Part shown: positions 1 through 64,000 of the stretch, in pieces
Layout of the letters: every line of letters begins with the position of its first letter
Position numbering within the stretch: the first letter of the stretch is position 1
Origin: Pseudonocardiales bacterium
GTDB lineage: Bacteria > Actinomycetota > Actinomycetes > Mycobacteriales > QHCD01
Length of the DNA stretch: 64,000 nucleotides
Direction of reading: 5' to 3'
Assembly: GCA_003244255.1 (NCBI GenBank)
Contig: QHCD01000029.1
Span: 1-64,000, forward strand
Translations under genes and position numbers: made by a program
Notes under the pieces: model-generated
Seen by the model: only the letters and a program-made list of their open reading frames with translations
What the model was told of the DNA's origin: nothing
Databases searched by the model: none

Positions 1-33
1 TGATCTTGAAGCACCAGGGTTAGGGCGGCGGCG

Positions 34-1308
34 ATGAGGCCTCCACGCAAGCCGTCCCACTCTGGTGACGCCGCGGCCGAGGAGGACGTAACTACTCTCG
101 CCGACGCCGCGGCTGTACTCGGTTCTGACTCACGGCGCGAACCGATGGGCCTGCCGGTCGTGGGGGAGGATTGCCTGGCCCGGCTCGACGATGACGGCGG
201 CTCGGTTCCGGCCCCGTCGGATCCGCGGGCGGGATCGGAAGACGCGGTCGGCATTAGCGACGGGCCGGTCACGCCCGGGGGCGAGCTGACGGTACGGGAT
301 CACGCCCGGCTCGCCGAGCGGCTGGCCGACGATATTGGTCGATTGCGGCAAGCCCGGCTCAACCACCACGACGTCCGCCAAGTGCAAGATCGTCTGCAGG
401 CCTTCGTGACCGAAGAGCTGATCCCGTACCTGCACGCCGAGGACGCCGTGCTGGCTGACACCTCAACCCGGCGCCGCCCGGGTGGGCGGGCGTCGCGGGA
501 AACCCGGCGGGTCAAACGTCAGCGGCGCGAGCATCACCGGATGATGGAGATCGCGGACGCACTGCGACTGGCCGATACACCGGTGCTGGTCTTGGCCCGC
601 GCCGAAGATCTGAGGGCCTTGCTGTTCGCTCATCTCGCGCGGGAGGACCGCGAGCTGATGGCGGCGGCCCGAGCCGGCGCCGACGAAGCGCTGGGTCCGT
701 CATCGGCGGCGGCCGTGCTGAGCGCCGAACTAGAGGAACTCCTCGCCCATGACCATGCCCGTATCACAGCCGCGATTACGGGGGCCCGCGATGCCGCCGC
801 CGATCAATCCGATGAGGAGTTGGGTGCCTGCGATCGGGCTACCGCCGCGTTGTCCCAGCATGCGGCGGTGATGTCGACCCGCGCCTATCCGATGCTGCGA
901 CGTGTCCTTCCCGCTCCGGAACGGGCCGCGACCGGCCCCCTGACCGAAGACCTGCGCTCGGCCGAGCGCGCCCTGCGACACCTGAACCGATTGCTGCGAG
1001 GCGCGTCCGCGGAGGACGAGTCCTACCAGAACCGGGAGCGGTTGTGGCAGGAGGTCGACCGGGCGTGGCATCACCACGTGGCCGATGAAGAGCCGCTACT
1101 GCGGCGGGCGGCCCCGTTGCTGGGACCCGACCGGGTGCTCTCGCTGATTACCTCGTTACGCCGACCCTTCCGACACTCCTTGACCCGGCAACACCCGCTT
1201 CTGCTGCGCGGCGGCTGGCCCACCGGATTGGCGATCCGAGCCCAATACCGGATCGATCACTGGCACGATGTCCTCGACAACCGAGACACCTGGCGTACTG
1301 GAGGATAA
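34..1308 (+). CDS. Hemerythrin (HHE)-like domain protein
   Basis: A 424-aa protein with an acidic, low-complexity N-terminus (about residues 1-85), then three helical repeats of the hemerythrin/HHE cation-binding type, at about residues 88-220, 232-298 and 305-370. His and Glu ligands recur in motifs such as PYLHAEDAV, LFAHLAREDREL, LLAHDHARI and WHHHVADEEPLL. Such domains carry a non-haem di-iron centre and bind oxygen or sense redox state; that role is inferred from the family. The ATG at 34 is the first in frame, but a later start is possible because the first 85 residues are unlike the rest. The downstream neighbour is a pseudogene, so no operon is apparent. Confidence 0.7.
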   Translation: MRPPRKPSHSGDAAAEEDVTTLADAAAVLGSDSRREPMGLPVVGEDCLARLDDDGGSVPAPSDPRAGSEDAVGISDGPVTPGGELTVRDHARLAERLADDIGRLRQARLNHHDVRQVQDRLQAFVTEELIPYLHAEDAVLADTSTRRRPGGRASRETRRVKRQRREHHRMMEIADALRLADTPVLVLARAEDLRALLFAHLAREDRELMAAARAGADEALGPSSAAAVLSAELEELLAHDHARITAAITGARDAAADQSDEELGACDRATAALSQHAAVMSTRAYPMLRRVLPAPERAATGPLTEDLRSAERALRHLNRLLRGASAEDESYQNRERLWQEVDRAWHHHVADEEPLLRRAAPLLGPDRVLSLITSLRRPFRHSLTRQHPLLLRGGWPTGLAIRAQYRIDHWHDVLDNRDTWRTGG

Positions 1309-1666
1309 GTGCTCTCGGGATCGGGATCGTGCGATCTCCCCGGTGTCCGGGTGCTGCCACCGTTGCCTCTGCCTTCTCTGTGGAAGGGGACGACTCGAGG
1401 CGCCGGTCGAAGCGAGATCGGCGTGTACGGATAGCCGCTCCGCTCTCTGATGCGCCGACCGCGCCGGGCGCTCTCGTTCCCGGTAAACGTTGCTCCCAGC
1501 GCCCTAATTGTCCCGTCGGGGGTGCCAAACATCACGACGCGGCGTTCGATGGCCTAGGCGACGTCATCCCCGCGGCGGAGCAGACCCCGCAACGCCTCAG
1601 TTGTCGGGGTTGGGGGCAGCAATCGACCAGGATCCGCAACGGCGTCATGGACCGGAGACTCACCGC
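1309..1666. other. Intergenic, no gene recognised
   Basis: About 360 bases between the hemerythrin-like gene and the YihY remnant. Open frames here have no recognisable protein character. I see no convincing terminator or repeat. Confidence 0.5.
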
Positions 1667-2178
1667 ATGCGCGGTACGTCCGGCTCGCTGGGACCGATCC
1701 TGAAGATCCTGGCGCTGGCCTCGTCGGTGGTGATCAACGCCGCCGTGTTCGTGCTCGCGTTCCGCATCGCCACCGCCCGCGACCTGTCCGTGCCGACGGC
1801 GGACCGGGCGCGGTTGTCGCCGCGATCATCTGGTAGCCGCTGCGGACCTTCGGCGTGGTCTACATCGGGCACGTCGTCAAAGGCGCCAGCGCCACCAACG
1901 GCGTCTTCGCCCTCGTGCTGGGCCTCATCGCGTTCCTCTACCTCACCGGCGTCGCGGTCGTGCTCTGCGTGGAAATCAACGTCGTCCGCGTCGAGAAGCT
2001 ACACCCCCGATCGCTGCTCACCCCCTTCACCGACAACGTCGTGCTCACCGGCGGCGACAAACGCGCCTACACCGGCCAAGCCACCGCCCAACGCAACAAA
2101 GGCTTCGAAGACGTCGACGTCACCTTCGACCCACCCGCCCCGACCGACGACGGGTCCGGGCTACCCAGGCCGGACTGA
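1667..2178 (+). pseudogene. YihY/BrkB-family membrane protein, C-terminal remnant
   Basis: Only the last third of a YihY/virulence-factor BrkB family membrane protein survives. The first part (LKILALASSVVINAAVFVLA, from about 1690) is in frame 2. After about 1800 the family match continues in frame 1 (GPGAVVAAIIW, then PLRTFGVVYIGHVVKGAS and two hydrophobic segments). A TAG at 1834-1836 stands where the family normally has Gln after the Trp. One frameshift, one nonsense codon and loss of the N-terminus make this a clear pseudogene. The stop is at 2176-2178. Confidence 0.75.
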
Positions 2179-2564
2179 GATGGCAGTTAAGAGCCGTCCT
2201 GCGCATGGGCCCGGTGCCATGAGCGAAGCCGGACGAGTCGGGTGGCCGAGGAGGTCAGGCCGAACACCGAGCGGACGTCAGTCGCTGGCTGACGCGGCCG
2301 ACTTGAGGTCCGCCGACAACCGTTCCTCGAGGTGGGGCCGTGGCACCACGCTGCGAGCGCTGTCAACCGCGCGAGGGAGGAACAGTCAGCTAGCACGTAT
2401 CCCGCGTAATTTATGGAATGCTGGCGATCCCCGCGATCTGGCCGGAGGTGATGTTGGCCTGATCAGCCAGCACGCTTGAGTTCCATGCTATTGATGATCA
2501 GGACGATCGCAACCGACACCGAGATCACCGGCGCCCCAACGTCAACCGACCGCACCACCGGGCG
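2179..2564. other. Intergenic, no gene recognised
   Basis: About 385 bases between the YihY remnant and the convergent VOC gene. I found no supported gene, RNA or repeat in it. Confidence 0.45.
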
Positions 2565-2996
2565 CTAGGCGAGGGGAGCGGTGAGCTCGATGTTGATGTC
2601 GTCGGGGTCTTGGAACGACAAGATCGCCATCCCGGCATCAGCCAGGTCGTTGATGTCGCCAGGCGTGATTCCGGCTTGGGCCAACGCAGCGGCAGCGTTG
2701 ACGAGATCAGCGCGGGAGGCGACCGCGAAACTAACGTGGTCCAGCCCCGTGTGCTCAGAGTCGAATGCGTCGCTGCCAACGGGACGGAGACCGAACAGCG
2801 TGCCTTGCGGCGTCTGATAGACGGTGCCCCCATAAAACTTCTCCGGCGAGTCCTTGACCCCGGGCTCACCGACCAAGCCCGATGAATCAACGGCGATAGG
2901 CCAACCAAACACCTGATCATAGAAAGCCTTCGAGCGCGCGATATCAGTGACCGTGAGCCGAACGTGGGCGAAACCGGAACTGTCGATGAGAGCCAT
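2565..2996 (-). CDS. VOC-family (glyoxalase/dioxygenase-fold) protein
   Basis: A 143-aa protein with the paired beta-alpha-beta-beta-beta modules of the vicinal oxygen chelate superfamily. The first module starts FAHVRLTVTDIARSKAFYDQ and contains the GTLFGLRP strand. The second begins GLDHVSFAVASRADL and ends with the acidic DPDDINIEL strand typical of glyoxalase/bleomycin-resistance proteins. Full length for a single-chain VOC protein, with no internal lesion. The substrate cannot be told from sequence. It lies alone, opposite in strand to the YihY remnant. Confidence 0.8.
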   Translation of the reverse strand: MALIDSSGFAHVRLTVTDIARSKAFYDQVFGWPIAVDSSGLVGEPGVKDSPEKFYGGTVYQTPQGTLFGLRPVGSDAFDSEHTGLDHVSFAVASRADLVNAAAALAQAGITPGDINDLADAGMAILSFQDPDDINIELTAPLA

Positions 2997-3130
2997 CCTC
3001 GTAGACTACGCATCCGCCGTCGGACCTGGCATCGGTTCACGTCCTCGTCACGGCCGAGCTAACATGCACGTCAGCTTCTTAGAAGAGACGGCTTCCGCTC
3101 CTCAGATTGACATGAGGTACGTTCGGGGGC

Positions 3131-3710
3131 CTACACGCCGCGGTCGCGGAGACCGTCGGCGGCCTGGGCGTGGCGTTGTTTGCTGATCTCGGTGTAACCA
3201 GCGACCGAGCCGAGTCCGTGGTGGCCCAGGAATTCCGCGGTGAGGCGGGGGTCCGCCGATTTCTTCTTGGACGATGGTGCCGGCGGTGTGGCGGAAGCGG
3301 TGCGGGTGTAGTCCGCCGCTGACCTTGTTGCGTAGGCCGATGCGGGTGCAGATGGCTTCGGCGCCGCGGACGCTGAGTCGGCGGCCAGCGCGGCCGGGGG
3401 AGAGGCTGATGAACAAGGCGGGTGCGTCGTCGGTGCGGGCCGCGAGGTAGCGGTTCGTGATCTCTCGGGTCCGGTCGGTGATCACCACGGTGCGCTCGAC
3501 ATCGCCCTTGCCGCGGACTACGACCCGGTCGCCGCCCCAGGCGGCGCGGTCGACCGCGAGTGCTTCGGAGATGCGGCAGCCGGTGGAGACCGGGAACGCG
3601 ACGAGCGCGTGGTCGCGCAGCCCGGTGTCATCTAGTGACAGGTCGGCGCCGGCGGTGACGTTGGTGAGGTCCTGGCTGGTGTGGCTGCGCCCGCGTACGG
3701 TAGGCCGCGA
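3131..3710 (-). pseudogene. Tyrosine recombinase/integrase, catalytic domain, frameshifted
   Basis: Minus-strand reading shows the catalytic half of a phage-type tyrosine recombinase: Arg in TGCRISEAL, the HPHRFRHT box (HxxR), then, after a one-base frameshift at about 3255, GHHGLGSVAGYTEI with the last His and nucleophilic Tyr, ending at TAG (3131-3133). Without correcting the frameshift the ORF runs on to 3102 with a nonsense tail. The N-terminal core-binding domain is missing; sequence upstream of about 3710 looks unrelated. It is probably a relic of the element that brought in the neighbouring Abi gene. Confidence 0.75.
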
Positions 3711-3841
3711 CGCTCCGACCGGTCGCGATAAGAGCGCGGACTTGAGTATGTTGATTCGCGTAGACTCGCGAACGGGTTTGGACAGCGCCCAGCCCCCCGG
3801 GCAGAGCAATTTCTCGGGCGTCGACGTCGGCCGCCGCGGCC

Positions 3842-4554
3842 TTAGTGAGGGCGCCCCCGGAGAGTTGCCGTCACCCGCTGGCGCGAGGTGAACCACGTCT
3901 CGATTGTTAGGTCGACGGCGCGCAGGACAGCACGCATAGCGTTGACCTCGTTGTGTACTGTGCCGGAACGTAGCAACGGCTCGAGATGGGCGACGCGGTT
4001 GCGGAGACGGTAGATTCCATCAACCTGTTGGACGAGATGAACAGGCTTGACCGCCAAGTGCGGAAAGCTCTTCGCCAGAGCCTCGCGCCAGAGCAGCTGG
4101 CGACGAGGGTCCCGGCTGGGCAAGAGGAAGCGCCAGGTGCCAATTAGAGCTGGGCCAGCACATCGGGGTGTCCCGGTGCCCGGCCGCCAGGCTTGCCCAT
4201 TCTGAGCGCGGTGCGAGCCCGATCGGTCGCTTTCCCGATGTCGTTGCCGGCGAGCCGGGTCAGGAGGTGCGCTGGATCCATGAGCCAGTCGGCAGCGTGG
4301 GCTCGACCGGTCGAGGTGTCGATCTGGGTGGCGTTCCACGCCGACAATTGGGTATCCATCGCGTTGCGCAGCACGACTTCGAAGACGTGCAGCGCCTCAT
4401 ATACAGCGCCGGACAGGTCGACATTCCACTGGTACAGTCGCAGCGCATCCCTGACGTTGCCGCCGGTGGCCGTCAGGTAGGGACCCAGCCGCGGGAGGCT
4501 CAAGTGCGCGACGATGGCGACGACTCGGGGGTCCGGTTGAACTGTCGCTGCCAC
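3842..4554 (-). pseudogene. Abi-family (abortive infection) protein, frameshifted
   Basis: Two overlapping minus-strand frames form one actinobacterial Abi-family protein. The first 136 residues (LYQWNVDLSGAVYEALHVFE, then LRNAMDTQLSAW) end at a TAA about 4147. The family match resumes one base out of phase with GTWRFLLPSRD, LLWREALAKSFPHL and the diagnostic LRNRVAHLEP box near the C-terminus, ending at TAA 3842-3844. One missing base at about 4145-4150 explains the split. LRNRxAHxEP resembles the R-x4-6-H motif of HEPN-type RNases, but an enzymatic role is inference. A perfect hairpin lies 51 bases upstream of the start. Confidence 0.75.
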
Positions 4555-4604
4555 GGACGTACACTTTAGGGGAAGGCGGAGGCAGGTCTCTCCGTTACAG
4601 CTTT

Positions 4605-4643
4605 GATGAAGGCCCGGCGGTTCTCACCGTTCGGGCCTTCATC
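4605..4643 (-). ncRNA. Perfect long hairpin just upstream of the Abi gene (candidate structured RNA or attenuator)
   Basis: A 12-bp perfect stem (GATGAAGGCCCG at 4605-4616 with CGGGCCTTCATC at 4632-4643) carries an inner 4-bp stem (CGGT 4618-4621 / ACCG 4626-4629) and a TCTC loop. It lies 51 bases upstream of the Abi start on the minus strand, within its probable leader. Conserved RNAs upstream of abiF-type genes have been described (abiF RNA motif); membership here is inference. It has no U-run, which argues against a simple intrinsic terminator. Its transcript orientation is uncertain because the stem is symmetric. Confidence 0.4.
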
Positions 4644-5013
4644 CTGTCGGAGACGTTGCGCGTCGCCCCGCGAGTCTGTCGCCCAAGGGCCTGTCGTCCA
4701 AGGTGCGACGTACTGTCGAGCGACCGAGCCTGCCGCGGATGTTATGTCAGCTTATTAGGCCCCACGCGGGTGCCCAAGCCCGCGCTGGCCGCGGGGCCAC
4801 TTCACGCCATCAACATCTCCACGAGTGATACGCATCCGACGTGGATAGCTATCGGCGTGTGCTGGTCGCCCCGATGCCAGGGGTCCGGGCTGTAGGACAT
4901 CCGGCGGCGGACCGACGAGCCATCCCACTTCGGATAATCGCAGTTTCCCGCAGTGCCACCCGATGTCGCTGGGCTGGCTGCAATGAAAGCGATTTCGTGC
5001 CTTCGCCCCCTAC
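4644..5013. other. Intergenic, no gene recognised
   Basis: About 370 bases between the Abi hairpin and the ImmA/IrrE remnant. Nothing in six frames looks like a conserved protein. Confidence 0.45.
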
Positions 5014-5460
5014 CTAGAGCGTGACTCGGGGACGCGGGTCGAGGGAAGGCGCGAGCATTTCGCGGATATCGGTAAGTGGAAGTCCGCGGTCGGCGGAGAG
5101 GTCCTCAAGTGAGGTGCCATTTTTGCCGGCCACTTCAACGGCGCGAGCGAGGAGGGTTGGTCTCTCGGGAGGGCCGAGGTCACCTGGTTCTTGGGTGCGC
5201 CAGCGCCGTGCACTCATGGTTTTCATGGCTTGGGTGTAGAGCTCGGGCCTCAAGGTCTCCAGGGTGCTGGCGCGCTTGAGAAGCGCGGCGAGAGATACCT
5301 GCCACTTGGCTTTAAGCGCCAGCAGTCGATCCCAGTCCGGGCGTTGCGGTAGTTCATGGAGGATGTCGTGCCGTGGCATCAGGAATGCGGCCGCGAACTG
5401 GTGAGCTTGTGTTTCGGCTTGTTTGGTGCCGGCATCCTCATTCGTGTGCAGCACGAGGTG
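5014..5460 (-). pseudogene. ImmA/IrrE-family metallopeptidase, C-terminal remnant (CapP-like)
   Basis: The minus-strand frame ending at 5014 reads HLVLHTNEDAGTKQAE, then QAHQFAAAFLMP: the second half of the zinc-protease site and the following helix of ImmA/IrrE proteins, followed by a helical C-terminal region. The first half of the HExxH motif is absent: Asp-Asp replaces the expected residues right at 5461, where sequence switches to an AAA+ ATPase on the other strand. In CBASS, a divergent repressor plus ImmA/IrrE-type protease pair (CapH-CapP) controls the operon. Position and orientation fit a capP remnant; that is inference. The frame stays open past 5460, but the sequence there belongs to the AAA+ gene. 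Confidence 0.7.
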
Positions 5461-5733
5461 GTCGTCGAAATACCGATGCCCGACGAACAGGCTCGATTGT
5501 CGATCCTGCAGGCGACCGTAGCTGCGGTGATCGCGGCGTTCCCTGGGACCGCAGACCTTGCTCGACCCGGTGTCCTGGCCGAAGCCGCAGCAATCTCCGT
5601 GGGCCTTGACGCCCGGCGGTTGCGCAAGGCCGTCGCCGAGGCGTGCGCGTGGCGGCCGGAAGCCCAAGGCGACCCGTCCCGCGTGACGGGCGCCGATCTG
5701 CTCGCAGTCCTGAACCATGCAAGGAGTCAGTAA
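5461..5733 (+). pseudogene. AAA+ ATPase C-terminus (TRIP13/Pch2-like, Cap6 remnant)
   Basis: About 90 residues remain: VEIPMPDEQARLSIL, then EAAAISVGLDARRLRKAV and DPSRVTGADLLAVL, typical of the lid/C-terminal region of an AAA+ ATPase. Walker A, Walker B and all N-terminal sequence are gone, cut off at 5461 where the ImmA/IrrE remnant begins on the opposite strand. The downstream HORMA gene identifies this as the TRIP13-like remodeller (Cap6) of a HORMA-containing CBASS. The TAA at 5731-5733 overlaps the next ATG, so the original operon junction is kept. Confidence 0.7.
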
Positions 5734-6224
5734 TGACGGGATCGGTCGTGGTGCGTCGCATCGGTTCGGTGCCGGCACGGACCTCGATCGACACATGGCA
5801 GGCGATCGTGGCCACGATCGCCGAGCCGAGCAGCACCGCGCACGCCGCGCTGCTCGAAGCGACCGGTGTCGCGTCGATGCTGATCGCAGAGGCCTACACA
5901 CGTGATTTACCGATCGTGGTGACCCCGGCGTCGGGGCAACGGGTGCGCCTCTACACGGTGCACGGCGCTGACGCAGACGAGGCGATCGACGACGAGACAC
6001 CGTTGGCGACGTGGCCGACGACGGCGGCCGGGTGGACGGTGTCGTTGCCGTGCGCGGAGCAGGATCTCGCGTTCGCGTCCTCCGCACTCGCTGGCCTATC
6101 GGGGGTGTCCGTGCGCGACGCGGCGCTCGGGCTCGCCGTCGAATCCGACTCGGCTGCAGCCCATGCCGCCACCGTCACCGATGGGGCCATGCTGCGCGTC
6201 GACACCTCATGGTTGGAGAGCTAG
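5733..6224 (+). CDS. Unrecognised 163-aa protein inside the CBASS operon
   Basis: The start is fixed by an AAGGAG ribosome-binding site at 5721-5726 and a one-base overlap with the upstream stop; the TAG at 6222-6224 overlaps the GTG of the HORMA gene. The 163-residue product has no membrane segment or signal peptide, is rich in Ala, Thr and Asp, and looks like an alternating beta/alpha fold (RIGSVPARTSIDTWQAIVAT, GVASMLIAEAYTRDLPIVVT, RVRLYTVHG, GWTVSLPCAEQDL). I recognise no catalytic motif. Its place between the remodeller and HORMA genes suggests a CBASS accessory protein, perhaps a second HORMA-like or adaptor subunit. Unlike both neighbours, it is undamaged. Confidence 0.65.
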   Translation: MTGSVVVRRIGSVPARTSIDTWQAIVATIAEPSSTAHAALLEATGVASMLIAEAYTRDLPIVVTPASGQRVRLYTVHGADADEAIDDETPLATWPTTAAGWTVSLPCAEQDLAFASSALAGLSGVSVRDAALGLAVESDSAAAHAATVTDGAMLRVDTSWLES

Positions 6225-6612
6225 TGACCTCGGTACGCGTCTCGACCCGCACGCACTCGGTGACCCACGTCGCGACGAACATCTTGTGGGGCCTTCGCCG
6301 CATTGTGCGCGACTGCGGCCTCGACCAGACCAACATGGCCAACCAATGGGCGGTCCTGGAGGCAGGGACCTCGGCCTGGCTGACCAGCGGCGACCTGCGG
6401 CGCTGGTGCTTGAGGTCTATGACCCGCGGGACTCCGCCGGCAACGACCTGATCGGGCGCTTCGACTTCACCATCGACTACGGGTACTACCCCGACGGCGA
6501 CGGGGACCTGTGGCTCGACCCGGACACGGTCGCGTTCGCGATCCGGCGTGCAGGGACTTACCCCGCCGCGTGCAGCTACCGCTTCGTCGCCGATACCGAA
6601 CCAGGCCGCTGA
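6224..6612 (+). pseudogene. Bacterial HORMA-domain protein (Cap7-like), frameshifted
   Basis: The GTG at 6224 overlaps the upstream TAG. Frame 2 gives VRVSTRTHSVTHVATNIL, then LRRIVRDCGLDQTNM, as in bacterial HORMA proteins of CBASS. At about 6402 one base is missing; the match continues in frame 1 with LVLEVYDPRDSAGNDLIGRF, DFTIDYGYYPDGDGDLWLDP and YRFVADTEPGR, ending at TGA 6610-6612. Corrected, the product would be about 129 aa, somewhat short. In type III CBASS the HORMA protein senses a peptide and activates the CD-NTase while TRIP13/Cap6 resets it. As it stands the gene is frameshifted, so the sensing arm is probably lost. Confidence 0.75.
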
Positions 6613-7288
6613 CCGGACCTACCTGGACAAGCACCCGAGCGCGGTCTTGAACGCCGTTCGCCTGGCCCTGCTCCCGCACTACGCCGAGCACCGCGTCACC
6701 CTCGACCGGCGCGCGGTGCGCGTTGACTTCGGTCTGGTCACGGTGGACGACGTCGCGGACGGAGATGTGATGTCCTTCGATGTCGTGCCGGCATTCAGCG
6801 ACGGCGACAACTACCTCATCCCCGACGATGTCCTCGGAATCTGGATCGCCACCAACCCGAAGATGCACGCTGAGCTCGCCACCGCTGCGAACCAGGCCTA
6901 TGACAAGCAGTGGAAGCCGCTGGTGAAGATGATCAAGAAGTGGAACTTCCACACCGGCGACCCCGTCATCCCCTCCTTCCTGCTTGAGGTGCTCGCCCTC
7001 GACCTCATCGACGGCGGGTGGGCCGGCCCATATCCCTACGAGCTGCGCATGTTCTTCGGCAGCGCCGCCGACCGGATCTCTGACGGCTGGGCGGACCCCG
7101 CACACGCCGGACCGAATGTCAGCGACACCCTCGACAACGACCAGACTGCGATGAAGGCCGCCCAGCAGGCGCTGCTCGAGGCCGAACGCGCCTGCACCCG
7201 CGCGCTAGGCCTCGAGCGGTCCGGCAACAACACCGCAGCGATCAGGGAGTGGCGGGCACTGTTCGGGCCTCTGTTCCCCGCACCATGA
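6611..7288 (+). pseudogene. CD-NTase (cGAS/DncV-like nucleotidyltransferase), N-terminally truncated
   Basis: The match to SMODS-type CD-NTases starts abruptly at TYLDKHPSAVLNAVRLALLP, immediately after the HORMA stop. It includes the strand with the third catalytic Asp (VMSFDVVPAF), the LIPDDVLGIWIATNP segment and the helical KMIKKWNFHTGDPVIPSFLL region. The GS-x-x-x-GT loop and the first Asp-x-Asp pair, normally about 100 residues upstream, are missing, along with any start codon of its own. It therefore cannot make a cyclic nucleotide. The stop (7286-7288) overlaps the ATG of the effector, preserving operon structure. The open frame begins at 6548, but its first residues are out-of-frame HORMA sequence. 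Confidence 0.8.
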
Positions 7289-8148
7289 CCATCACCGAGC
7301 GCCAAGATCAGCACGAGCACCTCGACCGGCTTGCCGCCTACAGCTACCGGTATCGGGTCGCAGGACGATGGCGCGCGCTGCGTATGGCGGGAACTCTGTT
7401 GCTGGCCGCTGCCGTGCCGGTGCTCGCGTTCGCTCGACCGAGCTGGGCCGATCAACTCGCCGCAGTTGCGGCGCTGTGGCTGGTGCTCGGCCGGACCGCG
7501 CTCAGCTGGATAGAACGCAGCTCCTTCCTTAAGGCCGCGCTCATGCAGGAGTACTACGACACAAAGCTATTTGGCCTGCCCTGGAACGAGGCCTTGGCCG
7601 GTTCCGAACCACGTCAGGTGGACATCGCGGCGGACACCGCGAAACTCAAGAATCGTTCCAAGTTGCTCCAGTGGTACGACGTCGACCTCACCGGTCTGCC
7701 GTGGCCAGCCGATGTGCTGCTCTGCCAGATGCAATCCTCGTCCTGGAGTCGCCGTGACCACGAGGCCTACAGCGCCCTGCTGATCGGCTCAGCCACGATA
7801 TGGACCGCAGCAGGCCTGATCTACGGCTTCGCAGCCGACCTGTCCCTGCAGGACTTCCTCGTCCGCCTCTTCCTGCCCTCAGCACCAGCGTTGCTCGAGG
7901 CCGTCGAGCTCGCGCTCGCCCACCACACCCACGCCCGTGACCGTCGCAAGGTCGAAGACGCGGCGACCGCTGCATGGCGTATCTACCAGCGCGGCGATCA
8001 GGTCACCACAGAAATTGTGCGCCAGGTACAAGACTCCGCTTTCCAACTTCGTCGAGACCAACCCCGAGTACCCAGGTTGTTCTACAGCCTCCGCCGCACC
8101 GCCAGCTCTCGCGCAACCATCTCGGCGGCAGCAGCCAATCGACGCTGA
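7285..8148 (+). CDS. S-4TM family putative pore-forming CBASS effector
   Basis: A 287-aa protein starting at an ATG that overlaps the CD-NTase stop (ATGA). It has two pairs of transmembrane helices: about residues 33-75 and about 168-212. The soluble loop between them includes WYDVDLTGLPWPADVLLCQM, which is typical of S-4TM proteins. These are predicted membrane-disrupting effectors triggered by nucleotide second messengers. The reading frame is intact although its upstream synthase is broken, so it may be a silent leftover or serve another signal. It converges with the AbiE-like pair 53 bases downstream. Confidence 0.75.
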   Translation: MTITERQDQHEHLDRLAAYSYRYRVAGRWRALRMAGTLLLAAAVPVLAFARPSWADQLAAVAALWLVLGRTALSWIERSSFLKAALMQEYYDTKLFGLPWNEALAGSEPRQVDIAADTAKLKNRSKLLQWYDVDLTGLPWPADVLLCQMQSSSWSRRDHEAYSALLIGSATIWTAAGLIYGFAADLSLQDFLVRLFLPSAPALLEAVELALAHHTHARDRRKVEDAATAAWRIYQRGDQVTTEIVRQVQDSAFQLRRDQPRVPRLFYSLRRTASSRATISAAAANRR

Positions 8149-8201
8149 CATGCAATACCGGTTCGTGAAGGGGCGAACATCTCAGCCGGAGTAACTCCGG
8201 C

Positions 8202-9056
8202 CTAGTCAGCCGCGGTGCCCGCGAGGAATGCTCGTATGGTTGCGACCGCTTCCCGGCGAAGCTGCGCGTGTGCCTCTCGGTCGTCGGGTGCGGCGAGGAA
8301 GTGTGCGTAGGCGGCTGGGCCGTCTTGTTCGATGTCGAGGAAGCGTTCGGCGAGCAGGGTGAGCGCTTCGATGACCTGTGGGTGACCGGCAATCGGGCTC
8401 GCGGCTGCAGCGACACCGGCGGCGTGGGGCCCACCGTGACTGTTGAGCAAGACGAAGACGAGGTCGTAGGCGTCCTTGTTCTCGTGGCGGTCTTGAAAGG
8501 CGAGGACCTTCAGCACGGTGTAGGGCACGGTGTTCGCGACGCGCACGGTGACGCGGGATCGGCCGCCGTTGTCGAGTCGTTCGGCTTCTATTTCGACGGG
8601 TTGGTAGTCGGCGGTGACGAGTTGTGCGCCGCGGACGTTGAACGCACCGAGGCCGGAGCCGACTGATTCGCCTTTGGGTTTGAAGATCCGTCCCGGTTCG
8701 ACGGCGTCGGTTTCGCAGAGGAACTCGACGATGACGGTGACTTCGTCGACTTGGCGTGTCCAGCGGAAGCTGCTCTCGGCGCGGAAGCCGCCTCGTTTGA
8801 GGTTGGTCTCCAACGTTCGATAGGTCTCAGGGACGGTGTCGCCGAGGGCGAGTCCGATGACCAGGTCGACGTCGGTTGTGCCGACGTGCGCCGGCACTCC
8901 TTCGGGGACAGTGCCGATCAGGTAGCGGGGTGCGAGTCCGCCGATGAGGTAGATCCGTTCGCTCCAGGGGCCGATGTCACCGAGCAGGGTGACCAGGGCG
9001 CGTTCGCAGCGGGCGGTGGCCTGCTGGGCGTAGTCGCTGAAGCTGTCGCGGCTCAT
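8202..9056 (-). CDS. AbiEii-like nucleotidyltransferase (putative toxin of AbiE-type pair)
   Basis: A 284-aa protein with the minimal nucleotidyltransferase core: a Gly-Gly loop (IYLIGGLAPRYLIG) followed by TTDVDLVIGLAL with the Asp-x-Asp metal pair, then helical sequence with DRHENKDAYDLVFVL, the hallmark of AbiEii/AbiGii toxins and related predicted transferases. The family modifies RNA or nucleotides; the target here is unknown. Its start overlaps the stop of the upstream AbiEi-like gene by four bases, so the two are translationally coupled. No lesion is visible. Confidence 0.75.
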   Translation of the reverse strand: MSRDSFSDYAQQATARCERALVTLLGDIGPWSERIYLIGGLAPRYLIGTVPEGVPAHVGTTDVDLVIGLALGDTVPETYRTLETNLKRGGFRAESSFRWTRQVDEVTVIVEFLCETDAVEPGRIFKPKGESVGSGLGAFNVRGAQLVTADYQPVEIEAERLDNGGRSRVTVRVANTVPYTVLKVLAFQDRHENKDAYDLVFVLLNSHGGPHAAGVAAAASPIAGHPQVIEALTLLAERFLDIEQDGPAAYAHFLAAPDDREAHAQLRREAVATIRAFLAGTAAD

Positions 9057-10081
9057 AGTTGCAGGATCTCCTGTCGGAGTCGGTCGGCTTGTTCGCGGCC
9101 GCGGCGGGGGTCACGCCGCAGGTCGTAGTAGAGCCGGTAGGGGTTGACGACCGTTAGTCCGTCTTGGTCGCGGTGAAACGCCAAGGGCGTGTCGTCCTGG
9201 GCTTGCAGGAGGACGAGGTTGTGGCCGGTGGGTAAGATTTCGGCGTCGATCGCGGCGGCGGCGAGGGTCGGGTCGGTGATCGCGGCGATCCAGATTTCGG
9301 TGACGGGTACCGCGGTAATGAACGGCGCTAGCCGGGCGGCGACCGCAGCGCCGGTCGCGGCATGTCCGATGTCGGCGCGGCGTAGGCCGGCGCCGGCCTC
9401 GGTGAGCAATTCATCAGGGGTGCGGGCCAGTCGATAGAGCTGGTGACGTTGGACGTGGCGGTCGGTCATCTCCTCGGCCCACAGATCCAGCAGTGCTGCG
9501 GGGTCGGTGATCGTGCGGGTGCGGCGCGGCCCGGCCCCGGTGGTTGTGGTGAGGTGTTCGGCGTCAAGTCGGGCCAGTACGCGGTGTGCCAGTGCGGGGG
9601 AGACGTCGGCGGTGTCGGCGAGATCCTGGACGCCCCAGGCCCGGTGGTGGTCGAGCAGCATGGCCTGTGCGACGACGCCGGCTTTCCCGGTGAGGCGGGT
9701 CGGGCGCGCCGGACCGGCTTGCCGGGTGGCCCGCAGGCCGGGGTCGGCGACATGCAGGAGCAAGCCGGGCAGTTCAACGTGGGCGTAGCCGGCGCCGTCG
9801 ATCAAGCCGATACCGTGCTTTTGCAGCAGCTCGCGGGCGTCCGCGGTGGCGTCTGCGGCGATCACGATCAGCGGGAGATTCTGACCAACCGTGATGTAGG
9901 CGAGCTGTCGAGCTGCCGCAACATTGAGGTGCCGCTTGGCTTCGACCAAGATCGGTTGTTCACGGTCGGCGAAGCGGATCATGAAGTCCGCCTTGTCGTC
10001 GCTGGCAGGAGTCACACGCACGTCTACGTTGGAGAGCGCACGGAGGATGCGAGCGGTCTCTGCTTCGAACCGCCCCACCAT
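9053..10081 (-). CDS. AbiEi-like winged-helix protein with PDDEXK-like N-terminus (putative antitoxin)
   Basis: From the ATG at 10081 (MVGRFEAETARILRAL) the product is 342 aa. The N-terminal domain contains DFMIRFADREQPILVEAKRH, an E-x-K pattern of restriction-endonuclease-like folds. A winged-helix segment follows (AWGVQDLADTADVSPALAHR), then a C-terminal region ending in YRLYYDLRRDPRRGREQADR. The order matches type IV antitoxins of the AbiEi class. The open frame extends to a TTG at 10144, but a palindrome at 10101-10117 lies in that extension and would make a natural operator upstream of the ATG. The gene is followed, with a 4-base overlap, by the nucleotidyltransferase. Confidence 0.7.
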   Translation of the reverse strand: MVGRFEAETARILRALSNVDVRVTPASDDKADFMIRFADREQPILVEAKRHLNVAAARQLAYITVGQNLPLIVIAADATADARELLQKHGIGLIDGAGYAHVELPGLLLHVADPGLRATRQAGPARPTRLTGKAGVVAQAMLLDHHRAWGVQDLADTADVSPALAHRVLARLDAEHLTTTTGAGPRRTRTITDPAALLDLWAEEMTDRHVQRHQLYRLARTPDELLTEAGAGLRRADIGHAATGAAVAARLAPFITAVPVTEIWIAAITDPTLAAAAIDAEILPTGHNLVLLQAQDDTPLAFHRDQDGLTVVNPYRLYYDLRRDPRRGREQADRLRQEILQL

Positions 10082-10100
10082 CTCTACCGTTGCAGCCTTA

Positions 10101-10117
10101 TTTACCACACCGGTAAA
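10101..10117. promoter_or_regulatory. Operator-like inverted repeat upstream of the AbiE-like pair
   Basis: TTTACC (10101-10106) and GGTAAA (10112-10117) form an inverted repeat with a 5-base spacer, 20 bases upstream of the ATG at 10081. It is in the right place for autoregulation by the winged-helix antitoxin. No experimental basis. Confidence 0.45.
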
Positions 10118-10148
10118 CATAGCTTTAACGGTGAATTCAGGCAACCGT

Positions 10149-11512
10149 TCACCGACTCACACCAGAGTCGGTTCCTCCTCTCAGGGTGCTGCGCTTCCGG
10201 ATGCTGTCCAGCGCGGCCACCGCGGCGGCGTCGGCGTGGGGGAGCGTGTGGAGGTATTGCTCGGTGGTGGTGAGGCGGGCGTGGCCCATGCGGTCTTTCA
10301 CGCTCTGCAAGTCGGCGCCGCCGGAGAGCAGCCAGGAGGCGTGGGCGTGGCGTAGGTCGTGGACGCGGACGTGGAACGGGAGCCCGGCTTGAGCGAGGGC
10401 CGGGTTCCAGATCTGGCGGCGGAACCAGGCCCGGGAGATGTGCCCGTCGGTGTCGAGGGTCCGGGTTGTTCGGGCTGGATCGGCGCCGGTGGCTCGACGG
10501 TTCGCGCGGTAGGTCGCATAGGCGCCCCGGCAGTGCTCGCATCGGCAGCCGCCTGCGGAGTAGCCCGACAGCGTGCCGTGGCGGTACGTGCGTCCGGTTG
10601 GGGTGGGGTCTGTCAGGCCAAGGATGTCCAGTTCGGCTGAAGCATCAGCTCGCGGGGAGAGATCGGCCGCGGGCGGGGCGGTGAACAGCAGATCATCTGG
10701 CGCCTTGCTGGCGGCGTGGGCGGCGAGCAGGTCACGGATGTGGGCGGACAGGCCGAGGCGCCGCGGTTGCTTGTCTTTGGGGTAGTTCTTGATCAGGAAC
10801 CGCTCCCCGTCAGGATGAAACTTCGCAACGATCTCGATGACAACCCGCGACACGACGAGCTGACCGTGAGCGAGGTCGAGGTCGTGGACCCGCAGCTCGA
10901 CAAGTTCACCCCAGCGCAGCCCAGTTTCGATGTCGGTCTCGACCAGCAACCGCACCTCAGCGGTAGGCACGCCTCATGGATGAGGGTGAACTGCTCGGGG
11001 GTGATGATCCGCCGTTGCGCTTTCGGGACGGTCGGGGCCTTGATGCCGGCGCACGGGTGCAGGGTGGTGATCTGGTCGTTGAACGCCGTGGTGAAGATGG
11101 CCGACAGCACGGACAGGCAGTACTTGATCGTGGCCGGCTTCACCCCGGCGTCTTTCAACGTGGTGAGCCAGGCGCGGATATCGGCGGGCTGGATCGCGAT
11201 CATCTTGTAGCCACCGAACGCGGGCAGGATGTGCTTGTCCAAGACGTAGCGGTAGTTCTGCCGGGTGGTGAGCTCGATCTGGTGGTGGGGAAACCACTCC
11301 TCCTCGACGTAGCGGGACAGGATCTGCCGGCTTCGTCCGGTGTCGGTGTTGCGGCCCTCAGAGGTGTGGGCCTCGGCGCGCTGCCACGCTTTGTCCGCCC
11401 CGCGTCGGCTGGCGAAGCTGCCCGCCGACCGGCGCCGGCCGGTGACGTCGTCGTAGTAAGCCGTGTAGCGGGGCTTGCCGTCGGCGCCGAGACGTTTGCG
11501 TGACTGGCCCAC
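10149..11512 (-). pseudogene. Tyrosine integrase, frameshifted, with Cys-rich insertion
   Basis: The first frame (start at 11512) has the N-terminal arm-binding and SAM-like core-binding domains (KPRYTAYYDDVTGRRR; TTRQNYRYVLDKHILPAFGG). At about 10970, one base out of phase, the catalytic domain follows: GLRWGELVELR (Arg), HVRVHDLRHAHAS (HxLRH), GHARLTTTEQYLHTL (His and Tyr). Between the first Arg and the His box is an insertion with HGTLSGYSAGGCRCEHC, a possible Cys/His metal-binding knuckle seen in some actinobacterial phage proteins. Apart from the single indel the gene looks complete (about 450 aa). It reads away from the tRNA 3' fragment 216 bases upstream, so it is the integrase of a tRNA-inserted element. 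Confidence 0.8.
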
Positions 11513-11727
11513 GGACTACCCTCAATCCCAGGAGTCCCCGCCGGAGATACTGACTGCCGACGTTGACCCTGATTTGACCCCGAGACCCTCCGCCACAACC
11601 TGACACCGGACGGAATCAGATGACACGGATCGACAGGATTCCCAGCTATGCAAGGGAGTCTATCGCGTACGGTCTAGCAAACAAGGGGCCGTTGAACCCG
11701 GAACACCCCGCTGGCAGTGTGGGGGTC

Positions 11728-11754
11728 AGGGGTTCGAGTCCCCTCAGCTCCACC
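11728..11754 (+). other. tRNA 3'-half: attachment-site (att) remnant
   Basis: AGGGG-TTCGAGT-CCCCT (11728-11744) is a complete T-arm, followed by a 7-base acceptor strand CAGCTCC (11745-11751), discriminator A and CC. No matching 5' acceptor (GGAGCTG) or D/anticodon arm lies in the 80 bases upstream, so this is only the 3' half of a tRNA. Together with the divergent integrase beginning at 11512 it marks one end (attL or attR) of an integrated element. The other att copy was not found in the window. Confidence 0.7.
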
Positions 11755-11897
11755 CGTATTTACTGGGCTAGAAGGCCCTGCAAGATCATCTGAAAGTGGT
11801 TTGGTAGCCAGTTTGGCAGCCAGTTGCGCGAAACGAGCTTATGGCACCGGGTCATTCTTCGTTCGATTTGTCGGGTCATGAAGTGATACTTAGCCTC

Positions 11898-11912
11898 TCG
11901 TTTAGTAAACGA
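11898..11912. promoter_or_regulatory. Perfect palindrome upstream of fic
   Basis: TCGTTTA-G-TAAACGA is a 15-base perfect inverted repeat 29 bases upstream of the Fic GTG start. A related half-site (CTAAAC) lies between it and the start, near 11930. Possible operator overlapping the fic promoter. Confidence 0.4.
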
Positions 11913-11941
11913 TGACGCAGATCCGTTGCTAAACTGATCAT

Positions 11942-13147
11942 GTGAGTAACGGTCTTGCCGGCGCTGGCTGGCCCCTTATTGCGACTGAAGAGCTGCGCTG
12001 GCAGCCGGCCGCAACATTTGCGCTGCCTAGCGGTCAGGCACGGCTCCAGGCCGGTCCGTACCGGGCGGCGATCGCGCCGGAGATAGCGACGGTCCCGGAC
12101 GTGCCGCTCTCGGCCGAGACGCGATCTTTGGTCACCGAGGCGGCAACGGAGATCGCCCGGTTCGACGCCGAGGTCGGCGCCGATCTCGCACCCTTCTCGG
12201 CGATCTTGCTGCGTACCGAGTCGGTGGCGTCGTCGCGGATCGAGAATCTGACGGCGTCGGCGAAGGCGATCGCCCTGGCCGAGCTCGGCGACACGGATCG
12301 CGCGAACGCGACCGTGATCGTCGCGAACACCACCGCGATGCAGGCGGCCATCGCACTGGCCGACCGCCTCGGCGGCGACGCCATCCTCGCGATGCATCGG
12401 GCGCTGCTCGGCACCACCGAGCCCGAGTGGGCCGGCAAATGGCGCACGGTTCAGAACTGGATCGGCGGAAGCGACTGGTCACCGCACCGGGCGATGTTCG
12501 TGCCGCCGCATCCCGACCGTGTTCCTGCTGCGATCCACGACCTCGAGCGGTTCCTCGTCCGCGACGACCTGCCGGTTCTCGTGCAAGCCGCTGTCGCGCA
12601 CGCACAGTTCGAGACGATCCACCCGTTCCCCGACGGCAACGGCCGCACCGGACGCGCACTCGTGCACAGCCTGCTGCGCGGCAAGGGGTTGACCCGGAAG
12701 GTGACGGTGCCGGTGTCCGCCGGCCTGCTCGCCGACACGTCCAGCTACTTCGACGCGCTGACCGCGTACCGCGACGGCGACCCGGAGCCGATCGTCGAGC
12801 GCCTGGCGAGTGCGAGCTTCGCGGCGATCAACAACGGACGAACGCTCGTGGGCGACCTGCACGCGCTGCGCGCCAGCTGGGACGACACGATTTCCGCGCG
12901 ACGCGGCGCTTCGGCCTGGCGCTTGGCCGACTTGGTCCTTAGCCAGCCCGTCGTCGACTCACCGCTCGCACAGCGCCAACTCGCCGTCACCGCACCCGCC
13001 GCGCTTCGCGCGATCGAACAGCTCGTCGACGCAGGCGTGCTCACGAAGATGTCCGGGCGGCAGCGGTACAGGCGCTACAGCGCCTCCCAGGTCCTCGAGG
13101 CCCTCGACGCCTTCGCTGTCCGGGCTGGCCGCCGCGGAGGAAGTTGA
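11942..13147 (+). CDS. Fic-family protein (predicted AMP-transferase)
   Basis: A 401-aa protein with the Fic active site HPFPDGNGRTGR at about residues 227-238. The inhibitory helix motif S-x-x-x-E-N (SSRIEN) lies at about residues 97-102, upstream of the Fic core, which makes this a self-inhibited class II Fic protein. A C-terminal winged-helix-like segment (TAPAALRAIEQLVDAGVLTK) follows. Fic enzymes move AMP from ATP onto a protein Ser, Thr or Tyr; the target is unknown. The GTG at 11942 is the only reasonable start. The gene sits just outside the tRNA att fragment, preceded by a palindromic operator. Confidence 0.85.
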   Translation: MSNGLAGAGWPLIATEELRWQPAATFALPSGQARLQAGPYRAAIAPEIATVPDVPLSAETRSLVTEAATEIARFDAEVGADLAPFSAILLRTESVASSRIENLTASAKAIALAELGDTDRANATVIVANTTAMQAAIALADRLGGDAILAMHRALLGTTEPEWAGKWRTVQNWIGGSDWSPHRAMFVPPHPDRVPAAIHDLERFLVRDDLPVLVQAAVAHAQFETIHPFPDGNGRTGRALVHSLLRGKGLTRKVTVPVSAGLLADTSSYFDALTAYRDGDPEPIVERLASASFAAINNGRTLVGDLHALRASWDDTISARRGASAWRLADLVLSQPVVDSPLAQRQLAVTAPAALRAIEQLVDAGVLTKMSGRQRYRRYSASQVLEALDAFAVRAGRRGGS

Positions 13148-13326
13148 CTCAGCCGAGCCAGCATCGCCGGTTGCCACTCGAACCCGACGACGCCAGTCGG
13201 ATCGGCCCGGCGCCATGGTGCGAGATCGCCGAATAGGGCGCGGCACCGCGTGACGAAGCGTCTTGGACGCCGCACGATCTGCGCGGTCGGATCACCTAAC
13301 TTGCGGCAGAACTCACAGCACATCGC

Positions 13327-13849
13327 TGCCTGCTGCGGTGCGGGTGCTGGACGCCTTTCATCTCACCCGCCTTGGGTTCGCCGCCGTGGACGAGGTGCGC
13401 CGGCGGGTGCAGCAGCACAGCACCGGCCATCGCGGCCGCCGCGACGACCCGCTCTACCGGATCCGCCGCGTGCCGCGCCGCCGCGCCGACCACCTCACCG
13501 AGCGGGCCTGGACCAGACTGCTCGCCGCGCTAGACGCCGCCGACGTCGACGAGCAAATCGCGCTGACCTGGATCGCCGCGCAAGAACTGTGCACCCTCTA
13601 CCAGTGCCGCAGCCCTCACGCCACCGAACAACACCTCTACCGGTGGCTGGTGCACTGCGCCCAAGCCGACGTCCCCGAACCGCGCCGCCTGGCCCGCACC
13701 CTGGACAGCCGGCGCGAGGAACTGCTCGCCTACTTCGACACCGACGGTGTCTCCAACGGTCCGACCGAGCCCATGAACGCCATCGTGAAGCAGATCAAAA
13801 AAGTCGGCCACGGCTACCCCAACCTAGCCAACTACCGACTCTGTGAGCA
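13327..13849 (+). pseudogene. ISL3-family transposase, internal fragment
   Basis: Starting near RVLDAFHLTRLGFAAVDEVR the sequence follows the second half of ISL3 transposases, including GVSNGPTEPMNAIVKQIKKV and a final NYRLC. The N-terminus is gone. Beyond about 13849, where family members continue LRLLLHCG, the sequence is unrelated. No terminal inverted repeats were seen. A dead insertion-sequence fragment, probably cut on the right by the IS110 next to it. Confidence 0.8.
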
Positions 13850-14049
13850 TCGCGAGCAGCTGATCCGGGATCGGCTGGCAGGGTTGGCGTCGGCCGCCTC
13901 ATCTCGCGTGTGACTCATACCGACTATGGCCTCATTGCAGAGTGCTCTGATGCGGACATGTCCACGCTTGATGGGTGGCCGGCGCCTTCCCGGCCCACCT
14001 CAGTGACTTGATCAGGAGACTGCCCGGCCCAATGGTCGTGGCCTCGACA

Positions 14050-14312
14050 ACCTGGTAGCCGGCGACGGCGACGGCACGGGCGAGCTGAGCGCCGTAGGTG
14101 CCGATGCCCTCGATTACCCATAAGGCCTGCACGTCCCCGCCGGTGCGGCGAGCGGCCCAATCGACTGCGCGGGTGATTCCAGCTGCCGTGGTCGGGAACT
14201 GAGCTGAGTCGACCAACTCGCCGTGCGGGCAGGCAAGGACCGTCAGGGCGTGGGAGCGGGCGTGGGTGTCCACGCCGATGACGAACGGGTGGGCATGCGC
14301 GACGATGGTCAC
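14050..14312 (-). pseudogene. IS110 transposase, N-terminal (DEDD RuvC-like) half
   Basis: The GTG at 14312 is preceded by an AAAGGAAG ribosome-binding site. The product begins with the RuvC-like strand FVIGVDTHARSHALTV (first Asp), then VDSAQFPTTAAGI and ALWVIEGIGTYGAQLA (Glu), ending at GYQVVEA before the inversion breakpoint near 14050. Beyond it the frame continues with nonsense to 13932. It lacks the last Asp pair and the serine domain, which lie on the opposite strand. Confidence 0.75.
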
Positions 14313-14415
14313 GGCGATCGGACTTCCTTTCAGACGGGACATGAACCGGTCGCTGCCGGCCGGCGCCGGTCCGGGAGGAAGTCACTTCGGGACAGCTCTG
14401 TGAGGGGCCCCGCGG

Positions 14416-15207
14416 ATGAACGCGCGCGATAACCGCGGGGTCGGCAAGTCCGATCCGCTCGATGCCCACCGTATCGCCGCCGCGGCCCTGCCACTGGAGG
14501 TGACCGAACTACGTCACCCGCGCCGCGACAACGGCGAACGATCAGCGCTGCGGGTCCTGCTCGCCGCTCGCGGTCACATGACGGGCGAACGCACCGCCTG
14601 CGTGAACGCGCTGACCGCGCTATTGCGGATCCTCGACTTGGGCATCGACGCCCGCAGACCGCTCGCAGTCAGCCATATCACCGAGGTATCGCGCTGGCGC
14701 ACCCGCGCCGAGGACATGGCCACCGCCACCGCCCGCACCGAGGCCAGCCGCCTGGCCAAGCGAATCGTCGCCCTGGATGAGGAACTCGCGGCGAACCACA
14801 AGCACATGGAGGCCCTTGTTCGGGTCACTCCAGCAGCCGGACTGCTCGACAAGGCCGGGATCGGACCCGTCACAGTCGCCGTGGCGATCAGAGCCTGGTC
14901 CCACGCCGGCAGAGTGCGCTCGGAAGCTGCCTTCGCCTGCCTGGCAGGCGTCAACGCGATCCCGGCGTCCTCCGGCAACACGACGCGACACCGCCTCAAC
15001 CGCGGCGGTGACCGACGCTTGAACCGCGCGCTCCACATAGCCGCCGTCACCCGCATGCGCATGGACTCCGACACCCGCGCCTACGTCGAGAAACGGCGGG
15101 CCGAAGGCCGCACGACCAAGGAGATCCGGCGCAGCTTGAAGCGATACCTCGCCCGCCAGATCTACCGACACCTCAACGCCGCGCAGGCCCACATGTCAGC
15201 GACTTGA
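14416..15207 (+). pseudogene. IS110 transposase, C-terminal half
   Basis: Begins at the inversion breakpoint with NARDNRGVGKSDPLDAHRIA, the third and fourth DEDD acidic residues. A helical linker follows, then the Transposase_20/serine domain (GIGPVTVAVAIRAWSHAGRV; AFACLAGVNAIPASSGNTTR; HRLNRGGDRRLNRALH). The ATG at 14416 is an internal Met of the ancestral protein, not a true start. The 263-residue frame is otherwise intact to its stop, which suggests a recent inversion. Confidence 0.75.
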
Positions 15208-15347
15208 CGAACATAGGAGAGTCCGCGTACTACTACACTGCGACGTCGACTGGCACACTCACCAACCAGCACGAATCAGAGGCCGACTACCACGCTTAGC
15301 CGCGTAGAGCCGGTATAGGAACGACAAGCGGGGACGCCGTCCGACCT

Positions 15348-16200
15348 TTATCGTGTCCAGAAGTCCTCCGGGCGCCGTCCCGGCCGAAACCCATAGTGCT
15401 CGACCATCGCCACCGCTTCCGGGAAGTTCTCGGCCAACGCGCCGGGCACGTGAGCGCGTCACTTCCGAAGGTGACCGCCCGACCACCTTCTTCGCTCCAC
15501 CATTGCGGAATCCAGGACCACAACCTGCGAGTGTTCATCTCGAGAGCGCGCCCGCTGTCGGCCAGCAATCGCATGGCGTTCCGGAAACCTTCCTCGAATC
15601 GCTTGGGGTCGAAGGGTCCGACCTGGATGGTCGGCCAGAAGCGGACCGCGTAGTCGATGTGGGTGAACACCTCGAAGGAGTCCGATCCAGCCGCCATCCG
15701 AGGCACCTCGGCGAGGTACGCCCAAATGACCTTGTCCGCCGGCCACAGTCGAAACAACGTGTTGGGTTCGCTGCGATCCGCACCGATCTGCAGTGTGTGC
15801 AGCGAGCCGTTGACCCTGTCCAGCTCGGAAAGGTCAAGCAGCTGCGCCGCGCGCGCATCAAAGAGATGGGGCTGCCCGAACTCCACACCAGTGAGAATGC
15901 GGAGATCGGGGAACTTGCGTCGACAACGATCGATACAGTCGAAGTATCCGGCCACGTCCATCGGCGGCGGCTCGAGGATCCCCTCCGGCGTGATCGGTTC
16001 CTCAGGTGATCCACGACGTCTTCGGGACCGACTCGCCACGATTCCTCGAAGTCCAGGTGCTCGGTGAACACGACCGCCGGCAACCCGATCTTGACCGCAC
16101 GCTGGCAGGTCGCTTCCATCGTTCCGGCCGCCTTGGAGGACGGTCCGCCGGTGTCCCAAGACCACTCACTATGGACATGACTGTCAGCTGGAAGCGACAT
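15348..16200 (-). pseudogene. PHP-domain (histidinol-phosphatase-like) hydrolase, two frameshifts
   Basis: Starting at ATG 16200, the product opens with the PHP motif DSHVHSEWSWD, then AVVFTEHLDF. At about 16005 the frame shifts into one carrying LTGVEFGQPHLFD, NGSLHTLQIG and FEVFTHIDYAVRFW. At about 15452 a second shift separates AVTFGSDA from HVPGALAENFPEA and YGFRPGRRPEDFW, ending at TAA 15348-15350. All usual metal-ligand motifs are recognisable, so the gene was functional until recently. The family hydrolyses phosphoesters such as histidinol phosphate. With two indels it is called a pseudogene, though sequencing error should be excluded. Confidence 0.75.
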
Positions 16201-16394
16201 GTTCGGAGCATGCCACCCCACTGATGCGCGGCGAATCGGACCGCGCTCTCGACTCGTCGACACGTCGGATGCGCGTGACCGGGTAGTGCCGATGAGGTGC
16301 GCTGGCCGCGTGCCGGACCGGAGACTGTCGATCTGAGGCGTGGGGCCCGCATCGCATCGCTCCGATCGCTGCTCGAACGCTCTGTCGGGGATCG

Positions 16395-16937
16395 CTACCC
16401 GGCGGGGCCGGGTCGGCGTCCCGGGCCGATCCGGGCCTGTGACGGGGTTCCCGAGGATCGGGAGAGGTGCAGCCACGTCGGGCGATAGCCGTGTCGTTCG
16501 TAGAGCCGCTGCGCGGCGTGGTTGCCGGCTAGCACGCCGAGGATCACATCGTGGACCCCGTTGGCGGCGAGCGCAGCGTGCAATGCGTCGAGCAGGGCGG
16601 TTCCGATGCCTCTGCCACGAGAGGCGGTGCGCACCGCGAGCGATTCGATCTCGCCGACGCGGGCGCCGCGCTTCCATGTATCCGGGATCCAGGTGTCGGC
16701 GGTGTCCATCACGTGAGCAAGGCCGTACCCGACCAGATCTGGCCCGTCGTAGGCGAGCAACAGCACCGAGTCCGGTTTGGCGAGCAGGGTTTCGTACAGC
16801 CCGCGGCAGACCGACCAGCTGTCCTCGTCGCCAACGTATGGCGCGAGCTGCGGCATCAACGCTTGATGGTGGTGGTCCACCTCGACCCACCACGACTTCA
16901 GCGCGTCGACGTCGTCAACCGTCCCCCATCGCAGCCG
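16395..16937 (-). pseudogene. GNAT acetyltransferase, start lost
   Basis: The frame carries a GNAT fold: VLLLAYDGPDLVGYGLAHVM, VGEIESLAVRTASRGRGIGT (acetyl-CoA loop R-G-x-G-I-G) and NHAAQRLYERHGYRPTWLHL. The homologous region extends upstream of the GTG at 16880 through LRWGTVDDVDALKSWW to about 16937, but no start codon lies there. At that point the sequence passes into a TenA-like fragment in another frame. Translation from GTG 16880 would give 161 aa without the first beta strand, so activity is doubtful. Substrate unknown. Confidence 0.65.
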
Positions 16938-16939
16938 CG

Positions 16940-17179
16940 GATGAGCCTTGTCAGGGGTGCGCTCCCCGATGCGAGCTGGCGACCATCGAGCCCGAGCTGC
17001 GGCAGCAGCGACTCGTGCAGCGCGATCTCGACCCGCGCCGTCGCGCCAGCGTGTTCGGCGAATAGCGCCGTCTCGGCGTGGGTCCGAGCCTTCACGTCGA
17101 CCGCAGCGAGCGCGCGTGCGTACTCGCGCAGGTAGTGGGCGTCCTGCGCCACGTAGTACGCGAACCGCTCGTCACTCAA
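16940..17179 (-). pseudogene. TenA-family (thiaminase II-like) internal fragment
   Basis: About 75 residues match the TenA/PQQC helical fold: ERFAYYVAQDAHYLREYARA, then LFAEHAGATARVEIALHESL. The N-terminal 30-40 residues and the C-terminal half are missing; the downstream side runs into the GNAT fragment. A remnant created by deletion, with no expected function. Confidence 0.65.
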
Positions 17180-17187
17180 CGATCCTT

Positions 17188-17802
17188 CTACGAGTGGTCT
17201 GTTTCGCCTGCACCCTCTCCCTCCACCATGGTGATCCCGTAGTCGGCCAAAGCGGAAGCGATGGCACCCCGAGCGGCCGTCGCAAGATGGCCCTCCGTGA
17301 AGCGGTGATCGCAGGTGACCTCAGCCACAACAGCAGACGGCGCCGTGAAGTTGGCCATCGCGTCGTCGTTGGAGAACTCGGCTTCAGCCAAGACGAGCCC
17401 ATCGAGCGCGCCCTCGAACAGGTCCACCCCCAGCGGCGGCATGCTGAGTCTGGTCTTCGTCAAGACGGCCGCCGGAAGTCGCTCAAGAGCACGGTATTCG
17501 TCGGCCGTGAGGTACATCGTGGTGATGAGCCCAGGTCCACCGTCACGACCAGGAATCTTCTGCGTGAGCTTGTAGACCGCGTACTCCCCAGAGCCCGCTG
17601 GTCCGGTAGCGCGGCGAAGCCGGATGCGGGTTCCGATGTGATAGCGATCGGTGATTACCACCGTGCGTACGGACGAGCCAGCAGGCGGCCTGGCCAGGAG
17701 AAACCGGCGCTCGCGCTCGTGGCGGGCGTACTTGAGCTCCTTACCCTCAGGAGCGGAGTCGTTGAGCACGTGCACAGGATACGATTCGGCGACATCGACC
17801 AC
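17188..17802 (-). CDS. CYTH-domain (triphosphate tunnel metalloenzyme) protein
   Basis: A 204-aa protein opening with KYARHERERRFLL, which corresponds to the E-x-E-x-K strand of CYTH domains, here ending in Arg rather than Lys. Basic and acidic strands of the tunnel follow: TRIRLRRATG, YAVYKLTQKI, LITTMYLTADEY, GLVLAEAEF, AEVTCDHRF. CYTH enzymes hydrolyse inorganic triphosphate or act on related triphosphates; the substrate here is not predictable. The gene is full length and intact although the TenA and GNAT fragments downstream are debris. Confidence 0.7.
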   Translation of the reverse strand: MVDVAESYPVHVLNDSAPEGKELKYARHERERRFLLARPPAGSSVRTVVITDRYHIGTRIRLRRATGPAGSGEYAVYKLTQKIPGRDGGPGLITTMYLTADEYRALERLPAAVLTKTRLSMPPLGVDLFEGALDGLVLAEAEFSNDDAMANFTAPSAVVAEVTCDHRFTEGHLATAARGAIASALADYGITMVEGEGAGETDHS

Positions 17803-18008
17803 GGCTGGGAGGTCGCAGGTCTAGCGAGTCGTCGCCCAGCGTGCACTGGACCCGCCTACAGCTATCCGCAAGCGGATCGGCAACTGGGACGGGCAACTGG
17901 GTGCCGAGAACGTCGCCGAGCGACAGCGAGGAGGACTGGAAGGCATCGGCGGTGAGGAGTCCGTGACGGGGGTGGGCCGTGACAGTCGGCAAGGCGATCG
18001 ACGAGCTC

Positions 18009-18671
18009 TCAGCCGCTGACGAGCCGCTCACGAAGTACTGCGACGCCGTCTCCGGTGAGGTCCTCAAGCGCAACGATCCGCCCTGCGAGCGCCAGCGCGA
18101 CTGCCTCACTCGGCCCTTTGACGAGCGGACCGGCGCCCGCGGTCCACTCCTGGTCGCTGGTGCGCAAGGTCAACCCGTCGAGTCGGCCCCGAGGTACGAA
18201 GCCGCGTCGTGCGGTTGGGGAGACGAGAAAGTCGAGTGCTAGTCGCCAGTCCTGCAGTGGGGGCGAGGTTAGCAGGCCGAGGGGGCGGGCCGCATCGCGT
18301 AGGTGCACGCAGCTGTCGGTCATCGGGCCCAGCGCGCCGATGCCTGGTGGCGTGAACCGCGAATCGGCCTTCCCGCGGAGGATGGCGACGATCTGCTCGG
18401 TGGGTCGCTGTGCCAGGGCGCGGCTTGTCTTGTCGGCTGTGCGGTCGAAGGATCCGCGTTCTGACAGCAGCCGGAGCAGGAACCGACCGAACGTGATCTC
18501 CATCGGCATGATCATGTGACCGGCGACGTCGCGGACGGTCCAGCCGGCGCACAGGCTCGGTGTCTGCCACTGTTCGTCGGTGAGCCCGGCGAACATGTCC
18601 GCGGCCAGCACGCGGTTCGACCGTGCGCGGTCGAAGACGTCGTCGTTGTCCATGCTCGTGAACTTAACCAT
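18009..18671 (-). CDS. Maleylpyruvate isomerase-family (mycothiol-dependent/DinB-fold) enzyme
   Basis: The helical metal-binding N-terminal domain of this family is clear: AADMFAGLTDEQWQTPSLCA, GWTVRDVAGHMIMPM (His ligand) and LRDAARPLGL, and a C-terminal region ending LAGRIVALEDLTGDGV. Length is 220 aa from ATG 18671, or 214 from ATG 18653. Members use mycothiol and a metal to isomerise or transfer; the substrate is unknown. Mycothiol dependence fits an actinobacterial host. The frame has no lesions. Confidence 0.75.
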   Translation of the reverse strand: MVKFTSMDNDDVFDRARSNRVLAADMFAGLTDEQWQTPSLCAGWTVRDVAGHMIMPMEITFGRFLLRLLSERGSFDRTADKTSRALAQRPTEQIVAILRGKADSRFTPPGIGALGPMTDSCVHLRDAARPLGLLTSPPLQDWRLALDFLVSPTARRGFVPRGRLDGLTLRTSDQEWTAGAGPLVKGPSEAVALALAGRIVALEDLTGDGVAVLRERLVSG

Positions 18672-18741
18672 GCGCGAGGGCGCTGCCAGGCCGGGAAGCT
18701 GAGCACCAACAACTGATCGGCGACCGGTGAGGACCTTCTGG

Positions 18742-19071
18742 TTACTTCGGCCGTATCGATCTGGCATAGCCGACGCCATGCCGAACCCACCGGGTCAGAT
18801 CGACGTCGGTCGCGCCTGCGTCCAACTCGACTCGTAGCCAGCCGTCCATCTCGCGTCCGCGCATCACGAACCGGCTCGCCTGGGGGTCGCCGACCAAGGT
18901 TTCGGTCTGCTCCGGATCGATCCGGAACAGGAGGCCGCCTTGGCCGCTCACGCTGACTGCCATATGCCCTGCGACCATGAAGGCAAGATCACCGAACATG
19001 CGCTTCTCGGTGACATCAGGCTCGGCGAGAGTCTCGCGCAGCCGATCGGCTAGGTCGACGTCGTACGCCAC
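18742..19071 (-). CDS. TfoX/Sxy N-terminal-domain protein
   Basis: Read from GTG 19071 (MAYDVDLADRLRETL) the product is 109 aa. It shows the TfoX_N fold: EKRMFGDLAFMVAGHMAVSV, GGLLFRIDPEQTE and MRGREMDGWLRVE. Stand-alone TfoX_N proteins are common in actinobacteria; their role is unclear and need not be competence regulation. The frame is open to 19113, but the extra residues are atypical. It is flanked on the right by remnants of a VOC gene. Confidence 0.7.
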   Translation of the reverse strand: MAYDVDLADRLRETLAEPDVTEKRMFGDLAFMVAGHMAVSVSGQGGLLFRIDPEQTETLVGDPQASRFVMRGREMDGWLRVELDAGATDVDLTRWVRHGVGYARSIRPK

Positions 19072-19156
19072 ACCCCCAGTATCCCAGTTCAGCGCCCGCT
19101 GCCGGATCGTCAACTGCGTCGCCCATCGGGATAGTCCGGCGAGTAGCCTTCCGATC

Positions 19157-19240
19157 GTGCTCGACCATCTCGGGGTTCAGGTGGCCGACGTCGAGGGTCG
19201 CTCGTCTTCTACCTGCGGGTGTTCGCGCCGCTCGTGAGGT
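19157..19240 (+). pseudogene. VOC-family protein, N-terminal remnant
   Basis: The GTG at 19157 opens VLDHLGVQVADVEG, the first strand of a VOC protein. A one-base loss then shifts the frame before VFYLRVFAPL. Homology stops near 19240, where a relaxase fragment begins on the other strand. About 28 codons survive. Confidence 0.55.
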
Positions 19241-19735
19241 CCGCGTCCGACGTCGCGGACGAACCACTCCCGGCCCAGCTCGGTGCGCAGCGCGGCACGA
19301 AGGTCACCGTCGATTGCGGCGCCGGCGCGCTCACCGCGCTCGAGGTTGTGCGCCGCCACGCGCCAAGCCAGTTCCTGCCGGAACGCCGTGCTCCCGGAGC
19401 GGACGTTGAAGGGCCGGCCGAGCGCGGAAGCCTCGACGGCCTTGCTCGGCGAGTCGCCTCTGGCCAGCGCTGACTCTTCGATGACGTCGAGCATTGGGAT
19501 GCCGGCCGTGGCCGAACAGCGCGATCATCTGGTGCTCGTGCACTCGGTCGCCGGCAGCCGGCCCCTGCTTGAGCGCGGCCAGACCATGGCCGAGCCACAC
19601 GCCCGGCGACTCGCCGCGCTCGCTGTAGTACTCGCCCAGGTTGGCGTAGCCGATCTCGGTTGCGTCGTTCGCGGCCACCTGTCGGGTCAGGTACGTGTAG
19701 CCGGTGCCGGCGCTCAGCTTGTGCAGCGTCATCAT
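19241..19735 (-). pseudogene. MobF/TrwC-type relaxase, N-terminal remnant, frameshifted
   Basis: From MMTLHKLSAGTGYTYLTRQV through GEYYSERGESPGVWLGHGLA and HEHQMIALFGHGRHPNA this is the start of a TrwC-like conjugative relaxase with its expected N-terminus. At about 19495 the frame shifts into SPSKAVEASALGRPFNVRSG, then FRQELAWRVAAHNLERGERA, the region leading to the His triad, which is not reached. About 165 of the usual 900 or more residues remain. It shows that a conjugative element once existed here. Confidence 0.75.
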
Positions 19736-20332
19736 GACCGCGTCACCCGCGGGCGTCGTCGGGGCATTTCGGACTTTTTTCGTCGCCTGCGCTCTGCTGA
19801 GCCAGATGCTCCGAGATCGGCGTTTGCGCGCACTTCGACGCAAACTTCTTGCCGACGGGAGCGGTGGTCCCTCACCAGGACCAGGCACGATTTCGAGCCG
19901 ATGGCTGACACCGGGCGTGGAAATTTCTGTACGCATCTGCGTGCGTTGCGGTCATGGCGACGACGGTGCGCAGCGAGTCGACCGGATTCCTACCTACCAG
20001 TCGGTGGACCGAGCCAGCCGGCCCACCTACCGGCCGCAGGATCGTCCTACCGGCCCGACAGATGCGTGTAGGTAGGTGCGCTGCCATGCGGTAAACGATC
20101 CGCAGCCGTGTACTGCATTCCGTCACCCCAGAGAACGCTGAGAAGCGGATCAACTCGTGTCACCCCAGCAACTGCGGGCGTCACCCCGCCCTGCGGTCCG
20201 GGCTGGGGTGGGTCCTGACGGCGGTCTTCTGCGGGCTCGTCGCCGGCAGGGGTGACGAAGTTAAGATCTGACGTCAACCGTCTCGCCCTCGACCACGCGC
20301 TGTATCAGCCGGATGACATGGACGAGGTGTCG
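19736..20332. other. Intergenic region upstream of relaxase remnant; holds GTCACCCC repeats
   Basis: About 600 bases with no convincing gene. They lie upstream of both the minus-strand relaxase remnant and the plus-strand toxin-antitoxin pair. The segment 20122-20256 contains repeated GTCACCCC octamers (separate entry). Confidence 0.5.
20122..20256. repeat. GTCACCCC octamer repeats (three direct, one inverted)
   Basis: GTCACCCC occurs at 20122-20129, 20159-20166 and 20180-20187, and inverted (GGGGTGAC) at 20249-20256. The first two are extended by AG. Possible protein-binding iterons. The nearby relaxase remnant makes an oriT or accessory-binding region conceivable. Confidence 0.5.
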
Positions 20333-20349
20333 ATGTACATTGTGTACAT
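20333..20349. promoter_or_regulatory. Operator-like palindrome over the antitoxin start codon
   Basis: ATGTACA-TTG-TGTACAT is a perfect 17-base inverted repeat covering the candidate start codons at 20333 and 20348. Binding of the toxin-antitoxin complex here would block the start region; this is inference from position. Confidence 0.5.
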
Positions 20350-20776
20350 GGCTGGTCAGGTTCAATTCGACAGCGTCGCCGAGGGTCGTGCTCATCTGAA
20401 GGACCTGCTCGACGCGGCGGCCCGCGGCATCCCCGCCCGACTTCGCCGGGACCGCGAAGGGTTCGCTGTCGTCGACGCCGCCCGGTTGCGCCACTGCCTA
20501 GCCGAGCTCTCGCGGCGCGCCGAGGTCGTGGCGGAGGCGGATGGGTGGTCGGTGTTCATCCCTGGCACGCCTGTCGCCGCGGATGGCGCGACGCTCGCCG
20601 AGACGGTCGACGAGATGGTGGACGCGCTGCGCGAGTATGCCGCCGACTGGGTCGATCACCTGTCGACTGCGCCGAACCATGCCGACAACTGGGGCCTGGT
20701 ACAGCTGGTGGTGCTCTCCAGCGACGACGAGCTCGCCGACTGGCTCAGTGCGGGGCAGCTCGCCAAGCAGGCATGA
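20333..20776 (+). CDS. Putative antitoxin, Phd-like N-terminus (uncharacterised type)
   Basis: The first about 60 residues (GQVQFDSVAEGRAHLKDLLD, RLRRDREGFAVVDAARLRHC) resemble the Phd/YefM antitoxin fold. A second half (DGATLAETVDEMVDALREYA) resembles HicB-type helices. It is annotated in related genomes as an antitoxin of a stability system. AGG at 20325-20327 favours ATG 20333 (147 aa) over ATG 20348 (142 aa). Its stop overlaps the ATG of the next gene (ATGA), the classic coupling of antitoxin and toxin. The palindrome at the start suggests autoregulation. Confidence 0.6.
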   Translation: MYIVYMAGQVQFDSVAEGRAHLKDLLDAAARGIPARLRRDREGFAVVDAARLRHCLAELSRRAEVVAEADGWSVFIPGTPVAADGATLAETVDEMVDALREYAADWVDHLSTAPNHADNWGLVQLVVLSSDDELADWLSAGQLAKQA

Positions 20777-21198
20777 GCTGGCCAGCACCGACCCGCGCCG
20801 ACCACGACAAGTTCTGCCGCGTCGAGGGCTGGACGCCGGTCCGCGACGCCACCGGGCGCAGCGGCACTCACCACATCACCTACGAACTCGCACTGCCGGA
20901 CGGGCGGATCTTGCGCACACGGATCTCGCATCCGCCAAATCGGACGACCTACGGCGCGGGCATGTGGGCGCACGTCCTGCGCGACCAGCTTGACGTGGAC
21001 GAGGCGACGTTCTGGGCTGCCGTGCGCGACGGAGTGAAGCCGACCCGCAGCGGGCCCGTTCCTCCCGCCGAGACACTTCCGGCCGAGCTCGCGTTCCTAC
21101 TCGTCGACCGCGTCGGGCTCAGTCGCGAGCAAATAGCCGCCATGACCAAAGCCGAGGCGATCGAACGCCTCAATCGCTATTGGACCGAGGGCACTTGA
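20773..21198 (+). CDS. Putative toxin ('cytotoxic translational repressor'-type)
   Basis: A 141-aa protein, ATG overlapping the upstream stop. It contains THHITYELALPDGRILRTRI and WAHVLRDQLDVDEATFWAAV, with a C-terminal helix pair. It fits a family that genomes label cytotoxic translational repressor of a toxin-antitoxin stability system. I see no PIN, RelE or Fic signature, and its mechanism is unknown. The HxxYEL strand and conserved Arg-x-Arg are the likely functional residues (inference). Confidence 0.55.
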   Translation: MSWPAPTRADHDKFCRVEGWTPVRDATGRSGTHHITYELALPDGRILRTRISHPPNRTTYGAGMWAHVLRDQLDVDEATFWAAVRDGVKPTRSGPVPPAETLPAELAFLLVDRVGLSREQIAAMTKAEAIERLNRYWTEGT

Positions 21199-21282
21199 CC
21201 ACCACGTCGTAACTCACGGCGAGCTTTCGCCGCGTACGGGCGATCAGCAAATCAGCGCTTCGCCGCGAGCAGCTCGAGCCCG

Positions 21283-22179
21283 TTACGCGGCGCGGAACTG
21301 GGCATAGCGCTCCTCGAGCCGGTCTCTGTCGGGCTGGTCCGCTCGTCTCCTCGGCAGCTGCATCAACGGTCTGGCGTGGTGTTCCTGCAGCCCGTGCCGC
21401 AGCATCGGCCCGTCGAGCTCGTCTAGCAGCCGATGGTGGATCTCGATGATGCAGTCGGGACGGATACCGAGGATGTTCTGGTCGTAGGCCGCATGATGGA
21501 TCTTGCACAGCGCAAGCCCGTTCGGCACGACCGGCAGACCACGCGGGAGGTTGTCGGGGATGATGTGCGCGGCGTCGAGCAACTCGCGAGGGTGCAGCGC
21601 GCACACCGCGCAGCGCGTCTCGTAGGCGAGCATCACCTGGCTGGCGAAGACGGGTTGGTGAAGGCGACGCTTGGTCTCCGCGATGAGGTATCGGCGGAGC
21701 GTGTCCTCGACTGGACTGTTTGGCGCGATCGTGAGCTGGTCGGGCGTGAGCGCGAGCACGAATTGATCGAGCGCGGATTCCTCGCCGACCAGGTGGACCG
21801 GAAAGATCGCCTGGAACACGCCGGATTCGAGTCCGTAGAACCAAATCAGCGGCACGCGGTCGCGCATCGCGACCCGGAGAGCTTCGTTCTCCGCGGTGCC
21901 GCCCTGGTCGCGGCGCAGCTTGTAGCGGTGCAGCCCGTCGGGGCCCTCCTCGTCGGCGTACGGACGGCCTTGCGCCGTCATGATCGACAACGCGGCGCGC
22001 CAACCGGCCGGCTTGCGGATGCCGCGGCCGCGGTCGACCAACGGGAAGCGTTGACCGGCGACGTGGAAGTCATTCGCCAGCTGCTCCCGCGTGACCGGGA
22101 CGGTGCCGCCAAGTGTGACCTTCTGCAGCCAGAGGAGCGCGGCGGAGCGAACGGACACCTCGTCCAGCGCTGCCGTCAC
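21283..22179 (-). CDS. HNH endonuclease (putative restriction nuclease)
   Basis: A 298-aa protein. The C-terminal HNH site is complete: Cys pair in YETRCAVCALHPRELLDAAH, then IIPDNLPRG and NGLALCKIHHAAYDQNILGI (His and Asn). The N-terminal two thirds carry a winged-helix-like start and a possible modified-base or substrate-recognition domain (VPLIWFYGLESGVFQAIFPV). Such proteins are often called putative restriction endonucleases and can cut modified DNA. It is intact and convergent with the toxin gene. It belongs to the defence cluster by content. Confidence 0.8.
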   Translation of the reverse strand: MTAALDEVSVRSAALLWLQKVTLGGTVPVTREQLANDFHVAGQRFPLVDRGRGIRKPAGWRAALSIMTAQGRPYADEEGPDGLHRYKLRRDQGGTAENEALRVAMRDRVPLIWFYGLESGVFQAIFPVHLVGEESALDQFVLALTPDQLTIAPNSPVEDTLRRYLIAETKRRLHQPVFASQVMLAYETRCAVCALHPRELLDAAHIIPDNLPRGLPVVPNGLALCKIHHAAYDQNILGIRPDCIIEIHHRLLDELDGPMLRHGLQEHHARPLMQLPRRRADQPDRDRLEERYAQFRAA

Positions 22180-22227
22180 GGGACGATCCTGGCCCGTCCT
22201 CTGGAACCGATCAACACGCCCGACCGG

Positions 22228-22549
22228 CTACTGGCTGTTCTTGGCCGGCAGACGCTCCGCAAGATGCCGGGCGAGCCGGTCGCGTGCGGCGGCGTCGAAT
22301 AGTCCGTCGGAACATACCAACTTGGCCGTTCCGCCGAGCCCCTTGACTAGCACCCCGCCGATCTCGACGTTGCCGAACCACGGGAACTCGGCGTCGATGA
22401 AGCACAGTGCAGCGACGATCGGCACCTCGGCGAATTCCGTACTCGTCGCGAGCGCCGCCCGAACGGCGTCGACCTGCCACTGCATGTCGGTGGCGAGCTT
22501 GGTCTCCCATGCGCGGTGGATCCCCGCCGCGGACGTCGCTTCGCTCCCG
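22228..22549 (-). pseudogene. NERD-domain protein, C-terminal remnant
   Basis: Residues from about ATSAAGIHRAWETKLATDMQ through VPIVAALCFIDAEFPWFGNV and EIGGVLVKGLGGTAKLV match the C-terminal half of nuclease-related domain proteins. The N-terminal catalytic part is missing; upstream sequence belongs to a SpoU fragment on the other strand. Confidence 0.65.
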
Positions 22550-22602
22550 GCGGCGTTGCGCCTCGCTCGGCTTGGCCTCTGCCACCTCCGTGAACACGTC
22601 CG

Positions 22603-22881
22603 GTGGAACGTGACGCTACAGCCTGGCTACAGAGGCAGCGCGAGGTTGGCAGCGCGATCGTCGGCGTCGAGCTCACCGAGGAGTCGATCCGGCTGGCCGG
22701 TCTTGCGCCGGCGCGAACTCGAACGGTCGTCGTCCTTGGTCACGAGCAGACCGGCATCCCACCCGAAGCGCTGGACCTTCTCGGCGTCGCTGTGGAGATC
22801 CCGGTGATCGGCCACGGCGCCAGCCTCAATGTCGCGGTTGCCGGCTCGCTCGTCCTCTACCGCCTCGCCGGACTGTCCTGA
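22603..22881 (+). pseudogene. SpoU/TrmH-family RNA methyltransferase, C-terminal remnant
   Basis: The frame holds the trefoil-knot motifs of SpoU methyltransferases: VVVLGHEQTGIPPEALDLL, VEIPVIGHGASLNVAVAG and SLVLYRLAGLS. This is the complete SAM-binding knot, but the RNA-binding N-terminus is gone and the GTG at 22603 is only an internal codon. 22882-23157 downstream holds nothing I recognise. Confidence 0.7.
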
Positions 22882-23157
22882 ACAATGCACCGACGGCCGA
22901 CGCGAGAGCATCGCCTAGGTGCGCGGCGAAGCGTCTCGCCCGAAGACATTCGCCGGCCAACCTCGTTAAGTCAGGGGCTGACGGTGGCGCCGGCCAATCA
23001 CCGAGTCGCTGACGACGGCGACGACGGTTCGCGAACCGCAACCAGCTGAACTCGCGGCCGCCGTGGATCGTCGCTCCGGAGCCGAGTCCGCTGACCCGAG
23101 CCTGACGCCCGCTCCTAGCTTCTTGATAGCGTATGATATCGCGCGAGGAGGTCATCG

Positions 23158-23379
23158 ATGAGTGATGTCCTGATCCGCGACGTGCCCGACGACGTACTCG
23201 CTGCCATCGACGCGCGCGCTGCGCGGCTGGGTCTGTCGCGAACGGAGTTCCTGCGGCGCCGGCTGGCGCAGGATGCCGCGGCATCGGCCCCGTCGGTCAG
23301 CGTCGCGGACCTGCAGTCGTTCGGTCGCGAGTTCGCCGACCTTGCCGATGACGGGGTGATGGCGAAGGCCTGGGAGTGA
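23158..23379 (+). CDS. VapB-like ribbon-helix-helix antitoxin
   Basis: A 73-aa protein whose first 45 residues form a FitA/VapB-type ribbon-helix-helix ([33 protein letters not shown]). The C-terminal tail ([15 protein letters not shown]) would cover the toxin. GAGGAGG at about 23145 is a strong ribosome-binding site. The imperfect palindrome GCGTATGATATCGC just upstream may be its operator. Its stop overlaps the GTG of vapC by four bases. Confidence 0.8.
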
Positions 23380-23780
23380 CCCGCTGGCTCATCGATAAGT
23401 CCGCTCTCGTTCGTCTGGGTGCAAGCCCGGATGCCGCCGAGTGGGCAACGCGGATCGAGCGCGGGCTGGTGCGCATCTCGACGGTGACGCGTCTGGAGGT
23501 CGGTTATTCGGCCCGCTCCGGACAGGCAGCTCGCGTCGGCTTCCGCCAACCGCCGCTCGCGCACCTGCCGGTCGAGTACCTGACGCCGGCGATCGAGGAT
23601 CGTGCCGTCGAGGTGCAACTGCTGCTGGCCGACCAGGGCCGGCATCGAGCCCCGTCCATACCGGCTCTGCTGATCGCCGCGACCGCGGAGCTCGCGGGAC
23701 TCACCGTGCTGCACGTCGACAAGGACTTCGACGTGATCGCCACGGTAACCGGCCAGCCGGTCGAGCGGCTCCGCCGCTGA
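23376..23780 (+). CDS. VapC-like PIN toxin with altered active site
   Basis: A 134-aa PIN-domain RNase. The first Asp (RWLIDKSAL), the Glu (TRLEVGYSA) and the last acidic cluster ([10 protein letters not shown]) are present. The third catalytic position, in a segment normally P-S-I-P-D-L-L-I-A-A, reads [10 protein letters not shown]: Asp replaced by Ala. GAT to GCT would be a single-base change. Because this Asp holds metal in PIN nucleases, the toxin may be inactive. The gene is otherwise full length and coupled to vapB by a GTGA overlap. Confidence 0.8.
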
Positions 23781-23834
23781 CCTCGCGCCGCGTCCGGGAG
23801 GTCTCGTCGCCATCTGGCCGTAGCAGGCAGTCGG

Positions 23835-24251
23835 TCACGACCGTCGCGATGGCCGCTGGTTGCGTCTCTCGCCGACCGCGACGACTTCGACAAGGGCATC
23901 GAGATCGCGGAAGTCATCAGGATTTCTTGTGTAGAGGGGTATATCAGCGGCGAGTGCAGTCGCGGCGACGAATAGGTCGAGCGCCCGCCTCCCTCGACTC
24001 TTGCGTCCAGCTGCGACGACCGCGGCGTAGATCCGCCCGTAGGCGCGCGCGACGCCCGAGTCGACCGGCAGCGGGTCGAATGTCGACTCCGCGCGCTGCA
24101 ACCGATCTTGACGAATGGCCCGCTCGAGCGGGTCGTTCGTGGCGTGCGGCCCGGCGGCGAGTTCGGCGAGTGTCACGGCGGAGATCGCGAGTTCGTGGGG
24201 GAACACTGAGGCGTCGATCCGGTCGAGATCGATGACGATGGACGTGTCCAT
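23835..24251 (-). CDS. VapC-like PIN toxin
   Basis: From ATG 24251 (MDTSIVIDLDRIDAS) the product is 138 aa. All four acidic positions are visible: D2, the Glu in TLAELAAG, Asp in RALDLFVAATAL, and the NPDDF pair. The partner Phd-like antitoxin lies 49 bases upstream. This pair closely resembles the phd-vapC pair at 32.4-33.1 kb (both have AVTLAEL, FDPLPxD and YTxNPxDF motifs), so the two modules are paralogues flanking the restriction locus. Confidence 0.8.
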   Translation of the reverse strand: MDTSIVIDLDRIDASVFPHELAISAVTLAELAAGPHATNDPLERAIRQDRLQRAESTFDPLPVDSGVARAYGRIYAAVVAAGRKSRGRRALDLFVAATALAADIPLYTRNPDDFRDLDALVEVVAVGERRNQRPSRRS

Positions 24252-24300
24252 CAGTCCGCGATCGGGGCGTTTCCGAGGCCTGGATCGCCGGACAGTCGTC

Positions 24301-24552
24301 TCAGGCACGCGGAGAGGAATCCTGGTTGACCTGTGCATCGACGTCGGCGCGGAAACGACTTCCGTCGATCGGCGGAGCGCCGGCGAACGCGGAGATGGCG
24401 GCCGCAGCCGGTACGAATCGCCGGCGTCGCACCGGCAGCAACTCGCCGACCGGCACACCGTTGCGGGTGATCACGAACCACTCGCCACGGTCAAGTGCCC
24501 GCATGATCTCGCCGCTGTTGTTACGCAGCTCGCGCTGCGTCAACTCTGCCAT
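24301..24552 (-). CDS. Phd-family antitoxin
   Basis: An 83-aa prevent-host-death antitoxin: AELTQRELRNNSGEIMRALD, then GEWFVITRNGVPVGELLPV. The ATG at 24552 is chosen over GTG 24558 because a 16-base palindrome ends nine bases before it. The C-terminal tail (PIDGSRFRADVDAQV) probably neutralises the PIN toxin downstream. No clear Shine-Dalgarno sequence precedes the start. Confidence 0.8.
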   Translation of the reverse strand: MAELTQRELRNNSGEIMRALDRGEWFVITRNGVPVGELLPVRRRRFVPAAAAISAFAGAPPIDGSRFRADVDAQVNQDSSPRA

Positions 24553-24561
24553 CCACACAAT

Positions 24562-24577
24562 GTAGCACTCGTGCTAC
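24562..24577. promoter_or_regulatory. Perfect operator-like palindrome of the phd-vapC pair
   Basis: GTAGCAC-TC-GTGCTAC, 9 bases before the antitoxin ATG. The paralogous pair at 32.4 kb has a different palindrome at the same 9-base distance, which supports an autoregulatory operator. Confidence 0.6.
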
Positions 24578-24591
24578 GGATCTGCCGAAGA

Positions 24592-24880
24592 TCAGATCCG
24601 AATGACGCGGGGACCGCCGACAGGTTCGATCGCGTCGAAGTCGTCATCCTGCGTGATGATCGGCAGGTTGTTCGCCGCCGCAATCGCCGCGATCCAGAGG
24701 TCGTCGATTTTCGCGCGCCGGCCAACTGCTGCGAGGCGGACGCGCAGCACCGCCCATTGCTGTGCCGCCTCGGCGTCGACGGGTAAGGGCTGCAGCGCGC
24801 TGACGCCGTCGAGTGTGGCCAGCCGGGTCGCCCTGGTCGTGGTGTCGCGAACGCGCAGGTCCCGCGACGCCACGGTGCTC
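24592..24880 (-). pseudogene. VapC-like PIN toxin, N-terminally truncated
   Basis: Residues from about DTTTRATRLATLDGVSALQP through AKIDDLWIAAIAAANNLPII to TQDDDFDAIEPVGGPRVIRI are the C-terminal two thirds of a PIN toxin (Asp in IDDLWIA, DDDFD cluster). The N-terminal Asp and Glu are missing and no antitoxin is next to it. A dead toxin. Confidence 0.7.
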
Positions 24881-24989
24881 ATGTGCGCAAATGTAGCATC
24901 ATCGTGACAAACCAGTCCAAGGCGGGCAGTTGCGCCTCCGGACGGGCCGTGATCGGGTTCCAGCGACACTGCGGAGGACGAAGGACACG

Positions 24990-26966
24990 ATGGCAACGCC
25001 GGCAGGCTTCGCGAACAAGGTCGCGTTCATCTGGAAGATCGCGGACAAGCTACGAGGCAACCTCAAGCCGCACGAGTACGGCTCGGTCATGCTGCCGACG
25101 CTGGTGCTGTTCCGTCTCGACGCGGTGCTGGAGCCGACCAAGCCGGCCGTCCTCGCCCGCGCGCAGGGCCTCGACCTCAACAGCGCAACGGCTGACCCGT
25201 TGCTGCGTCGTGCGGCCGGCGGCCTGCCGTTCTACAACACGAGCCCGCTGTCGATGAAGACGATGCTCTCGGACGACAAGAACATCGCCGCGCAGCTGCT
25301 GACCTATGTGGCCGGATTCAGCCCGGCCGCGGCCGAGGTGCTCGACGCGTTCGGTTACCAGCAGACTGTCATGAAGCTGGACAAGGCCCGCGTGCTCTAC
25401 GCGGTGCTGGGCGACTTCGCCGACGTCGACCTGCATCCGGACGTCGTATCGAACGAGGCGATGGGCTACATCTTCGAAGAGCTGCTGCGGAAGTTCTCGG
25501 AGATGAGCAACGAGACCGCGGGTGAGCATTACACGCCGCGCGAGGTCATCCGGCTCATGGTGGCCCTGCTGTTCCAGGAGGACGACGACGCGCTGACCGG
25601 CAAGGCGCCAGTGCGCACCGTTTACGACCCCGCGGCCGGCACCGGCGGAATGCTCACCATCGCCGAGCAGCGGCTGCGCGAATACAACGCCGACGCCACG
25701 GTCGAGGTGTCCGGCCAGGAGCTGAATCCCGAGACGTGGGCGATCGCCCGCTCGGAGCTGATGATGAAGGGCGTCGATCCGGAGCGGATGGCGCCGGGCA
25801 ACTCGCTGGTCGACGACGCGTTCCGCGGAACGCGCTTCGACTACCTGCTCGCGAATCCGCCGTACGGAGTGGACTGGAAGGCCTACGCCGACCCGATCCG
25901 GGCCGAGGCGCTGACCGCGGCCGAGTCCAACCGCTTCCATGCCGGGCTGCCGCGCATCAGCGACGGCTCGCTGCTGTTCCTGCAGCACATGATCAGCAAG
26001 ATGAAGCCGGTCTCGGCTGCAGGTGGTGGGTCGCGGTTGGCGATCGTGCTCTCCGGCTCGCCGCTGTTCTCCGGCGGCGCCGGCTCTGGGGAGTCCGAGA
26101 TCCGCCGCTGGATCATCGAGAACGACCTGCTCGAGGGCATCGTCGGGCTGCCGGATCAGATGTTCTACAACACCGGCATCTCGACCTACGTGTGGATCGT
26201 GACCAACCGCAAGCCGGCAATGCGGGCCGGGACGGTGACGCTCGTCGACGCCCGCGAGCTGGGCACGAAGATGCGGAAGGCCCTCGGCGACAAGCGCAAG
26301 GAACTCACGGCTGCGGCGATCGAGGGGATCAGCCGGCTGTTCCGCGATGCGGTCGAACTCGACGGGTCGGACGCGCGGGTGAAAGTGATGCGCAACGAGG
26401 ACTTCGGCTTCGCGCGTCTCACCGTCGAGCGTCCGATGCGTCGGGTGTGGCGGGTCGATGAGACGACGACCGCGGCGCTCGCACCGGAGCTGGCAGATGC
26501 GGTCGCGCCGCTGCTCGGCCAGTCGTGGTCTGAGGAGAAGCAGGCCAGGATCGCGGCGTCGGCATGCGGGCTGAGCACGAACCAGATCACTGCGGTGGTG
26601 AAAGCGATCGCGGTCTACGACGGCGATGCGGAGCCGATCAGAGCCAGGAAGGGTGCTGGCTACGAGCCTGATCCCGACCTGCGCGACCAGGAGAACATTC
26701 CGCTGCCATCGGGGTATCTGCAGATGGACGAGCGCGCTCAGCTGAACGTGGTGCGCGCGGCGGCCGAGAAGCACCTGGTCGAGGAGATCCACCCCTACGT
26801 GCCGGACGCCTGGATCGACCACGACAAGACCCGCATCGGCTACGAGATCCCCTTCACCCGGCAGTTCTACGTCTACACACCGCCCCGCCCAGTCGCCGAG
26901 ATCCGAGCCGAGATCGACGCCCTGGAACAGCAGATCCAGCAATGGATGACCGGGCTGGCGACATGA
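24990..26966 (+). CDS. hsdM: Type I restriction-modification DNA methyltransferase subunit M
   Basis: A 658-aa protein. The N-terminal helical HsdM domain (FANKVAFIWKIADKLRGNLK) is followed by the N6-adenine methyltransferase core: SAM motif DPAAGTGGML at about residue 212 and catalytic NPPYGVDW at about 287. A long C-terminal region (residues 480-658) includes a possible coiled coil at the end (PVAEIRAEIDALEQQI). The start at ATG 24990 follows GGAGGACGAAGG. Its stop overlaps the hsdS ATG (ATGA). It methylates the host recognition site and is part of the nuclease complex. Confidence 0.93.
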   Translation: MATPAGFANKVAFIWKIADKLRGNLKPHEYGSVMLPTLVLFRLDAVLEPTKPAVLARAQGLDLNSATADPLLRRAAGGLPFYNTSPLSMKTMLSDDKNIAAQLLTYVAGFSPAAAEVLDAFGYQQTVMKLDKARVLYAVLGDFADVDLHPDVVSNEAMGYIFEELLRKFSEMSNETAGEHYTPREVIRLMVALLFQEDDDALTGKAPVRTVYDPAAGTGGMLTIAEQRLREYNADATVEVSGQELNPETWAIARSELMMKGVDPERMAPGNSLVDDAFRGTRFDYLLANPPYGVDWKAYADPIRAEALTAAESNRFHAGLPRISDGSLLFLQHMISKMKPVSAAGGGSRLAIVLSGSPLFSGGAGSGESEIRRWIIENDLLEGIVGLPDQMFYNTGISTYVWIVTNRKPAMRAGTVTLVDARELGTKMRKALGDKRKELTAAAIEGISRLFRDAVELDGSDARVKVMRNEDFGFARLTVERPMRRVWRVDETTTAALAPELADAVAPLLGQSWSEEKQARIAASACGLSTNQITAVVKAIAVYDGDAEPIRARKGAGYEPDPDLRDQENIPLPSGYLQMDERAQLNVVRAAAEKHLVEEIHPYVPDAWIDHDKTRIGYEIPFTRQFYVYTPPRPVAEIRAEIDALEQQIQQWMTGLAT

Positions 26967-28165
26967 CAGCGGCTACCCACACTCGGCTCGGACGTCTAGT
27001 TACCACCCGCAGCGGCGACATGCCGGGCGAAGTTCTGGACGAGGCTGGTGCGTTCGATATCTACGGCGCTGGCGGGGTTATGGGGCGCACAAACACGGCG
27101 AACGTGGCACCGCCCGATGTTTTGGTGGGCAGGGTCGGGACCGTGGGGTCGGTGCAGGTTCTCGCGCGTCCTGCCTGGGCTACCGACAACACCATCATCG
27201 TCGCGCCCACGTTGGATTGCGAATCACGTTGGTTGGGATACGTGCTCATTAGCCACGATCTTCGAAACGAGGCGTCTCTCACCGCGCAGCCGTTGCTCAC
27301 GGCGACGGCAGTACGAGACATCCGCGTTTCCGTCGTTCCAATCGAGACGCAGCGGCGGATTGCTGACTTCCTCGACGACCAGGTCGCTCGCATCGACAAC
27401 ATCATCGCCGCCCGCCACACGCAGATCGGTCAGCTTGAGCACTCGCGAATCGATGCGGCCTGGCGAGCGCTCGTCGGTGATGCTGTGGAAGGCGAGAGGA
27501 AGCCGAGCGGCACCGCATGGCTGGGAGCAGTTCCTGCAGACTGGCCGTTCACGACCGTGCATTCTGCATACGACGTCGTGCTCGGAAAGATGCTCGACGA
27601 ACGCAAGTTCACGGGCGCCTACACGCTGCCGTACCTTCGGAACACCAACGTGCAGTGGGATTCGATCACGACCGATGACCTGAAGTTGATGGACATCGAG
27701 CCCAAGGAGTACGACCGCTTCACAGTCCGCGACGGAGATCTGTTGATCTGTGAGGGCGGGCAACCGGGGCGTTCAGCGATCTGGTACGGGTCGGTGTCAC
27801 CCATTGGATTTCAGAAGGCGCTGCACCGTGCTCGCGGACGCCAAGGCAACGATGTCCGCTGGTTGCAAGCGTTCCTTCGAGTGGCCGTCGCGTTGTCTGT
27901 CTTCACGATCGAATTTGGACAAGCAACGATTGGCCACCTGACCGGTGAACAGTTGCGTAGCCTTCGCCTGCCGTTGCCCCCTGTCGCGCTGCAGCACGTA
28001 CTCGCGGATCGGCTGGAGGCCGAGCTTTCGAACCTGACCGATGGTCAGCAACTCTTGCGAAGCTCCGTCGATCGGTCGGCCGAACTGAAGCGGGCGTTGA
28101 TCACGGCGGCGGTGACGGGAGAGTTTGATGTCTCGACTGCCGACGGCTCGCGGCTTCCCATCTGA
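26963..28165 (+). CDS. hsdS: Type I restriction-modification specificity subunit S
   Basis: A 400-aa protein with two target-recognition halves, each ending in a conserved helix. The first half ends PIETQRRIADFLDDQVARID and the second VALQHVLADRLEAELSNL. The second recognition domain begins PADWPFTTVHSAYDVVLGKM. The first recognition domain is about 130 residues, short for the family, so its start may have been trimmed or recombined. ATG 26963 overlaps the hsdM stop. It gives the complex its DNA sequence specificity. Confidence 0.88.
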   Translation: MTAATHTRLGRLVTTRSGDMPGEVLDEAGAFDIYGAGGVMGRTNTANVAPPDVLVGRVGTVGSVQVLARPAWATDNTIIVAPTLDCESRWLGYVLISHDLRNEASLTAQPLLTATAVRDIRVSVVPIETQRRIADFLDDQVARIDNIIAARHTQIGQLEHSRIDAAWRALVGDAVEGERKPSGTAWLGAVPADWPFTTVHSAYDVVLGKMLDERKFTGAYTLPYLRNTNVQWDSITTDDLKLMDIEPKEYDRFTVRDGDLLICEGGQPGRSAIWYGSVSPIGFQKALHRARGRQGNDVRWLQAFLRVAVALSVFTIEFGQATIGHLTGEQLRSLRLPLPPVALQHVLADRLEAELSNLTDGQQLLRSSVDRSAELKRALITAAVTGEFDVSTADGSRLPI

Positions 28166-28256
28166 GTTGCACCCGGTGGCTCCGGCGCAATCGAAGGAAG
28201 AAACCAGTCCGAATCCGGTGCTGGTCGGTCCGGTAAACGGGTCGTATCATCGGAGC

Positions 28257-28532
28257 ATGGCTACCATCCCGCTGACTGACGCCAAGGCTCGGCTCAACGA
28301 GCTCGTCGAGGAGACTGCGCGCACCCACGAACGCACCACCATCACCCGGCACGGCCGCCCCGCGGTAGTGCTCATCGCCGTTGAGGACCTTGAGGCGATG
28401 GAGGAGACCTTGTTCTGGCAGGCCCAGCCAACTGTGCACGAAGACATCGAATCCGGCCGGGTTGCGACCCCGGCCGAGCTACACGACGAAGCCGATGTCC
28501 GGCGTCGCTACGGCGTCGGTAGCGGTCGGTGA
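28257..28532 (+). CDS. Phd/YefM-family antitoxin
   Basis: A 91-aa antitoxin: ATIPLTDAKARLNELVEETA, TTITRHGRPAVVLIAVEDLE, then an acidic tail (PAELHDEADVRRRYG). It stands 91 bases after hsdS and directly before a RelE-type toxin whose GTG follows its TGA without a gap. Same strand as the restriction genes, so likely co-transcribed with or embedded in that operon. Confidence 0.85.
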   Translation: MATIPLTDAKARLNELVEETARTHERTTITRHGRPAVVLIAVEDLEAMEETLFWQAQPTVHEDIESGRVATPAELHDEADVRRRYGVGSGR

Positions 28533-28823
28533 GTGGTCGGCACAGAAGGCGGCCAGCCTGCCTGGACCGTCCGGCTTACTCCCTCGGCGATACGTGACCT
28601 CGACGCGACTCCACCTCGCGTGGCGCCGGCGATCATCGAGTTCCTGTACGGCCCGTTGGTCGAGAATCCGTTACGGATCGGCGAGCCGCTGCGAGACGAC
28701 CTCGCCGGCTCGTTCGGTGCCCGGCGCGGGTCCTATCGGGTGTTGTACGACGTCGACGAAGATCACCGGGAGGTCCGAGTTTTCCGAATAGCCTCCCGGT
28801 CAACGTCCTATCGGCGCCGGTGA
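28533..28823 (+). CDS. RelE/ParE-family toxin
   Basis: A 96-aa protein with the RelE fold: WTVRLTPSAIRDLDATPPRV, NPLRIGEPLRDDLAGSFGAR and RGSYRVLYDVDEDHREVRVF. The conserved basic residues (R in GARRGSYRVLY) typical of ribosome-dependent mRNA interferases are present. GTG 28533 follows the antitoxin TGA immediately. No lesions. Confidence 0.85.
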   Translation: MVGTEGGQPAWTVRLTPSAIRDLDATPPRVAPAIIEFLYGPLVENPLRIGEPLRDDLAGSFGARRGSYRVLYDVDEDHREVRVFRIASRSTSYRRR

Positions 28824-28877
28824 CGGAGCGCGGCTATAGCGCAATACAACGAGCCGACGCTGGCATACAATGACGGC

Positions 28878-29186
28878 ATGACATCCAACGACTACAGAAT
28901 GACGGTGAGCCGGAACGGGCAGGTGTCGATCCCGGCTGCGGTCCGCGCGCGATGGCGTGCCGACGATGGCGTCCTTGCCGACAAGGTCGTCGTGGTGGAC
29001 ATGGGCGACTACGTCGTGATCGGCCCAGCGTTGAAAGATCCGGTCCGCCAGCTGCGCGGCGTACTGGCCGGCCGTGGCCCGTCGTCCGACGAGATGCGCC
29101 GGCAGGCCCGCGAGGAGGATGCCGAGTACGAGGCGAAACGTGAGGCCCAGCGGAAAGAGATGCATAAGAGTCCGCGCAGCGCGTGA
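28878..29186 (+). CDS. AbrB/MazE-like antitoxin
   Basis: A 102-aa protein whose first 50 residues form a swapped-hairpin AbrB domain: RMTVSRNGQVSIPAAVRARW, then ADKVVVVDMGDYVVIGP. A charged helix follows (DEMRRQAREEDAEYEAKREA). Its TGA overlaps the GTG of a PIN toxin (GTGA). Third toxin-antitoxin type in this operon-like run. Confidence 0.8.
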   Translation: MTSNDYRMTVSRNGQVSIPAAVRARWRADDGVLADKVVVVDMGDYVVIGPALKDPVRQLRGVLAGRGPSSDEMRRQAREEDAEYEAKREAQRKEMHKSPRSA

Positions 29187-29617
29187 CCGTCCTCGACGCT
29201 TACGCAGTCCTCGCATATCTGCGAAACGAGCTCGCGGCGCGGGATGTCGGACCGGTGCTTGTGAGCGGGGACTGCCTCGTGACCGCGACGTGCGTCGCCG
29301 AGGTGACGGACCAGATGGTTCGTCTCCATAACGTGGACGCGCGAACGGCAGCGTCCTATCTGGCTCAGCTCCCGCTGCGCGACGCGGTGCCGCTCGACGC
29401 CGCGCTTGGAGCTAGTGCGGGTCAGCTTCGCGCCCGCCATTATCACCGCACGCGACGGTCGGTCAGCATGGCCGATTGTGTGAGCGCCGCGGCTGCTCAC
29501 CAGCTGGATGAACCGCTTGCCACGTCCGACCCGGCCTTGCTCGACATGTGTCACGACGAGGGGATCAGCACCATCGTTCTGCCTGGATCGGACGGCTCGG
29601 TGTGGACAGCGCCATGA
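29183..29617 (+). CDS. PIN-domain toxin partner of AbrB-like antitoxin
   Basis: A 144-aa PIN protein with all catalytic acids: TVLDAYAVLAYL (Asp), TCVAEVTDQM (Glu), SMADCVSAAAA (Asp), ATSDPALLD (Asp). Starts at GTG 29183, overlapping the antitoxin stop. It ends 17 bases before the truncated hsdR copy, so this pair once stood directly in front of a restriction subunit gene, as the other phd-vapC pair still does. Confidence 0.82.
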   Translation: MTVLDAYAVLAYLRNELAARDVGPVLVSGDCLVTATCVAEVTDQMVRLHNVDARTAASYLAQLPLRDAVPLDAALGASAGQLRARHYHRTRRSVSMADCVSAAAAHQLDEPLATSDPALLDMCHDEGISTIVLPGSDGSVWTAP

Positions 29618-29633
29618 GATCCGGGAGGATCCG

Positions 29634-30138
29634 ATGATGGCAAAGGTGACGTCCGAGGCGGCGTTCGAGGATGCGATCGAGGCGCATCTGCTGGCCCACG
29701 GCTGGCGGCAAGGCAGCGCGGCCAGCTATGACCGGACGTTCGGGCTCGATCCGTCCGAGCTGGTTGCCTTCCTCGAAGCGTCGCAGCCAGAGGAGTGGGA
29801 GCAGCTGACCCAGCGGCTTGGTGGCGTCCAGACCGCGGGGGAACGCATCTCGAAGTACGTCGCCGACCAGCTCACCCAGCGGGGCACGATCGAGGTGCTG
29901 CGCGGCGTCACGAAGATGAACGGTGTTCGTTCCGGCTGGCGTTCTTCGCCCCGGCGAACGGCCTGACCGTCTCCCTCTGGGAGCGGTACCGGGCGAACCG
30001 GCTCACGGTCGTGCGGCAGCTGCGCCACAGCGAGTCGAACCCGTCCGACCCGCTAGACATGACGCTGTTCGTCAACGGCATTCCGACCGCGACGGCCGAG
30101 CTGAAGAACCCGCTCACCTAGCAGAGCGTCGCCCACGA
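29634..30138 (+). pseudogene. hsdR N-terminal remnant (second, truncated copy)
   Basis: GGGAGG at 29623-29628 precedes two ATGs (29634, 29637). The product begins VTSEAAFEDAIEAHLLAHGW and matches the first about 165 residues of the intact HsdR at 33.1 kb at high similarity. One base is missing near 29927 (MNGV then SFRLAFFAPANGLTVSLWER in another frame). A TAG at 30119-30121 replaces the first of two Gln codons, and the match ends near 30138 at an alcohol dehydrogenase fragment. Three separate lesions: frameshift, nonsense, truncation. Confidence 0.85.
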
Positions 30139-30702
30139 TCGAGCACCCCACCGACGCGATCATCCGCATGTCCGCCACCTGCGTGTGCGGGTCAGACCTG
30201 TGGGACTACCGCGGCATCAACCCCGTCAGCCAACCCACCCCGATAGGCCACGAATACGTCGGCATCGCCGAAGAAGTCGGCTCCGAGGTCACCACGATCA
30301 AGCCCGGCCAGTTCGTCATCGGCTCGTTCTTCGCCTCCGACAACACCTGCGAAATCTGCCAGGCCGGCTACCAGACCAACTGCATTCACCGCGAGTACGT
30401 CGGCGCCAACGGCGCCCAGGCCCAGCACCTGCGGGTGCCGCTCGCCGACGGAACGCTGGTTGCCACACCCGAGCTCCCGGACTCCGACTTAGTGCCGTCG
30501 CTGCTGGCCGCCTCCGACGTGCTGGGCACCGGCTGGTTCGGCGCCGTCGCCGCCAACGTCCAACCCGGCAACACCGTCGCCGTCGTCGGTGCGGCGCGGT
30601 CGGCCTGCTCGCCGTCAAGCAGCTCGGCGCCTCGACCTGGTCGCCGAGGGATACAAGGCGATGGACGAACGGCGTGCCATCAAGGCGCTGCTACAGCCCT
30701 GA
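30139..30702 (+). pseudogene. Zinc-dependent alcohol dehydrogenase, internally deleted
   Basis: Begins mid-domain at IEHPTDAIIRMSATCVCGSD (catalytic zinc Cys), then IGHEYVGIAEEVGSEV and the structural-zinc segment CEICQAGYQTNC. Near 30590 the Rossmann glycine motif is broken (VAVVG then a shifted frame). About 200 codons are missing before a surviving C-terminal tail, DLVAEGYKAMDERRAIKALL, with TGA at 30700-30702. N-terminus also lost. Confidence 0.75.
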
Positions 30703-31159
30703 CCGACGGGCTGACGCGACACGGCTAGGCGGCGGCTAGGCGCCGACGATCGACCCGGGAACCTTCGAGGACCTGTCAGCGGGGCGACACGATTTCGGCA
30801 TGACCACCATGACCGTCGCCTCGGTATCGTGGTCGCCGTGCTGTTCGTCGTCCAACATCCACCGGCACGCCGTGGAAGCGGCCCACCGTGGACGAAGTCC
30901 AACGGCTTTCCACGCTGGACCCGGACCGCATCGCCGAAGGCGCCTGGCAGCTGAACGCACAGCGGGACCGATCGGAGCTCGTCCTCGACGCTCTCAGCCA
31001 GCAGTATCAATAGTTCCAGACAGCCCTGGCGCCAAACCAACCGTGTCTCGGTCACGGATCCGCTCGCGGACCGGACTTCAGCGTCAGGACGGACCTGCCC
31101 GGGGAGGTGCCCACGATCGCTCATGTGCTGGTCGCAGCCAGACTCATCTGTTGTGATGG
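30703..31159. other. Region without a recognised gene
   Basis: About 460 bases between the dehydrogenase remnant and the next gene. A short plus-strand frame (30888-31013) would read VDEVQRLSTLDPDRIAEGAW and end QLNAQ...LSQQYQ. It has protein-like composition but no start or family that I recognise, so it may be another gene scrap. Confidence 0.4.
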
Positions 31160-31753
31160 GTGGCCATGGACGCTGTGAGTTGGTCGGCCACCTTCGCTGG
31201 CATCAGTGCGCTCGCCGCGATCGTTACGGCCGGCATCGCCGGATGGTCTTTGGGGGGCAGCCGCAAAGATAGTCGAGACCGTACCCGGCCCTTGGTTGTC
31301 GCCTCGCTGAGGAAGGGCCCGACGATGTCACATGGTGTCTCGTATCTCGTCATCGAGAACGCTGGGCAGTCGGTCGCGCGCAACGTCGAGGTGAGCTTCG
31401 ACCCACCCCTGCCGGACTACGAGACCACCAATGATGGTCAACCGGCTGTCGTCGCCCCTGTCCTGCGGAAGCGATATGGGAGCCCCATCACGATGATTGC
31501 CCCCGGGCAGCGGCTGAAGAACGTTTACTCCTACATCGCGATGGGAGTCAACGGCAACGTCGAACCAGTCCCTGACCAAGTCACCATCTTGGTTCGCTAC
31601 ATCGACGACCACCGTCGGCGCTACGAAGACTCATTCCCGCTGGACCGCGAAGTACTTGGTCTAGAGACGCAAAGCAACCCGGGTGACACTAACGAGCCCG
31701 TGGCACGTCAGAACAAGGCGCTGGAGGCCATCGTCTGGGAACTCTGGGAGTAG
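31160..31753 (+). CDS. Unrecognised membrane-anchored protein
   Basis: A 197-aa protein with one N-terminal membrane segment (TFAGISALAAIVTAGIAGWS) followed by a basic patch, then a soluble beta-rich domain (VSYLVIENAGQSVARNVEVS; QVTILVRYIDDHRRRYEDSF). Such small proteins with one helix and an Ig-like domain are common and unassigned. GTG 31160 or ATG 31166 can be the start. The frame is intact. No functional partner is evident. Confidence 0.6.
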   Translation: MAMDAVSWSATFAGISALAAIVTAGIAGWSLGGSRKDSRDRTRPLVVASLRKGPTMSHGVSYLVIENAGQSVARNVEVSFDPPLPDYETTNDGQPAVVAPVLRKRYGSPITMIAPGQRLKNVYSYIAMGVNGNVEPVPDQVTILVRYIDDHRRRYEDSFPLDREVLGLETQSNPGDTNEPVARQNKALEAIVWELWE

Positions 31754-31801
31754 GGGCAGGGCACGCTGAATGGCCGATTGAGGATCGTCTGCGAGATGAC
31801 C

Positions 31802-32158
31802 TTACTGCCCGAAGGAGTAGCGCAGATCGGCGTTGATCAACCGGTTGAGGCGCTTCCGCAGGTGCCCAAGTAGGGCGTCATCGGGTATCGGTTCTTCGAC
31901 GAGGAGGGTCCAGCGCAAGTCCGTGCCTTCACGGCCGGGCGGGAGGTCGAAGCGGACCACCGCATCAGATCGCTTGATCCAGAGCGACGACCAGACCACG
32001 AGTCCGGGCTTGTCGCTTTGCATGACGCGCGGCCGGACCTCATCGTCCAGCAGGTGCAGCCACGGTCGCGCTCCGGCGCGGTCGGGCTGAGTGAGGGCCT
32101 CGAAGACGACCGAAGGTGGCGCCGGCTGATTGCGCTTCCTACTGCCGGCCTCGATCAT
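31802..32158 (-). CDS. SRPBCC/START-like hydrophobic-ligand domain protein (probable)
   Basis: From ATG 32158 the product is 118 aa: APPSVVFEALTQPDRAGARP, then KPGLVVWSSLWIKRSDAVVR, TDLRWTLLVEEPIPDDALLG and RLNRLINADLRYSFGQ. This matches a family of SRPBCC-like helix-grip proteins, ligand unknown. The open frame continues to 32260 with MTVSGKWRSAVIAIWRDGRP. Since a diverged copy of that leader occurs 103 bases further upstream, it is probably duplicated leader rather than protein. Confidence 0.6.
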   Translation of the reverse strand: MIEAGSRKRNQPAPPSVVFEALTQPDRAGARPWLHLLDDEVRPRVMQSDKPGLVVWSSLWIKRSDAVVRFDLPPGREGTDLRWTLLVEEPIPDDALLGHLRKRLNRLINADLRYSFGQ

Positions 32159-32200
32159 TATCGGAATCCTAAGCCCCGTACCGGGTCGACGACCCTCTGC

Positions 32201-32365
32201 TGGACGGCCGTCGCGCCAGATTGCGATGACAGCACTACGCCACTTACCGCTGACAGTCACATGTCGCCGGGACCGACCTGACGTCAGGAAAACGATCGTC
32301 TGCGGGACATCCGACGCGCCAGATAGCGCTCATAGAACTACGCCACTTACCGCTGACGGTCACAA
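32201..32365. repeat. Imperfect direct repeat, 103-base period
   Basis: Copies at 32201-32262 and 32304-32365 share ACTACGCCACTTACCGCTGA, GCGCCAGAT and flanking bases. They cover the leader of the SRPBCC-like gene, read on the minus strand. Confidence 0.6.
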
Positions 32366-32421
32366 CCATCGTCCTGCCCAGATCGGAACGGCACGAACTG
32401 GGGAACCGGGCCAGCGCCAGG

Positions 32422-32439
32422 CGTATCACGGGTGATACG
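32422..32439. promoter_or_regulatory. Perfect operator-like palindrome of phd-vapC-hsdR
   Basis: CGTATCAC-GG-GTGATACG ends nine bases before the Phd ATG at 32449. It is positioned to control the antitoxin, its toxin and the coupled hsdR gene together. Confidence 0.6.
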
Positions 32440-32448
32440 GTCGAAACC

Positions 32449-32685
32449 ATGAGCGAGGCGACTGTGCGCGAGTTGCGGAACCAGGGCGGACGGGTGCTCG
32501 ACCGGGTGGTGTCCGGCGAGCGGGTGACGATCACTCGCGACGGTAAGCCGGTGGCACGGCTGGAGCCAGTGGGCCGTGATCGCCTGACCGCGGCGGCGCT
32601 GGTTGCACGCTTCGGGCGGCTTCCACAGATGGATCCGCATCGGTTGCGAGAGGACGTCGACGCGATCGTCGACCAGCGATTGTGA
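32449..32685 (+). CDS. Phd-family antitoxin upstream of hsdR
   Basis: A 78-aa antitoxin: EATVRELRNQGGRVLDRVVS, GERVTITRDGKPVARLEPVG, with a C-terminal toxin-binding tail (MDPHRLREDVDAIVDQRL). Its stop overlaps the toxin GTG (GTGA). The upstream palindrome suggests autoregulation. It is a paralogue of the pair at 24.3 kb. Confidence 0.85.
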   Translation: MSEATVRELRNQGGRVLDRVVSGERVTITRDGKPVARLEPVGRDRLTAAALVARFGRLPQMDPHRLREDVDAIVDQRL

Positions 32686-33098
32686 CGACGGACGCGGTCG
32701 GGGTGCTGGACACCAGCGCGATCGTCCTGCTCGAACGCCTCGAACCGGATCACCTACCGGCTTCGCCGGTGATCACAGCAGTCACGCTCGCGGAACTGTC
32801 CCTCGGCCCGCTGGCGACCGACGAGGCCACCGAACGCGCAACGCGCCAGGCGCGCCTGCAGGAGGTCGAGAACGCCTTCGACCCCCTGCCGTTCGACGCG
32901 CCCTCCGCGCGCGCGTTCGGCCGGGTCGCCGCCCAGCTGCGCAGCGCCGGCCGCCAGTTTCGGCCCAGGGTCTTCGACGCCCTCATCGCCGCCACCGCTG
33001 TCGCCAACGAGCTGCCCGTGTACACCTGCAACCCGCGCGATTTCGCCGGTATAGCCGAGCTGGCTGTCGTCTCGATCCCGCACCCAGACCCACCGTGA
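32682..33098 (+). CDS. VapC-like PIN toxin coupled to hsdR
   Basis: A 138-aa PIN toxin with complete acidic set: VGVLDTSAIV (Asp), AVTLAELSLG (Glu), RVFDALIAATAV (Asp), NPRDF (Asp). GTG 32682 overlaps the antitoxin stop. Its own TGA at 33096-33098 overlaps the GTG start of hsdR, so antitoxin, toxin and restriction subunit are read from one message by successive GTGA re-initiation. Confidence 0.85.
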   Translation: MTTDAVGVLDTSAIVLLERLEPDHLPASPVITAVTLAELSLGPLATDEATERATRQARLQEVENAFDPLPFDAPSARAFGRVAAQLRSAGRQFRPRVFDALIAATAVANELPVYTCNPRDFAGIAELAVVSIPHPDPP

Positions 33099-36000
33099 AG
33101 GTCCACGCCGTCACGTCGGAGGGCGCCTTTGAGAATTCGATCGAGGCGCACCTGCTGGCGAATGGCTGGTTGCCGGGCAGCCCGGCCGGCTATGACCGCG
33201 CGCTCGGCCTCGACCCGTCCGAGCTGGTCGCATTCCTCGTGGAATCGCAGCCGGACGAGTGGGAACAGCTCACGCAGCGGCTCGGCGGGGCTGCGACAGC
33301 AGGCGACAGGGTGGCGAAGTACGTCGCCGACCAGCTGACCCTGCGCGGTACGATCGACGTCCTGCGTGGTGGCACCAAGATGAACGGCGTCTCGTTCCGG
33401 CTGGCTTTCTTTGCGCCCGCCAATCGCCTGACGGTCAGCCTTTGGCAGCGGTACAAGGAGAATCGGCTCACGGTCGTGCGGCAGCTGCATCACAGCGAGT
33501 CCACCCCGTCCGATTCGATGGACATGGTGCTGTTCGTCAACGGCGTGCCGATCGCGACCGCTGAGTTGAAGAACCCGCTCACCCAGCAGGGCGTTGCGCA
33601 CGCGATGAAGCAGTACCAGCGGGACCGTAATCCGGCCGACCTGATCTTCCGCGCTCGCACGGTCGTCCATTTCGCGGTCGACCCGAGCCAGATCTATACG
33701 ACGACCCGGCTCGCGGGCGAGCAGACGCGGTTCCTGCCGTTCAACCAAGGCTCGGGTGGCCCGGGACGCAAGGGCGGCGCCGGCAACCTGGCCAACCCGG
33801 ATGGCTACGACACCGCCTACCTATGGGAACGGGTCTGGGACCGCGACGCATGGCTCGGGCTGCTGGGCGAGTTCGTCCACGTCGAGGACGTCTACGACGC
33901 CGACGGCAAGAAGACCGGCGACACCACGACGCTGTTTCCGCGCTTCCATCAGTGGGACGCGGTGCGGCGGCTGCTCGACGCGACACGGCGGTCCGGGCCA
34001 GGGACCAACCGGCTGATCCAGCACTCGGCCGGCTCGGGCAAGTCGAACACCATCGCCTGGCTCGCCCACCACCTCTCGCGGCTGCACACGCCGTCGTTCC
34101 ACGGCGAGCTGACCGACGCGGTGAAGGCAGCCGGGCTGGGCATCGACCAGCCGATCTTCAACAAGGTCGTCGTCATCACCGACCGGGTCGTGCTGGATCG
34201 GCAGTTGCAGTCGACGGTCGCCGGGTTCGCGCACACGCCGGGCACGATCGTGAAGATCGACGAGGACTCGAAACAGCTGCGCGCTGCGCTGGCCGGCAAT
34301 ACGGCCCGGATCATCATCACCACGTTGCAGAAGTTCCCGGTCGTCGCCGAGGCCGCCGCCCAAGGCGACGGCAAGGGCGTCGCAGGCAGCCGGTTCGCGG
34401 TGATCGTCGACGAGGCGCACTCGTCGACGTCGGGCGAGGCGGTGAAGGACATGAAGCAGGTCCTCGGCGCCTCGACCCTGGTCACCGCGGACCAGGCGGC
34501 CGACCCGCTCACCATTGCCGAGGTGGCCGAGGCGCAGATCGAGGACGAGGCCGGCGACGCCGTCGACCTGATCGCCGAGTCGATGACCGCTCGCGGCGGA
34601 CAGTCGAACCTCGCGTTCTTCGCGTTCACCGCGACGCCGAAGCCGAAGACGCTGGAGCTGTTCGGCGATCTCGTCACCGGCGCGGACGGTGACCCGCTGC
34701 GGGTGCCGTTCCACCTGTATTCGATGCGGCAGGCGATCGAGGAGGAGTTCATCCTCGACGTCCTGGCCAACTACACCACCTACGACACCTACTACCGGCT
34801 CGCGAACCACGAACCTGATCACGATCCGGAGGTGCCGACCAGCAAGGCCTCGGCGGCGCTGGCGCGGTTCGTGTCGCTGCATGAGACGAACCTGGCGCAG
34901 AAGGCAGAGATCATCGTCGAGCACTTCCGGCAGAAGACGGCCGGCAAGATCGGCGGGCACGCCAAGGCGATGGTGGTGACCCGGTCACGGCTGCACGCGG
35001 TGCGCTACAAGCTGGCTATCGACACCTACATCGCCAAGAAGGGCTATGACACCGGGCCGGGGCGTATCGCCGCGCTGGTGGCGTTCTCCGGTACCGTCGT
35101 CGACCCGACCGACACGGCCGTCAGCTACACCGAGGCCATGATGAACGGTTTCGGCGAGCGGCAGCTCCCCAAACGGCTCGCCTCGGATGACTACCAGGTG
35201 CTCGTCGTCGCCGAGAAGTACCAGACCGGGTTCGACCAGCCGCTGCTGCACACCATGTACGTCGACAAGAAGCTGGCCGGCGTCAGAGCGGTGCAGACGC
35301 TGTCGCGGCTCAATCGCATCCACCCCGGCAAGGCCGACACGTTCGTGCTCGACTTCGCCAACAAGGCCGAGGAGATCCGGGACGCGTTCGAGCCGTTCTT
35401 CGAGCAGTCCTCGGCCGCACCGACAGACCCGAACCTGCTCTACGCGCTCGAGCACACGATTGCGGGTGGGCACGTCATCCACCCCGATGAACAGAAGGCT
35501 GCGGTCGCCGCGCTGGTAAGTGGTGCTTCGGCTAACCAGAAGATCATCTACGCCAACACGACACCGGCCGTGGCGCGGTTCGTCGCACTGGACGAGGATG
35601 CGCAGGATGTCTTCCGGGATGCGCTGAAGTCATTCGTGCGTGCCTACTCGTTCCTTGCGCAGGTCATGCCGTGGACCGACCGCGACCTCGAATCGCTCTA
35701 CCTCTACGGACGCGCGCTGCTGCCGCTGCTGCCGACCGCGCCGGGGGACCCGCTGCCGCAGATCAGCGAGTCCGTGCTGCTGACCCACCTGCGCACCGAG
35801 GCGCAGGGCCAGGAGGAGAACCTCTCGCTGACCACCGGCACCGACGAGCCCGGCGTCGCACTACCTGGCGGCGGCACGGGTAAGGCCTACGAGTCGCCGA
35901 TGGAGAAGCTGTCGCAACTGATCGACAACCTGAACCAGCGATACGGGATGAACCTCGACGACGCCGACAAGGTGTGGTTCGAGCAGCAGAAGCAGGCGGT

Positions 36001-36217
36001 CAAAGACGACGACCACATGCGCGTCGTCGCGTTGAACAACGACCGCGACGGCTACAACGTGGTTCTGCAGAAGTACGCCGAGACCAAGATCGTCGACCGG
36101 CACGAGGCGAACGGCCAGCTGTTCGCAGCGTTCTTCGAGAAACCCGGCTTCCGCGAGATGCTGATCAACTACCTGGCCGGCTCCTACGACGACATCCGCG
36201 ACGAAGACGCGTCGTAA
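33095..36217 (+). CDS. hsdR: Type I restriction endonuclease/translocase subunit R
   Basis: A 1040-aa protein starting at GTG 33095, overlapping vapC. The N-terminal RecB-like nuclease domain includes VPIATAELKNPLTQQGVAHA with the E-x-K pair. The superfamily 2 motor follows: P-loop SAGSGKSNTI at about residue 312, DEAH box VIVDEAHSSTSG at about 437, and motif III FFAFTATPKPKT at about 510. Later motifs include VVAEKYQTGFDQP and LSRLNRIHPGKAD. A helical C-terminal region docks onto the methylase. Full length and undamaged, in contrast to the copy at 29.6 kb. It pumps and cuts unmethylated DNA together with HsdM and HsdS. Confidence 0.92.
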   Translation: MKVHAVTSEGAFENSIEAHLLANGWLPGSPAGYDRALGLDPSELVAFLVESQPDEWEQLTQRLGGAATAGDRVAKYVADQLTLRGTIDVLRGGTKMNGVSFRLAFFAPANRLTVSLWQRYKENRLTVVRQLHHSESTPSDSMDMVLFVNGVPIATAELKNPLTQQGVAHAMKQYQRDRNPADLIFRARTVVHFAVDPSQIYTTTRLAGEQTRFLPFNQGSGGPGRKGGAGNLANPDGYDTAYLWERVWDRDAWLGLLGEFVHVEDVYDADGKKTGDTTTLFPRFHQWDAVRRLLDATRRSGPGTNRLIQHSAGSGKSNTIAWLAHHLSRLHTPSFHGELTDAVKAAGLGIDQPIFNKVVVITDRVVLDRQLQSTVAGFAHTPGTIVKIDEDSKQLRAALAGNTARIIITTLQKFPVVAEAAAQGDGKGVAGSRFAVIVDEAHSSTSGEAVKDMKQVLGASTLVTADQAADPLTIAEVAEAQIEDEAGDAVDLIAESMTARGGQSNLAFFAFTATPKPKTLELFGDLVTGADGDPLRVPFHLYSMRQAIEEEFILDVLANYTTYDTYYRLANHEPDHDPEVPTSKASAALARFVSLHETNLAQKAEIIVEHFRQKTAGKIGGHAKAMVVTRSRLHAVRYKLAIDTYIAKKGYDTGPGRIAALVAFSGTVVDPTDTAVSYTEAMMNGFGERQLPKRLASDDYQVLVVAEKYQTGFDQPLLHTMYVDKKLAGVRAVQTLSRLNRIHPGKADTFVLDFANKAEEIRDAFEPFFEQSSAAPTDPNLLYALEHTIAGGHVIHPDEQKAAVAALVSGASANQKIIYANTTPAVARFVALDEDAQDVFRDALKSFVRAYSFLAQVMPWTDRDLESLYLYGRALLPLLPTAPGDPLPQISESVLLTHLRTEAQGQEENLSLTTGTDEPGVALPGGGTGKAYESPMEKLSQLIDNLNQRYGMNLDDADKVWFEQQKQAVKDDDHMRVVALNNDRDGYNVVLQKYAETKIVDRHEANGQLFAAFFEKPGFREMLINYLAGSYDDIRDEDAS

Positions 36218-36500
36218 CTTGGTCCTGGTGGTCGGCGGCGGCCGGTAGGTCTGGAAGCCGAGCTGGGCAGCGCTCCACGACGTTCGCAACGAAGCGGTGC
36301 GTCAGGGCGCACGCATGGAGGCACATCCGCTTCGATGGCTCGACGTGGCCCTGTGGATGCACGCGCGAAACTCCAGCGCGGAGCTGGACGGCCCGTCGGG
36401 AGGTAGGGCCGCTGTTGAGACGGCGTCGGACGTCGGGCCGGCCGATCGGCGTCCCAGCCGGACCGTCACGAGGCTGGGACGCCGGACCGGTGCCGGCCGA

Positions 36501-36656
36501 TCAGTACCAGTGCCGCCGGCCGCCGATCTCGCGACCCGCGAGGCCCAGCAGGAACAGGACGGCGCCAATCACCACGACGACGATTCCGATCGTCCAGACG
36601 ATGGCGATCTTGAGCAGAAACCCGACGATGAGCAGGACCAGACCGAGAATGATCAT
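36501..36656 (-). CDS. DUF6131-type two-helix membrane protein
   Basis: A 51-aa protein from ATG 36656. Two hydrophobic helices (MIILGLVLLIVGFLLKI; VWTIGIVVVVIGAVLFLLG) are followed by the conserved C-terminus GREIGGRRHWY. The pattern matches the small actinobacterial DUF6131 family. Function unknown. Short of usual annotation cut-offs. The 36218-36500 stretch before it holds no gene I can support. Confidence 0.75.
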   Translation of the reverse strand: MIILGLVLLIVGFLLKIAIVWTIGIVVVVIGAVLFLLGLAGREIGGRRHWY

Positions 36657-36808
36657 GGGGACTCCCAGCGCGTTGTTGGGTCGCTCCCGACCAGAAGGGG
36701 TTGTCGACGCACAGACAACGCTGGGGCCGGGCTGCGACGTCTCGGATGGGCCGCGGGTCTCTGGGCGACGTTCGTGACGGCAACGTCAGTATGACGGAGT
36801 TTCGCCTC

Positions 36809-36873
36809 GGCTGCCAGTCTCGGCTGCCAGTCTCGGCTGCCAGCCCCAGGTGCCAGCGTCAGGTGCCAGCCTC
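36809..36873. repeat. Five tandem 13-base repeats
   Basis: Units GGCTGCCAGTCTC (36809, 36822), GGCTGCCAGCCCC (36835), AGGTGCCAGCGTC (36848) and AGGTGCCAGCCTC (36861). They overlap the last five codons and stop of the GAF-ANTAR gene. The unit is not a multiple of three, so expansion would alter its C-terminus. Confidence 0.8.
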
Positions 36874-37581
36874 AGGTGAGGAACGGGGGCGACTCTTCAC
36901 GACGTCAGCAGCCACGCCGCCGAGCTTGCGGCGCTCCCGCCGGGCCTGGGCGCGCATCAGCTGGTAGGCATCCCGCGCGGAAACGTTGTGCTGGTTCATC
37001 AGAACACCCTTGGCCTGCTCGATGACGGCGCGCGAGTCGAGCGCGCCCTGCAGCTGCCCGGCCAGTTCGGTCTTCTCCTCTGCCTGCAGCATGCTGGCGA
37101 TGAGCAGGGCCGCCAGATCGGTGAAGGCAAGCAACGCCAGCTCGCCTTCGGGTGACCAGGGGTGCCGGTCCTTCGACACGACGCCGACGACGCCGATCGC
37201 CTGTTGGTTGTAGGGGATCGGGCTGGCGAGCACGGCCCGGATGCCCCTGTCCAACGCGGCCGCGGTGAAGTCCGGCCACCGGGCGTCCTCGCTCAGGTCC
37301 TCGGCACAGATCAGTTGCTTGTCCTCGTAGGCGGCGATGCACGGACCTTCGTCATGGGTGATCTGCAGCTGCTCCAGGTATTCGAACCGGGCATCGGAGA
37401 CGGCGGCGTTGCGCAGCTGATGGTCGGCGTCGACCAGCATCAGTCCGGCGCCGTCGACGTCGAAGATTGCGTGCGTTGTCCGCACGATCTGGTGCATGGC
37501 CTCGTCGATCGGGGTGGCTCCGAAGCGCAGCTCGCCGAGCTCGGTCATCGCATGTCGCACGTCGCACGTCGAGACGGCCAT
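36859..37581 (-). CDS. GAF-ANTAR domain regulator
   Basis: A 240-aa protein. GAF domain at about residues 20-165 (FDVDGAGLMLVDADHQLRNA; ITHDEGPCIAAYEDKQLICA; GIRAVLASPIPYNQQAIGVV). C-terminal ANTAR domain at about 175-230 (AVIEQAKGVLMNQHNVSARD, AYQLMRAQARRERRKL). ANTAR proteins bind paired hairpins in mRNA leaders and prevent termination; the GAF domain probably senses a ligand. The final residues are encoded within a 13-base tandem repeat. Confidence 0.85.
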   Translation of the reverse strand: MAVSTCDVRHAMTELGELRFGATPIDEAMHQIVRTTHAIFDVDGAGLMLVDADHQLRNAAVSDARFEYLEQLQITHDEGPCIAAYEDKQLICAEDLSEDARWPDFTAAALDRGIRAVLASPIPYNQQAIGVVGVVSKDRHPWSPEGELALLAFTDLAALLIASMLQAEEKTELAGQLQGALDSRAVIEQAKGVLMNQHNVSARDAYQLMRAQARRERRKLGGVAADVVKSRPRSSPEAGT

Positions 37582-37698
37582 CCGTAGCTCCTAGCCTGTC
37601 CACGACCGGTGGGGGAAGCACCGACCCCCGCGGACCATCGGCGTCGAGCATCGCCGAGTCATCCGCACTTCGCAAGATCGCCTGGCTCCCCGCCCGAG

Positions 37699-38517
37699 TC
37701 AGGTCTTGGCCCAGCGGGCCGCGGCGAATCCATACAGTCCGAACGCGATGAGCCCGAGGGCGAGCGCGCCGAGCAGCCAGGGCCCGTAGGCGCGGTCGGC
37801 GAGCGTTCGGAGGGCGCCGTCCAGGCCGGTCGACTTCTGCGGGTCGAACGTGACCGCCGCGTCCACCACGAGGACGCCGGCTACGGCGACCACGACGCCG
37901 CGCGCGGTCGTGCCGATCATGCCGAGGCGGACCACGACGGTGCGCGTTCGGCCGGTCAGCTCGTCCATTCGCAACTGCTTCTCGAACTTCTTCCGCAGCC
38001 CTTCGACGATCATGCCGAGGCCGACGACGACGACGATCAGCCCGATCAGCCCGATCAGCCAGCGGCCGTAACCGTGCTTCATGACGCGGCCGGTCAGCGT
38101 CGCCTGCTGCTGCGACTGCCCCCGTTTGGAGCTGCCAGCGATGAAGCTGAAGGTCGTCAGCGCGAACGCGGCGTAGACGATCCCGCGGACCAGCGACTGC
38201 AGCCGGGGCCCTGGCTTCTTGCCTTCGGCGGCGGTGCCGAAGGCTGCCTCGCTCAGCCGCCAGATGGCGTAGGCGGCGAAGCCGATACCGAGGATCCACA
38301 GCAGCGCGATGCCGAAGGAGTGCTGGGCGATGTCGGCCAGCGCGCCGCGCTGGTTCGCCTCGTGGCTGCCGTGACCCCGCGCAATCTGGACGGCAAGCCA
38401 TCCGATGACGACGTAGACGAACGCTCGAGCGGCGAGGCCGAACCGCGCGAGACCCGACATCGCCCGGCTGTTCGATGCACGCCGTGCCGATGATGCGACC
38501 TGTGCCATGGCGCCCAC
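37699..38517 (-). CDS. DUF1206-domain integral membrane protein
   Basis: A 272-aa protein with six predicted membrane helices in three pairs, each pair repeating the DUF1206 pattern (LARFGLAARAFVYVVIGWLA; GIVYAAFALTTFSFIAGS; RLGMIGTTARGVVVAVAGVL). Function unknown in the family. The start at 38517 (MGAMAQ) or 38508 (MAQVAS) is equally possible. Intact and monocistronic as far as visible. Confidence 0.85.
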   Translation of the reverse strand: MGAMAQVASSARRASNSRAMSGLARFGLAARAFVYVVIGWLAVQIARGHGSHEANQRGALADIAQHSFGIALLWILGIGFAAYAIWRLSEAAFGTAAEGKKPGPRLQSLVRGIVYAAFALTTFSFIAGSSKRGQSQQQATLTGRVMKHGYGRWLIGLIGLIVVVVGLGMIVEGLRKKFEKQLRMDELTGRTRTVVVRLGMIGTTARGVVVAVAGVLVVDAAVTFDPQKSTGLDGALRTLADRAYGPWLLGALALGLIAFGLYGFAAARWAKT

Positions 38518-38709
38518 TGCTTTCTCACGTCGTCAGAGCCCGGCGAGCCGGTGTCGACACTAGCGGCCGACCAGCCCTGGGGCAGCGCCAAAACAGAGGT
38601 GGCACCCGCTGTGATACCGCCGGGCGGGCGGCACGCTAGCGTCCGGGCTAGCGACTTGCGGCGGATGCCTTTACAGCCGGGACTGACGGGAGTAGAACAG
38701 GTACTCCTG

Positions 38710-38757
38710 GTTGGTAACTTAGCAACGCTGCGAGGAGGCAGATGGTGGGTTACCAAC
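38710..38757 (+). promoter_or_regulatory. Inverted repeat in leader of the secreted PG-binding gene
   Basis: GTTGGTAAC (38710-38718) pairs perfectly with GTTACCAAC (38749-38757) across a 30-base loop that itself contains a GGAGGC. It lies 65 bases before the gene start. Could be a structured leader. It does not show the conserved features I would expect of the c-di-AMP riboswitch often found before wall hydrolases. Confidence 0.35.
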
Positions 38758-38821
38758 GTCACGGCCGGTGCCGCAGTGCGGCCCGGGCTCGCGGCTCGGC
38801 AACGGACTAAGGAGGAAGAAC

Positions 38822-40012
38822 GTGACCCACCACCAGATCCGCCACGACTCCCCACCGGGTCGCCGTCGTCTACCGGCCATGGTTGTCGCCCTGTGCGGCG
38901 TGTTGGGCTTGGCGGTGCTCGGGTTGGTCGCGCCCGCCGGCGCCGCCAGTCCGGCGACGATCAGTACCACCCAGGTTCAGTACGACCTGGCCGGGCTGGG
39001 GTACCTGCCGTTCTCCGGGGTGGACGGCATCGTGGGCCCGCAGACCCAGGGCGCTACCAGAGCGTTTCAGACCGACAACTGTCTGACCGTCGATGGCATC
39101 GCCGGCCCGCAGACCGACGGCGCGCTGGGCACGGTGGTGACCAGGGTGCAGGCCGCGGCCGGAGCCGGCCAGGACGGCCTGTACGGTCCGAACACCAGAG
39201 CGGCCGTGCAGAACTACCAGGCCGCGCGCGGGCTGGCCGCCGACGGGCAGGCCGGACCGAACACGATGGCCGCGATGGGCATCACCCGGGTGCAGAACTG
39301 CCAGCCGCCGCCGCCACCGCCCCCGCCGCCGCCGCCTCCGCCGCCGCCGTCCGGCGGCCAGTCGTGGGGCGTGGATTCCACCGTGGCGATCAGCCAGGAC
39401 AGCATCAACGCCGTCAACGCCGACGCGGGTGCCGTGCCAGCGGTATGGGGTCGCTACGTCAGTGACTGCATCACCTGCGGAACGACCATTACGGCCGGCG
39501 AGGTGAGCCTCGCGCACAGCAACGGGATCAAGATCCTGCTCATCTCCGCCGACCTCGGGTCCAGTCACGACACCGGCTCCGCCGCCGGAACGACCGATGG
39601 TCAGCAGGCGGTCAGCGACGCCAAGGCCAACGTCAACGCGCCGGCGGGGACGCTGCTCGTCAAGGACATCGAGACCTCCACCGACGCGAGTTTCCTGGGC
39701 GCCTGGTACGCCGCCGTTGAAGGGGCCGGCTACACGCCCGGCTTCTACCTCAACCCCACCCATTCCGACGTCAACGACGCCTTCTGCGGAGCGGTTGGCG
39801 CCACGCCCGGATTCTCCTCGGCGATCGTCCACAGCTACGAGCCGCTCGTCGACGGCGGACCCACCGGGCCGTCATCCGCACCGCCACTGGCCAACGCTGC
39901 TCACTTCTCCTGCGGCGGCGGTGTGTACGACGTCTATCAGTACAGCCAGGCCAACGGCAACGATCTCTACGACCAGGACGTCGTCAGCACCGACACGCCA
40001 GGATTGCTCTGA
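38822..40012 (+). CDS. Secreted peptidoglycan-binding protein with DUF1906 glycoside-hydrolase-like domain
   Basis: GTG 38822 follows AAGGAGG. The 396-aa product has a basic n-region and signal peptide (MVVALCGVLGLAVLGLVAPA, cut near AGAA). Two PG_binding_1 repeats follow (QYDLAGLGYLPFSGVDGIVG; VQAAAGAGQDGLYGPNTRAA), then a run of 15 prolines and a DUF1906 domain (GQSWGVDSTVAISQDSINAV; LLISADLGSSHD; LVKDIETSTDASFLGAWYAA; YTPGFYLNPTHSD). The acidic KDIE strand is a likely catalytic site. Probably binds or cleaves cell wall outside the membrane. Confidence 0.88.
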   Translation: MTHHQIRHDSPPGRRRLPAMVVALCGVLGLAVLGLVAPAGAASPATISTTQVQYDLAGLGYLPFSGVDGIVGPQTQGATRAFQTDNCLTVDGIAGPQTDGALGTVVTRVQAAAGAGQDGLYGPNTRAAVQNYQAARGLAADGQAGPNTMAAMGITRVQNCQPPPPPPPPPPPPPPPSGGQSWGVDSTVAISQDSINAVNADAGAVPAVWGRYVSDCITCGTTITAGEVSLAHSNGIKILLISADLGSSHDTGSAAGTTDGQQAVSDAKANVNAPAGTLLVKDIETSTDASFLGAWYAAVEGAGYTPGFYLNPTHSDVNDAFCGAVGATPGFSSAIVHSYEPLVDGGPTGPSSAPPLANAAHFSCGGGVYDVYQYSQANGNDLYDQDVVSTDTPGLL

Positions 40013-40052
40013 CCGATTGCTCTGACCGACGAGGCCCTGATGACACAGGGCA

Positions 40053-40893
40053 CTAGGGCAACGGTGCCGGATCGGGGGCGGGGCCAACCGAGGGGCCCCG
40101 CCCCCGCCGGCGCCAGAGCAGGAGGGACGCCCCGCCGATCAGCACCACGACGGCGGTGATCGGTAGCGAGTAGCCGATGAGCTTGACAACCCACCGCACC
40201 GTGACGACCAGCGCATGCCAGCCGGAGACAAAGGCCGCGCCCAAGCCAGCCGCCTTCGAGTGCCGCTTCACGGGGGCGGGCTTCGGTGGCGTGGACAGGT
40301 GCACGGTGAGCGTCGCGAGCGCGATCTCGTCGGCGAGCGCACGCTGCTGACCCTGCATGGATTCCAGCTCCGACTCCCGCTGGGAGAGCTGGTTCTCCAG
40401 CGTTATCAGCGACGTGATGTTGCCGGAGTGGGAGAGGAAGCCGCGCAGCCGCGACACGCTTGTCTGCAGGGCGGCGACGCGCGCTGTGATGTCGGCCTTC
40501 GATGCGGTGACGTCCTGGCCGCGGACCGAGCGGCTGGTCTCGGTACCCAACGCGTCGACCCTGGTGATGACCCCGTTCAGCGTGTCCGGTGGCACCCGCA
40601 GCACCAGAGTCGCCGTGCGCGTGCCGCCGGTGCTGGCGCGGTCGTCTCCGTCGACCCGTCCGCCGGCGGCAGCGCCGAGCGCGACGATCGTGTCGGCCGC
40701 GTGGTCGACGTGGCGGGTGCGCAGGTCGACCGTTGCCGTTCGCACGATGGCGCGTTGTTGCAGCGGGGTGCTCGGTTGCGGTGGGGTGCTCGGTCTGGCC
40801 CCCCGAGCCGGCGCGGCTGCCGGCAGCAGGCCAGCGCCGTTGCTGCCGGCCGATGAGTCCCATGCAGCGAGACCGGGCGGGACGGCGTGCGGG
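40053..40893 (-). CDS. DUF4349-domain protein, uncertain start
   Basis: The C-terminal about 230 residues are a typical DUF4349 protein: RTATVDLRTRHVDHAADTIV, TLVLRVPPDTLNGVITRVDA, SLITLENQLSQRESELESMQ (coiled coil) and a C-terminal membrane helix (GYSLPITAVVVLIGGASLLL) ending in basic residues. The usual N-terminal lipoprotein signal is absent. No ATG or GTG lies in the expected place after the upstream stop (40903-40905); the frame just stays open to 41201. It may use a rare start, or have lost its N-terminus. Confidence 0.65.
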
Positions 40894-40902
40894 TTGCGGG
40901 TG

Positions 40903-41646
40903 TTACCGGACCGTGACGGGCACCGGCCGGCTGACGATGACGCCTGGGGGGACGCCTGGGGTGAGGCCTGCCGTGGCGCCGGCCGTGCGGTACCCGAGGG
41001 CGACGACCATCGTGTACCGGCCGGGGGGCAACCGCCGTTGCGAACAGCTGGTCGTGGGCAGCGGCGCCACCCGCAGCGCCGTGGGCGAACCCCCGGAGCC
41101 CGCCAACACGGAGCTGCCAGACGCGACCACCCGTCCGCCGGCAAGGAGCACCACCCGGACGGATCCCGTTGCGTCGACTGGCTGGCCGGCGGCCGGAACA
41201 TGCAGCTGCGGGCGTACGCCGGTGACCGCGCCAGTCGCCGATCGCGCCAGGCGGACCGACACGCTCGCCGTGTCGGCCGCCGGTCCGGAGCTCACCGGAA
41301 CCGGGCCGCAGGGTGACGGCGCCGCCTGGGGCGGCGCGGCGCCTGCCCTCGGCGCGACGCTCTGAACGGGCTGTGCCGCGGAGCGCGCGTTCGAGGACCC
41401 CCAGTTCCCGCTCGCCAGTTGCCACAGCCCGACGCCGCTGCCGGCGACGAGCGCGACGACCGCGGCGACACCCAGCAGCTTCCGGGCACCGGGAGGAGCC
41501 GGCCGCCAGCGCCGGCGGCGCGTGGCCGGCGTCATCCGCCGGTGTGCCGACGCCCGGTCCAGCACGGCGGGCAGCGGGTCGTCCCACGGGCCGGCCGAGT
41601 CGGCCAGGTCGCGAAGGCGCTCGTGCAGGTCCTCGTCAATCCTCAC
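40903..41646 (-). CDS. Single-pass membrane protein, putative partner of the SigE-family sigma factor
   Basis: A 247-aa protein whose GTG 41646 overlaps the sigma-factor stop (GTGA). The first about 58 residues are cytoplasmic and charged (VRIDEDLHERLRDLADSAGP), then one membrane helix (KLLGVAAVVALVAGSGVGLW) and an exported, Ala/Pro-rich domain with beta strands (SVSVRLARSATGAVTGV; GRYTMVVALGYR). This layout and position suit an anti-sigma-type or signal-sensing partner; no zinc-binding anti-sigma motif is seen. Together with the DUF4349 gene it forms a three-gene operon. Confidence 0.65.
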   Translation of the reverse strand: MRIDEDLHERLRDLADSAGPWDDPLPAVLDRASAHRRMTPATRRRRWRPAPPGARKLLGVAAVVALVAGSGVGLWQLASGNWGSSNARSAAQPVQSVAPRAGAAPPQAAPSPCGPVPVSSGPAADTASVSVRLARSATGAVTGVRPQLHVPAAGQPVDATGSVRVVLLAGGRVVASGSSVLAGSGGSPTALRVAPLPTTSCSQRRLPPGRYTMVVALGYRTAGATAGLTPGVPPGVIVSRPVPVTVR

Positions 41647-42179
41647 GAGCGGGCTCCCTCGACGTGCGTGCGCAGGGCGGCGAGACCGCGTGCGGTCAGG
41701 CTCTTCACCGTGTTGAGCGGACAATCCATCGTGGCCGCGGTGTCGGCCTCGGACAGGTCGACGTAGTGACGCAGCACAACGGCCGTGCGCTGCCGGACCG
41801 GGAGCGCCATCAGCGCCCGCCGCAGCGCGTCGCGCTCGGCCAGCAGCGTCACGTCGTCCGACCTGCCGTCTGCAGGAGGCTCGGGCAGCTCGCCGGTCGG
41901 CTGCTCGCCGCGCCACCTGCGGGCACCCTCCGAGAGCACCACGTTGGTCACGACCTTGCGGGCGTAGGCGTCGCGGTTCTCCCAGAACGCCCGCCTGGGC
42001 CAGGCGAGGTAGATCCTGGTGAGCGCCGTCTGCACCACGTCCTGCGCGGCGTCGCTGTTGCCCGTCATCAGGTACGCCGTGCGGTGCAGCGCGGCACTGC
42101 GGGACCGCACGAAACCCGCGAACTCGGCGTCCGCGTCGTCACTCTCACCGCCCTCGGCTGGGCTGCTGTCCATCCGCAC
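41643..42179 (-). CDS. SigE-family ECF RNA polymerase sigma factor
   Basis: A 178-aa sigma factor with region 2 (FVRSRSAALHRTAYLMTGNS, DAAQDVVQTALTRIYLAWPR) and region 4 (ALMALPVRQRTAVVLRHYVD, LSEADTAATMDCPLNTVKSL). This is the common SigE-family/ECF pattern of actinobacteria. Its stop overlaps the next gene, a membrane protein that is probably its regulator. Target promoters are not identifiable. Confidence 0.85.
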   Translation of the reverse strand: MRMDSSPAEGGESDDADAEFAGFVRSRSAALHRTAYLMTGNSDAAQDVVQTALTRIYLAWPRRAFWENRDAYARKVVTNVVLSEGARRWRGEQPTGELPEPPADGRSDDVTLLAERDALRRALMALPVRQRTAVVLRHYVDLSEADTAATMDCPLNTVKSLTARGLAALRTHVEGARS

Positions 42180-42266
42180 CTCTCGCGGCCCACCGGTTTG
42201 ACCGCCAACAGCATGGACCCAGATGGGCCGGCCGAAGGTTGCATCCGGCGGCGGCCCTTTCCTAGC

Positions 42267-42989
42267 TCACGTCGATGCGCCGCGCCCCGCGCCCCCAAGC
42301 AGCGACCGGACGCTGCGGGCGAGACCGATGCCCGCGCGCAGCCCGGGTGCCGCCACGGGCTCGCCAAACCCGTTCTCGACAGGCAGCACGCCGGCCCAGA
42401 CATCGAGCAGCGCGTCGGGTGAACCGTCGTCGGTCGGCGGCCCGGTGCGGACCTTGGCCGAGGCGGCGTCGATCGCCATCGCCAGCACCGTGGAGGCCTG
42501 CAACTCGGACGCCGACGGCGGGCGGACCTCGTTCCAGCGGCCGGGGACGACGGCGTTGGTGAAGGCTTCGAACGCCGCCAGCTTCGACTCCGGTTCGTCG
42601 ATGACGCGGAACGTGCCGAGCAGCATGACCGACCGATAGTTGGCGGAGTGCTCGAACGCCGAGCGGGCCAGCACCAGTCCGTCGAGCGCGGTGACGGTGA
42701 CGCAGGCCGGTGCCGCGTCGCCCAGCGCCCGCATCGCGCGGCTGGCCGACGAACCGTGCACGTAGACGTCGTCGCCGATGCGGGCGTGCAGCATGGGCAC
42801 GCAGTAGGGCTGGCCGGCGTCGACGAACGCGACATGAGCGAGCGGCTGCGCGTCGAGCACCGCGTCGATCGTCGTCCGGTCGTACCGGCCGCGCTGCGGT
42901 GATCGCCGCACCCGGGTCTGCACGAGACCGAGTATGTGCCGGCCGGCGGACTCGTGGAAGCTCCCCGCCCGGTCGGCCCCGCCTGTCAT
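42267..42989 (-). CDS. Pyridoxamine 5'-phosphate oxidase-family (FMN-binding) protein
   Basis: A 240-aa protein: VLDAQPLAHVAFVDAGQPYC, VPMLHARIGDDVYVHGSSAS, CVTVTALDGLVLARSAFEHS, ANYRSVMLLGTFRVIDEPES. This is the split-barrel flavin-binding fold of small PNPOx-like proteins that act on unidentified substrates or store FMN/F420. The start at 42989 overlaps the end of pnkp by four bases, so it is the last gene of the hen1-pnkp operon. Confidence 0.75.
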   Translation of the reverse strand: MTGGADRAGSFHESAGRHILGLVQTRVRRSPQRGRYDRTTIDAVLDAQPLAHVAFVDAGQPYCVPMLHARIGDDVYVHGSSASRAMRALGDAAPACVTVTALDGLVLARSAFEHSANYRSVMLLGTFRVIDEPESKLAAFEAFTNAVVPGRWNEVRPPSASELQASTVLAMAIDAASAKVRTGPPTDDGSPDALLDVWAGVLPVENGFGEPVAAPGLRAGIGLARSVRSLLGGAGRGAST

Positions 42990-45559
42990 AGACGCGGGTC
43001 GACGGGCTCGGACTCCAGAGCGAGGACGGCGGAGACGCATTCGTGCACCCGCCAGAGCGGTTCGCCGCGGGCGACCCGGTCGAGGGCTTCCAGGCCGAGG
43101 CCGTACTCGCGGAGCGCGAGCGAACGCTTGTGCGCCAGGCCGCGCTGGCGGAGTCGTTCGAGGTTCGCCGGTTCGGTGTAGTCGGGGCCGTAGATGAGCC
43201 GCAGGTACTCGCGCCCGCGAACCTTGAGTCCCGGCGAGATCATTCCCTTGGGCCCGCGCAGGAAGTTCGCAGCCGGCTTGACCACCATGCCCTCGCCGCC
43301 CGCGGCCGTGAGCCGCTCCCACCACCCGGTCGCGTCGGCGATCGACGCGGCGTCGGTGGTGTCGACGTCGACCCGCCGGGTCGGCGCGATCAACTCGGCA
43401 TCGGCGGCGACGAGCCGATCGGCGACGTCGAGATGCCAGGTGTGCATGCGATCGTGGTACGTCGTGGAATCGGAAGCGAGCAGCTGGAACGGCGCGAGCC
43501 GTACGCCGGCGAGGCCGTCGGTGGGCCAGCAGTACCGCCGATACGCCTGGGTGAACGCCGTCGCGTTGGCCGAGCGGGCACGGGTGCGCGCCAGCAGGTC
43601 CCCGACGTCGCGGCCCGCTGCGGCTGCCCGTTCCAGCACCGACATCGCGACCGGCAACGCAGCGCGTGCCGCGGCGCCCACCGCCGCGTACTGGTCACGC
43701 AGCAACGGCTCGGCCTTCGCGCTCCACGGCAACAACTCGGCGTCGAACAGCAGCCAGGACGCGTCGAGCTCGTCGAGCAGTCCTGCGCTCTGGGCGGCGA
43801 CCCGCACTCGCTCGACTATCTGCGCGGTGAGAGGCGGCGGGAAGAATGGCCGGCCGGTGCGCGTCCACAGCGCACCGGCCGCGTCGCCTGGAGCTCCGAA
43901 GCGCGCCCGCGCGGCGTCGAGCGAGCGGCAGACCAGGAGCACCGCCCGGGAGCCCATGTGCTTCTCCTCGCACACCACGGCAGGAACGCCGTCGGCTCGA
44001 TAGGAGTCGAACGCCTGCTCGGGATGCTCGAGCAGGTCGGCGCGGGTCGAGGTGGCGACGGGACTCATGGTCGGCGGCAGGTAGAGCAGCCAGCGCGGAT
44101 CGATGGCGAACCGGCTCATCACCTCGAGCGCGGCGGCGGCATTGGCCCGAGCCACGCCGACCCGCTTCTGGTACGCCGTCTCCAGCACCCGCTTTCCGGT
44201 GACGTCCCGAATGTCGAGGACGTCGGGCTCGCGGCGGGCCGGCTCCGCGGCGTCGGGATTGACGGGAAACGGCTTGGCCGGCTGGTAGTAGACGCGGGCG
44301 GCGTGGACCGAGACGACCTCGCGCTCGGGGTATCTCAGCGCGCTCAGGAAACCGCCGAAGACGCAGCCGGTGTCGATGCAGAGGGTGTTGTTGACCCACT
44401 CCGGCGCCGGCACCGGAGTGTGGCCGTAGACGACGATCGCGCGACCGCGGTACTCGTTCGCCCACGGGTAACGCACCGGCAGCCCGTACTCGTCGGTCTC
44501 GCCCGTGCTCTGCCCGTACAGGCAGAACTCCCGCACCCGGCCCGATGCGCGACCGTGATAGCGCTCGATGAGACCGGCGTGGGAGACCACGAGCGCGCCG
44601 CCGTCGAAGACGTAGTGGCTCACCAGAGAGTCGAGGAAACGCTCTACGTCGCCGCGGAACTCGGCCGGCTCGGCGTCGAGCTGTGCCATCGTCTCGGCCA
44701 GGCCGTGGGTGTGCCGAACGTCGCGGCCGCGCAGCGCGCGGAGCAGCTTGTTCTCGTGATTGCCCGGCACGCAGAAGGCTGTGCCCGCGGCCACCATCCC
44801 CATCACCAGGCGGAGCACGCCCGCGGTGTCCGGTCCGCGGTCGACGAGGTCGCCGACAAAAACCGCGCGGCGCCAGGGATTCCGGGCACCGACCGCGCGA
44901 CCGGCGTCGTCGCGCTCGACCGCGTATCCCAGCTTGCCCAGCAGCTCCTCGAGCTCGGAGCGACAGCCGTGGACGTCGCCGATGACGTCGAAGGGACCCG
45001 GCTCGTGGCGCAGGTCGTTGAACAACCGGGTGCGGACGACGGCGACGCGCGCGATCTCGTCTTCGGTTCTCAGGACGTGCACATAGCGGAAACCCTCGCG
45101 CTGCAAGCCTTTCAGGCCGCGGTGGAGCTGTCCACGCTGACGACGAAGCACGTGCACACCGAAGTCGCGATCGGGCCGGACCGCGTTCCGCGCGGCGCAG
45201 ACGTTCTCCGGCAGGTCGAGCACGATCGCCACCGGCAGGACGTCGTGTTCGCGTGCCAGCGCGACGAGCTCGCGCCGAGCCTCGGGCTGAACGTTGGTCG
45301 CGTCGATCACGGTCAACCGTCCCGCGGCCAGCCGCTTGTCGACGATGAAGTTCAGCAGTTCGAATGCTTCTGGCGTTGCCGACTGGTCGTTCTCGTCGTC
45401 GGCGACCAGACCGCGGCACAGGTCCGAGGAGATGACCTCGGTGGGCTTGAAGTGCGCCCGCCCGAACGTCGACTTGCCCGATCCCGATATCCCGACCAGC
45501 ACGACGAGGCTCAGCTCCGGGACCGGCACCTCACGGGCCGGGATCGGTTCGATGCTCAT
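42986..45559 (-). CDS. pnkp: Polynucleotide kinase-phosphatase-ligase (bacterial Pnkp)
   Basis: An 857-aa three-domain RNA-repair enzyme. N-terminal kinase with P-loop VGISGSGKSTFG at about residue 23. Central metallophosphatase with DVIGDVHGC (about 193), VFVGDLVDRGPDTA (about 240), PGNHENK, VVSHAG and VVYGHTPVPAPEW. C-terminal adenylyltransferase/ligase with the lysine nucleotidylation motif EEKHMGSRAVL at about residue 531. Pnkp heals both ends of cleaved RNA and, with Hen1, adds a 2'-O-methyl mark and reseals it. All key motifs are intact. It is downstream of hen1 with a repeat-encoded mini-cistron between. Confidence 0.95.
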   Translation of the reverse strand: MSIEPIPAREVPVPELSLVVLVGISGSGKSTFGRAHFKPTEVISSDLCRGLVADDENDQSATPEAFELLNFIVDKRLAAGRLTVIDATNVQPEARRELVALAREHDVLPVAIVLDLPENVCAARNAVRPDRDFGVHVLRRQRGQLHRGLKGLQREGFRYVHVLRTEDEIARVAVVRTRLFNDLRHEPGPFDVIGDVHGCRSELEELLGKLGYAVERDDAGRAVGARNPWRRAVFVGDLVDRGPDTAGVLRLVMGMVAAGTAFCVPGNHENKLLRALRGRDVRHTHGLAETMAQLDAEPAEFRGDVERFLDSLVSHYVFDGGALVVSHAGLIERYHGRASGRVREFCLYGQSTGETDEYGLPVRYPWANEYRGRAIVVYGHTPVPAPEWVNNTLCIDTGCVFGGFLSALRYPEREVVSVHAARVYYQPAKPFPVNPDAAEPARREPDVLDIRDVTGKRVLETAYQKRVGVARANAAAALEVMSRFAIDPRWLLYLPPTMSPVATSTRADLLEHPEQAFDSYRADGVPAVVCEEKHMGSRAVLLVCRSLDAARARFGAPGDAAGALWTRTGRPFFPPPLTAQIVERVRVAAQSAGLLDELDASWLLFDAELLPWSAKAEPLLRDQYAAVGAAARAALPVAMSVLERAAAAGRDVGDLLARTRARSANATAFTQAYRRYCWPTDGLAGVRLAPFQLLASDSTTYHDRMHTWHLDVADRLVAADAELIAPTRRVDVDTTDAASIADATGWWERLTAAGGEGMVVKPAANFLRGPKGMISPGLKVRGREYLRLIYGPDYTEPANLERLRQRGLAHKRSLALREYGLGLEALDRVARGEPLWRVHECVSAVLALESEPVDPRL

Positions 45560-45639
45560 GCCGCCTCGGCGGTGCTCACTGCCGCCTCGGCGGTAAGGAT
45601 TGCCTCGGCGGTGCTCACTGCCGCCTCGGCGGTGCTCAT
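45556..45639 (-). CDS. 27-aa repeat mini-cistron coupling hen1 to pnkp
   Basis: The minus-strand frame from ATG 45639 to TGA 45556-45558 encodes four near-identical units: MSTAEAA, VSTAEAI, LTAEAA, VSTAEAA. Its ATG overlaps the hen1 stop (ATGA) and its TGA overlaps the pnkp ATG (ATGA). The units look like duplicated copies of an ancestral ATGAGC junction, now giving a relay of coupled start/stop sites. Whether the peptide has a role is unknown; ribosome re-initiation on the path to pnkp is the likeliest effect. Confidence 0.55.
   Translation of the reverse strand: MSTAEAAVSTAEAILTAEAAVSTAEAA
45556..45639. repeat. Tandem 18/21-base repeats at the hen1-pnkp junction
   Basis: On the plus strand the unit is GCCGCCTCGGCGGTGCTCACT, present about four times with one 18-base variant and one unit altered to end GTAAGGATT. 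Each contains the self-complementary CCGCCTCGGCGG. Units are multiples of three, so copy-number change would not shift frame. Confidence 0.85.
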
Positions 45640-47066
45640 CCAGTCACCTTGCCGAAGATCGCCAGCTGGGTCGGCGATCCGACCTCGACGTCGTCGGTGC
45701 CGACGGGCAGGAACCGCACCTGGTACCCGTACTCGCTGGCGACCCGCTCCGCCCACGACCTGAACTCGGCGCGGGTCCACTCGAAGCGATGGTCCCGGTG
45801 CCGCAAGGTGGCGGGCGGCAATGACTCGAAGCGGACGTTGTGCTCGGCGTTCGGCGTCGTCACGAGCACGTTGACCGGTGCAGCGTAGCCGAACACACTG
45901 CGCTCCAGCGCGCCGAGTCGCGGCGGGTCGACGTGCTCGATCACCTCCATCAGCACGGCGGAATCGAGACCGGCGAGCCGGTCGTCGCGGTATGTGAGCG
46001 AGGACTGGAATACGTCGACCCGCGCGCGCTGCTGCTCGGTCATGGTGTCCAACCGAAGCCTGCGGGCGGCAATCTGCAGGGTGCGCGCGGACACGTCGAC
46101 GGCCACGACGTGCTCGATCTGTCGGTCTGCAAGGAGATCCCGCACGAGCAACCCTTCGCCGCAGCCGAAGTCACCGATCCTGCGTGCACCGGACGCGCGC
46201 ACCGCGGCCAGCACGGCGCCGCGTCGCTGTTCGGCCAGCGGCGTCGACCTATCCGGCGTGGCGCACTCGACGGCATTGTGAAGCTGGTCCAGCTGATCGG
46301 CATTGTCCAGCTGGTCGGCGTCGGTGTCGTCGATCTCGGCGAGGCGGGCCAGCGCGGACTGGGTGAACTCCCGTTGGTGCGTGAGGTACCGGCTACTGAT
46401 CATCTCCTTCTCCGGATGCGTGGCCAGCCAGCTGCCGCCAGCGCGGATCAACTTGTCGATCTCGTCGCTGCTCACCCAGTAGTGCTTGGCGTCGTCGAGC
46501 ACGGGCAGCAGGACGTAGAGCTGGTTGAGCGCGTCGGCCAGGCGGAGCCGGCCGGTGAGGTGGACGTCGACGTAGCGCGAGTCGCCCCATTGCGGGATCT
46601 CCGGGTCCAGCGGGCCGGCAGAGGCGTCGACGCTCCACCCGAGCGGCGCGAACACCCGTCGCACGAGGTCGGGGCCGCCGCAACACGGGACTGCCGCGGC
46701 GTGGATCTGTAGTGGCAGCGGCGATGCGGCCAGTTCTGACCGGGCGTTGCACCGCCCGGTCAGCGCCGTGCGGAACGCCTCCTTGAGCGCCATCGCCAAC
46801 ATGCTCGATGACGCGTACGGGCGGTCGTTGACGTACTGCCCGAGCGCGAAGGCGTCGCCGCCGTGACCGCTGCGGCGGCGGACAAGCCCGATCGGATCGA
46901 CCTCCAGCAGCAGCGCCGCCGTGCAGCGCACCGCCGTCGCCTCGGGATAGAACACGTGCGCCTGGCCCACCGAGACGTCGAACGACTGCACCCGGCCCGG
47001 GTGTTTGTGCAGCAGGTAGCCCAGATCGCTGGCCGGTTCGTGTGTCGTGGTGATGGTCAGGAGCAC
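45636..47066 (-). CDS. hen1: 3'-terminal RNA ribose 2'-O-methyltransferase Hen1
   Basis: A 476-aa protein. The N-terminal Hen1-N domain starts LLTITTTHEPASDLGYLLHK, then HPGRVQSFDVSVGQAHVFYP. The C-terminal methyltransferase has the SAM motif RIGDFGCGEGLLVRDLL, and the metal/active-site motif VLMEVIEHVDPPRL (about residue 372) with a second His set in HRDHRFEWTRAEF. It methylates the 3'-terminal ribose of damaged RNA before ligation by Pnkp, protecting it from renewed attack. GTG 47066 is the start. It is followed by the mini-cistron and pnkp. Confidence 0.93.
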   Translation of the reverse strand: MLLTITTTHEPASDLGYLLHKHPGRVQSFDVSVGQAHVFYPEATAVRCTAALLLEVDPIGLVRRRSGHGGDAFALGQYVNDRPYASSSMLAMALKEAFRTALTGRCNARSELAASPLPLQIHAAAVPCCGGPDLVRRVFAPLGWSVDASAGPLDPEIPQWGDSRYVDVHLTGRLRLADALNQLYVLLPVLDDAKHYWVSSDEIDKLIRAGGSWLATHPEKEMISSRYLTHQREFTQSALARLAEIDDTDADQLDNADQLDQLHNAVECATPDRSTPLAEQRRGAVLAAVRASGARRIGDFGCGEGLLVRDLLADRQIEHVVAVDVSARTLQIAARRLRLDTMTEQQRARVDVFQSSLTYRDDRLAGLDSAVLMEVIEHVDPPRLGALERSVFGYAAPVNVLVTTPNAEHNVRFESLPPATLRHRDHRFEWTRAEFRSWAERVASEYGYQVRFLPVGTDDVEVGSPTQLAIFGKVTG

Positions 47067-47072
47067 GATCGC

Positions 47073-47592
47073 TCATTCTCGCCCACCGGGCGCGTGCAGT
47101 CTGTCCTGGGTGCGCGACCGGTCGGTGAGGTCGGTGCGGGGCGGGGCGGGGCGGGGCACGGCCGGGGTTGTCGATCGCGACGGGGAACGGAGTCGCGCCG
47201 CCGAAGCTGCTGGCCACCAGCAGGCCGATGTCGTCGGCGACGGTGCCGACGGCGTCGATCGCCTGCGCCAGCACCGGCGCCGTCAGCCCGACGGCGCTGA
47301 TCGTCTGCGAGACCACGACGAGGTCGCCGGCCAGCCACAGCGATGCGCTCAGCGCGCGGCGCTGGATCTCGTTGAGCTCCCGCAGCAGCTTCGCCGACGA
47401 CTTGCAGCCGTCCGCGGCGTGGGCGAACACGCCGACCATGGGCATCTCCAGGGGCATGATCCGCACCCAGCACGCCGCCGAGCCGTGCCGGAACGGATAG
47501 TCGCCGTCGGCATCCTCGCAGACGTGCTCGACGCCCCACAGATCCTGCAACAGCCGCTCGACGTGCGAGCGCACCCACATCAACTCGGTCAT
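47073..47592 (-). CDS. YbjN-domain protein with repeat-dependent C-terminus
   Basis: From ATG 47592 the first about 145 residues are a YbjN/T3SS-chaperone-like fold: MWVRSHVERLLQDLWGVEHV, WVRIMPLEMPMVGVFAHAAD, LLRELNEIQRRALSASLWLA and LLVASSFGGATPFPVAI. It then enters a (GGGGC)4 tract and, in the present frame, runs 670 bases into hen1 (stop at 46393). Gain of one 5-base unit would end it at 47073-47075, just before hen1; loss of one would end it just inside the hen1 start. The coordinates given are the expected normal gene. Role unknown; first gene of the hen1 operon. Confidence 0.6.
47138..47157. repeat. (GGGGC)4 pentanucleotide repeat inside the YbjN-like gene
   Basis: Four perfect GGGGC units on the plus strand (CCCCG-type on the coding strand). 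A 5-base unit not divisible by three in a coding region is a classic slippage site. Four G-tracts could also form a G-quadruplex on the template-complement strand. Confidence 0.85.
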
Positions 47593-47690
47593 CTCATCTC
47601 CCGGTTTCCGCTCGAAGTCTCGCATCGGGGTACGACAATTCCCGGGCAGCCGATTGGTCGCGCACCACCTGCGCACGGGGAGAGGACGCG

Positions 47691-49331
47691 ATGCCGATCC
47701 TGCGGCCCGAGCAGCCGAAGTTCGCCAACGGCGCGGAACGGCAGGTGTGGCGGGCGTTGCGCACCCAGCTCGCCCGCAACGACCTGCTGATGTCCGGCCT
47801 GCGCGTCACCGATCGGAGGAAGGACCACGAGGCCGACGTCGTCGTCGTCATGCCCGGCAGCGGCATCGTCGTAGCGGAGGTCAAGGGCGGCAGCGTGTGG
47901 CGAGACGGCGGCCGCTGGCGCCAGTACCGCGGTGGAAAGGACGTCCCCATCGAGCCCGTGGAGCAGGCACGTGGTGCGCGATACGCGCTGCGCAACTACG
48001 TCGAGACCGACCCGCGGTGGCGATCATCGCGCCGTACTCGGGTGCGGTGGGCACACGCCGTCGTGCTCCCGAACACGGAGCTGTCGGATGAATTCGCCGC
48101 GCCGGACTGCCCGCGCTGGATGGTCGTCGACAAGAACCAGCTCTCCGACGTCGCCGGCCTGCTGCGGGACGTCCCGGCGGCCCAGGAGACCGGAAACCGC
48201 GCCCCGACCGACGACGACGTTGCCCTCATCGCCGAGATCCTGCAGGGTCGGGGACAGTCCCAGCAGGACGTGGTCGCGGTGGCGCGCGAGCATGAGGCCG
48301 AGGTGCAGCGGCTCACCCAGGAGCAGGCGGTGATCCTCGGCGCGATCCGGCTGCTGAACCGGGTCGAGGTGCGCGGCGGTGCGGGCAGCGGCAAGACCTG
48401 GCTGGCAGTCGAACAGGCCCGACGGCTGGCACGCGACGGGCAGCGAGTCGCGTTGCTGTGCTATTCGCGCGGGCTTGCGGCGTTCCTGCGCAAGCAGGTC
48501 GGCGGGCTGGCGGCGAACCAGCGGCCGGCATGGGTGGGGGAGTTCCACAGCCTCGGGCACCAGTGGGGAGCGGCCAGGGGCTCGGACGACGACAGCGACT
48601 ACTGGGAGAACCGGCTCCCTGTGGAGATGCTCGCCAGGGCGCGAGCGCTCGATGACGCCGATCGCTACGACGCCGTCGTCATCGACGAGGCCCAGGACTT
48701 TGCCGATTCCTGGTGGCCGGTGCTGCTGGCGGCGTTGCGGGACGAGGAGAACGGCGGGCTGTACGTCTTCAGCGACGAGGGACAACGGGTGTTCGCACGC
48801 TACGGCCAGCCGCCGGTCCCGCTGGTGCCGCTGGTGCTGGACGACAACCTGCGCAACACCCGGCAGATCGCCGCGACGTTCAACTCGTTGACACCGATCC
48901 GCATGCGGCTGGCCGGGGTGGACGGGCCGGCGGTGCGGTTCGTGTCCTGCGGCACCGAGGACGCGCTCGGCGTCGGCGACGACCAGGTCGAGCTCCTGCT
49001 CGAGCAGGGGTGGCGCCCCGGCGACGTCGCGCTGCTGACCACGGGCAGCCGGCACCCGGAACAGGCCGAGCGCCAGCAGGGCGGCCAGGACGCGTACTGG
49101 GCATCGTTCTGGGACGACGACCAGGCGTTCTACGGCCACGTGCTGGGCTTCAAGGGCCTCGAACGACGGGTCGTGGTGCTCGTCGTCAACGACACGAAGG
49201 TCTCCGACCGGGCCCGGGAACGCCTTTACGTAGGGCTCTCTCGCGCGCGAGACCAGCTGGTGGTCTGCGGTGACGCCGCGATGATCCGCGAGATGGCCGA
49301 CGACGCCGTCCTGCGCGCGATCGGCGCGTGA
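47691..49331 (+). CDS. NERD-domain UvrD-like helicase
   Basis: A 546-aa protein. The N-terminal nuclease-related (NERD) domain contains HEADVVVVMPGSGIVVAEVK with the D...E-x-K nuclease signature. A superfamily 1 helicase follows: P-loop VRGGAGSGKTWLAVEQ (about residue 228), Walker B VVIDEAQDFADSW (about 329), LDDNLRNTRQIA, and motif VI YVGLSRARDQLVVC. Such proteins process DNA or RNA and occur in defence settings. It is divergent from the YbjN-hen1-pnkp operon, sharing a 98-base promoter gap. Intact. Confidence 0.85.
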   Translation: MPILRPEQPKFANGAERQVWRALRTQLARNDLLMSGLRVTDRRKDHEADVVVVMPGSGIVVAEVKGGSVWRDGGRWRQYRGGKDVPIEPVEQARGARYALRNYVETDPRWRSSRRTRVRWAHAVVLPNTELSDEFAAPDCPRWMVVDKNQLSDVAGLLRDVPAAQETGNRAPTDDDVALIAEILQGRGQSQQDVVAVAREHEAEVQRLTQEQAVILGAIRLLNRVEVRGGAGSGKTWLAVEQARRLARDGQRVALLCYSRGLAAFLRKQVGGLAANQRPAWVGEFHSLGHQWGAARGSDDDSDYWENRLPVEMLARARALDDADRYDAVVIDEAQDFADSWWPVLLAALRDEENGGLYVFSDEGQRVFARYGQPPVPLVPLVLDDNLRNTRQIAATFNSLTPIRMRLAGVDGPAVRFVSCGTEDALGVGDDQVELLLEQGWRPGDVALLTTGSRHPEQAERQQGGQDAYWASFWDDDQAFYGHVLGFKGLERRVVVLVVNDTKVSDRARERLYVGLSRARDQLVVCGDAAMIREMADDAVLRAIGA

Positions 49332-49350
49332 TCGAAGCCGGGACCGGATG

Positions 49351-50853
49351 TCAGTAGCGGGTGGGTCCGCGGCGGATCCTGACCGTGGACCGATACGCCG
49401 GCGAGGGGAAGACGTAACCCGGACCGTCGATCGGTCCCGCGTCGGCGATCTCATCCGCACCGATCCCGAGCAGGGTCCGGGTGACGGTCTGGGCGCTGTC
49501 GAGCAGGTCGTCGAGGGCCCGGGTCACGTGCTCGGCCCGAACGGCACCAAGCTCGGCGTCGTCCTGCAGCGCCTCCAGCGTTGCCCGGCGGATCAGCTCC
49601 TTGAGAAACGATGCCGTGACGCCGTCCGTGCGCTCGATCATCACGTCCCGATCCGCGTCCGAGCAGTCGAGGGGGATCGCCCGCGCGTACAGGTCGAAGA
49701 GCCGACGCCGGGCTTCGGCGTCGGGCAGTGCGATCTCGATCGCGACGTCGACCCGTCCCGGTCTTGCGGCAAGCGCCGGTTCCAGCAGGTCGGCCCGGTT
49801 GGTGGTGAGGACGAACATCAGGTCGGCGTCCGGAGCGGCACCGTCCATCGCGTCGAGCAGGTCGAACAACACCGTGCTCGTGCCGGGACCGAACGAACGG
49901 TCGCTTGCGACCAGGTCGACGTCTTCTAACACAATGACGGCCGGCTGCAGGTCCCGCGCGAGCCCGGTGACCGAGCCGACCGCGTGCAGCGACCGTCCCG
50001 TCATGATCAGCCGGGTGTAGCCGCTCATCTGACCGATCAGGTACTGGGTGGAGTGCGTCTTACCCGTGCCCGGCGGCCCGAACAGGAGCAGTCCGCGCTT
50101 CAGGTGCTGTCCGGCTGCGAGCAGCGCATCCCGGTGCACCGCGATGGACAGAGCGTGCCGTTCAAGGCGGGCCAGCATAGCCTCGGGGAGAATGACGCAA
50201 TCCCGCGGCGGCGCATCGGCGACGACGAAGGTCAGCTCGAGTCCGCCCATCTGATTGACCGCGACGTCGAGCACATGGCCGCGATAGACATTGAGCCTCG
50301 AGCGCAGCACGTCGAGTTCGGCAAACACTGCCTGTGCCGATTCGACGTCGAGCCCGGCCAGCTCGACCACGAGATCGTTGTTGTGCTGGTCCGGTCCCTG
50401 CACGAACACGACGTAGCGGCCACGGTGATCATCGATGAGCAGCAGTGCCGACGTCAGGCACGCAAGCGTTGTTCCGGGTCCGTTCGGCAGGTCGATCAGC
50501 TCGGGCGCGGCGATCCGCAGCGGTGGAAGGCCCTCCCCGCTGATCAGCTGTGTCAACGACGTCCCCGACCAGTGCGGCGGCGTGGTCACTCCGCGACAAT
50601 CGCCGCGACGGCCGGGAAGCGTGAGCCAGTGGTTCAGCGCGGTCTGCAGGTTCACGTGATCGAACGGCGGCAACTCTCGCCGAACGACGGATTCTGCCCT
50701 TCCAGCCTCGCCGAGATAACCGGCGACGAGGGCGACTACCTCATTGGCCGACCCGGAGGATGCATTGGCATGAACCCACTCCAGAAAAGCCCGGAAGTCC
50801 CGCGCGAACCTGCGCGCCTCGTCCTCTGTTGCGCCGCCCCCGCTTGCGTCCAC
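49351..50853 (-). CDS. AAA+ ATPase (CDC48/FtsH-like class)
   Basis: A 500-aa protein with a unique N-terminal half (about residues 1-240) and one AAA+ module: Walker A LFGPPGTGKTHST (about 257), Walker B AVIVLEDVDLV, second region of homology with TTNRADLLEPALAARPGRVD (Arg finger). The C-terminal lid contains FDLYARAIPLDCSDADRDVM. It resembles bacterial proteasome- or CDC48-like unfoldases without a second ring; the substrate is unknown. It converges with the NERD-helicase gene 19 bases away. Confidence 0.85.
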   Translation of the reverse strand: MDASGGGATEDEARRFARDFRAFLEWVHANASSGSANEVVALVAGYLGEAGRAESVVRRELPPFDHVNLQTALNHWLTLPGRRGDCRGVTTPPHWSGTSLTQLISGEGLPPLRIAAPELIDLPNGPGTTLACLTSALLLIDDHRGRYVVFVQGPDQHNNDLVVELAGLDVESAQAVFAELDVLRSRLNVYRGHVLDVAVNQMGGLELTFVVADAPPRDCVILPEAMLARLERHALSIAVHRDALLAAGQHLKRGLLLFGPPGTGKTHSTQYLIGQMSGYTRLIMTGRSLHAVGSVTGLARDLQPAVIVLEDVDLVASDRSFGPGTSTVLFDLLDAMDGAAPDADLMFVLTTNRADLLEPALAARPGRVDVAIEIALPDAEARRRLFDLYARAIPLDCSDADRDVMIERTDGVTASFLKELIRRATLEALQDDAELGAVRAEHVTRALDDLLDSAQTVTRTLLGIGADEIADAGPIDGPGYVFPSPAYRSTVRIRRGPTRY

Positions 50854-50897
50854 GGCCCCGACGCTAGTCGAGAACGCGCGTGGCCGTCGAGCCGGTC

Positions 50898-51332
50898 TTA
50901 TTCGGCGTGCACGACGACGGCGTAGGAACCGACCCCGACGAGGGTGCTGCCCTCGACCTGACCGTTGTCGAGGATGAGCGCCGTTACCGCGCCGGATTCC
51001 GGATCGAATTCGACGTCCTTGACCTTGCCCAGCTCGTCGCCCTTGCTCGAGAGCACGCGCTTGCCGAGAACCCGATGGTCCTTGCCCGCGAGGGCCGTGA
51101 CGTCGTCCCCGCCGTCCGTGATTTTCTCGGCACCGGTGACCGTGACGGCGTCGGCGCCGAAGGCGGTGATGTCGGACCAGCGCAGGGTGTTGCCGTTCTC
51201 GGTCTTCTTCAGCTCGACCGCCACCACCGAGCGCGTCTTGGGGTCGACGATGAACTCGTCCACCCTGCCGACACGGTCGGCGGTGGAGGTGCTGACGACC
51301 TTGCGGCCGGAGGCATCGGAGAACCGCATCAT
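50898..51332 (-). CDS. PRC-barrel domain protein
   Basis: A 144-aa protein with two PRC-barrel-like repeats: ADRVGRVDEFIVDPKTRSVV and DELGKVKDVEFDPESGAVTA, each a beta-barrel strand pair with a conserved Gly and Asp-Pro. Family members bind proteins or RNA, e.g. in ribosome maturation, but many actinobacterial copies are unassigned. Overlaps the end of the upstream PRC-barrel gene by four bases. Confidence 0.75.
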   Translation of the reverse strand: MMRFSDASGRKVVSTSTADRVGRVDEFIVDPKTRSVVAVELKKTENGNTLRWSDITAFGADAVTVTGAEKITDGGDDVTALAGKDHRVLGKRVLSSKGDELGKVKDVEFDPESGAVTALILDNGQVEGSTLVGVGSYAVVVHAE

Positions 51333-51906
51333 GTCGTCTCTCTCAGCTGGGCGCGGAAGGCGTCGATCGACGCCCCGAAACCGGCCAGATCCTGCGCGAC
51401 GAAGTCCTTGGCGCTCGCGGGGACCATCAGGTGCTCACCGGACGCGGCCAAGGTGTCGGGGAGCGGGATCAGCAGCTTGGTGCCCTTGGTGCCGAGCGCC
51501 TCGGAGGCCTCGATCTCATAGCCGACGACGTCGCACTGGCCGCCGGTCATTCCCGCCACCTCGATGACGACGTCGGCGACCGTCCCCAGGTCGACGCCGG
51601 AATCGGTGAGTACCTGGGAGCCGAGAACGTTGCCGCCCGACCCGCCGGCGGAGGCGGAAGCGTCGAGCACGCTCTGGGTCGGCTCCAACGCGTCCTCGTC
51701 GCGGATCATCACCGCATCGGCGCCCAGCGCCGCCACCGACGTCCACGCCAGCGCCTGCTTCATGGGGCCAGCGAGCAGGCCGCGACCGGAGAGCGTGAAC
51801 CCGCCGACCGCGCCGCCGCCCGCGGAGTAGATGACGTCGCGGATCTGCGCGACATCCTCGCCGGCCATCGTGACCACCGGGCGCTTGTTGATCTCCGACG
51901 TCCGCA
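51329..51906 (-). CDS. PRC-barrel domain protein
   Basis: A 192-aa protein from ATG 51906: VTMAGEDVAQIRDVIYSAGG, GFTLSGRGLLAGPMKQALAW, VLTDSGVDLGTVADVVIEVA and VVGYEIEASEALGTKGTKLL, LIPLPDTLAASGEHLMVP. Two PRC-barrel modules with a ligand-like second half. Its TGA overlaps the next PRC-barrel start. Together with the 50-aa membrane protein upstream, it forms a small operon. Confidence 0.72.
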
Positions 51907-51915
51907 TCAACCTGC

Positions 51916-52068
51916 TCACGGCCGGCCGCCGCGCCGGTGCGTCTTCGCCGGACCCGCCGGGTCGACGATGACGCCGCCCCTGCGCCGGCGGGCCTGGACG
52001 GCGAGGACGCCGCCTGCGATGAGCGCGATCACCACCACTACGACGATCAACCAGCTCCACCACTGCAT
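51916..52068 (-). CDS. Small single-pass membrane protein
   Basis: A 50-aa protein beginning MQWWSWLIVVVVVIALIAGG, a single membrane helix, then a basic stretch and GGVIVDPAG. GGAGGTG at about 52073-52080 is a near-perfect ribosome-binding site. Probably co-transcribed with the PRC-barrel genes. Function unknown. Confidence 0.7.
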   Translation of the reverse strand: MQWWSWLIVVVVVIALIAGGVLAVQARRRRGGVIVDPAGPAKTHRRGGRP

Positions 52069-52236
52069 GACGCACCTCCGCGGCTCCGGGCCCGACTCGG
52101 GCAGTCGCTGGCGGTCGAGACCGTCGACACCACAAAGTACCGCGCGTGGCCGGGCCGTCGTCCGGCGAGATCGCGATGTCGCATCGAACCCGGCGACACG
52201 ACGGCCGCACGTCGAGGGCGTGCCAGACTCCTCGGC

Positions 52237-53277
52237 ATGCCGATGCTGGACGAGTTCGTTCCCGACCAGAACCGTTACGACGGGCGGATGCCGTACCCCC
52301 GGGCGGGTCGCAGCGGGCTGCGGCTGCCGGCGATCTCGCTGGGGTTGTGGCACAACTTCGGTGACGACGTGCCGATGCAGCGGCAGCGCGCGATCCTGCG
52401 CCGAGCGTTCGACCTCGGCATCACGCACTTCGACCTTGCCAACAACTACGGCCCGCCCTACGGCGCGGCGGAGACGAACTTCGGGCGGATCTTGCGCGAG
52501 GACTTCGCCCGGCACCGCGAGGAGCTGGTCATCTCCACCAAGGCCGGCTGGGACATGTGGCCGGGCCCCTACGGCGACCTTGGGTCGCGCAAGTACCTGC
52601 TCGACTCACTCGATCGGTCGCTGACCCGGATGGGCATCGACCACGTCGACATCTTCTACCACCACCGCTTCGACCCCGACACGCCGCTCGAGGAGACCCT
52701 TGGCGCGCTCGACCATGCGGTGCGGCAGGGCAAGGCGCGCTATCTCGGGGTGTCGTCGTACTCCGGTGAGCGGACCCACCAGGCGGTCGAGATCCTGAAC
52801 CGTCTTGGCACGCCGTTGCTGATCCACCAGCCGTCGTATTCGATGCTGAATCGCTGGATCGAAGAGGATCTGCTCGACGTGCTCGGCGAGCAGGGCGTGG
52901 GCTGCATCGCGTTCTCGGCGCTGGCGCAGGGCATGCTGACCAACCGCTACCTCGACGGTATCCCGGCGGGTTCCCGGGCAGCGCAGGACAAGTCGCTCGA
53001 CCGGTCACTGCTCACCGAGGAGAACCTCCACCACATCCGGGCGCTGAACGACATCGCGCAGCAGCGACGTCAAACGCTTGCACAGCTGGCAATCTCCTGG
53101 GTGTTGCGGGACGAGCGCGTCACCTCCGCCTTGATCGGTGCGTCGAGCCCCGGCCAGCTTGAGGGCAGTGTCGCCGCCGTCGAGAGGCTCTCCTTCGACG
53201 ACGGTGAGCTCGCCGCCATCGATCGGCACGCCGTCGACGGCGGCATCAACCTGTGGTCCGGCCCTACCGAGGCCTGA
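52237..53277 (+). CDS. Aldo/keto reductase (L-glyceraldehyde-3-phosphate reductase-like)
   Basis: A 346-aa TIM-barrel reductase. MPYPRAGRSGLRLPAISLGL, ITHFDLANNYGPPYGAAETN (Asp and Tyr), LVISTKAGWDMWPG (Lys), VDIFYHHRFDPDTPLEETL (His) give the complete Asp-Tyr-Lys-His tetrad. Strong similarity to the YghZ/Gpr subgroup that uses NADPH and reduces L-glyceraldehyde 3-phosphate and methylglyoxal. ATG 52237 is the start. Monocistronic. Confidence 0.88.
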   Translation: MPMLDEFVPDQNRYDGRMPYPRAGRSGLRLPAISLGLWHNFGDDVPMQRQRAILRRAFDLGITHFDLANNYGPPYGAAETNFGRILREDFARHREELVISTKAGWDMWPGPYGDLGSRKYLLDSLDRSLTRMGIDHVDIFYHHRFDPDTPLEETLGALDHAVRQGKARYLGVSSYSGERTHQAVEILNRLGTPLLIHQPSYSMLNRWIEEDLLDVLGEQGVGCIAFSALAQGMLTNRYLDGIPAGSRAAQDKSLDRSLLTEENLHHIRALNDIAQQRRQTLAQLAISWVLRDERVTSALIGASSPGQLEGSVAAVERLSFDDGELAAIDRHAVDGGINLWSGPTEA

Positions 53278-53287
53278 GCGCTGGGCC

Positions 53288-54319
53288 CTAGCTACGCGCG
53301 GGTGAGTGCGCGGCGCTGCCGACGTCGGCGAGATGCGACAACGTCTGCGCGTACGACGCCAGCAGCGAGTCCTCGCGGTAGGAGATGCCCTGCTCGTGGC
53401 AGTAGGCGCGGATGATGGCCTGGGCGCGGCGCAGGTTGGGGCGGGGCATCGACGGGAACAGGTGGTGCTCGATCTGGTAGTTCAGGCCGCCGAGGACGTA
53501 GTCGGTGAACCGGCCGCCACGCACGTTACGAGAGGTCAGGACCTGGCGGCGCAGGTAGTCGATCTGATCGTCCGCGGACAGGATCGGCATGCCCTTGTGG
53601 TTGGGCGCGAACGATGCGCCCATGTAGAGCCCGAACAGGCCCTGCTGGACGGCGATGAACGCGATCCCCTGCATCGGTGTCAGCACCAGGAAGACGGCGG
53701 TGAGGTAGGCACCGCCGTGGACGAGCAGGAGCGCGGCCTCGACCGGCCGGGCCCGGTGCCGTCGCGACTTGTCGAGCAGCGCTCGGACGCCGGCGACGTG
53801 CAGGTTCAGGCCTTCGAGCAGCAGCATCGGGAAGAACAGCCAGGCCTGCTTGCGCGCCATCAGCCTGCCGACCGCGCTCGTGCGGCGGCCCGCCTGAGCG
53901 CTGGTGAAGGCGAACACGCCTTCGCCGATGTCGGGATCCGCCCCCTCGGTGTTGGGGTGGGCGTGATGCCGGTTGTGCTTGTCGATCCACCAGCCGAAGG
54001 ACAGTCCGACGAGCAGGTTGCCGTTCAGCAGACCGAGCAGGTCGTTGGCGTGGCGGGTCGCGAAGATCTGCCGATGCCCGGCGTCGTGGCCAAGGAACGC
54101 CACCTGGGTGAACGCGACCCCCAGGAACGCCGCGACCAACAGCTGATACCAGGTCCTCCCGAGCAGCACGAAGCCGGCCCATCCCGCCACGAACGGGCCG
54201 AGGGTCAGCACAACCTTCGCGGTGTAGTAGCCGGGACGCCGTCGCAGCAGGCCAGCCTGCTTCACCTGCCGAGACAGGCACGCGTAGTCACTGCCGCGGG
54301 TGGTGGCTATCGAAGTCAT
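53288..54319 (-). CDS. Acyl-CoA/acyl-lipid fatty acid desaturase
   Basis: A 343-aa membrane protein with three histidine boxes: HDAGH (about residue 76), HNRHH (about 112) and QIEHH (about 281). Four or more hydrophobic segments surround them (LGPFVAGWAGFVLLGRTW; AFLGVAFTQVAFLGHDAGH). Fits membrane di-iron desaturases with the front-end/DesA3 style QxxHH box. Product regiochemistry cannot be predicted. Converges with the aldo/keto reductase gene. Confidence 0.88.
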   Translation of the reverse strand: MTSIATTRGSDYACLSRQVKQAGLLRRRPGYYTAKVVLTLGPFVAGWAGFVLLGRTWYQLLVAAFLGVAFTQVAFLGHDAGHRQIFATRHANDLLGLLNGNLLVGLSFGWWIDKHNRHHAHPNTEGADPDIGEGVFAFTSAQAGRRTSAVGRLMARKQAWLFFPMLLLEGLNLHVAGVRALLDKSRRHRARPVEAALLLVHGGAYLTAVFLVLTPMQGIAFIAVQQGLFGLYMGASFAPNHKGMPILSADDQIDYLRRQVLTSRNVRGGRFTDYVLGGLNYQIEHHLFPSMPRPNLRRAQAIIRAYCHEQGISYREDSLLASYAQTLSHLADVGSAAHSPARS

Positions 54320-54469
54320 GAGCGCGTCCTCACCGACGTTGTTACCGGGGTCTTGGGCAACACTCGAATGCTGTCAGCTGATCATAGCTGCCAAGGCCGG
54401 CTGGAACGGATTTTCCTGTCAATCCTCTCGCGTCGACGGTGTGGCTCGCGGCCCGGCGCCGTCGAGGCG

Positions 54470-54571
54470 ATGCGGTTACGCGCCTACGCCTACGCTAACG
54501 ATCAACTCGTCGGGCAGGTCGCGCTGGACGTGATCGACCGGCGGCTCTGGCTGGAAGGGGACGACCGATGA
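54470..54571 (+). pseudogene. ANTAR domain C-terminal remnant
   Basis: RLRAYAYANDQLVGQVALDV and IDRRLWLEGDDR are the last helices of an ANTAR domain. Nothing upstream matches the rest. Its TGA overlaps the ATG of the intact GAF-ANTAR gene (ATGA), so an earlier tandem ANTAR gene appears to have been deleted up to here. Confidence 0.6.
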
Positions 54572-55338
54572 CCGACGCGAGCCCCGCTGGCGCCGACACC
54601 GTAGCCGACCCGGGCCGGCGCGATGCTCGCATCGCCGAGGCGTTCGTCACGTTGGCCGACACCCTGGTCGCCGACTACGACGTGATCGACCTGCTCACCA
54701 CGCTGGCCGAGCGTTGCACGCAGCTGCTGGACGCGGCTGCGGTCGGGATCATGCTCTCCGATCAGCGTGGCGGGTTGCGGACCGTCGCGGCGTCGTCGGA
54801 GGCGGCGCGGCTGCTCGAGCTCTTCGAGCTGCAGGTCGACGAGGGGCCTTGTCTGGACTGCTTCGCCGCCGGCGCGGGGACGTTCTGCCGGGATCTCGCC
54901 GCCGAGCCCAACCGCTGGCCGGCCTTCGTTGCCCATGCCCGTGCCGTCGGATTCGCCGCGGTCAGCGCACTGCCGCTGCGGCTGCGCGATCAGACGATCG
55001 GCGCGCTGAACCTGTTCCACACCCGCACCGGTGGCCTGGACGACGCCGATGAGCGGATCGGGCAGGCGCTTGCCGACGTCGCCAGCATCGGTATCCTGCA
55101 GGAACGAGCCATCCGGCGGGGCGAGGTCCTGACCGAGCAGCTGCAGACTGCGTTGAACGGCCGGGTCGCGATCGAACAGGCGAAGGGCATTCTGGCTCAG
55201 CACGCCGGGCCGCAGCTGGACATGAACGGTGCATTCGCCGCCTTGCGGCGCTATGCGCGCGCCCGCCAGCGACGGTTGTCGGAGGTGGCGGCCGAGGTCG
55301 TTGCCGGCTCCGCCGACCTTGACGGGGTGCTCGGCTGA
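54568..55338 (+). CDS. GAF-ANTAR domain regulator
   Basis: A 256-aa protein: GAF domain (about 30-180: VDEGPCLDCFAAGAGTFCRD; AVGFAAVSALPLRLRDQTIG; ALNLFHTRTGGLDDADERI) and ANTAR (about 190-245: LNGRVAIEQAKGILAQHAGP, AALRRYARARQRRLSEVAAE). Predicted RNA-binding antiterminator under ligand control. Starts in overlap with the ANTAR remnant. Second such regulator in the window, unlike the first in its N-terminus. Confidence 0.85.
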   Translation: MTDASPAGADTVADPGRRDARIAEAFVTLADTLVADYDVIDLLTTLAERCTQLLDAAAVGIMLSDQRGGLRTVAASSEAARLLELFELQVDEGPCLDCFAAGAGTFCRDLAAEPNRWPAFVAHARAVGFAAVSALPLRLRDQTIGALNLFHTRTGGLDDADERIGQALADVASIGILQERAIRRGEVLTEQLQTALNGRVAIEQAKGILAQHAGPQLDMNGAFAALRRYARARQRRLSEVAAEVVAGSADLDGVLG

Positions 55339-55365
55339 GAATCCGCCCGGTCGCGACGATATGAC

Positions 55366-56361
55366 CTACTGGCTGTAGGTGGACGGACGTCCGAACGCGA
55401 TGCCGACGGTCAACGGATCGGCGATCGTGACATCGGAGCGGGCGGCGATGGCGGCCACGACGGATTGCCAGTCGCTGTAGCAGTAGCGCTCGTTGTCGTT
55501 CGACCAGTGTTCCGTCGGGTCCGGCGAGGTGCAGTCCCACTGGATCGGCGAACCGGCCGGGCTGGTGCCGGTAACGAGGATGAAGGACTGCAGCGTCATC
55601 CACTTACCCGGTCGCAACCCGCCAACCTCCGTGATCAGCGTGGACGGCAACAGATAATGCCGCACATTCGTCGAGACCACCGAATAGCACGCGGCCGCCG
55701 GATCGTTACACGCCCCGCCGCCGACGGCGCTGGTCTTCTGCCAGTACGGCGCTGTCGTCCCGGCGGTGAACGGCGTCACCGCCAGGGCGTACCTGCGTCC
55801 CCACGCGAAGCACTGCTCGCCGTATGTGGTCTGCACGGACAGCGGAGCGCCCTGCGCACCCGGATACGCGATCAATCCGTGGCCGCCGCGCAGGCCGTGC
55901 GCGTCGATCGCATCGGCGCTGCCGCAGGTCTGCGCGCGCTGCTGGTCCGACGACTGGCTGGCGAGGTGCGCGGGGTAGGTCGACGTGTGGCTGACGAAGC
56001 TCCAGCCGTAGAGCAGGGACAGCGAGCCGGCGTCGAACCAGGAGCTCATGATGGTTCCCCCGCCGTGCGTGCAGGTCTCGGTGAGCTCGCTGATACCCCC
56101 CGTTTCCAGCGTGCCCGTACCCGTCATTCCCAATGACGCGAGATACGGCGCGACGTCGGTGTCCAGCCGCGCGACTCCGGTGTCGTCGGGGGTACAGGCC
56201 ACTGCCGACGTGATCTCGGTGCGGGAGAACAGCAGCGTAACGAACGGGCCCGGCTGGGGAACCTGCGCCTGCGCCTGGGCCTGCACGCGTGTGGCCCCTG
56301 GGGCGGCGACGATGGCACAGCTGACAGCGAGCGCCGCGGCCATCCTGAATTTCGTGATCAT
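55366..56361 (-). CDS. Secreted protein of unknown function
   Basis: A 331-aa protein with a signal peptide (KFRMAAALAVSCAIVAAPGA, cut near VQA) and GGAGGGG just before ATG 56361. The mature part is rich in Ser, Thr and Cys (TETCTHGGGTIMSSWFDAGS; GEQCFAWGRRYALAVTPFTA; WDCTSPDPTEHWSNDNERYC), with even cysteine number suggesting disulfides. I do not recognise the family. Convergent with the GAF-ANTAR gene. Confidence 0.65.
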   Translation of the reverse strand: MITKFRMAAALAVSCAIVAAPGATRVQAQAQAQVPQPGPFVTLLFSRTEITSAVACTPDDTGVARLDTDVAPYLASLGMTGTGTLETGGISELTETCTHGGGTIMSSWFDAGSLSLLYGWSFVSHTSTYPAHLASQSSDQQRAQTCGSADAIDAHGLRGGHGLIAYPGAQGAPLSVQTTYGEQCFAWGRRYALAVTPFTAGTTAPYWQKTSAVGGGACNDPAAACYSVVSTNVRHYLLPSTLITEVGGLRPGKWMTLQSFILVTGTSPAGSPIQWDCTSPDPTEHWSNDNERYCYSDWQSVVAAIAARSDVTIADPLTVGIAFGRPSTYSQ

Positions 56362-56700
56362 TTCTTCCCCTCCGTTACCCGGGTCCACGCCAAGAATAGC
56401 CGCGCTTGCGCGCCCTCGCGCCGATTGGCTCACCGAGCTTCGGTCAATATTCGGTGGGCTACACGCACTCAATCGGATTCAGGTCGTCAGGGCAAGAAAG
56501 AAATGAACGAGTATCGACGCGAAGGGGTGAATCCGCGGCGTCGGCCGCGCTTCGGCGGCGGGAGTGGGGTTTGATCCCGATTCGGGTCGGCAAGACCGCC
56601 GGTCGATTAGCGCTGACGACGCCGCGCCGGTGCGAACCGGTGCCGCTGGTGGCCGTCTGCCGCGAGCGCAGCGTGTTGATGTGACGACCCAGCGCAACCG

Positions 56701-56790
56701 TGATCGGCTCGCCGGAATCGGGACGATCGCCCGCAACCGCGGGTGGTCGGAGCCGACCCTGGTGACATCGGGCAAGCACACACGCAGTGG
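56701..56790 (-). repeat. Direct repeat copy 1 of the helicase 3' end
   Basis: About 90 bases nearly identical to 57220-57306, including CGCAACCGCGGGTGGTCGG and CACACACGCAGTGG. Copy 2 encodes the helicase C-terminus (VTRVGSDHPRLRALADSG on the minus strand); copy 1 is detached from any gene. Confidence 0.75.
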
Positions 56791-57110
56791 GTTGAGTGCG
56801 CCGCGAGCGATAGACCCTTCAATACGTTCGTGAGCGTCGCCAGCGATGGGTGTGCCGTGCCGGTCGGGGCGTGGCAGTTGCCGTCGAGGTGGCCGGTGCT
56901 GGTGATCGCGACGTAGACACGTTTCCCGATCAGGTAGATCGATGCGCATGCTTGGTCGTAGTAGCCGGCGAAGCCATCTACAGCGATGGGTGCGCCTCGA
57001 TGAGTGCCGGGTCCGAAGCTCTGGTTGTCACCGGTGCCGATTTCTATCGGCATCCCTAATTGCCCGCTCCGATTCGGGATGAAATCGATGACAATTGACC
57101 TGCCCGGTCC
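56791..57110 (-). pseudogene. Secreted-protein fragment between the helicase-end repeats
   Basis: The minus-strand frame reads IVIDFIPNRSGQLGMPIEIG, APIAVDGFAGYYDQACASIY, LIGKRVYVAITSTGHLDGNC and HPSLATLTNVLKGL, like the C-terminal half of an exported domain. There is no start or signal, and it runs straight into the repeated helicase tail. A fragment inserted between two copies of that tail. Confidence 0.5.
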
Positions 57111-57130
57111 TTGAACGGCGCTGCTGGTGT

Positions 57131-58537
57131 CTACCGCCGTCGTGGCCGGGCGGCCGGACGACGTGCGCGCTGGCTGGACGGCTGCGGCCCCGGTCGGGAT
57201 CGGGCCTGCGCGAGCACGGTGATCGGATCGCCGGAATCGGCTAGCGCCCGCAACCGCGGGTGGTCGGAGCCGACCCTGGTGACATCCGGCCGCACACACG
57301 CAGTGGCATGCACGCGCGCGACGTCGGCAGCCTGGTGTTCCTCGACCAGCGATACCACGGTGCCGGCGGCGCCGGCTCGCGCCGTGCGGCCGGAGCGGTG
57401 CAGGTAGTCCTTGTGGTCGGCCGGCGGGTCGAAGTGCACGACCAGGTCGAGGCTGTCGACGTGCAATCCCCGGGCCGCGACGTCGGTGGCGACGAGCACC
57501 CGGACCCGGCCGGAGGTGAACCCGTCCAGGGCGCGCAACCGCTGGTTCTGGTTGAGGTTGCCGTGGATTGCAGCGACGTCGACGCCACGGGTGGCGAGCT
57601 GCCTGGCCAGCCGGTCGGCGCCGTGCTTGGTGCGCACGAAGAACAACGTGCGGGCGCGGCGCGCCGCGATCCGGGCGGCGACCGCGATCTTGTCCTCGTG
57701 GCGCAGCACGAACACCTGATGATCCATCGACTCAATCGGCGTCGTCGCCGAGGCGACGGCCTGGATCGCAGGGTCGGTGAGGAAGCGGCTCACCAACCGG
57801 TCGACCCCTCGGTCGAGCGTCGCGGAGAAGAGCATGCACTGCCGGCCCGCGGGCGTGGCATCGAGGATGCGGGTGACGTCGGGCAGGAATCCGAGATCGG
57901 CCATGTGGTCGGCCTCGTCGACGGTGGCGACCTCGATTGCGTCCAGGCGCACGGACCTGCGCTCCATCAGGTCCAGCAGCCGACCGGGTGTGGCGACGAC
58001 GACGTGCGCGCCGCGCCGTAGCTCATCGATCTGCCGGGTCATCGACACGCCGCCGACGACGGTCGCGATCTGCAGGCCGAGGGCGCGGGCGGCCGGCTGT
58101 AGCTCGTCGGCGACCTGCCGAGCCAGCTCCCTCGTCGGCACGAGTACCAAACCGCGCGGCGCGCCTGGGGTGCGCGTGGTGCCGCGGTCGTGGATGCGGG
58201 TGAGCATGGGCAGGCCGAAGGCAAGGGTCTTGCCCGAGCCGGTCTGCGCGCGGCCGAGGACGTCGCGTCCACCGAGAGCGTCGGGCATCGCCCGCGCCTG
58301 GATCGCGAACGGTGCGCGGATGCCGCGCTGGTCGAGGACGGCGACGACGGCCGGCGGCAGTCCCAGCTGCGCGAACGTCCGCGACGGCGGCGCCGGGCGC
58401 CGCAACGCGGCGGACAACGCCGCATCGAGGGTGCTGATCGCTGCCGGCCGCGATCGGGTCGGGCCGCCCGGGCGACCGGTTGGCCGGCGTCGCCGGTTCG
58501 GTCGCGGCCGCGCGGACAGGGTTTGGTACGAAGGCAT
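57131..58537 (-). CDS. DEAD-box RNA helicase
   Basis: A 468-aa helicase from ATG 58537. A basic N-terminal tail (about 40 residues) precedes the Q motif (APFAIQARAMPDAL). Motif I GRAQTGSGKTLAFGLP is at about residue 97, Ia LVPTRELARQV, DEAD box TVDEADHMADLGF at about 206, III FSATLDRG, VI HRSGRTARAG at about 379. The C-terminus after VARVHATACVRPDVTRVGSD is short and Arg/Pro-rich. Likely an RhlE-like helicase for structured RNA. The 87-base end of the gene is duplicated 500 bases downstream. Confidence 0.9.
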   Translation of the reverse strand: MPSYQTLSARPRPNRRRRPTGRPGGPTRSRPAAISTLDAALSAALRRPAPPSRTFAQLGLPPAVVAVLDQRGIRAPFAIQARAMPDALGGRDVLGRAQTGSGKTLAFGLPMLTRIHDRGTTRTPGAPRGLVLVPTRELARQVADELQPAARALGLQIATVVGGVSMTRQIDELRRGAHVVVATPGRLLDLMERRSVRLDAIEVATVDEADHMADLGFLPDVTRILDATPAGRQCMLFSATLDRGVDRLVSRFLTDPAIQAVASATTPIESMDHQVFVLRHEDKIAVAARIAARRARTLFFVRTKHGADRLARQLATRGVDVAAIHGNLNQNQRLRALDGFTSGRVRVLVATDVAARGLHVDSLDLVVHFDPPADHKDYLHRSGRTARAGAAGTVVSLVEEHQAADVARVHATACVRPDVTRVGSDHPRLRALADSGDPITVLAQARSRPGPQPSSQRARRPAARPRRR

Positions 58538-58652
58538 AGATCGAGCTCCGAGAGGGGGAGAGGCCACGCCGTATGAAAGCCAGTCCACTCGGGGAACAAC
58601 CGACCAGAACCACTGACACCGTGCGACCACGCGGGCAGCTCGCCCGCGGGAG

Positions 58653-58673
58653 GTGCGACGGATTCCGTCGCAC
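58653..58673 (-). terminator. GC-rich hairpin between the 41-aa gene and the helicase
   Basis: GTGCGACG (58653-58660) pairs with CGTCGCAC (58666-58673) across a GATTC loop. A second hairpin, GCGGGC/GCCCGC at 58631-58647, follows on the minus strand. No U-run. It may terminate the upstream small gene or structure the helicase leader. Confidence 0.4.
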
Positions 58674-58727
58674 TTAGCACGATATCAGGTGTGCGGGCCC
58701 GGCCGACCGAAACGCGTCGTGCCGCGG

Positions 58728-58853
58728 CTACTTGCCGCGCGCCGTCTTGGTCGGCGTGATGATGCTGGACGTGTCACCGGCCTTGGGCGATTTGGGTTTC
58801 GCGGCCTTCTTGGGTTTGCGCGTTTCGCGCCCGCCCTTGTTCTTTCCCGCCAT
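58728..58853 (-). CDS. Small basic protein (41 aa)
   Basis: From ATG 58853 the product reads MAGKNKGGRETRKPKKAAKP, then a tail with GDTSSIITPTKTARGK. A dozen Lys/Arg, no hydrophobic core, probably disordered and nucleic-acid binding. Similar KNKGG-RE-RKPKK small proteins are scattered across bacteria without a known role. Too short for usual annotation, but codon use fits the neighbours. Confidence 0.6.
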   Translation of the reverse strand: MAGKNKGGRETRKPKKAAKPKSPKAGDTSSIITPTKTARGK

Positions 58854-58933
58854 CTCGGGACTCCCTGCTCGTTGGGCACCGTCTCACCCGACCTTACCCG
58901 CGTCCGCGCGGCTCAGGGTCTGGCTGCGGCGGC

Positions 58934-59191
58934 TCAGGACCGTAGTGTGAAGTCGATCCTCTTGATCGAGCTGAGCGGTACGACGCTGATCTGGTTGGCG
59001 CCTCGGGAGAAGCCGATATAGCCGTCCGCGCGCAGGCGGCGGGTGACCTCCTGGGCAAACGACGGCAGGTCGGCACCGAACCGGGCGTAGTCACCGTGCA
59101 TCGGCCACAGCTCGCCGGCGCTGAGCTCGACCGTAGCCTGCTGAGTGAGGTGGATCGTCGCATACCTGTGCTCAACGCGAGCATCCGTCAT
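58934..59191 (-). CDS. Unrecognised 85-aa protein
   Basis: The product (MTDARVEHRYATIHLTQQAT; VELSAGELWPMHGDYARFGA; DGYIGFSRGANQISVVPLSS; IKRIDFTLRS) is small, mixed alpha/beta, with no membrane segment or known motif. The frame has good actinobacterial codon use and a normal ATG. Divergent from the DGPF gene. Could be a small SpoIIAA- or PH-like domain; not assigned. Confidence 0.5.
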   Translation of the reverse strand: MTDARVEHRYATIHLTQQATVELSAGELWPMHGDYARFGADLPSFAQEVTRRLRADGYIGFSRGANQISVVPLSSIKRIDFTLRS

Positions 59192-59325
59192 CCCCCCATC
59201 ATGACGACCGCCCCCGAAGGCGGCCAGGGGAGGACGTTCTCCGGTCGAGGTGTCGATCCGGTGGCCCGGCGTTCGTAGTCAGCTTGAAGGGTCGGCACGG
59301 CGCCGGCCGCCGAGAGGAGATCGTC

Positions 59326-59682
59326 ATGAAGCAGTACCTGCTGTCGGTGCATATGGTCGAGGGCGAGGAGCAGCCGCCCGAGGAGGTCATGCAGCGGGCC
59401 TACCGCGACGTCGAGGCCTTCAACGAGCGCTTGCGGGCAAGCGGCGAATGGGTGTTCGCCGGCGGACTGCATCCCGCGAACACCGCCACCGTCGTACAGA
59501 TCAAGGACGACGAGGTGCTCACCACCGACGGGCCGTACGCCGAGGCCAAGGAGCGGATCGCCGGCTTCTGGATCGTCAGGGCCGCCGACCTCGACCGCGC
59601 TCTTGCGTTGGCGGCCGACGGCAGCAGGGCCTGCGGCGGACCGGTCGAGGTGCGGCCGTTCGAGGACGAGCCCGGGGACTAG
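59326..59682 (+). CDS. YCII/DGPF-family protein
   Basis: A 118-aa protein with the DGPF signature (LTTDGPYAEAKERIAGFWIV) in a YCII-like fold (KQYLLSVHMVEGEEQPPEEV). GAGAGGAG lies upstream of ATG 59326. DGPF proteins are typical partners of ECF42 sigma factors, which lie directly downstream here (9 bases). Their role in control is still unclear. Confidence 0.85.
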   Translation: MKQYLLSVHMVEGEEQPPEEVMQRAYRDVEAFNERLRASGEWVFAGGLHPANTATVVQIKDDEVLTTDGPYAEAKERIAGFWIVRAADLDRALALAADGSRACGGPVEVRPFEDEPGD

Positions 59683-59691
59683 CGAGGCCCC

Positions 59692-60912
59692 ATGCCCGGC
59701 GACATCGAGGGCCACTTCCGGCGCGAGTACGGCCGGTGCGTCGCCACCCTGATCCGCCTCCTCGGCGACATCGAACTCGCCGAGGAGGCGGTGCAGGAGG
59801 CGTTCCTCGTCGCCGTCGAACGGTGGCCGGTGACGGGCGTGCCGCCGAACCCCGGCGGATGGATCACGACGACCGCGCGCAACCGGGCCGTCGACCACCT
59901 GCGACGCGAGGCATCCCGCCATGATCGCCACATCCAGGCCAGCCAGCTCCAGTACCACGACCCACCCGCGCCGGTGGGTCCGGTGACCGACGACCGGCTG
60001 CGGCTGATCTTTACCTGCTGCCATCCCGCGCTGGCGCGCCCGGCGCAGGTTGCGCTCACGCTCCGGCTGCTCGGCGGGCTCGAGACACCGCAGATCGCCC
60101 GCGCGTTCCTGGTGCCCGAGGCGACGATGGCCCAGCGGCTGGTCCGGGCGAAGCGCAAGATCAAGGCGGCCGGCATTCCCTACCGGGTCCCACGGGATGC
60201 CGACCTGCCCGACCGGCTCGGCCCGGTCCTCGCCGTCCTCTACCTCGTCTTTACCGAAGGGCACACGGCATCGGAGGGCCCGGCCCTGGTCCGCGACGAC
60301 CTGTGCGTCGAGGCGATCCGGCTGGCGCGGCTGCTCGCGGAGCTGATGCCCGACGAGCCGGAGGTGCTTGGCCTGCTCGCGCTGTTGCTGCTGACCCATG
60401 CGCGACGTCCGGCCCGCACCGCGGACGACGGCTCACTCGTGCGGCTGCCCGATCAGGATCGCTCGCTGTGGGACCGCGCAATGATCGACGAAGGGCACCG
60501 GCTGGTGCGACGTCGCCTGCGCCAGAACATGCCCGGCCCGTATCAGATCCAGGCTGCGATCAACGCCGTGCACACCGACGCCGTCACCGCCGCCGACACC
60601 GACTGGCGGCAGATCCTTGCCCTCTACGACCAGCTGATGGTGCATACCCCGACGCCGGTAGTGGCGCTGAACCGTGCGATCGTGCTCGCCGAGGTGGACG
60701 GACCGGCCGCCGCTCTCGTCGTCGTCGACGGTCTGGATCTGGCGACCTACTACCTCTTCCATGCCACCCGAGCTGACCTACTGAGCCGGCTCGGTCGACC
60801 GGGCGACGCCGTCGCGGCCTACGACGCAGCCATCGCACTGACCAGCAACCCCACCGAGCAGGCGTTCCTGCGTCGTCGGCGGGAATCGGTCGCGAGCCGG
60901 GCGTCGTCCTAG
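59692..60912 (+). CDS. ECF42-group RNA polymerase sigma factor with C-terminal TPR-like domain
   Basis: A 406-aa protein: sigma region 2 ([40 protein letters not shown]), region 4 ([40 protein letters not shown]), and a long C-terminal helical extension with TPR-like repeats ([40 protein letters not shown]). The large extension and the DGPF gene upstream are the defining context of ECF42. Intact. Last gene before the CRISPR-Cas locus. Confidence 0.88.
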
Positions 60913-60962
60913 TTGTCGTGACCCGCGAGGTTGTTGACGGCGCGCCTGTTTGAAAGTGGGAG

Positions 60963-61010
60963 GACCTCCTGACGGAGTGGATGTGTCTAGGCATCTACTC
61001 GCAGGAGGTC
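60963..61010. terminator. Long hairpin between the sigma-factor gene and the cas operon
   Basis: GACCTCCTG (60963-60971) pairs with CAGGAGGTC (61002-61010). Inside, GAGTGGATG (60975-60983) pairs with CATCTACTC (60992-61000) with one G-U, leaving an 8-base loop. Strong two-part stem, no U-run. Could be a terminator, or the end of a lost mobile element. Confidence 0.5.
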
Positions 61011-61107
61011 GTTTGCCTGCGAAGTGCACTCTGACCATGGTTCTGTCGGTGTGGTGGTCGACACTGCCGGTGCGTGCCGATCGGGTGCGCTCGACGAGGG
61101 GAGCGAA

Positions 61108-62379
61108 ATGGCAACGCTGGACTACGAGACGCTGCATGCAGCAGTCGGCGGCACTGCGGTCGGGCTCAGGGCGCGGACGGCACTCGAACCTTTGGGTGGA
61201 CCGGGAGACAAAGTCTTCCCGCCGACGTATGGCGTTGATCGGACCGCCGCCACCAGGTACGCCATAGAGACCCGACGGATCGGTGGTCAGCCTGTTCCGT
61301 CCGTCGTCTTATCATCGGTCGCCGCCCAGGCCAACCACATGGAGCTGGTCCTGCTCGACGCGGTCCGCGACGGCGAGTTGCGCCTTCCGTTGGTTTCAGT
61401 GGACTTCAGTGTGCACCGGGCAACCGCGGGTTTCGATCGCATCAGCTCCTTGGAGGCGTCGCACCGGATCTTCGATGCCCTGCTCCGCGACAGCTTGCTG
61501 GGAGACCGGCTGTTCCGCCTGAGTGACGTGGGCCAGAAGATCACCGAAGCTACGAACGGCAACGCCGCAGCGCTGTATCACTATAATCCTGCGACGCTCC
61601 TCTTCGGCGGCTGGGACTCGACCGGACCCAAGGGCGGCCGTGGATCGAAGTACGAGCGTGCGATCACGTCGGAGGTCGTGGCCATGGGCATCGATCGCGG
61701 CGTCAAGACGGCCTCCCGGATTGACGCGGCCGGGATCGAGCTCAAGGCCGGGCCGCTCTACCTGGCGGAGAACCAGTCTCTGGGAGAATGGACTGCTGAT
61801 CCCGCCGAAGCCGCCGTCGACAAGGCGGGCAAGCCCCTTTTGATCACCGGCGGTGGTGAGGGTGCCGCCGGCCGCCCCTCTCAGGTCAACCACGGCAACG
61901 TCACGCCAAGCATCGATTCGCTGGCGGGTGGCGTTACCGCCGACCGCATCGAAGCGGTAACCGTGGTGTCCTTTGCGGCATTGCGCAAGTTGCGCTTCCC
62001 GCTTGGCACCGATGGCCAATCCTTGCAGCCGCTCGATCGGCGGAGGGCGGCGGAGGCGGCGGCCCGCACTGCCCTCGCCGCGCTTGGTGTGGCCGCGTTG
62101 ACGCTGCTCTTTGAGCGTGGATTCGATCTGCGCTCCCGCTGCGTCCTGCACGCCTGCGAGGAACCCCAACTGGAATTGATCGGCCGCGCCGGGCAGCACG
62201 ACACCGTCACAGTCGACCGGGAGGGCGCGCTGGCATTGGTGGACGAAGCCGAGCGGATGGCGTCGGAGCTGGGCCTGACCTGGGCCAAGGACGAGATCCT
62301 CCTGCAGCCCACGGATCGGCTCGTTGGGTTGATCGAACGCAGTCGGGAGCTGTCCGCCAACGAGCCGGCGGAGGGCTGA
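61108..62379 (+). CDS. csb1: Type I-G (I-U) CRISPR-Cas backbone protein Csb1 (Cas7)
   Basis: A 423-aa RAMP protein of the GSU0053/Csb1 family: LDYETLHAAVGGTAVGLRAR, GQPVPSVVLSSVAAQANHME, LLFGGWDSTGPKGGRGSKYE, RAITSEVVAMGIDRGVKTAS and VNHGNVTPSIDSLAGGVTAD. These are the signature strands of Cas7 in type I-G. It coats crRNA to form the Cascade backbone. GAGGGGAG precedes ATG 61108. Its TGA overlaps the csb2 ATG. Confidence 0.92.
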   Translation: MATLDYETLHAAVGGTAVGLRARTALEPLGGPGDKVFPPTYGVDRTAATRYAIETRRIGGQPVPSVVLSSVAAQANHMELVLLDAVRDGELRLPLVSVDFSVHRATAGFDRISSLEASHRIFDALLRDSLLGDRLFRLSDVGQKITEATNGNAAALYHYNPATLLFGGWDSTGPKGGRGSKYERAITSEVVAMGIDRGVKTASRIDAAGIELKAGPLYLAENQSLGEWTADPAEAAVDKAGKPLLITGGGEGAAGRPSQVNHGNVTPSIDSLAGGVTADRIEAVTVVSFAALRKLRFPLGTDGQSLQPLDRRRAAEAAARTALAALGVAALTLLFERGFDLRSRCVLHACEEPQLELIGRAGQHDTVTVDREGALALVDEAERMASELGLTWAKDEILLQPTDRLVGLIERSRELSANEPAEG

Positions 62380-64000
62380 TGCTCGCGGTCGAGATCCGGT
62401 TCCTGACCGACCGGTACATCGCGACACACTTCAATGATCGGTCCCGGCCCGAGTGGCCGCCGCATCCTGCCCGGTTGTTCTCGGCGATGGTGGCGGCCTG
62501 GGCCGGCGACGAGGATCCGCCCGGGGCCAGTCGCGAGGCCCTGACGTGGTTCGCCGCCCTCGGCGCGCCACAGATCACCTGCTCGGCTGCCGAGCCCCGG
62601 GCCGATGTCACCCACTACGTGCCGGTGAACGACGCGGTCGTGGTGCGCGACCTGAGCGGCACCTACCGGAAGCTGCACGAGTCCAAGCAGGCGTTGGCGG
62701 CCGGCTTGGCGGCTGCGGGTGGAGACCTGGACGATCGCGACGTGCGCAGGGCGCGGCAGGCGGTCGATGCCGCCGAACGTAAGGCGGTCATCGACACCGG
62801 GAAGGCCGCGGTGCCGGGTGGCACCGCAGAAGGCCTGAGAGTCTTGCCCGGGGAGCGCGGACGTCAGGGCCGGTCCTATCCATGTGTCGTCCCCGAGTCC
62901 GACACGGTCTTGTTCTGTTGGCCGGAGGTGATCGCACCTCGCGATCACTGGCAGCGGCTCGACGACGTGCTGGCCAGCGTTTCCCGGTTGGGGCACTCCT
63001 CATCTATGGTGGCCTGCCGGCTCGTCAACGACTGTCCGGAGCCCACCCTTGTGCCGGATGCCGAGGGGGCCGATGCGAATCTTCGCGTCACCGCAATCGG
63101 CCTGCTCGACAACCTCGAGCGCGCTCACGACCACCATCAGGGTCGCGAGCCGCGGGCCTTGCCGACCCGGATGGCTCGCTACCGCCAGTCCGCGACCGCG
63201 GTGTCGCCGCTGCCGCCACGACCCGTGCTTTCAGGGGACTGGATCGTGCTCGTGCCGACTGAGACCAGCCGGCTCCCCGGCCACCGGAGCCTGCGTGTTG
63301 CCCGGGCCGTGCGTGACGCACTCGTCCACCATGCCGACCAGCCGGTGGCTGAGATCCTCAGCGGTCACCAGGCCGGGCTGGCCGGTCAGGCCACAGCCCC
63401 CTCGACCGAGGCACACCTGGCCGTCCTCCCGTTGCCCTTCGTCGGCACGCACGGCGACGGCACGATCATGGGGATCGCGTTGCTCCTGCCCGTGGGTGCT
63501 CCACAAGGCGAGCGCCGTGCCGTGCTGCGAGCAGTCGGCGCTTGGGAAACCCAGAGGTTCGAGCTGCGGATCGGGCGGCTGGGCGCCCCGACACTGCGCC
63601 GCGCCGAGCTGACCGAGCCGGGTAAGACGATCGCCCGAAGCCGATGGGATCGGCCGGCCCGAACGTGGGTGAGTGTTACGCCGATGGCGCTGGATCGTCA
63701 TCCCGGCGAGCTGTGGTCGGCCCGACCGGCGTTGCGTGAGAGGGCCACGGTCGAAGCCGTTGAGTCGGTGCGGCTCGCCTGCCGTCGGGTTGGTCTCCCT
63801 GAGCCTGCGGACGTGGTGTTCAGCCGTGACGGTCTCGTGCGCGGGGTCGACCCGATCCGTCGATTTGAACCCTTTGCCGCCCGTAGCGGACCACGCCGCT
63901 TCCTAACGCACGTGGGTCTGACCTTCGACGAGGCGATCGGCGGACCTGTGGTCTTGGGCGCCGGACGGTTCTACGGCTACGGCCTGTTCCTCCCGCGGCG
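62379..64000 (+). CDS. csb2: Type I-G CRISPR-Cas protein Csb2 (Cas5-Cas6 fusion), cut by window end
   Basis: The frame is open from ATG 62379 (overlapping the csb1 stop) to the last base, 540 codons. It starts LAVEIRFLTDRYIATHFNDR and PEWPPHPARLFSAMVAAWAG, the Cas5-like half. It ends with VVLGAGRFYGYGLFLP, the Gly-rich loop of the Cas6-like half. Csb2 both processes pre-crRNA and caps the complex. Later cas genes and the array must lie beyond 64,000. No lesions seen. Confidence 0.9.
   Translation, partial: MLAVEIRFLTDRYIATHFNDRSRPEWPPHPARLFSAMVAAWAGDEDPPGASREALTWFAALGAPQITCSAAEPRADVTHYVPVNDAVVVRDLSGTYRKLHESKQALAAGLAAAGGDLDDRDVRRARQAVDAAERKAVIDTGKAAVPGGTAEGLRVLPGERGRQGRSYPCVVPESDTVLFCWPEVIAPRDHWQRLDDVLASVSRLGHSSSMVACRLVNDCPEPTLVPDAEGADANLRVTAIGLLDNLERAHDHHQGREPRALPTRMARYRQSATAVSPLPPRPVLSGDWIVLVPTETSRLPGHRSLRVARAVRDALVHHADQPVAEILSGHQAGLAGQATAPSTEAHLAVLPLPFVGTHGDGTIMGIALLLPVGAPQGERRAVLRAVGAWETQRFELRIGRLGAPTLRRAELTEPGKTIARSRWDRPARTWVSVTPMALDRHPGELWSARPALRERATVEAVESVRLACRRVGLPEPADVVFSRDGLVRGVDPIRRFEPFAARSGPRRFLTHVGLTFDEAIGGPVVLGAGRFYGYGLFLPR

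Follow-up and report, generated by a model that had tools for sequence, protein, structure and literature searches.

The window analysed here is the stretch of 64,000 nucleotides at positions 1 to 64,000 of contig QHCD01000029.1 (assembly GCA_003244255.1) of a Pseudonocardiales bacterium. Near its left end, a disrupted Abi gene and a predicted small RNA gene are arranged back to back. The Abi gene (3842..4554, minus strand) encodes a putative AbiF/PD-T4-5-type HEPN protein, of which the N-terminal half lies in an ORF at 4144-4554 and the RLRNRVAHLEP sequence lies in another frame, from 3842 to about 4210. A first-pass annotation of this DNA had called the gene frameshifted, and a frame change together with an in-frame TAA near 4144 bears this out for the window copy, whereas relatives such as those in Kribbella sindirgiensis (L149) and Arthrobacter (L151-L157) are intact. 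The GTG start codon (4552..4554, minus strand) is also the candidate start of a leaderless Abi mRNA, 18 bp from the predicted start of the small RNA. The RNA element itself (4572..4648, plus strand) is 77 nt long, begins with GAAGGC and has a 3' end that probably falls near 4645; it is predicted to fold into two hairpins.

Several other genes surround this pair. A tyrosine recombinase remnant (3102-3896, minus strand; Phage_integrase, E 3.1e-14) lies directly downstream of the Abi gene, and with this neighbour the locus resembles a mobile element that has decayed. On the other side, a minus-strand gene at 5014-6087, whose N-terminus is fused or misread, contains an M78/IrrE-type peptidase domain (PADLOC RmrA, 129.6 bits; NCBIfam antitox_spr1629, 53.9 bits). 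Further along, adjacent minus-strand genes at 8202-10144 show weak AbiEii-like (E 0.002) and Mrr_cat (E 2.9e-5) matches and may represent a second defence or toxin-antitoxin pair.

Of 399 genomes sampled from the order, 95 carry a related Abi gene, and the closest relative found, from an Actinomycetes MAG (L105/L148), is 61% identical to the window protein. The HEPN R-x4-H motif reads RNRVAH in the window, in the second half of the gene, and its R, N, R and H are invariant in 39 relatives. The subclade to which the window protein belongs is marked by RNRVxH[M/L] and by an HPR..HDD insert. The PADLOC profile for PD-T4-5 matched an intact Kribbella relative (L149) with an E-value of 3.8e-14, the L105 relative with 2.7e-10 and the N-terminal fragment encoded in the window with 7.2e-5. 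The gathering score of Pfam Abi_2 (PF07751), 25.6 bits, was exceeded by one relative, L012, with 26.2 bits; other relatives scored 17-22 bits, and the window N-terminal fragment, at 14.7 bits, fell below it. A SAM-IV riboswitch, unrelated to the Abi gene, lies near the L012 homologue (L012:2892-3010, minus strand).

A protein profile search against PDB sequences revealed no clear homologue, and the link of the Abi protein to PbAbiF comes from fold comparison only. When the 61%-identical relative was modelled with AlphaFold (pLDDT 95.1), the top solved fold was 8vz6, the PbAbiF dimer with its ncRNA (Foldseek probability 0.99, E 0.03). In VIA, the comparison of the modelled relative with 8vz6 gave a Z of 11.7 and an rmsd of 4.2 over 216 residues, the next row standing at Z 6.3. 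By its HEPN motif, its PADLOC match and this modelled fold, the Abi protein is assigned to the AbiF/PD-T4-5 type of HEPN proteins.

Hairpin 1 of the RNA element (4605..4643, plus strand) is the one that had first been pointed out, a perfect stem of 12 bp with a further stem inside it, and it stands, as described, 51 bases from the Abi GTG at 4554. Five perfect stems of at least 12 bp are present in the 64-kb window, compared with 0-1 per 64 kb in dinucleotide shuffles. The hairpin had been said to sit alone in front of the gene; this description has to be given up, as the element also includes another conserved hairpin (4577-4594) and a pair of promoter-like hexamers (4537-4565). Hairpin 2 (4577..4594, plus strand) consists of a 5-bp stem, CGGAG/CTCCG, and the loop GCAGGTCT, with a conserved loop core of GCAGGT or ACAGGT. 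Relative to shuffles, the folding of the element region has a z of -5.0 on the minus strand and -6.1 on the plus strand, and the plus-strand fold of the element amounts to -42.1 kcal/mol. Hairpin 1 is terminator-like on the plus strand, with U-rich tails in many relatives, and is probably the 3' end of the small RNA too. A search of the organism's own genome returned a single strong match to the element (E 3.7e-16, the next best being 1.6e-3). This rules out the hairpin as a REP or a common terminator, one of the two findings that the first-pass annotation had named as fatal to its proposal.

A compact hairpin occurs upstream of most Abi homologues. A model of the main RNA class (R1) was built from 43 seeds chosen by their outer CCCC/GGGG arms, so that independent evidence for this class comes from the inner helices only. 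Within the R1 class, 94.1% of cells pair, two-sided changes are seen in seven pairs and the covariation score is 0.284, compared with 0.115 in shuffles. When the window was scanned with R1, its element was not found (8 bits, wrong strand); the window element thus belongs to another RNA class. A scan with the window protein subclade gave 77 named loci, and a two-hairpin element was common to their upstream regions. Two models, R2 on the Abi strand and R3 on the plus strand, were made from 23 relatives of this subclade with the window left out. In the held-out window, R3 matched 4571-4648 on the plus strand with 76.0 bits (E 3.6e-18), and R2 matched on the Abi strand with 73.8 bits (E 7.9e-18).

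The expectation that the stem would be conserved beside homologous Abi genes, with covariation, held for both hairpins, each of which carries compensatory changes among the 23 relatives. Hairpin 1 is paired in 87% of the relatives' cells, with two-sided changes in eight pairs, its inner pairs being imperfect at several loci, and hairpin 2 is paired in 100% of cells, with changes on both sides in three pairs. For the window class as a whole, the covariation score is 0.362 against 0.171 in shuffles, and 90.2% of cells are paired in the plus-strand model, compared with 85.2% in the Abi-strand model; register-shifted controls reached 39-54%. R2 matched no main-class member, and of the window subclade R1 picked up just two members, both from Nocardia and both weak. 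The cross-searches are thus nearly exclusive, so the RNA class follows the protein subclade.

The Rfam abiF model, RF03085, had been proposed as a check. It was run at a threshold of at least 37 bits and found no match in the window, in the relatives or in the organism's own genome, the own-genome search having no internal control; the positive control, phage phiC2, scored 37.6 bits. Rfam as a whole, searched with gathering and relaxed thresholds in the window and its relatives, gave sub-threshold matches at chance level only. The earlier suggestion of a new RNA class therefore stands, since the element is missed by the abiF model and differs in class from the abiF RNA. The two RNA families and their divergent layout appear to be new and are absent from Rfam; an earlier description in Zilberzwige-Tal et al. 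(2025) or Weinberg et al. (2017) is possible. A further conserved hairpin, GAAGAAGCCTCCCTC..GAGGGGGGCTTCCTTG, is found upstream of Abi genes of the window subclade in Mycolicibacterium/Mycobacterium (L203-L210, L212 and L222) and is possibly a third RNA class.

The hairpin had been placed in the leader of the Abi gene, as half of a possible RNA-Abi module. The partner gene was rightly named; the direction was wrong, as strand asymmetry and a promoter put the RNA on the opposite (plus) strand, divergent from the Abi gene. The reverse complement of the element, antisense to Abi, is the more stable strand in 24 of 24 loci. On the Abi strand, the mismatches of these 24 loci comprise 43 A-C and 15 G-U cells, and because A-C on that strand is G-U on the other, the RNA is expected on the opposite strand. 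A -35-like hexamer, TTGAAC (4537..4542, plus strand), lies inside the first codons of the opposite-strand Abi ORF, and a -10 hexamer, TACACT (4560..4565, plus strand), of the form TANNNT, follows 17 nt past it and 12 nt before the predicted 5' end of the RNA. This TTGAAC-17-TACACT promoter predicts an RNA start near 4572.

Similar hexamers recur across the family, and a divergent promoter is found at nearly every locus examined. TTG stands at a spacer of 17 or 18 in 20 of 24 loci, including the window. TANNNT is located 12-13 nt ahead of the conserved 5' GAAG in all 24 close relatives, at the matching place in 22 of 23 further clade members and, in the sister (main) class, 17-18 nt before the hairpin in 58 of 59 loci. 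A generic promoter consensus scan missed the window promoter because its thresholds were set for E. coli-like hexamers. On the Abi strand, promoters upstream of the element or hairpin 1 numbered 6, against 4.0 expected, and none stood at a fixed position in 60 loci. A sense-strand leader with AGnnTA as the Abi promoter was also considered and was overturned by the strand test and the fixed opposite-strand TANNNT. In the sister class, folding energies are equal on both strands and on the Abi strand there are only 5 G-U against 10 A-C cells, so the strand of that class rests mainly on the promoter. From these comparisons of sequence, a conserved, covarying two-hairpin RNA, predicted on the plus strand, divergent from the Abi gene and with its own promoter overlapping the Abi start codon, is well supported.

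The association of the RNA with Abi genes, which is repeated in many actinobacteria, was followed in two sets of genomes. R1 matched 53 places in 299 genomes of the order, and at 46 of them an Abi gene is no more than 250 nt away on the model strand. The other seven (L311, L316 and five more) are far from any detected Abi gene, and the two of these seven loci that were read carry no Abi remnant. In 27 genomes chosen for the window subclade, almost all strong R2 matches adjoin an Abi gene, the exceptions being solitary copies. Window-class RNAs with no intact Abi gene after them occur in Arthrobacter sp. B2a2-09 (L266:1501-1576) and Promicromonospora umidemergens (L289:1501-1578), and such copies may be stand-alone antitoxin RNAs or remnants. 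The RNA is single-copy at most loci. Tandem copies are found only in Antribacter: next to a broken Abi gene, Antribacter gilvus has one RNA at L288:1501-1578 and another 138 nt further along, and these too may be stand-alone antitoxin RNAs or remnants. Since the protein gene in the window is frameshifted, the window RNA is probably one left beside a dead toxin gene.

The spacing of the two predicted start sites is also conserved. In 18 of 24 loci, 18-20 bp separate an in-frame Abi start codon from the predicted 5' end of the RNA; in the window the distance is exactly 18 bp. A spacing of about 18 bp between divergent start sites marks bacterial bidirectional promoters (PMC10268837). The arrangement here resembles those promoters (Warman et al., 2021; PMC10268837) in that the predicted opposite-strand starts are 18-20 bp apart; it differs in keeping this geometry in different genera and in linking a putative toxin to its RNA. 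From the 18-bp spacing, the Abi mRNA would start at its own start codon, which suggests that the RNA and the Abi mRNA do not overlap. A weak sense -10 (NAGNNT) is present at a fixed offset in 19 of 24 loci of the window group and is unclear in the sister class; it is consistent with a leaderless Abi mRNA, with both start sites being predicted ones.

Characterised AbiF systems suggest what such an RNA might do. AbiFCd is neutralised through direct binding by RCd22, which bears two abiF motifs (PMC12373285), and PbAbiF is inhibited by AbiFr, according to a review (PMC12737573). Characterised AbiF loci have their RNA ahead of abiF and on the same strand (PMC12373285), so the analogy is not a precise one. 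With somewhat better than even confidence, the locus type is read as an AbiF-like HEPN gene with a small RNA gene as its divergent partner, in which the RNA would be the antitoxin of the module. Antitoxin of a HEPN RNase in phage defence is the most likely role by this analogy, because of the AbiF fold, the HEPN motif, the linked RNA and the co-variation of RNA class with protein subclade. One near-symmetrical promoter would also start a leaderless Abi mRNA in the other direction, and the two transcripts would thus not overlap. The RNA would then bind the Abi protein and block its HEPN RNase in the manner of a type III antitoxin, as in the homologous AbiF/AbiFr and AbiF-RCd22 pairs. Phage infection might halt transcription or remove the RNA, upon which the RNase would be freed and growth would stop. 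A fuller version of this proposal is more speculative and is offered as doubtful: the near-symmetrical promoter would fire either the RNA antitoxin or the leaderless HEPN toxin mRNA, exclusive binding of polymerase would set the ratio of RNA to toxin, at least two RNA families would have diversified together with the AbiF-like proteins of Actinomycetota, and the solitary copies would be stand-alone antitoxins.

The main rival to the antitoxin reading is a cis-antisense role, similar to type I systems, in which the RNA would pair with a longer Abi mRNA begun beyond it and block translation or cause termination. In its favour, the RNA lies antisense to the sequence ahead of the Abi ORF, two antisense RNA families, sar and ctRNA_pGA1, gave weak plus-strand matches below threshold, and the conserved hairpin loop would lend itself to kissing interactions. 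However, the start-site geometry speaks against a longer mRNA, since the 18-bp spacing implies that the Abi mRNA begins at its own start codon, and the Abi strand has no conserved promoter upstream of the element in the 60 loci scanned. Further, an antisense role needs neither a conserved loop nor a link to the protein subclade, yet both are observed. This role is thus disfavoured and regarded as unlikely.

The remaining alternatives are less probable again. The loop and the 5' sequence are conserved (GAAG, GCAGGT/ACAGGT), hairpin 2 covaries too, and solitary copies have persisted where there is no Abi gene; all this makes it improbable that the element is a promoter with an intrinsic terminator only, yielding a short terminated divergent transcript or an insulator with no RNA function, even though hairpin 1 is terminator-like on the plus strand and many relatives have U-rich tails. 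A cis-acting leader of the Abi mRNA on the minus strand, acting as an attenuator or a protein-binding leader, would agree with an element conserved at its place 51 nt ahead of the start codon and with stems that can form on both strands; the strand asymmetry and the opposite promoters in essentially every locus leave it a slim chance. Slimmer still is that of a guide or sensor RNA, which the HEPN protein would use as a guide or phage-sensing cofactor in a step towards Cas13-type systems. AbiF has been proposed as an ancestor of Cas13 (PMC12165695, PMC12737573), and RNA class and protein subclade do go together, but the RNA has no variable spacer-like segment and is compact and structured throughout, with conserved loops.

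The antitoxin reading places the module beside several known systems. Like the abiF RNA/AbiFr systems (RF03085; AbiFCd-RCd22 of C. difficile and PbAbiF-ncRNA, 8vz6), it would combine an AbiF-fold HEPN protein with a short structured RNA adjoining it. In contrast, the RNA here is divergent, whereas the known RNA is upstream and co-directional, as in the phiC2 control, and it differs further in its internal loops, its second hairpin, its mostly single copy and its lack of an RF03085 match. Type III toxin-antitoxin systems (ToxIN, CptIN and TenpIN) offer another analogy, in that the proposed RNA antitoxin would inhibit an RNase toxin by direct binding. In those systems, the RNA is a repeat array that precedes the toxin gene in one operon and is separated from it by a terminator. 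The present RNA is a single divergent one without a repeat array, and the predicted toxin fold is HEPN and not ToxN-like. By the PADLOC profile, the Abi protein also falls in the same family as PD-T4-5 of E. coli, which the passages devoted to it describe as distantly related to AbiF/D and as giving a toxin-antitoxin-like abortive defence (Vassallo et al., 2022; PMC9519451). Those same passages name no RNA partner for PD-T4-5 (PMC9519451), and its host belongs to another phylum.

Cas13 is discussed as having its root in AbiF-type HEPN proteins that have RNA partners. If the antitoxin reading is true, the loci described here would add two new RNA families and would mean that the RNA partner of such a protein can be divergently encoded and has co-evolved with it. 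They would also provide a large natural series on how RNA recognition changes from antitoxin to guide.

Follow-up and report, generated by a model that had tools for sequence, protein, structure and literature searches.

We analysed a 64-kb stretch of DNA, called the window throughout. On its minus strand a ybjN-like gene lies directly upstream of hen1 and pnkp, and its 3' tail carries a run of GGGGC units just before hen1. The features around this junction are as follows:

42986..45559, minus strand: pnkp (kinase, phosphatase, ligase), PNKP_ligase match at E 2e-178
45636..47066, minus strand: hen1, Hen1_L (PF12623) plus a methyltransferase domain, E 1.2e-114
47136-47157: period-5 microsatellite, a perfect run, with (GGGGC)4 on the plus strand at 47138-47157
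47179..47592, minus strand: conserved part of the ybjN-like gene, TY-Chap1 (PF22551) over residues 7-136, Pfam E 3.6e-25
46393..47592, minus strand: the ybjN-like open reading frame with four units as present, 399 aa, stop at 46393-46395
47691..49331, plus strand: NERD-UvrD helicase gene, divergent from ybjN

The hen1 and pnkp genes are adjacent and co-oriented, and together they encode all the domains of a Pnkp-Hen1 operon (Hen1_L, methyltransferase, kinase, phosphatase and ligase). The GTG start of hen1 at 47066 is supported by the Pfam alignment, in which residue 1 of the protein is matched to position 1 of the Hen1_L model. The Pnkp-Hen1 RNA repair system, of which Pnkp1-Rnl-Hen1 is a relative (PMC4411300), likewise has hen1 and pnkp in tandem, and both there and in the window a Hen1_L plus methyltransferase protein is paired with a kinase-phosphatase-ligase Pnkp. 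The window locus differs in the ybjN-like gene directly upstream and in a duplicated spacer at the hen1-pnkp junction.

The ybjN-like gene starts at the ATG at 47592 on the minus strand, and homology backs this start as a relative (L004) likewise opens with MTELMWVRSHVE. Its product shares the PF22551 domain with the TY-Chap1/YbjN superfamily of chaperones (PMC9503650), the match scoring 88.6 bits against a curated cut-off of 27, and its relatives are 28-60 % identical. The tail beyond the domain is of another origin than the tails of these relatives. In twenty-five other family members the protein stops 6-27 residues past the domain, with tails that are unlike each other and often acidic; one outlier carries a second domain. 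In a separate case, one genome has two diverged TY-Chap1 genes (L005 and L015, G010:C58) on opposite strands, some 3 kb from each other.

Passages of the TY-Chap/YbjN paper describe TY-Chap1 in ADP-ribose-linked gene neighbourhoods, whereas the window gene adjoins a NERD-UvrD helicase and hen1; the passages found there do not mention NERD (PMC9503650). Two other genomes also have a ybjN relative adjoining a NERD-UvrD helicase (L163/L171, with a GTGA overlap, and L128/L177). The pairing of TY-Chap1 gene and helicase, found in these genomes and, in divergent orientation, in the window (47180-49331), is a possible two-gene defence-like unit. PADLOC models gave no match to ybjN, hen1 or pnkp, and the neighbouring helicase resembles the NERD-helicase and GajB-type models.

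The original prediction placed the repeat tract at the head of the RNA-repair operon. A profile search of the 1.5-4 kb flanks of about 100 other hen1 loci found ybjN next to hen1 at none of them, the sole marginal TY-Chap1 match being one of E 0.0036 near L097, and no hen1 was found beside the other ybjN relatives. The ybjN gene is thus not a conserved first gene of the Pnkp-Hen1 operon across these loci, and the description of the tract as the head of that operon is weak or wrong. The best reading is that the ybjN-hen1 junction is recent.

The tract itself is a true, uninterrupted microsatellite longer than chance predicts. No other pentanucleotide run in the window has three or more units, and among the 22 sites with at least two GGGGC units in the 3.02-Mb assembly only the ybjN-hen1 tract reaches three or more. 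Markov simulations of 3.02 Mb predict 0-0.2 pentanucleotide runs of any kind with at least four units and no (GGGGC)3 or longer. In the sense of ybjN and hen1, which are read from the minus strand, the run is (CCCCG)4.

Tracts of the identical unit occur elsewhere in actinobacteria. Among the genome itself and 60 relatives, 12 of the 61 have (GGGGC)4 or longer, with a maximum of about 10-12 units. A codon-score test places most of the examined tracts in apparently non-coding gaps, several of them between convergent coding signals, whereas the window tract lies between two genes of the same direction. In Micromonospora-like genomes (L135, L149 and L158) a repeated word, GCAAGATCGC or GATCTTGC, flanks the (GGGGC)n tracts, as if tract and word were part of a dispersed intergenic element. 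The genome sets searched yielded no congeneric genome, and the single same-family genome lacks both the ybjN-like gene and hen1. No sister copies were found in plasmids with a ybjN query or in viral contigs with a Hen1 query.

Because its G-rich strand is the template for ybjN and hen1, the tract could in principle fold into a G-quadruplex that slows RNA polymerase between the two genes. It is the only motif in the window with four GGGG tracts and short loops (47138-47167). Nevertheless, motifs with three-G tracts are present elsewhere in the window, the junction shows no conservation and similar tracts in relatives are at unrelated sites, and we consider this explanation very improbable indeed.

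The number of units determines where translation of ybjN ends. Across unit counts of 0 to 8, ybjN retains no stop of its own in any frame, and it is closed by one of the following two stops or runs on into hen1:

47073..47075, minus strand: TGA 6 nt upstream of the hen1 GTG, closing the frame of five (or two or eight) units
47057..47059, minus strand: TGA ending at hen1 base +10, within the conserved hen1 start (CTG ACC), closing the frame of three units

With four units (and equally with one or seven) ybjN overlaps hen1 out of frame for 674 nt. The product is 174 aa long with five units, as with two or eight, and 176 aa long with three, as with zero or six. The original prediction had described a frame-shifting repeat with three states, in which four units read through some 670 bases of hen1, five end ybjN just before the hen1 GTG and three end it just inside the hen1 start. 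All of this is borne out: the tract is real and the frame arithmetic is right. It had also proposed that slippage would alter the YbjN-like protein. This is true of the non-conserved tail past the TY-Chap1 domain, which changes with the frame; the chaperone domain ends before the tract and is therefore intact at every unit count.

We compared the hen1 starts of 102 distinct loci, the window's included. The stop at +10 that closes the 3-unit frame is found in 82 of the 102 homologues. It is widespread because hen1 opens with M-(L/F)-L-T, and CTG-AC(C/G) contains TGA. In 51 of the 102, the frame of hen1 that ybjN now reads (frame +2) stays open for 600 nt or more, and the 670-base overlap is accordingly not unusual in itself. 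Of 101 relatives, 46 combine the two properties. Since hen1 brings its own stops and its own open frame, a ybjN gene lacking its own stop would meet the same three outcomes at many hen1 genes of actinobacteria. The three-state geometry arises without selection for a switch and is not evidence of design. The same result weakens the suggestion of design in both alternative unit counts giving normal coupling, as both nearby stops are part of hen1's own sequence. A caution follows for similar loci: in high-GC genomes, a gene that loses its stop upstream of hen1 will automatically show the three-state pattern, because the hen1 start has stops in two frames and a long open third frame.

These results bear on the proposal that slippage between three, four and five units changes the ybjN tail and the expression of hen1-pnkp through termination-reinitiation or through ribosome occlusion of the hen1 start. 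The tract far exceeds chance, its frame arithmetic is right and a four-unit pentanucleotide has a known precedent. In the hsdM gene of H. influenzae, a phage-defence gene of a type I restriction-modification system, (GACGA)4 is reported to drop from four units to three at high rates (PMC2651432). Like the window tract it consists of four 5-bp units that shift the frame in a defence-linked context. The hsdM tract, however, truncates the enzyme itself and its variation among strains has been measured (PMC2651432), whereas in the window the TY-Chap1 domain is finished before the tract begins and the tract is known from one assembly. Cut-offs for such repeats differ between studies: four units are above the cut-off of 3 used in Haemophilus (PMC2651432) and below the at least five units demanded in Campylobacter and Neisseria studies. 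Against a switch we also count the domain left intact in all states, the origin of both nearby stops in hen1, the junction not found at the other hen1 loci examined and the equivalence of two of the three states, which leaves no clean on/off. We consider this mechanism improbable. Its extension to a contingency tract, where slippage would set whether ybjN ribosomes stop at or cross the hen1 start so that RNA-repair capacity varies among clonal cells, is less probable again. To our knowledge, were the switch established, no contingency locus linked to bacterial RNA repair would precede it. We also considered whether the unit count could sequester the hen1 start within the mRNA and rejected this, the predicted accessibility of the start being unchanged from 1 to 8 units.

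Whether hen1 depends on translation of ybjN at all is doubtful, because in most relatives a promoter-like element immediately precedes the hen1 GTG. A scan with promoter and terminator consensus sequences around the ybjN-hen1 junction returned nothing. Comparison of relatives reveals a bipartite element upstream of hen1, with CGGAAAAtcccTGG at about -48 and cAtACTcgg at about -13. The start-to-start spacing is 34-35 in 60 of the 63 loci having both parts, and the element is near-absent in control regions. In most actinobacterial loci (60-70 bp upstream region, L016-L125) roughly 8 nt separate the end of the proximal box from the GTG. The window has the corresponding box:

47072..47080, minus strand: -10-like box GAGAATGAG, directly upstream of the hen1 GTG, aligning with the proximal element cAtACTcgg

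This box scores 8.5 bits; the median among relatives is 8.4, and the 95th percentile of control regions is 4.6. The window's hen1 has thus kept the proximal box at typical strength; the distal half is absent. The TGA at -9 that closes the 5-unit frame lies inside this box, within GAGAATGA, and a relative whose Hen1 is 71 % identical and which has no ybjN upstream (L019) carries the identical GAGAATGA at the equal position before hen1.

In Mycobacterium, leaderless starts have a TANNNT centred 7-12 bp upstream of the start site, and GTG is usual (PMC3898074). The geometry of the hen1 element fits a leaderless start as mapped there (PMC3898074), and the bipartite element points to a hen1-pnkp transcript that is regulated and probably leaderless. 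The Shine-Dalgarno-like complementarity of hen1 in the window is -6.7 kcal/mol, ranking 20th of 102 and above average, but it lies far from the start. We infer that hen1 is probably expressed independently of ybjN in the window. The coupling idea is kept mainly because the distal promoter half is missing here: hen1 could rely more on ybjN transcription at this locus than elsewhere. The more useful by-product of this analysis is the promoter-like element conserved ahead of hen1 in actinobacteria.

We looked at codon use for signs of which frame, if any, is the genuine continuation of ybjN. Past the tract, the 4-unit frame has a wrong-frame codon composition (20-codon score of -8.8), while the 5-unit frame has the best codon use, with a 20-codon score of 4.5 that is within the range of true coding sequence. 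The signal leaves the ybjN frame for the 5-unit frame precisely at the tract. This hints at a real tail ending just before hen1 for which four units would be the off state, and it points to, but does not prove, five (or two) as the usual or true number of units. A best-of-three codon score at least as high is found in 23 % of hen1 upstream spacers, and the shuffle P is 0.18. As proof of the 5-unit frame codon use was rejected, being convincing against wrong-frame windows and non-significant against non-coding spacers.

The same signal is what one would expect if the unit count were wrong in this metagenome-derived assembly, with five or two units in reality and no long overlap. Coverage problems and polymerase errors concentrate in GC-only sequence, and the tract is of this kind. 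The source, moreover, looks like a draft MAG, in 93 contigs and 86 % complete. Yet a run of 22 nt is easily bridged by ordinary reads, and the codon signal is non-significant against the non-coding null. On balance we find a miscount rather unlikely.

The reading that we favour, with a probability of roughly 60 %, is that of a lineage-specific, probably near-neutral (GGGGC)n microsatellite in the non-conserved tail of ybjN, at a junction unique to this genome among those compared. The original 3' end of ybjN would have been lost as the genes joined or as the tract expanded, because no stop of its own is left in any frame from 0 to 8 units. Translation of ybjN would now terminate wherever hen1 sequence supplies a stop, which it does in two of the three frames, in the promoter-like box and in the first codons, the third frame being long open in half of the relatives. 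Transcription of hen1 would start from, or its translation would at least initiate at, its own conserved start region. A change in unit count would then have little effect on hen1-pnkp, altering only a dispensable ybjN tail, and the four-unit state would be either a tolerated slip or a sequencing or assembly miscount.

A second repeat is found at the other end of hen1. Of the 109 loci, counting the window's, in which the hen1 end could be read, 104 have the hen1 stop in an ATGA-type overlap, and in relatives this ATGA is usually the pnkp start itself. In the window (45553-45639, minus strand) the ATG at 45639 opens a 27-codon frame made of repeats of about 21 bp (MSTAEAAVSTAEAILTAEAAVSTAEAA) and ended by a stop, a TGA that overlaps the pnkp ATG at 45559. 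This mini-ORF has the look of a coupling junction duplicated in tandem and is possibly a duplicated coupling relay. It shows that the GGGGC tract is not the only case of repeat growth at the junctions of the hen1-pnkp operon.
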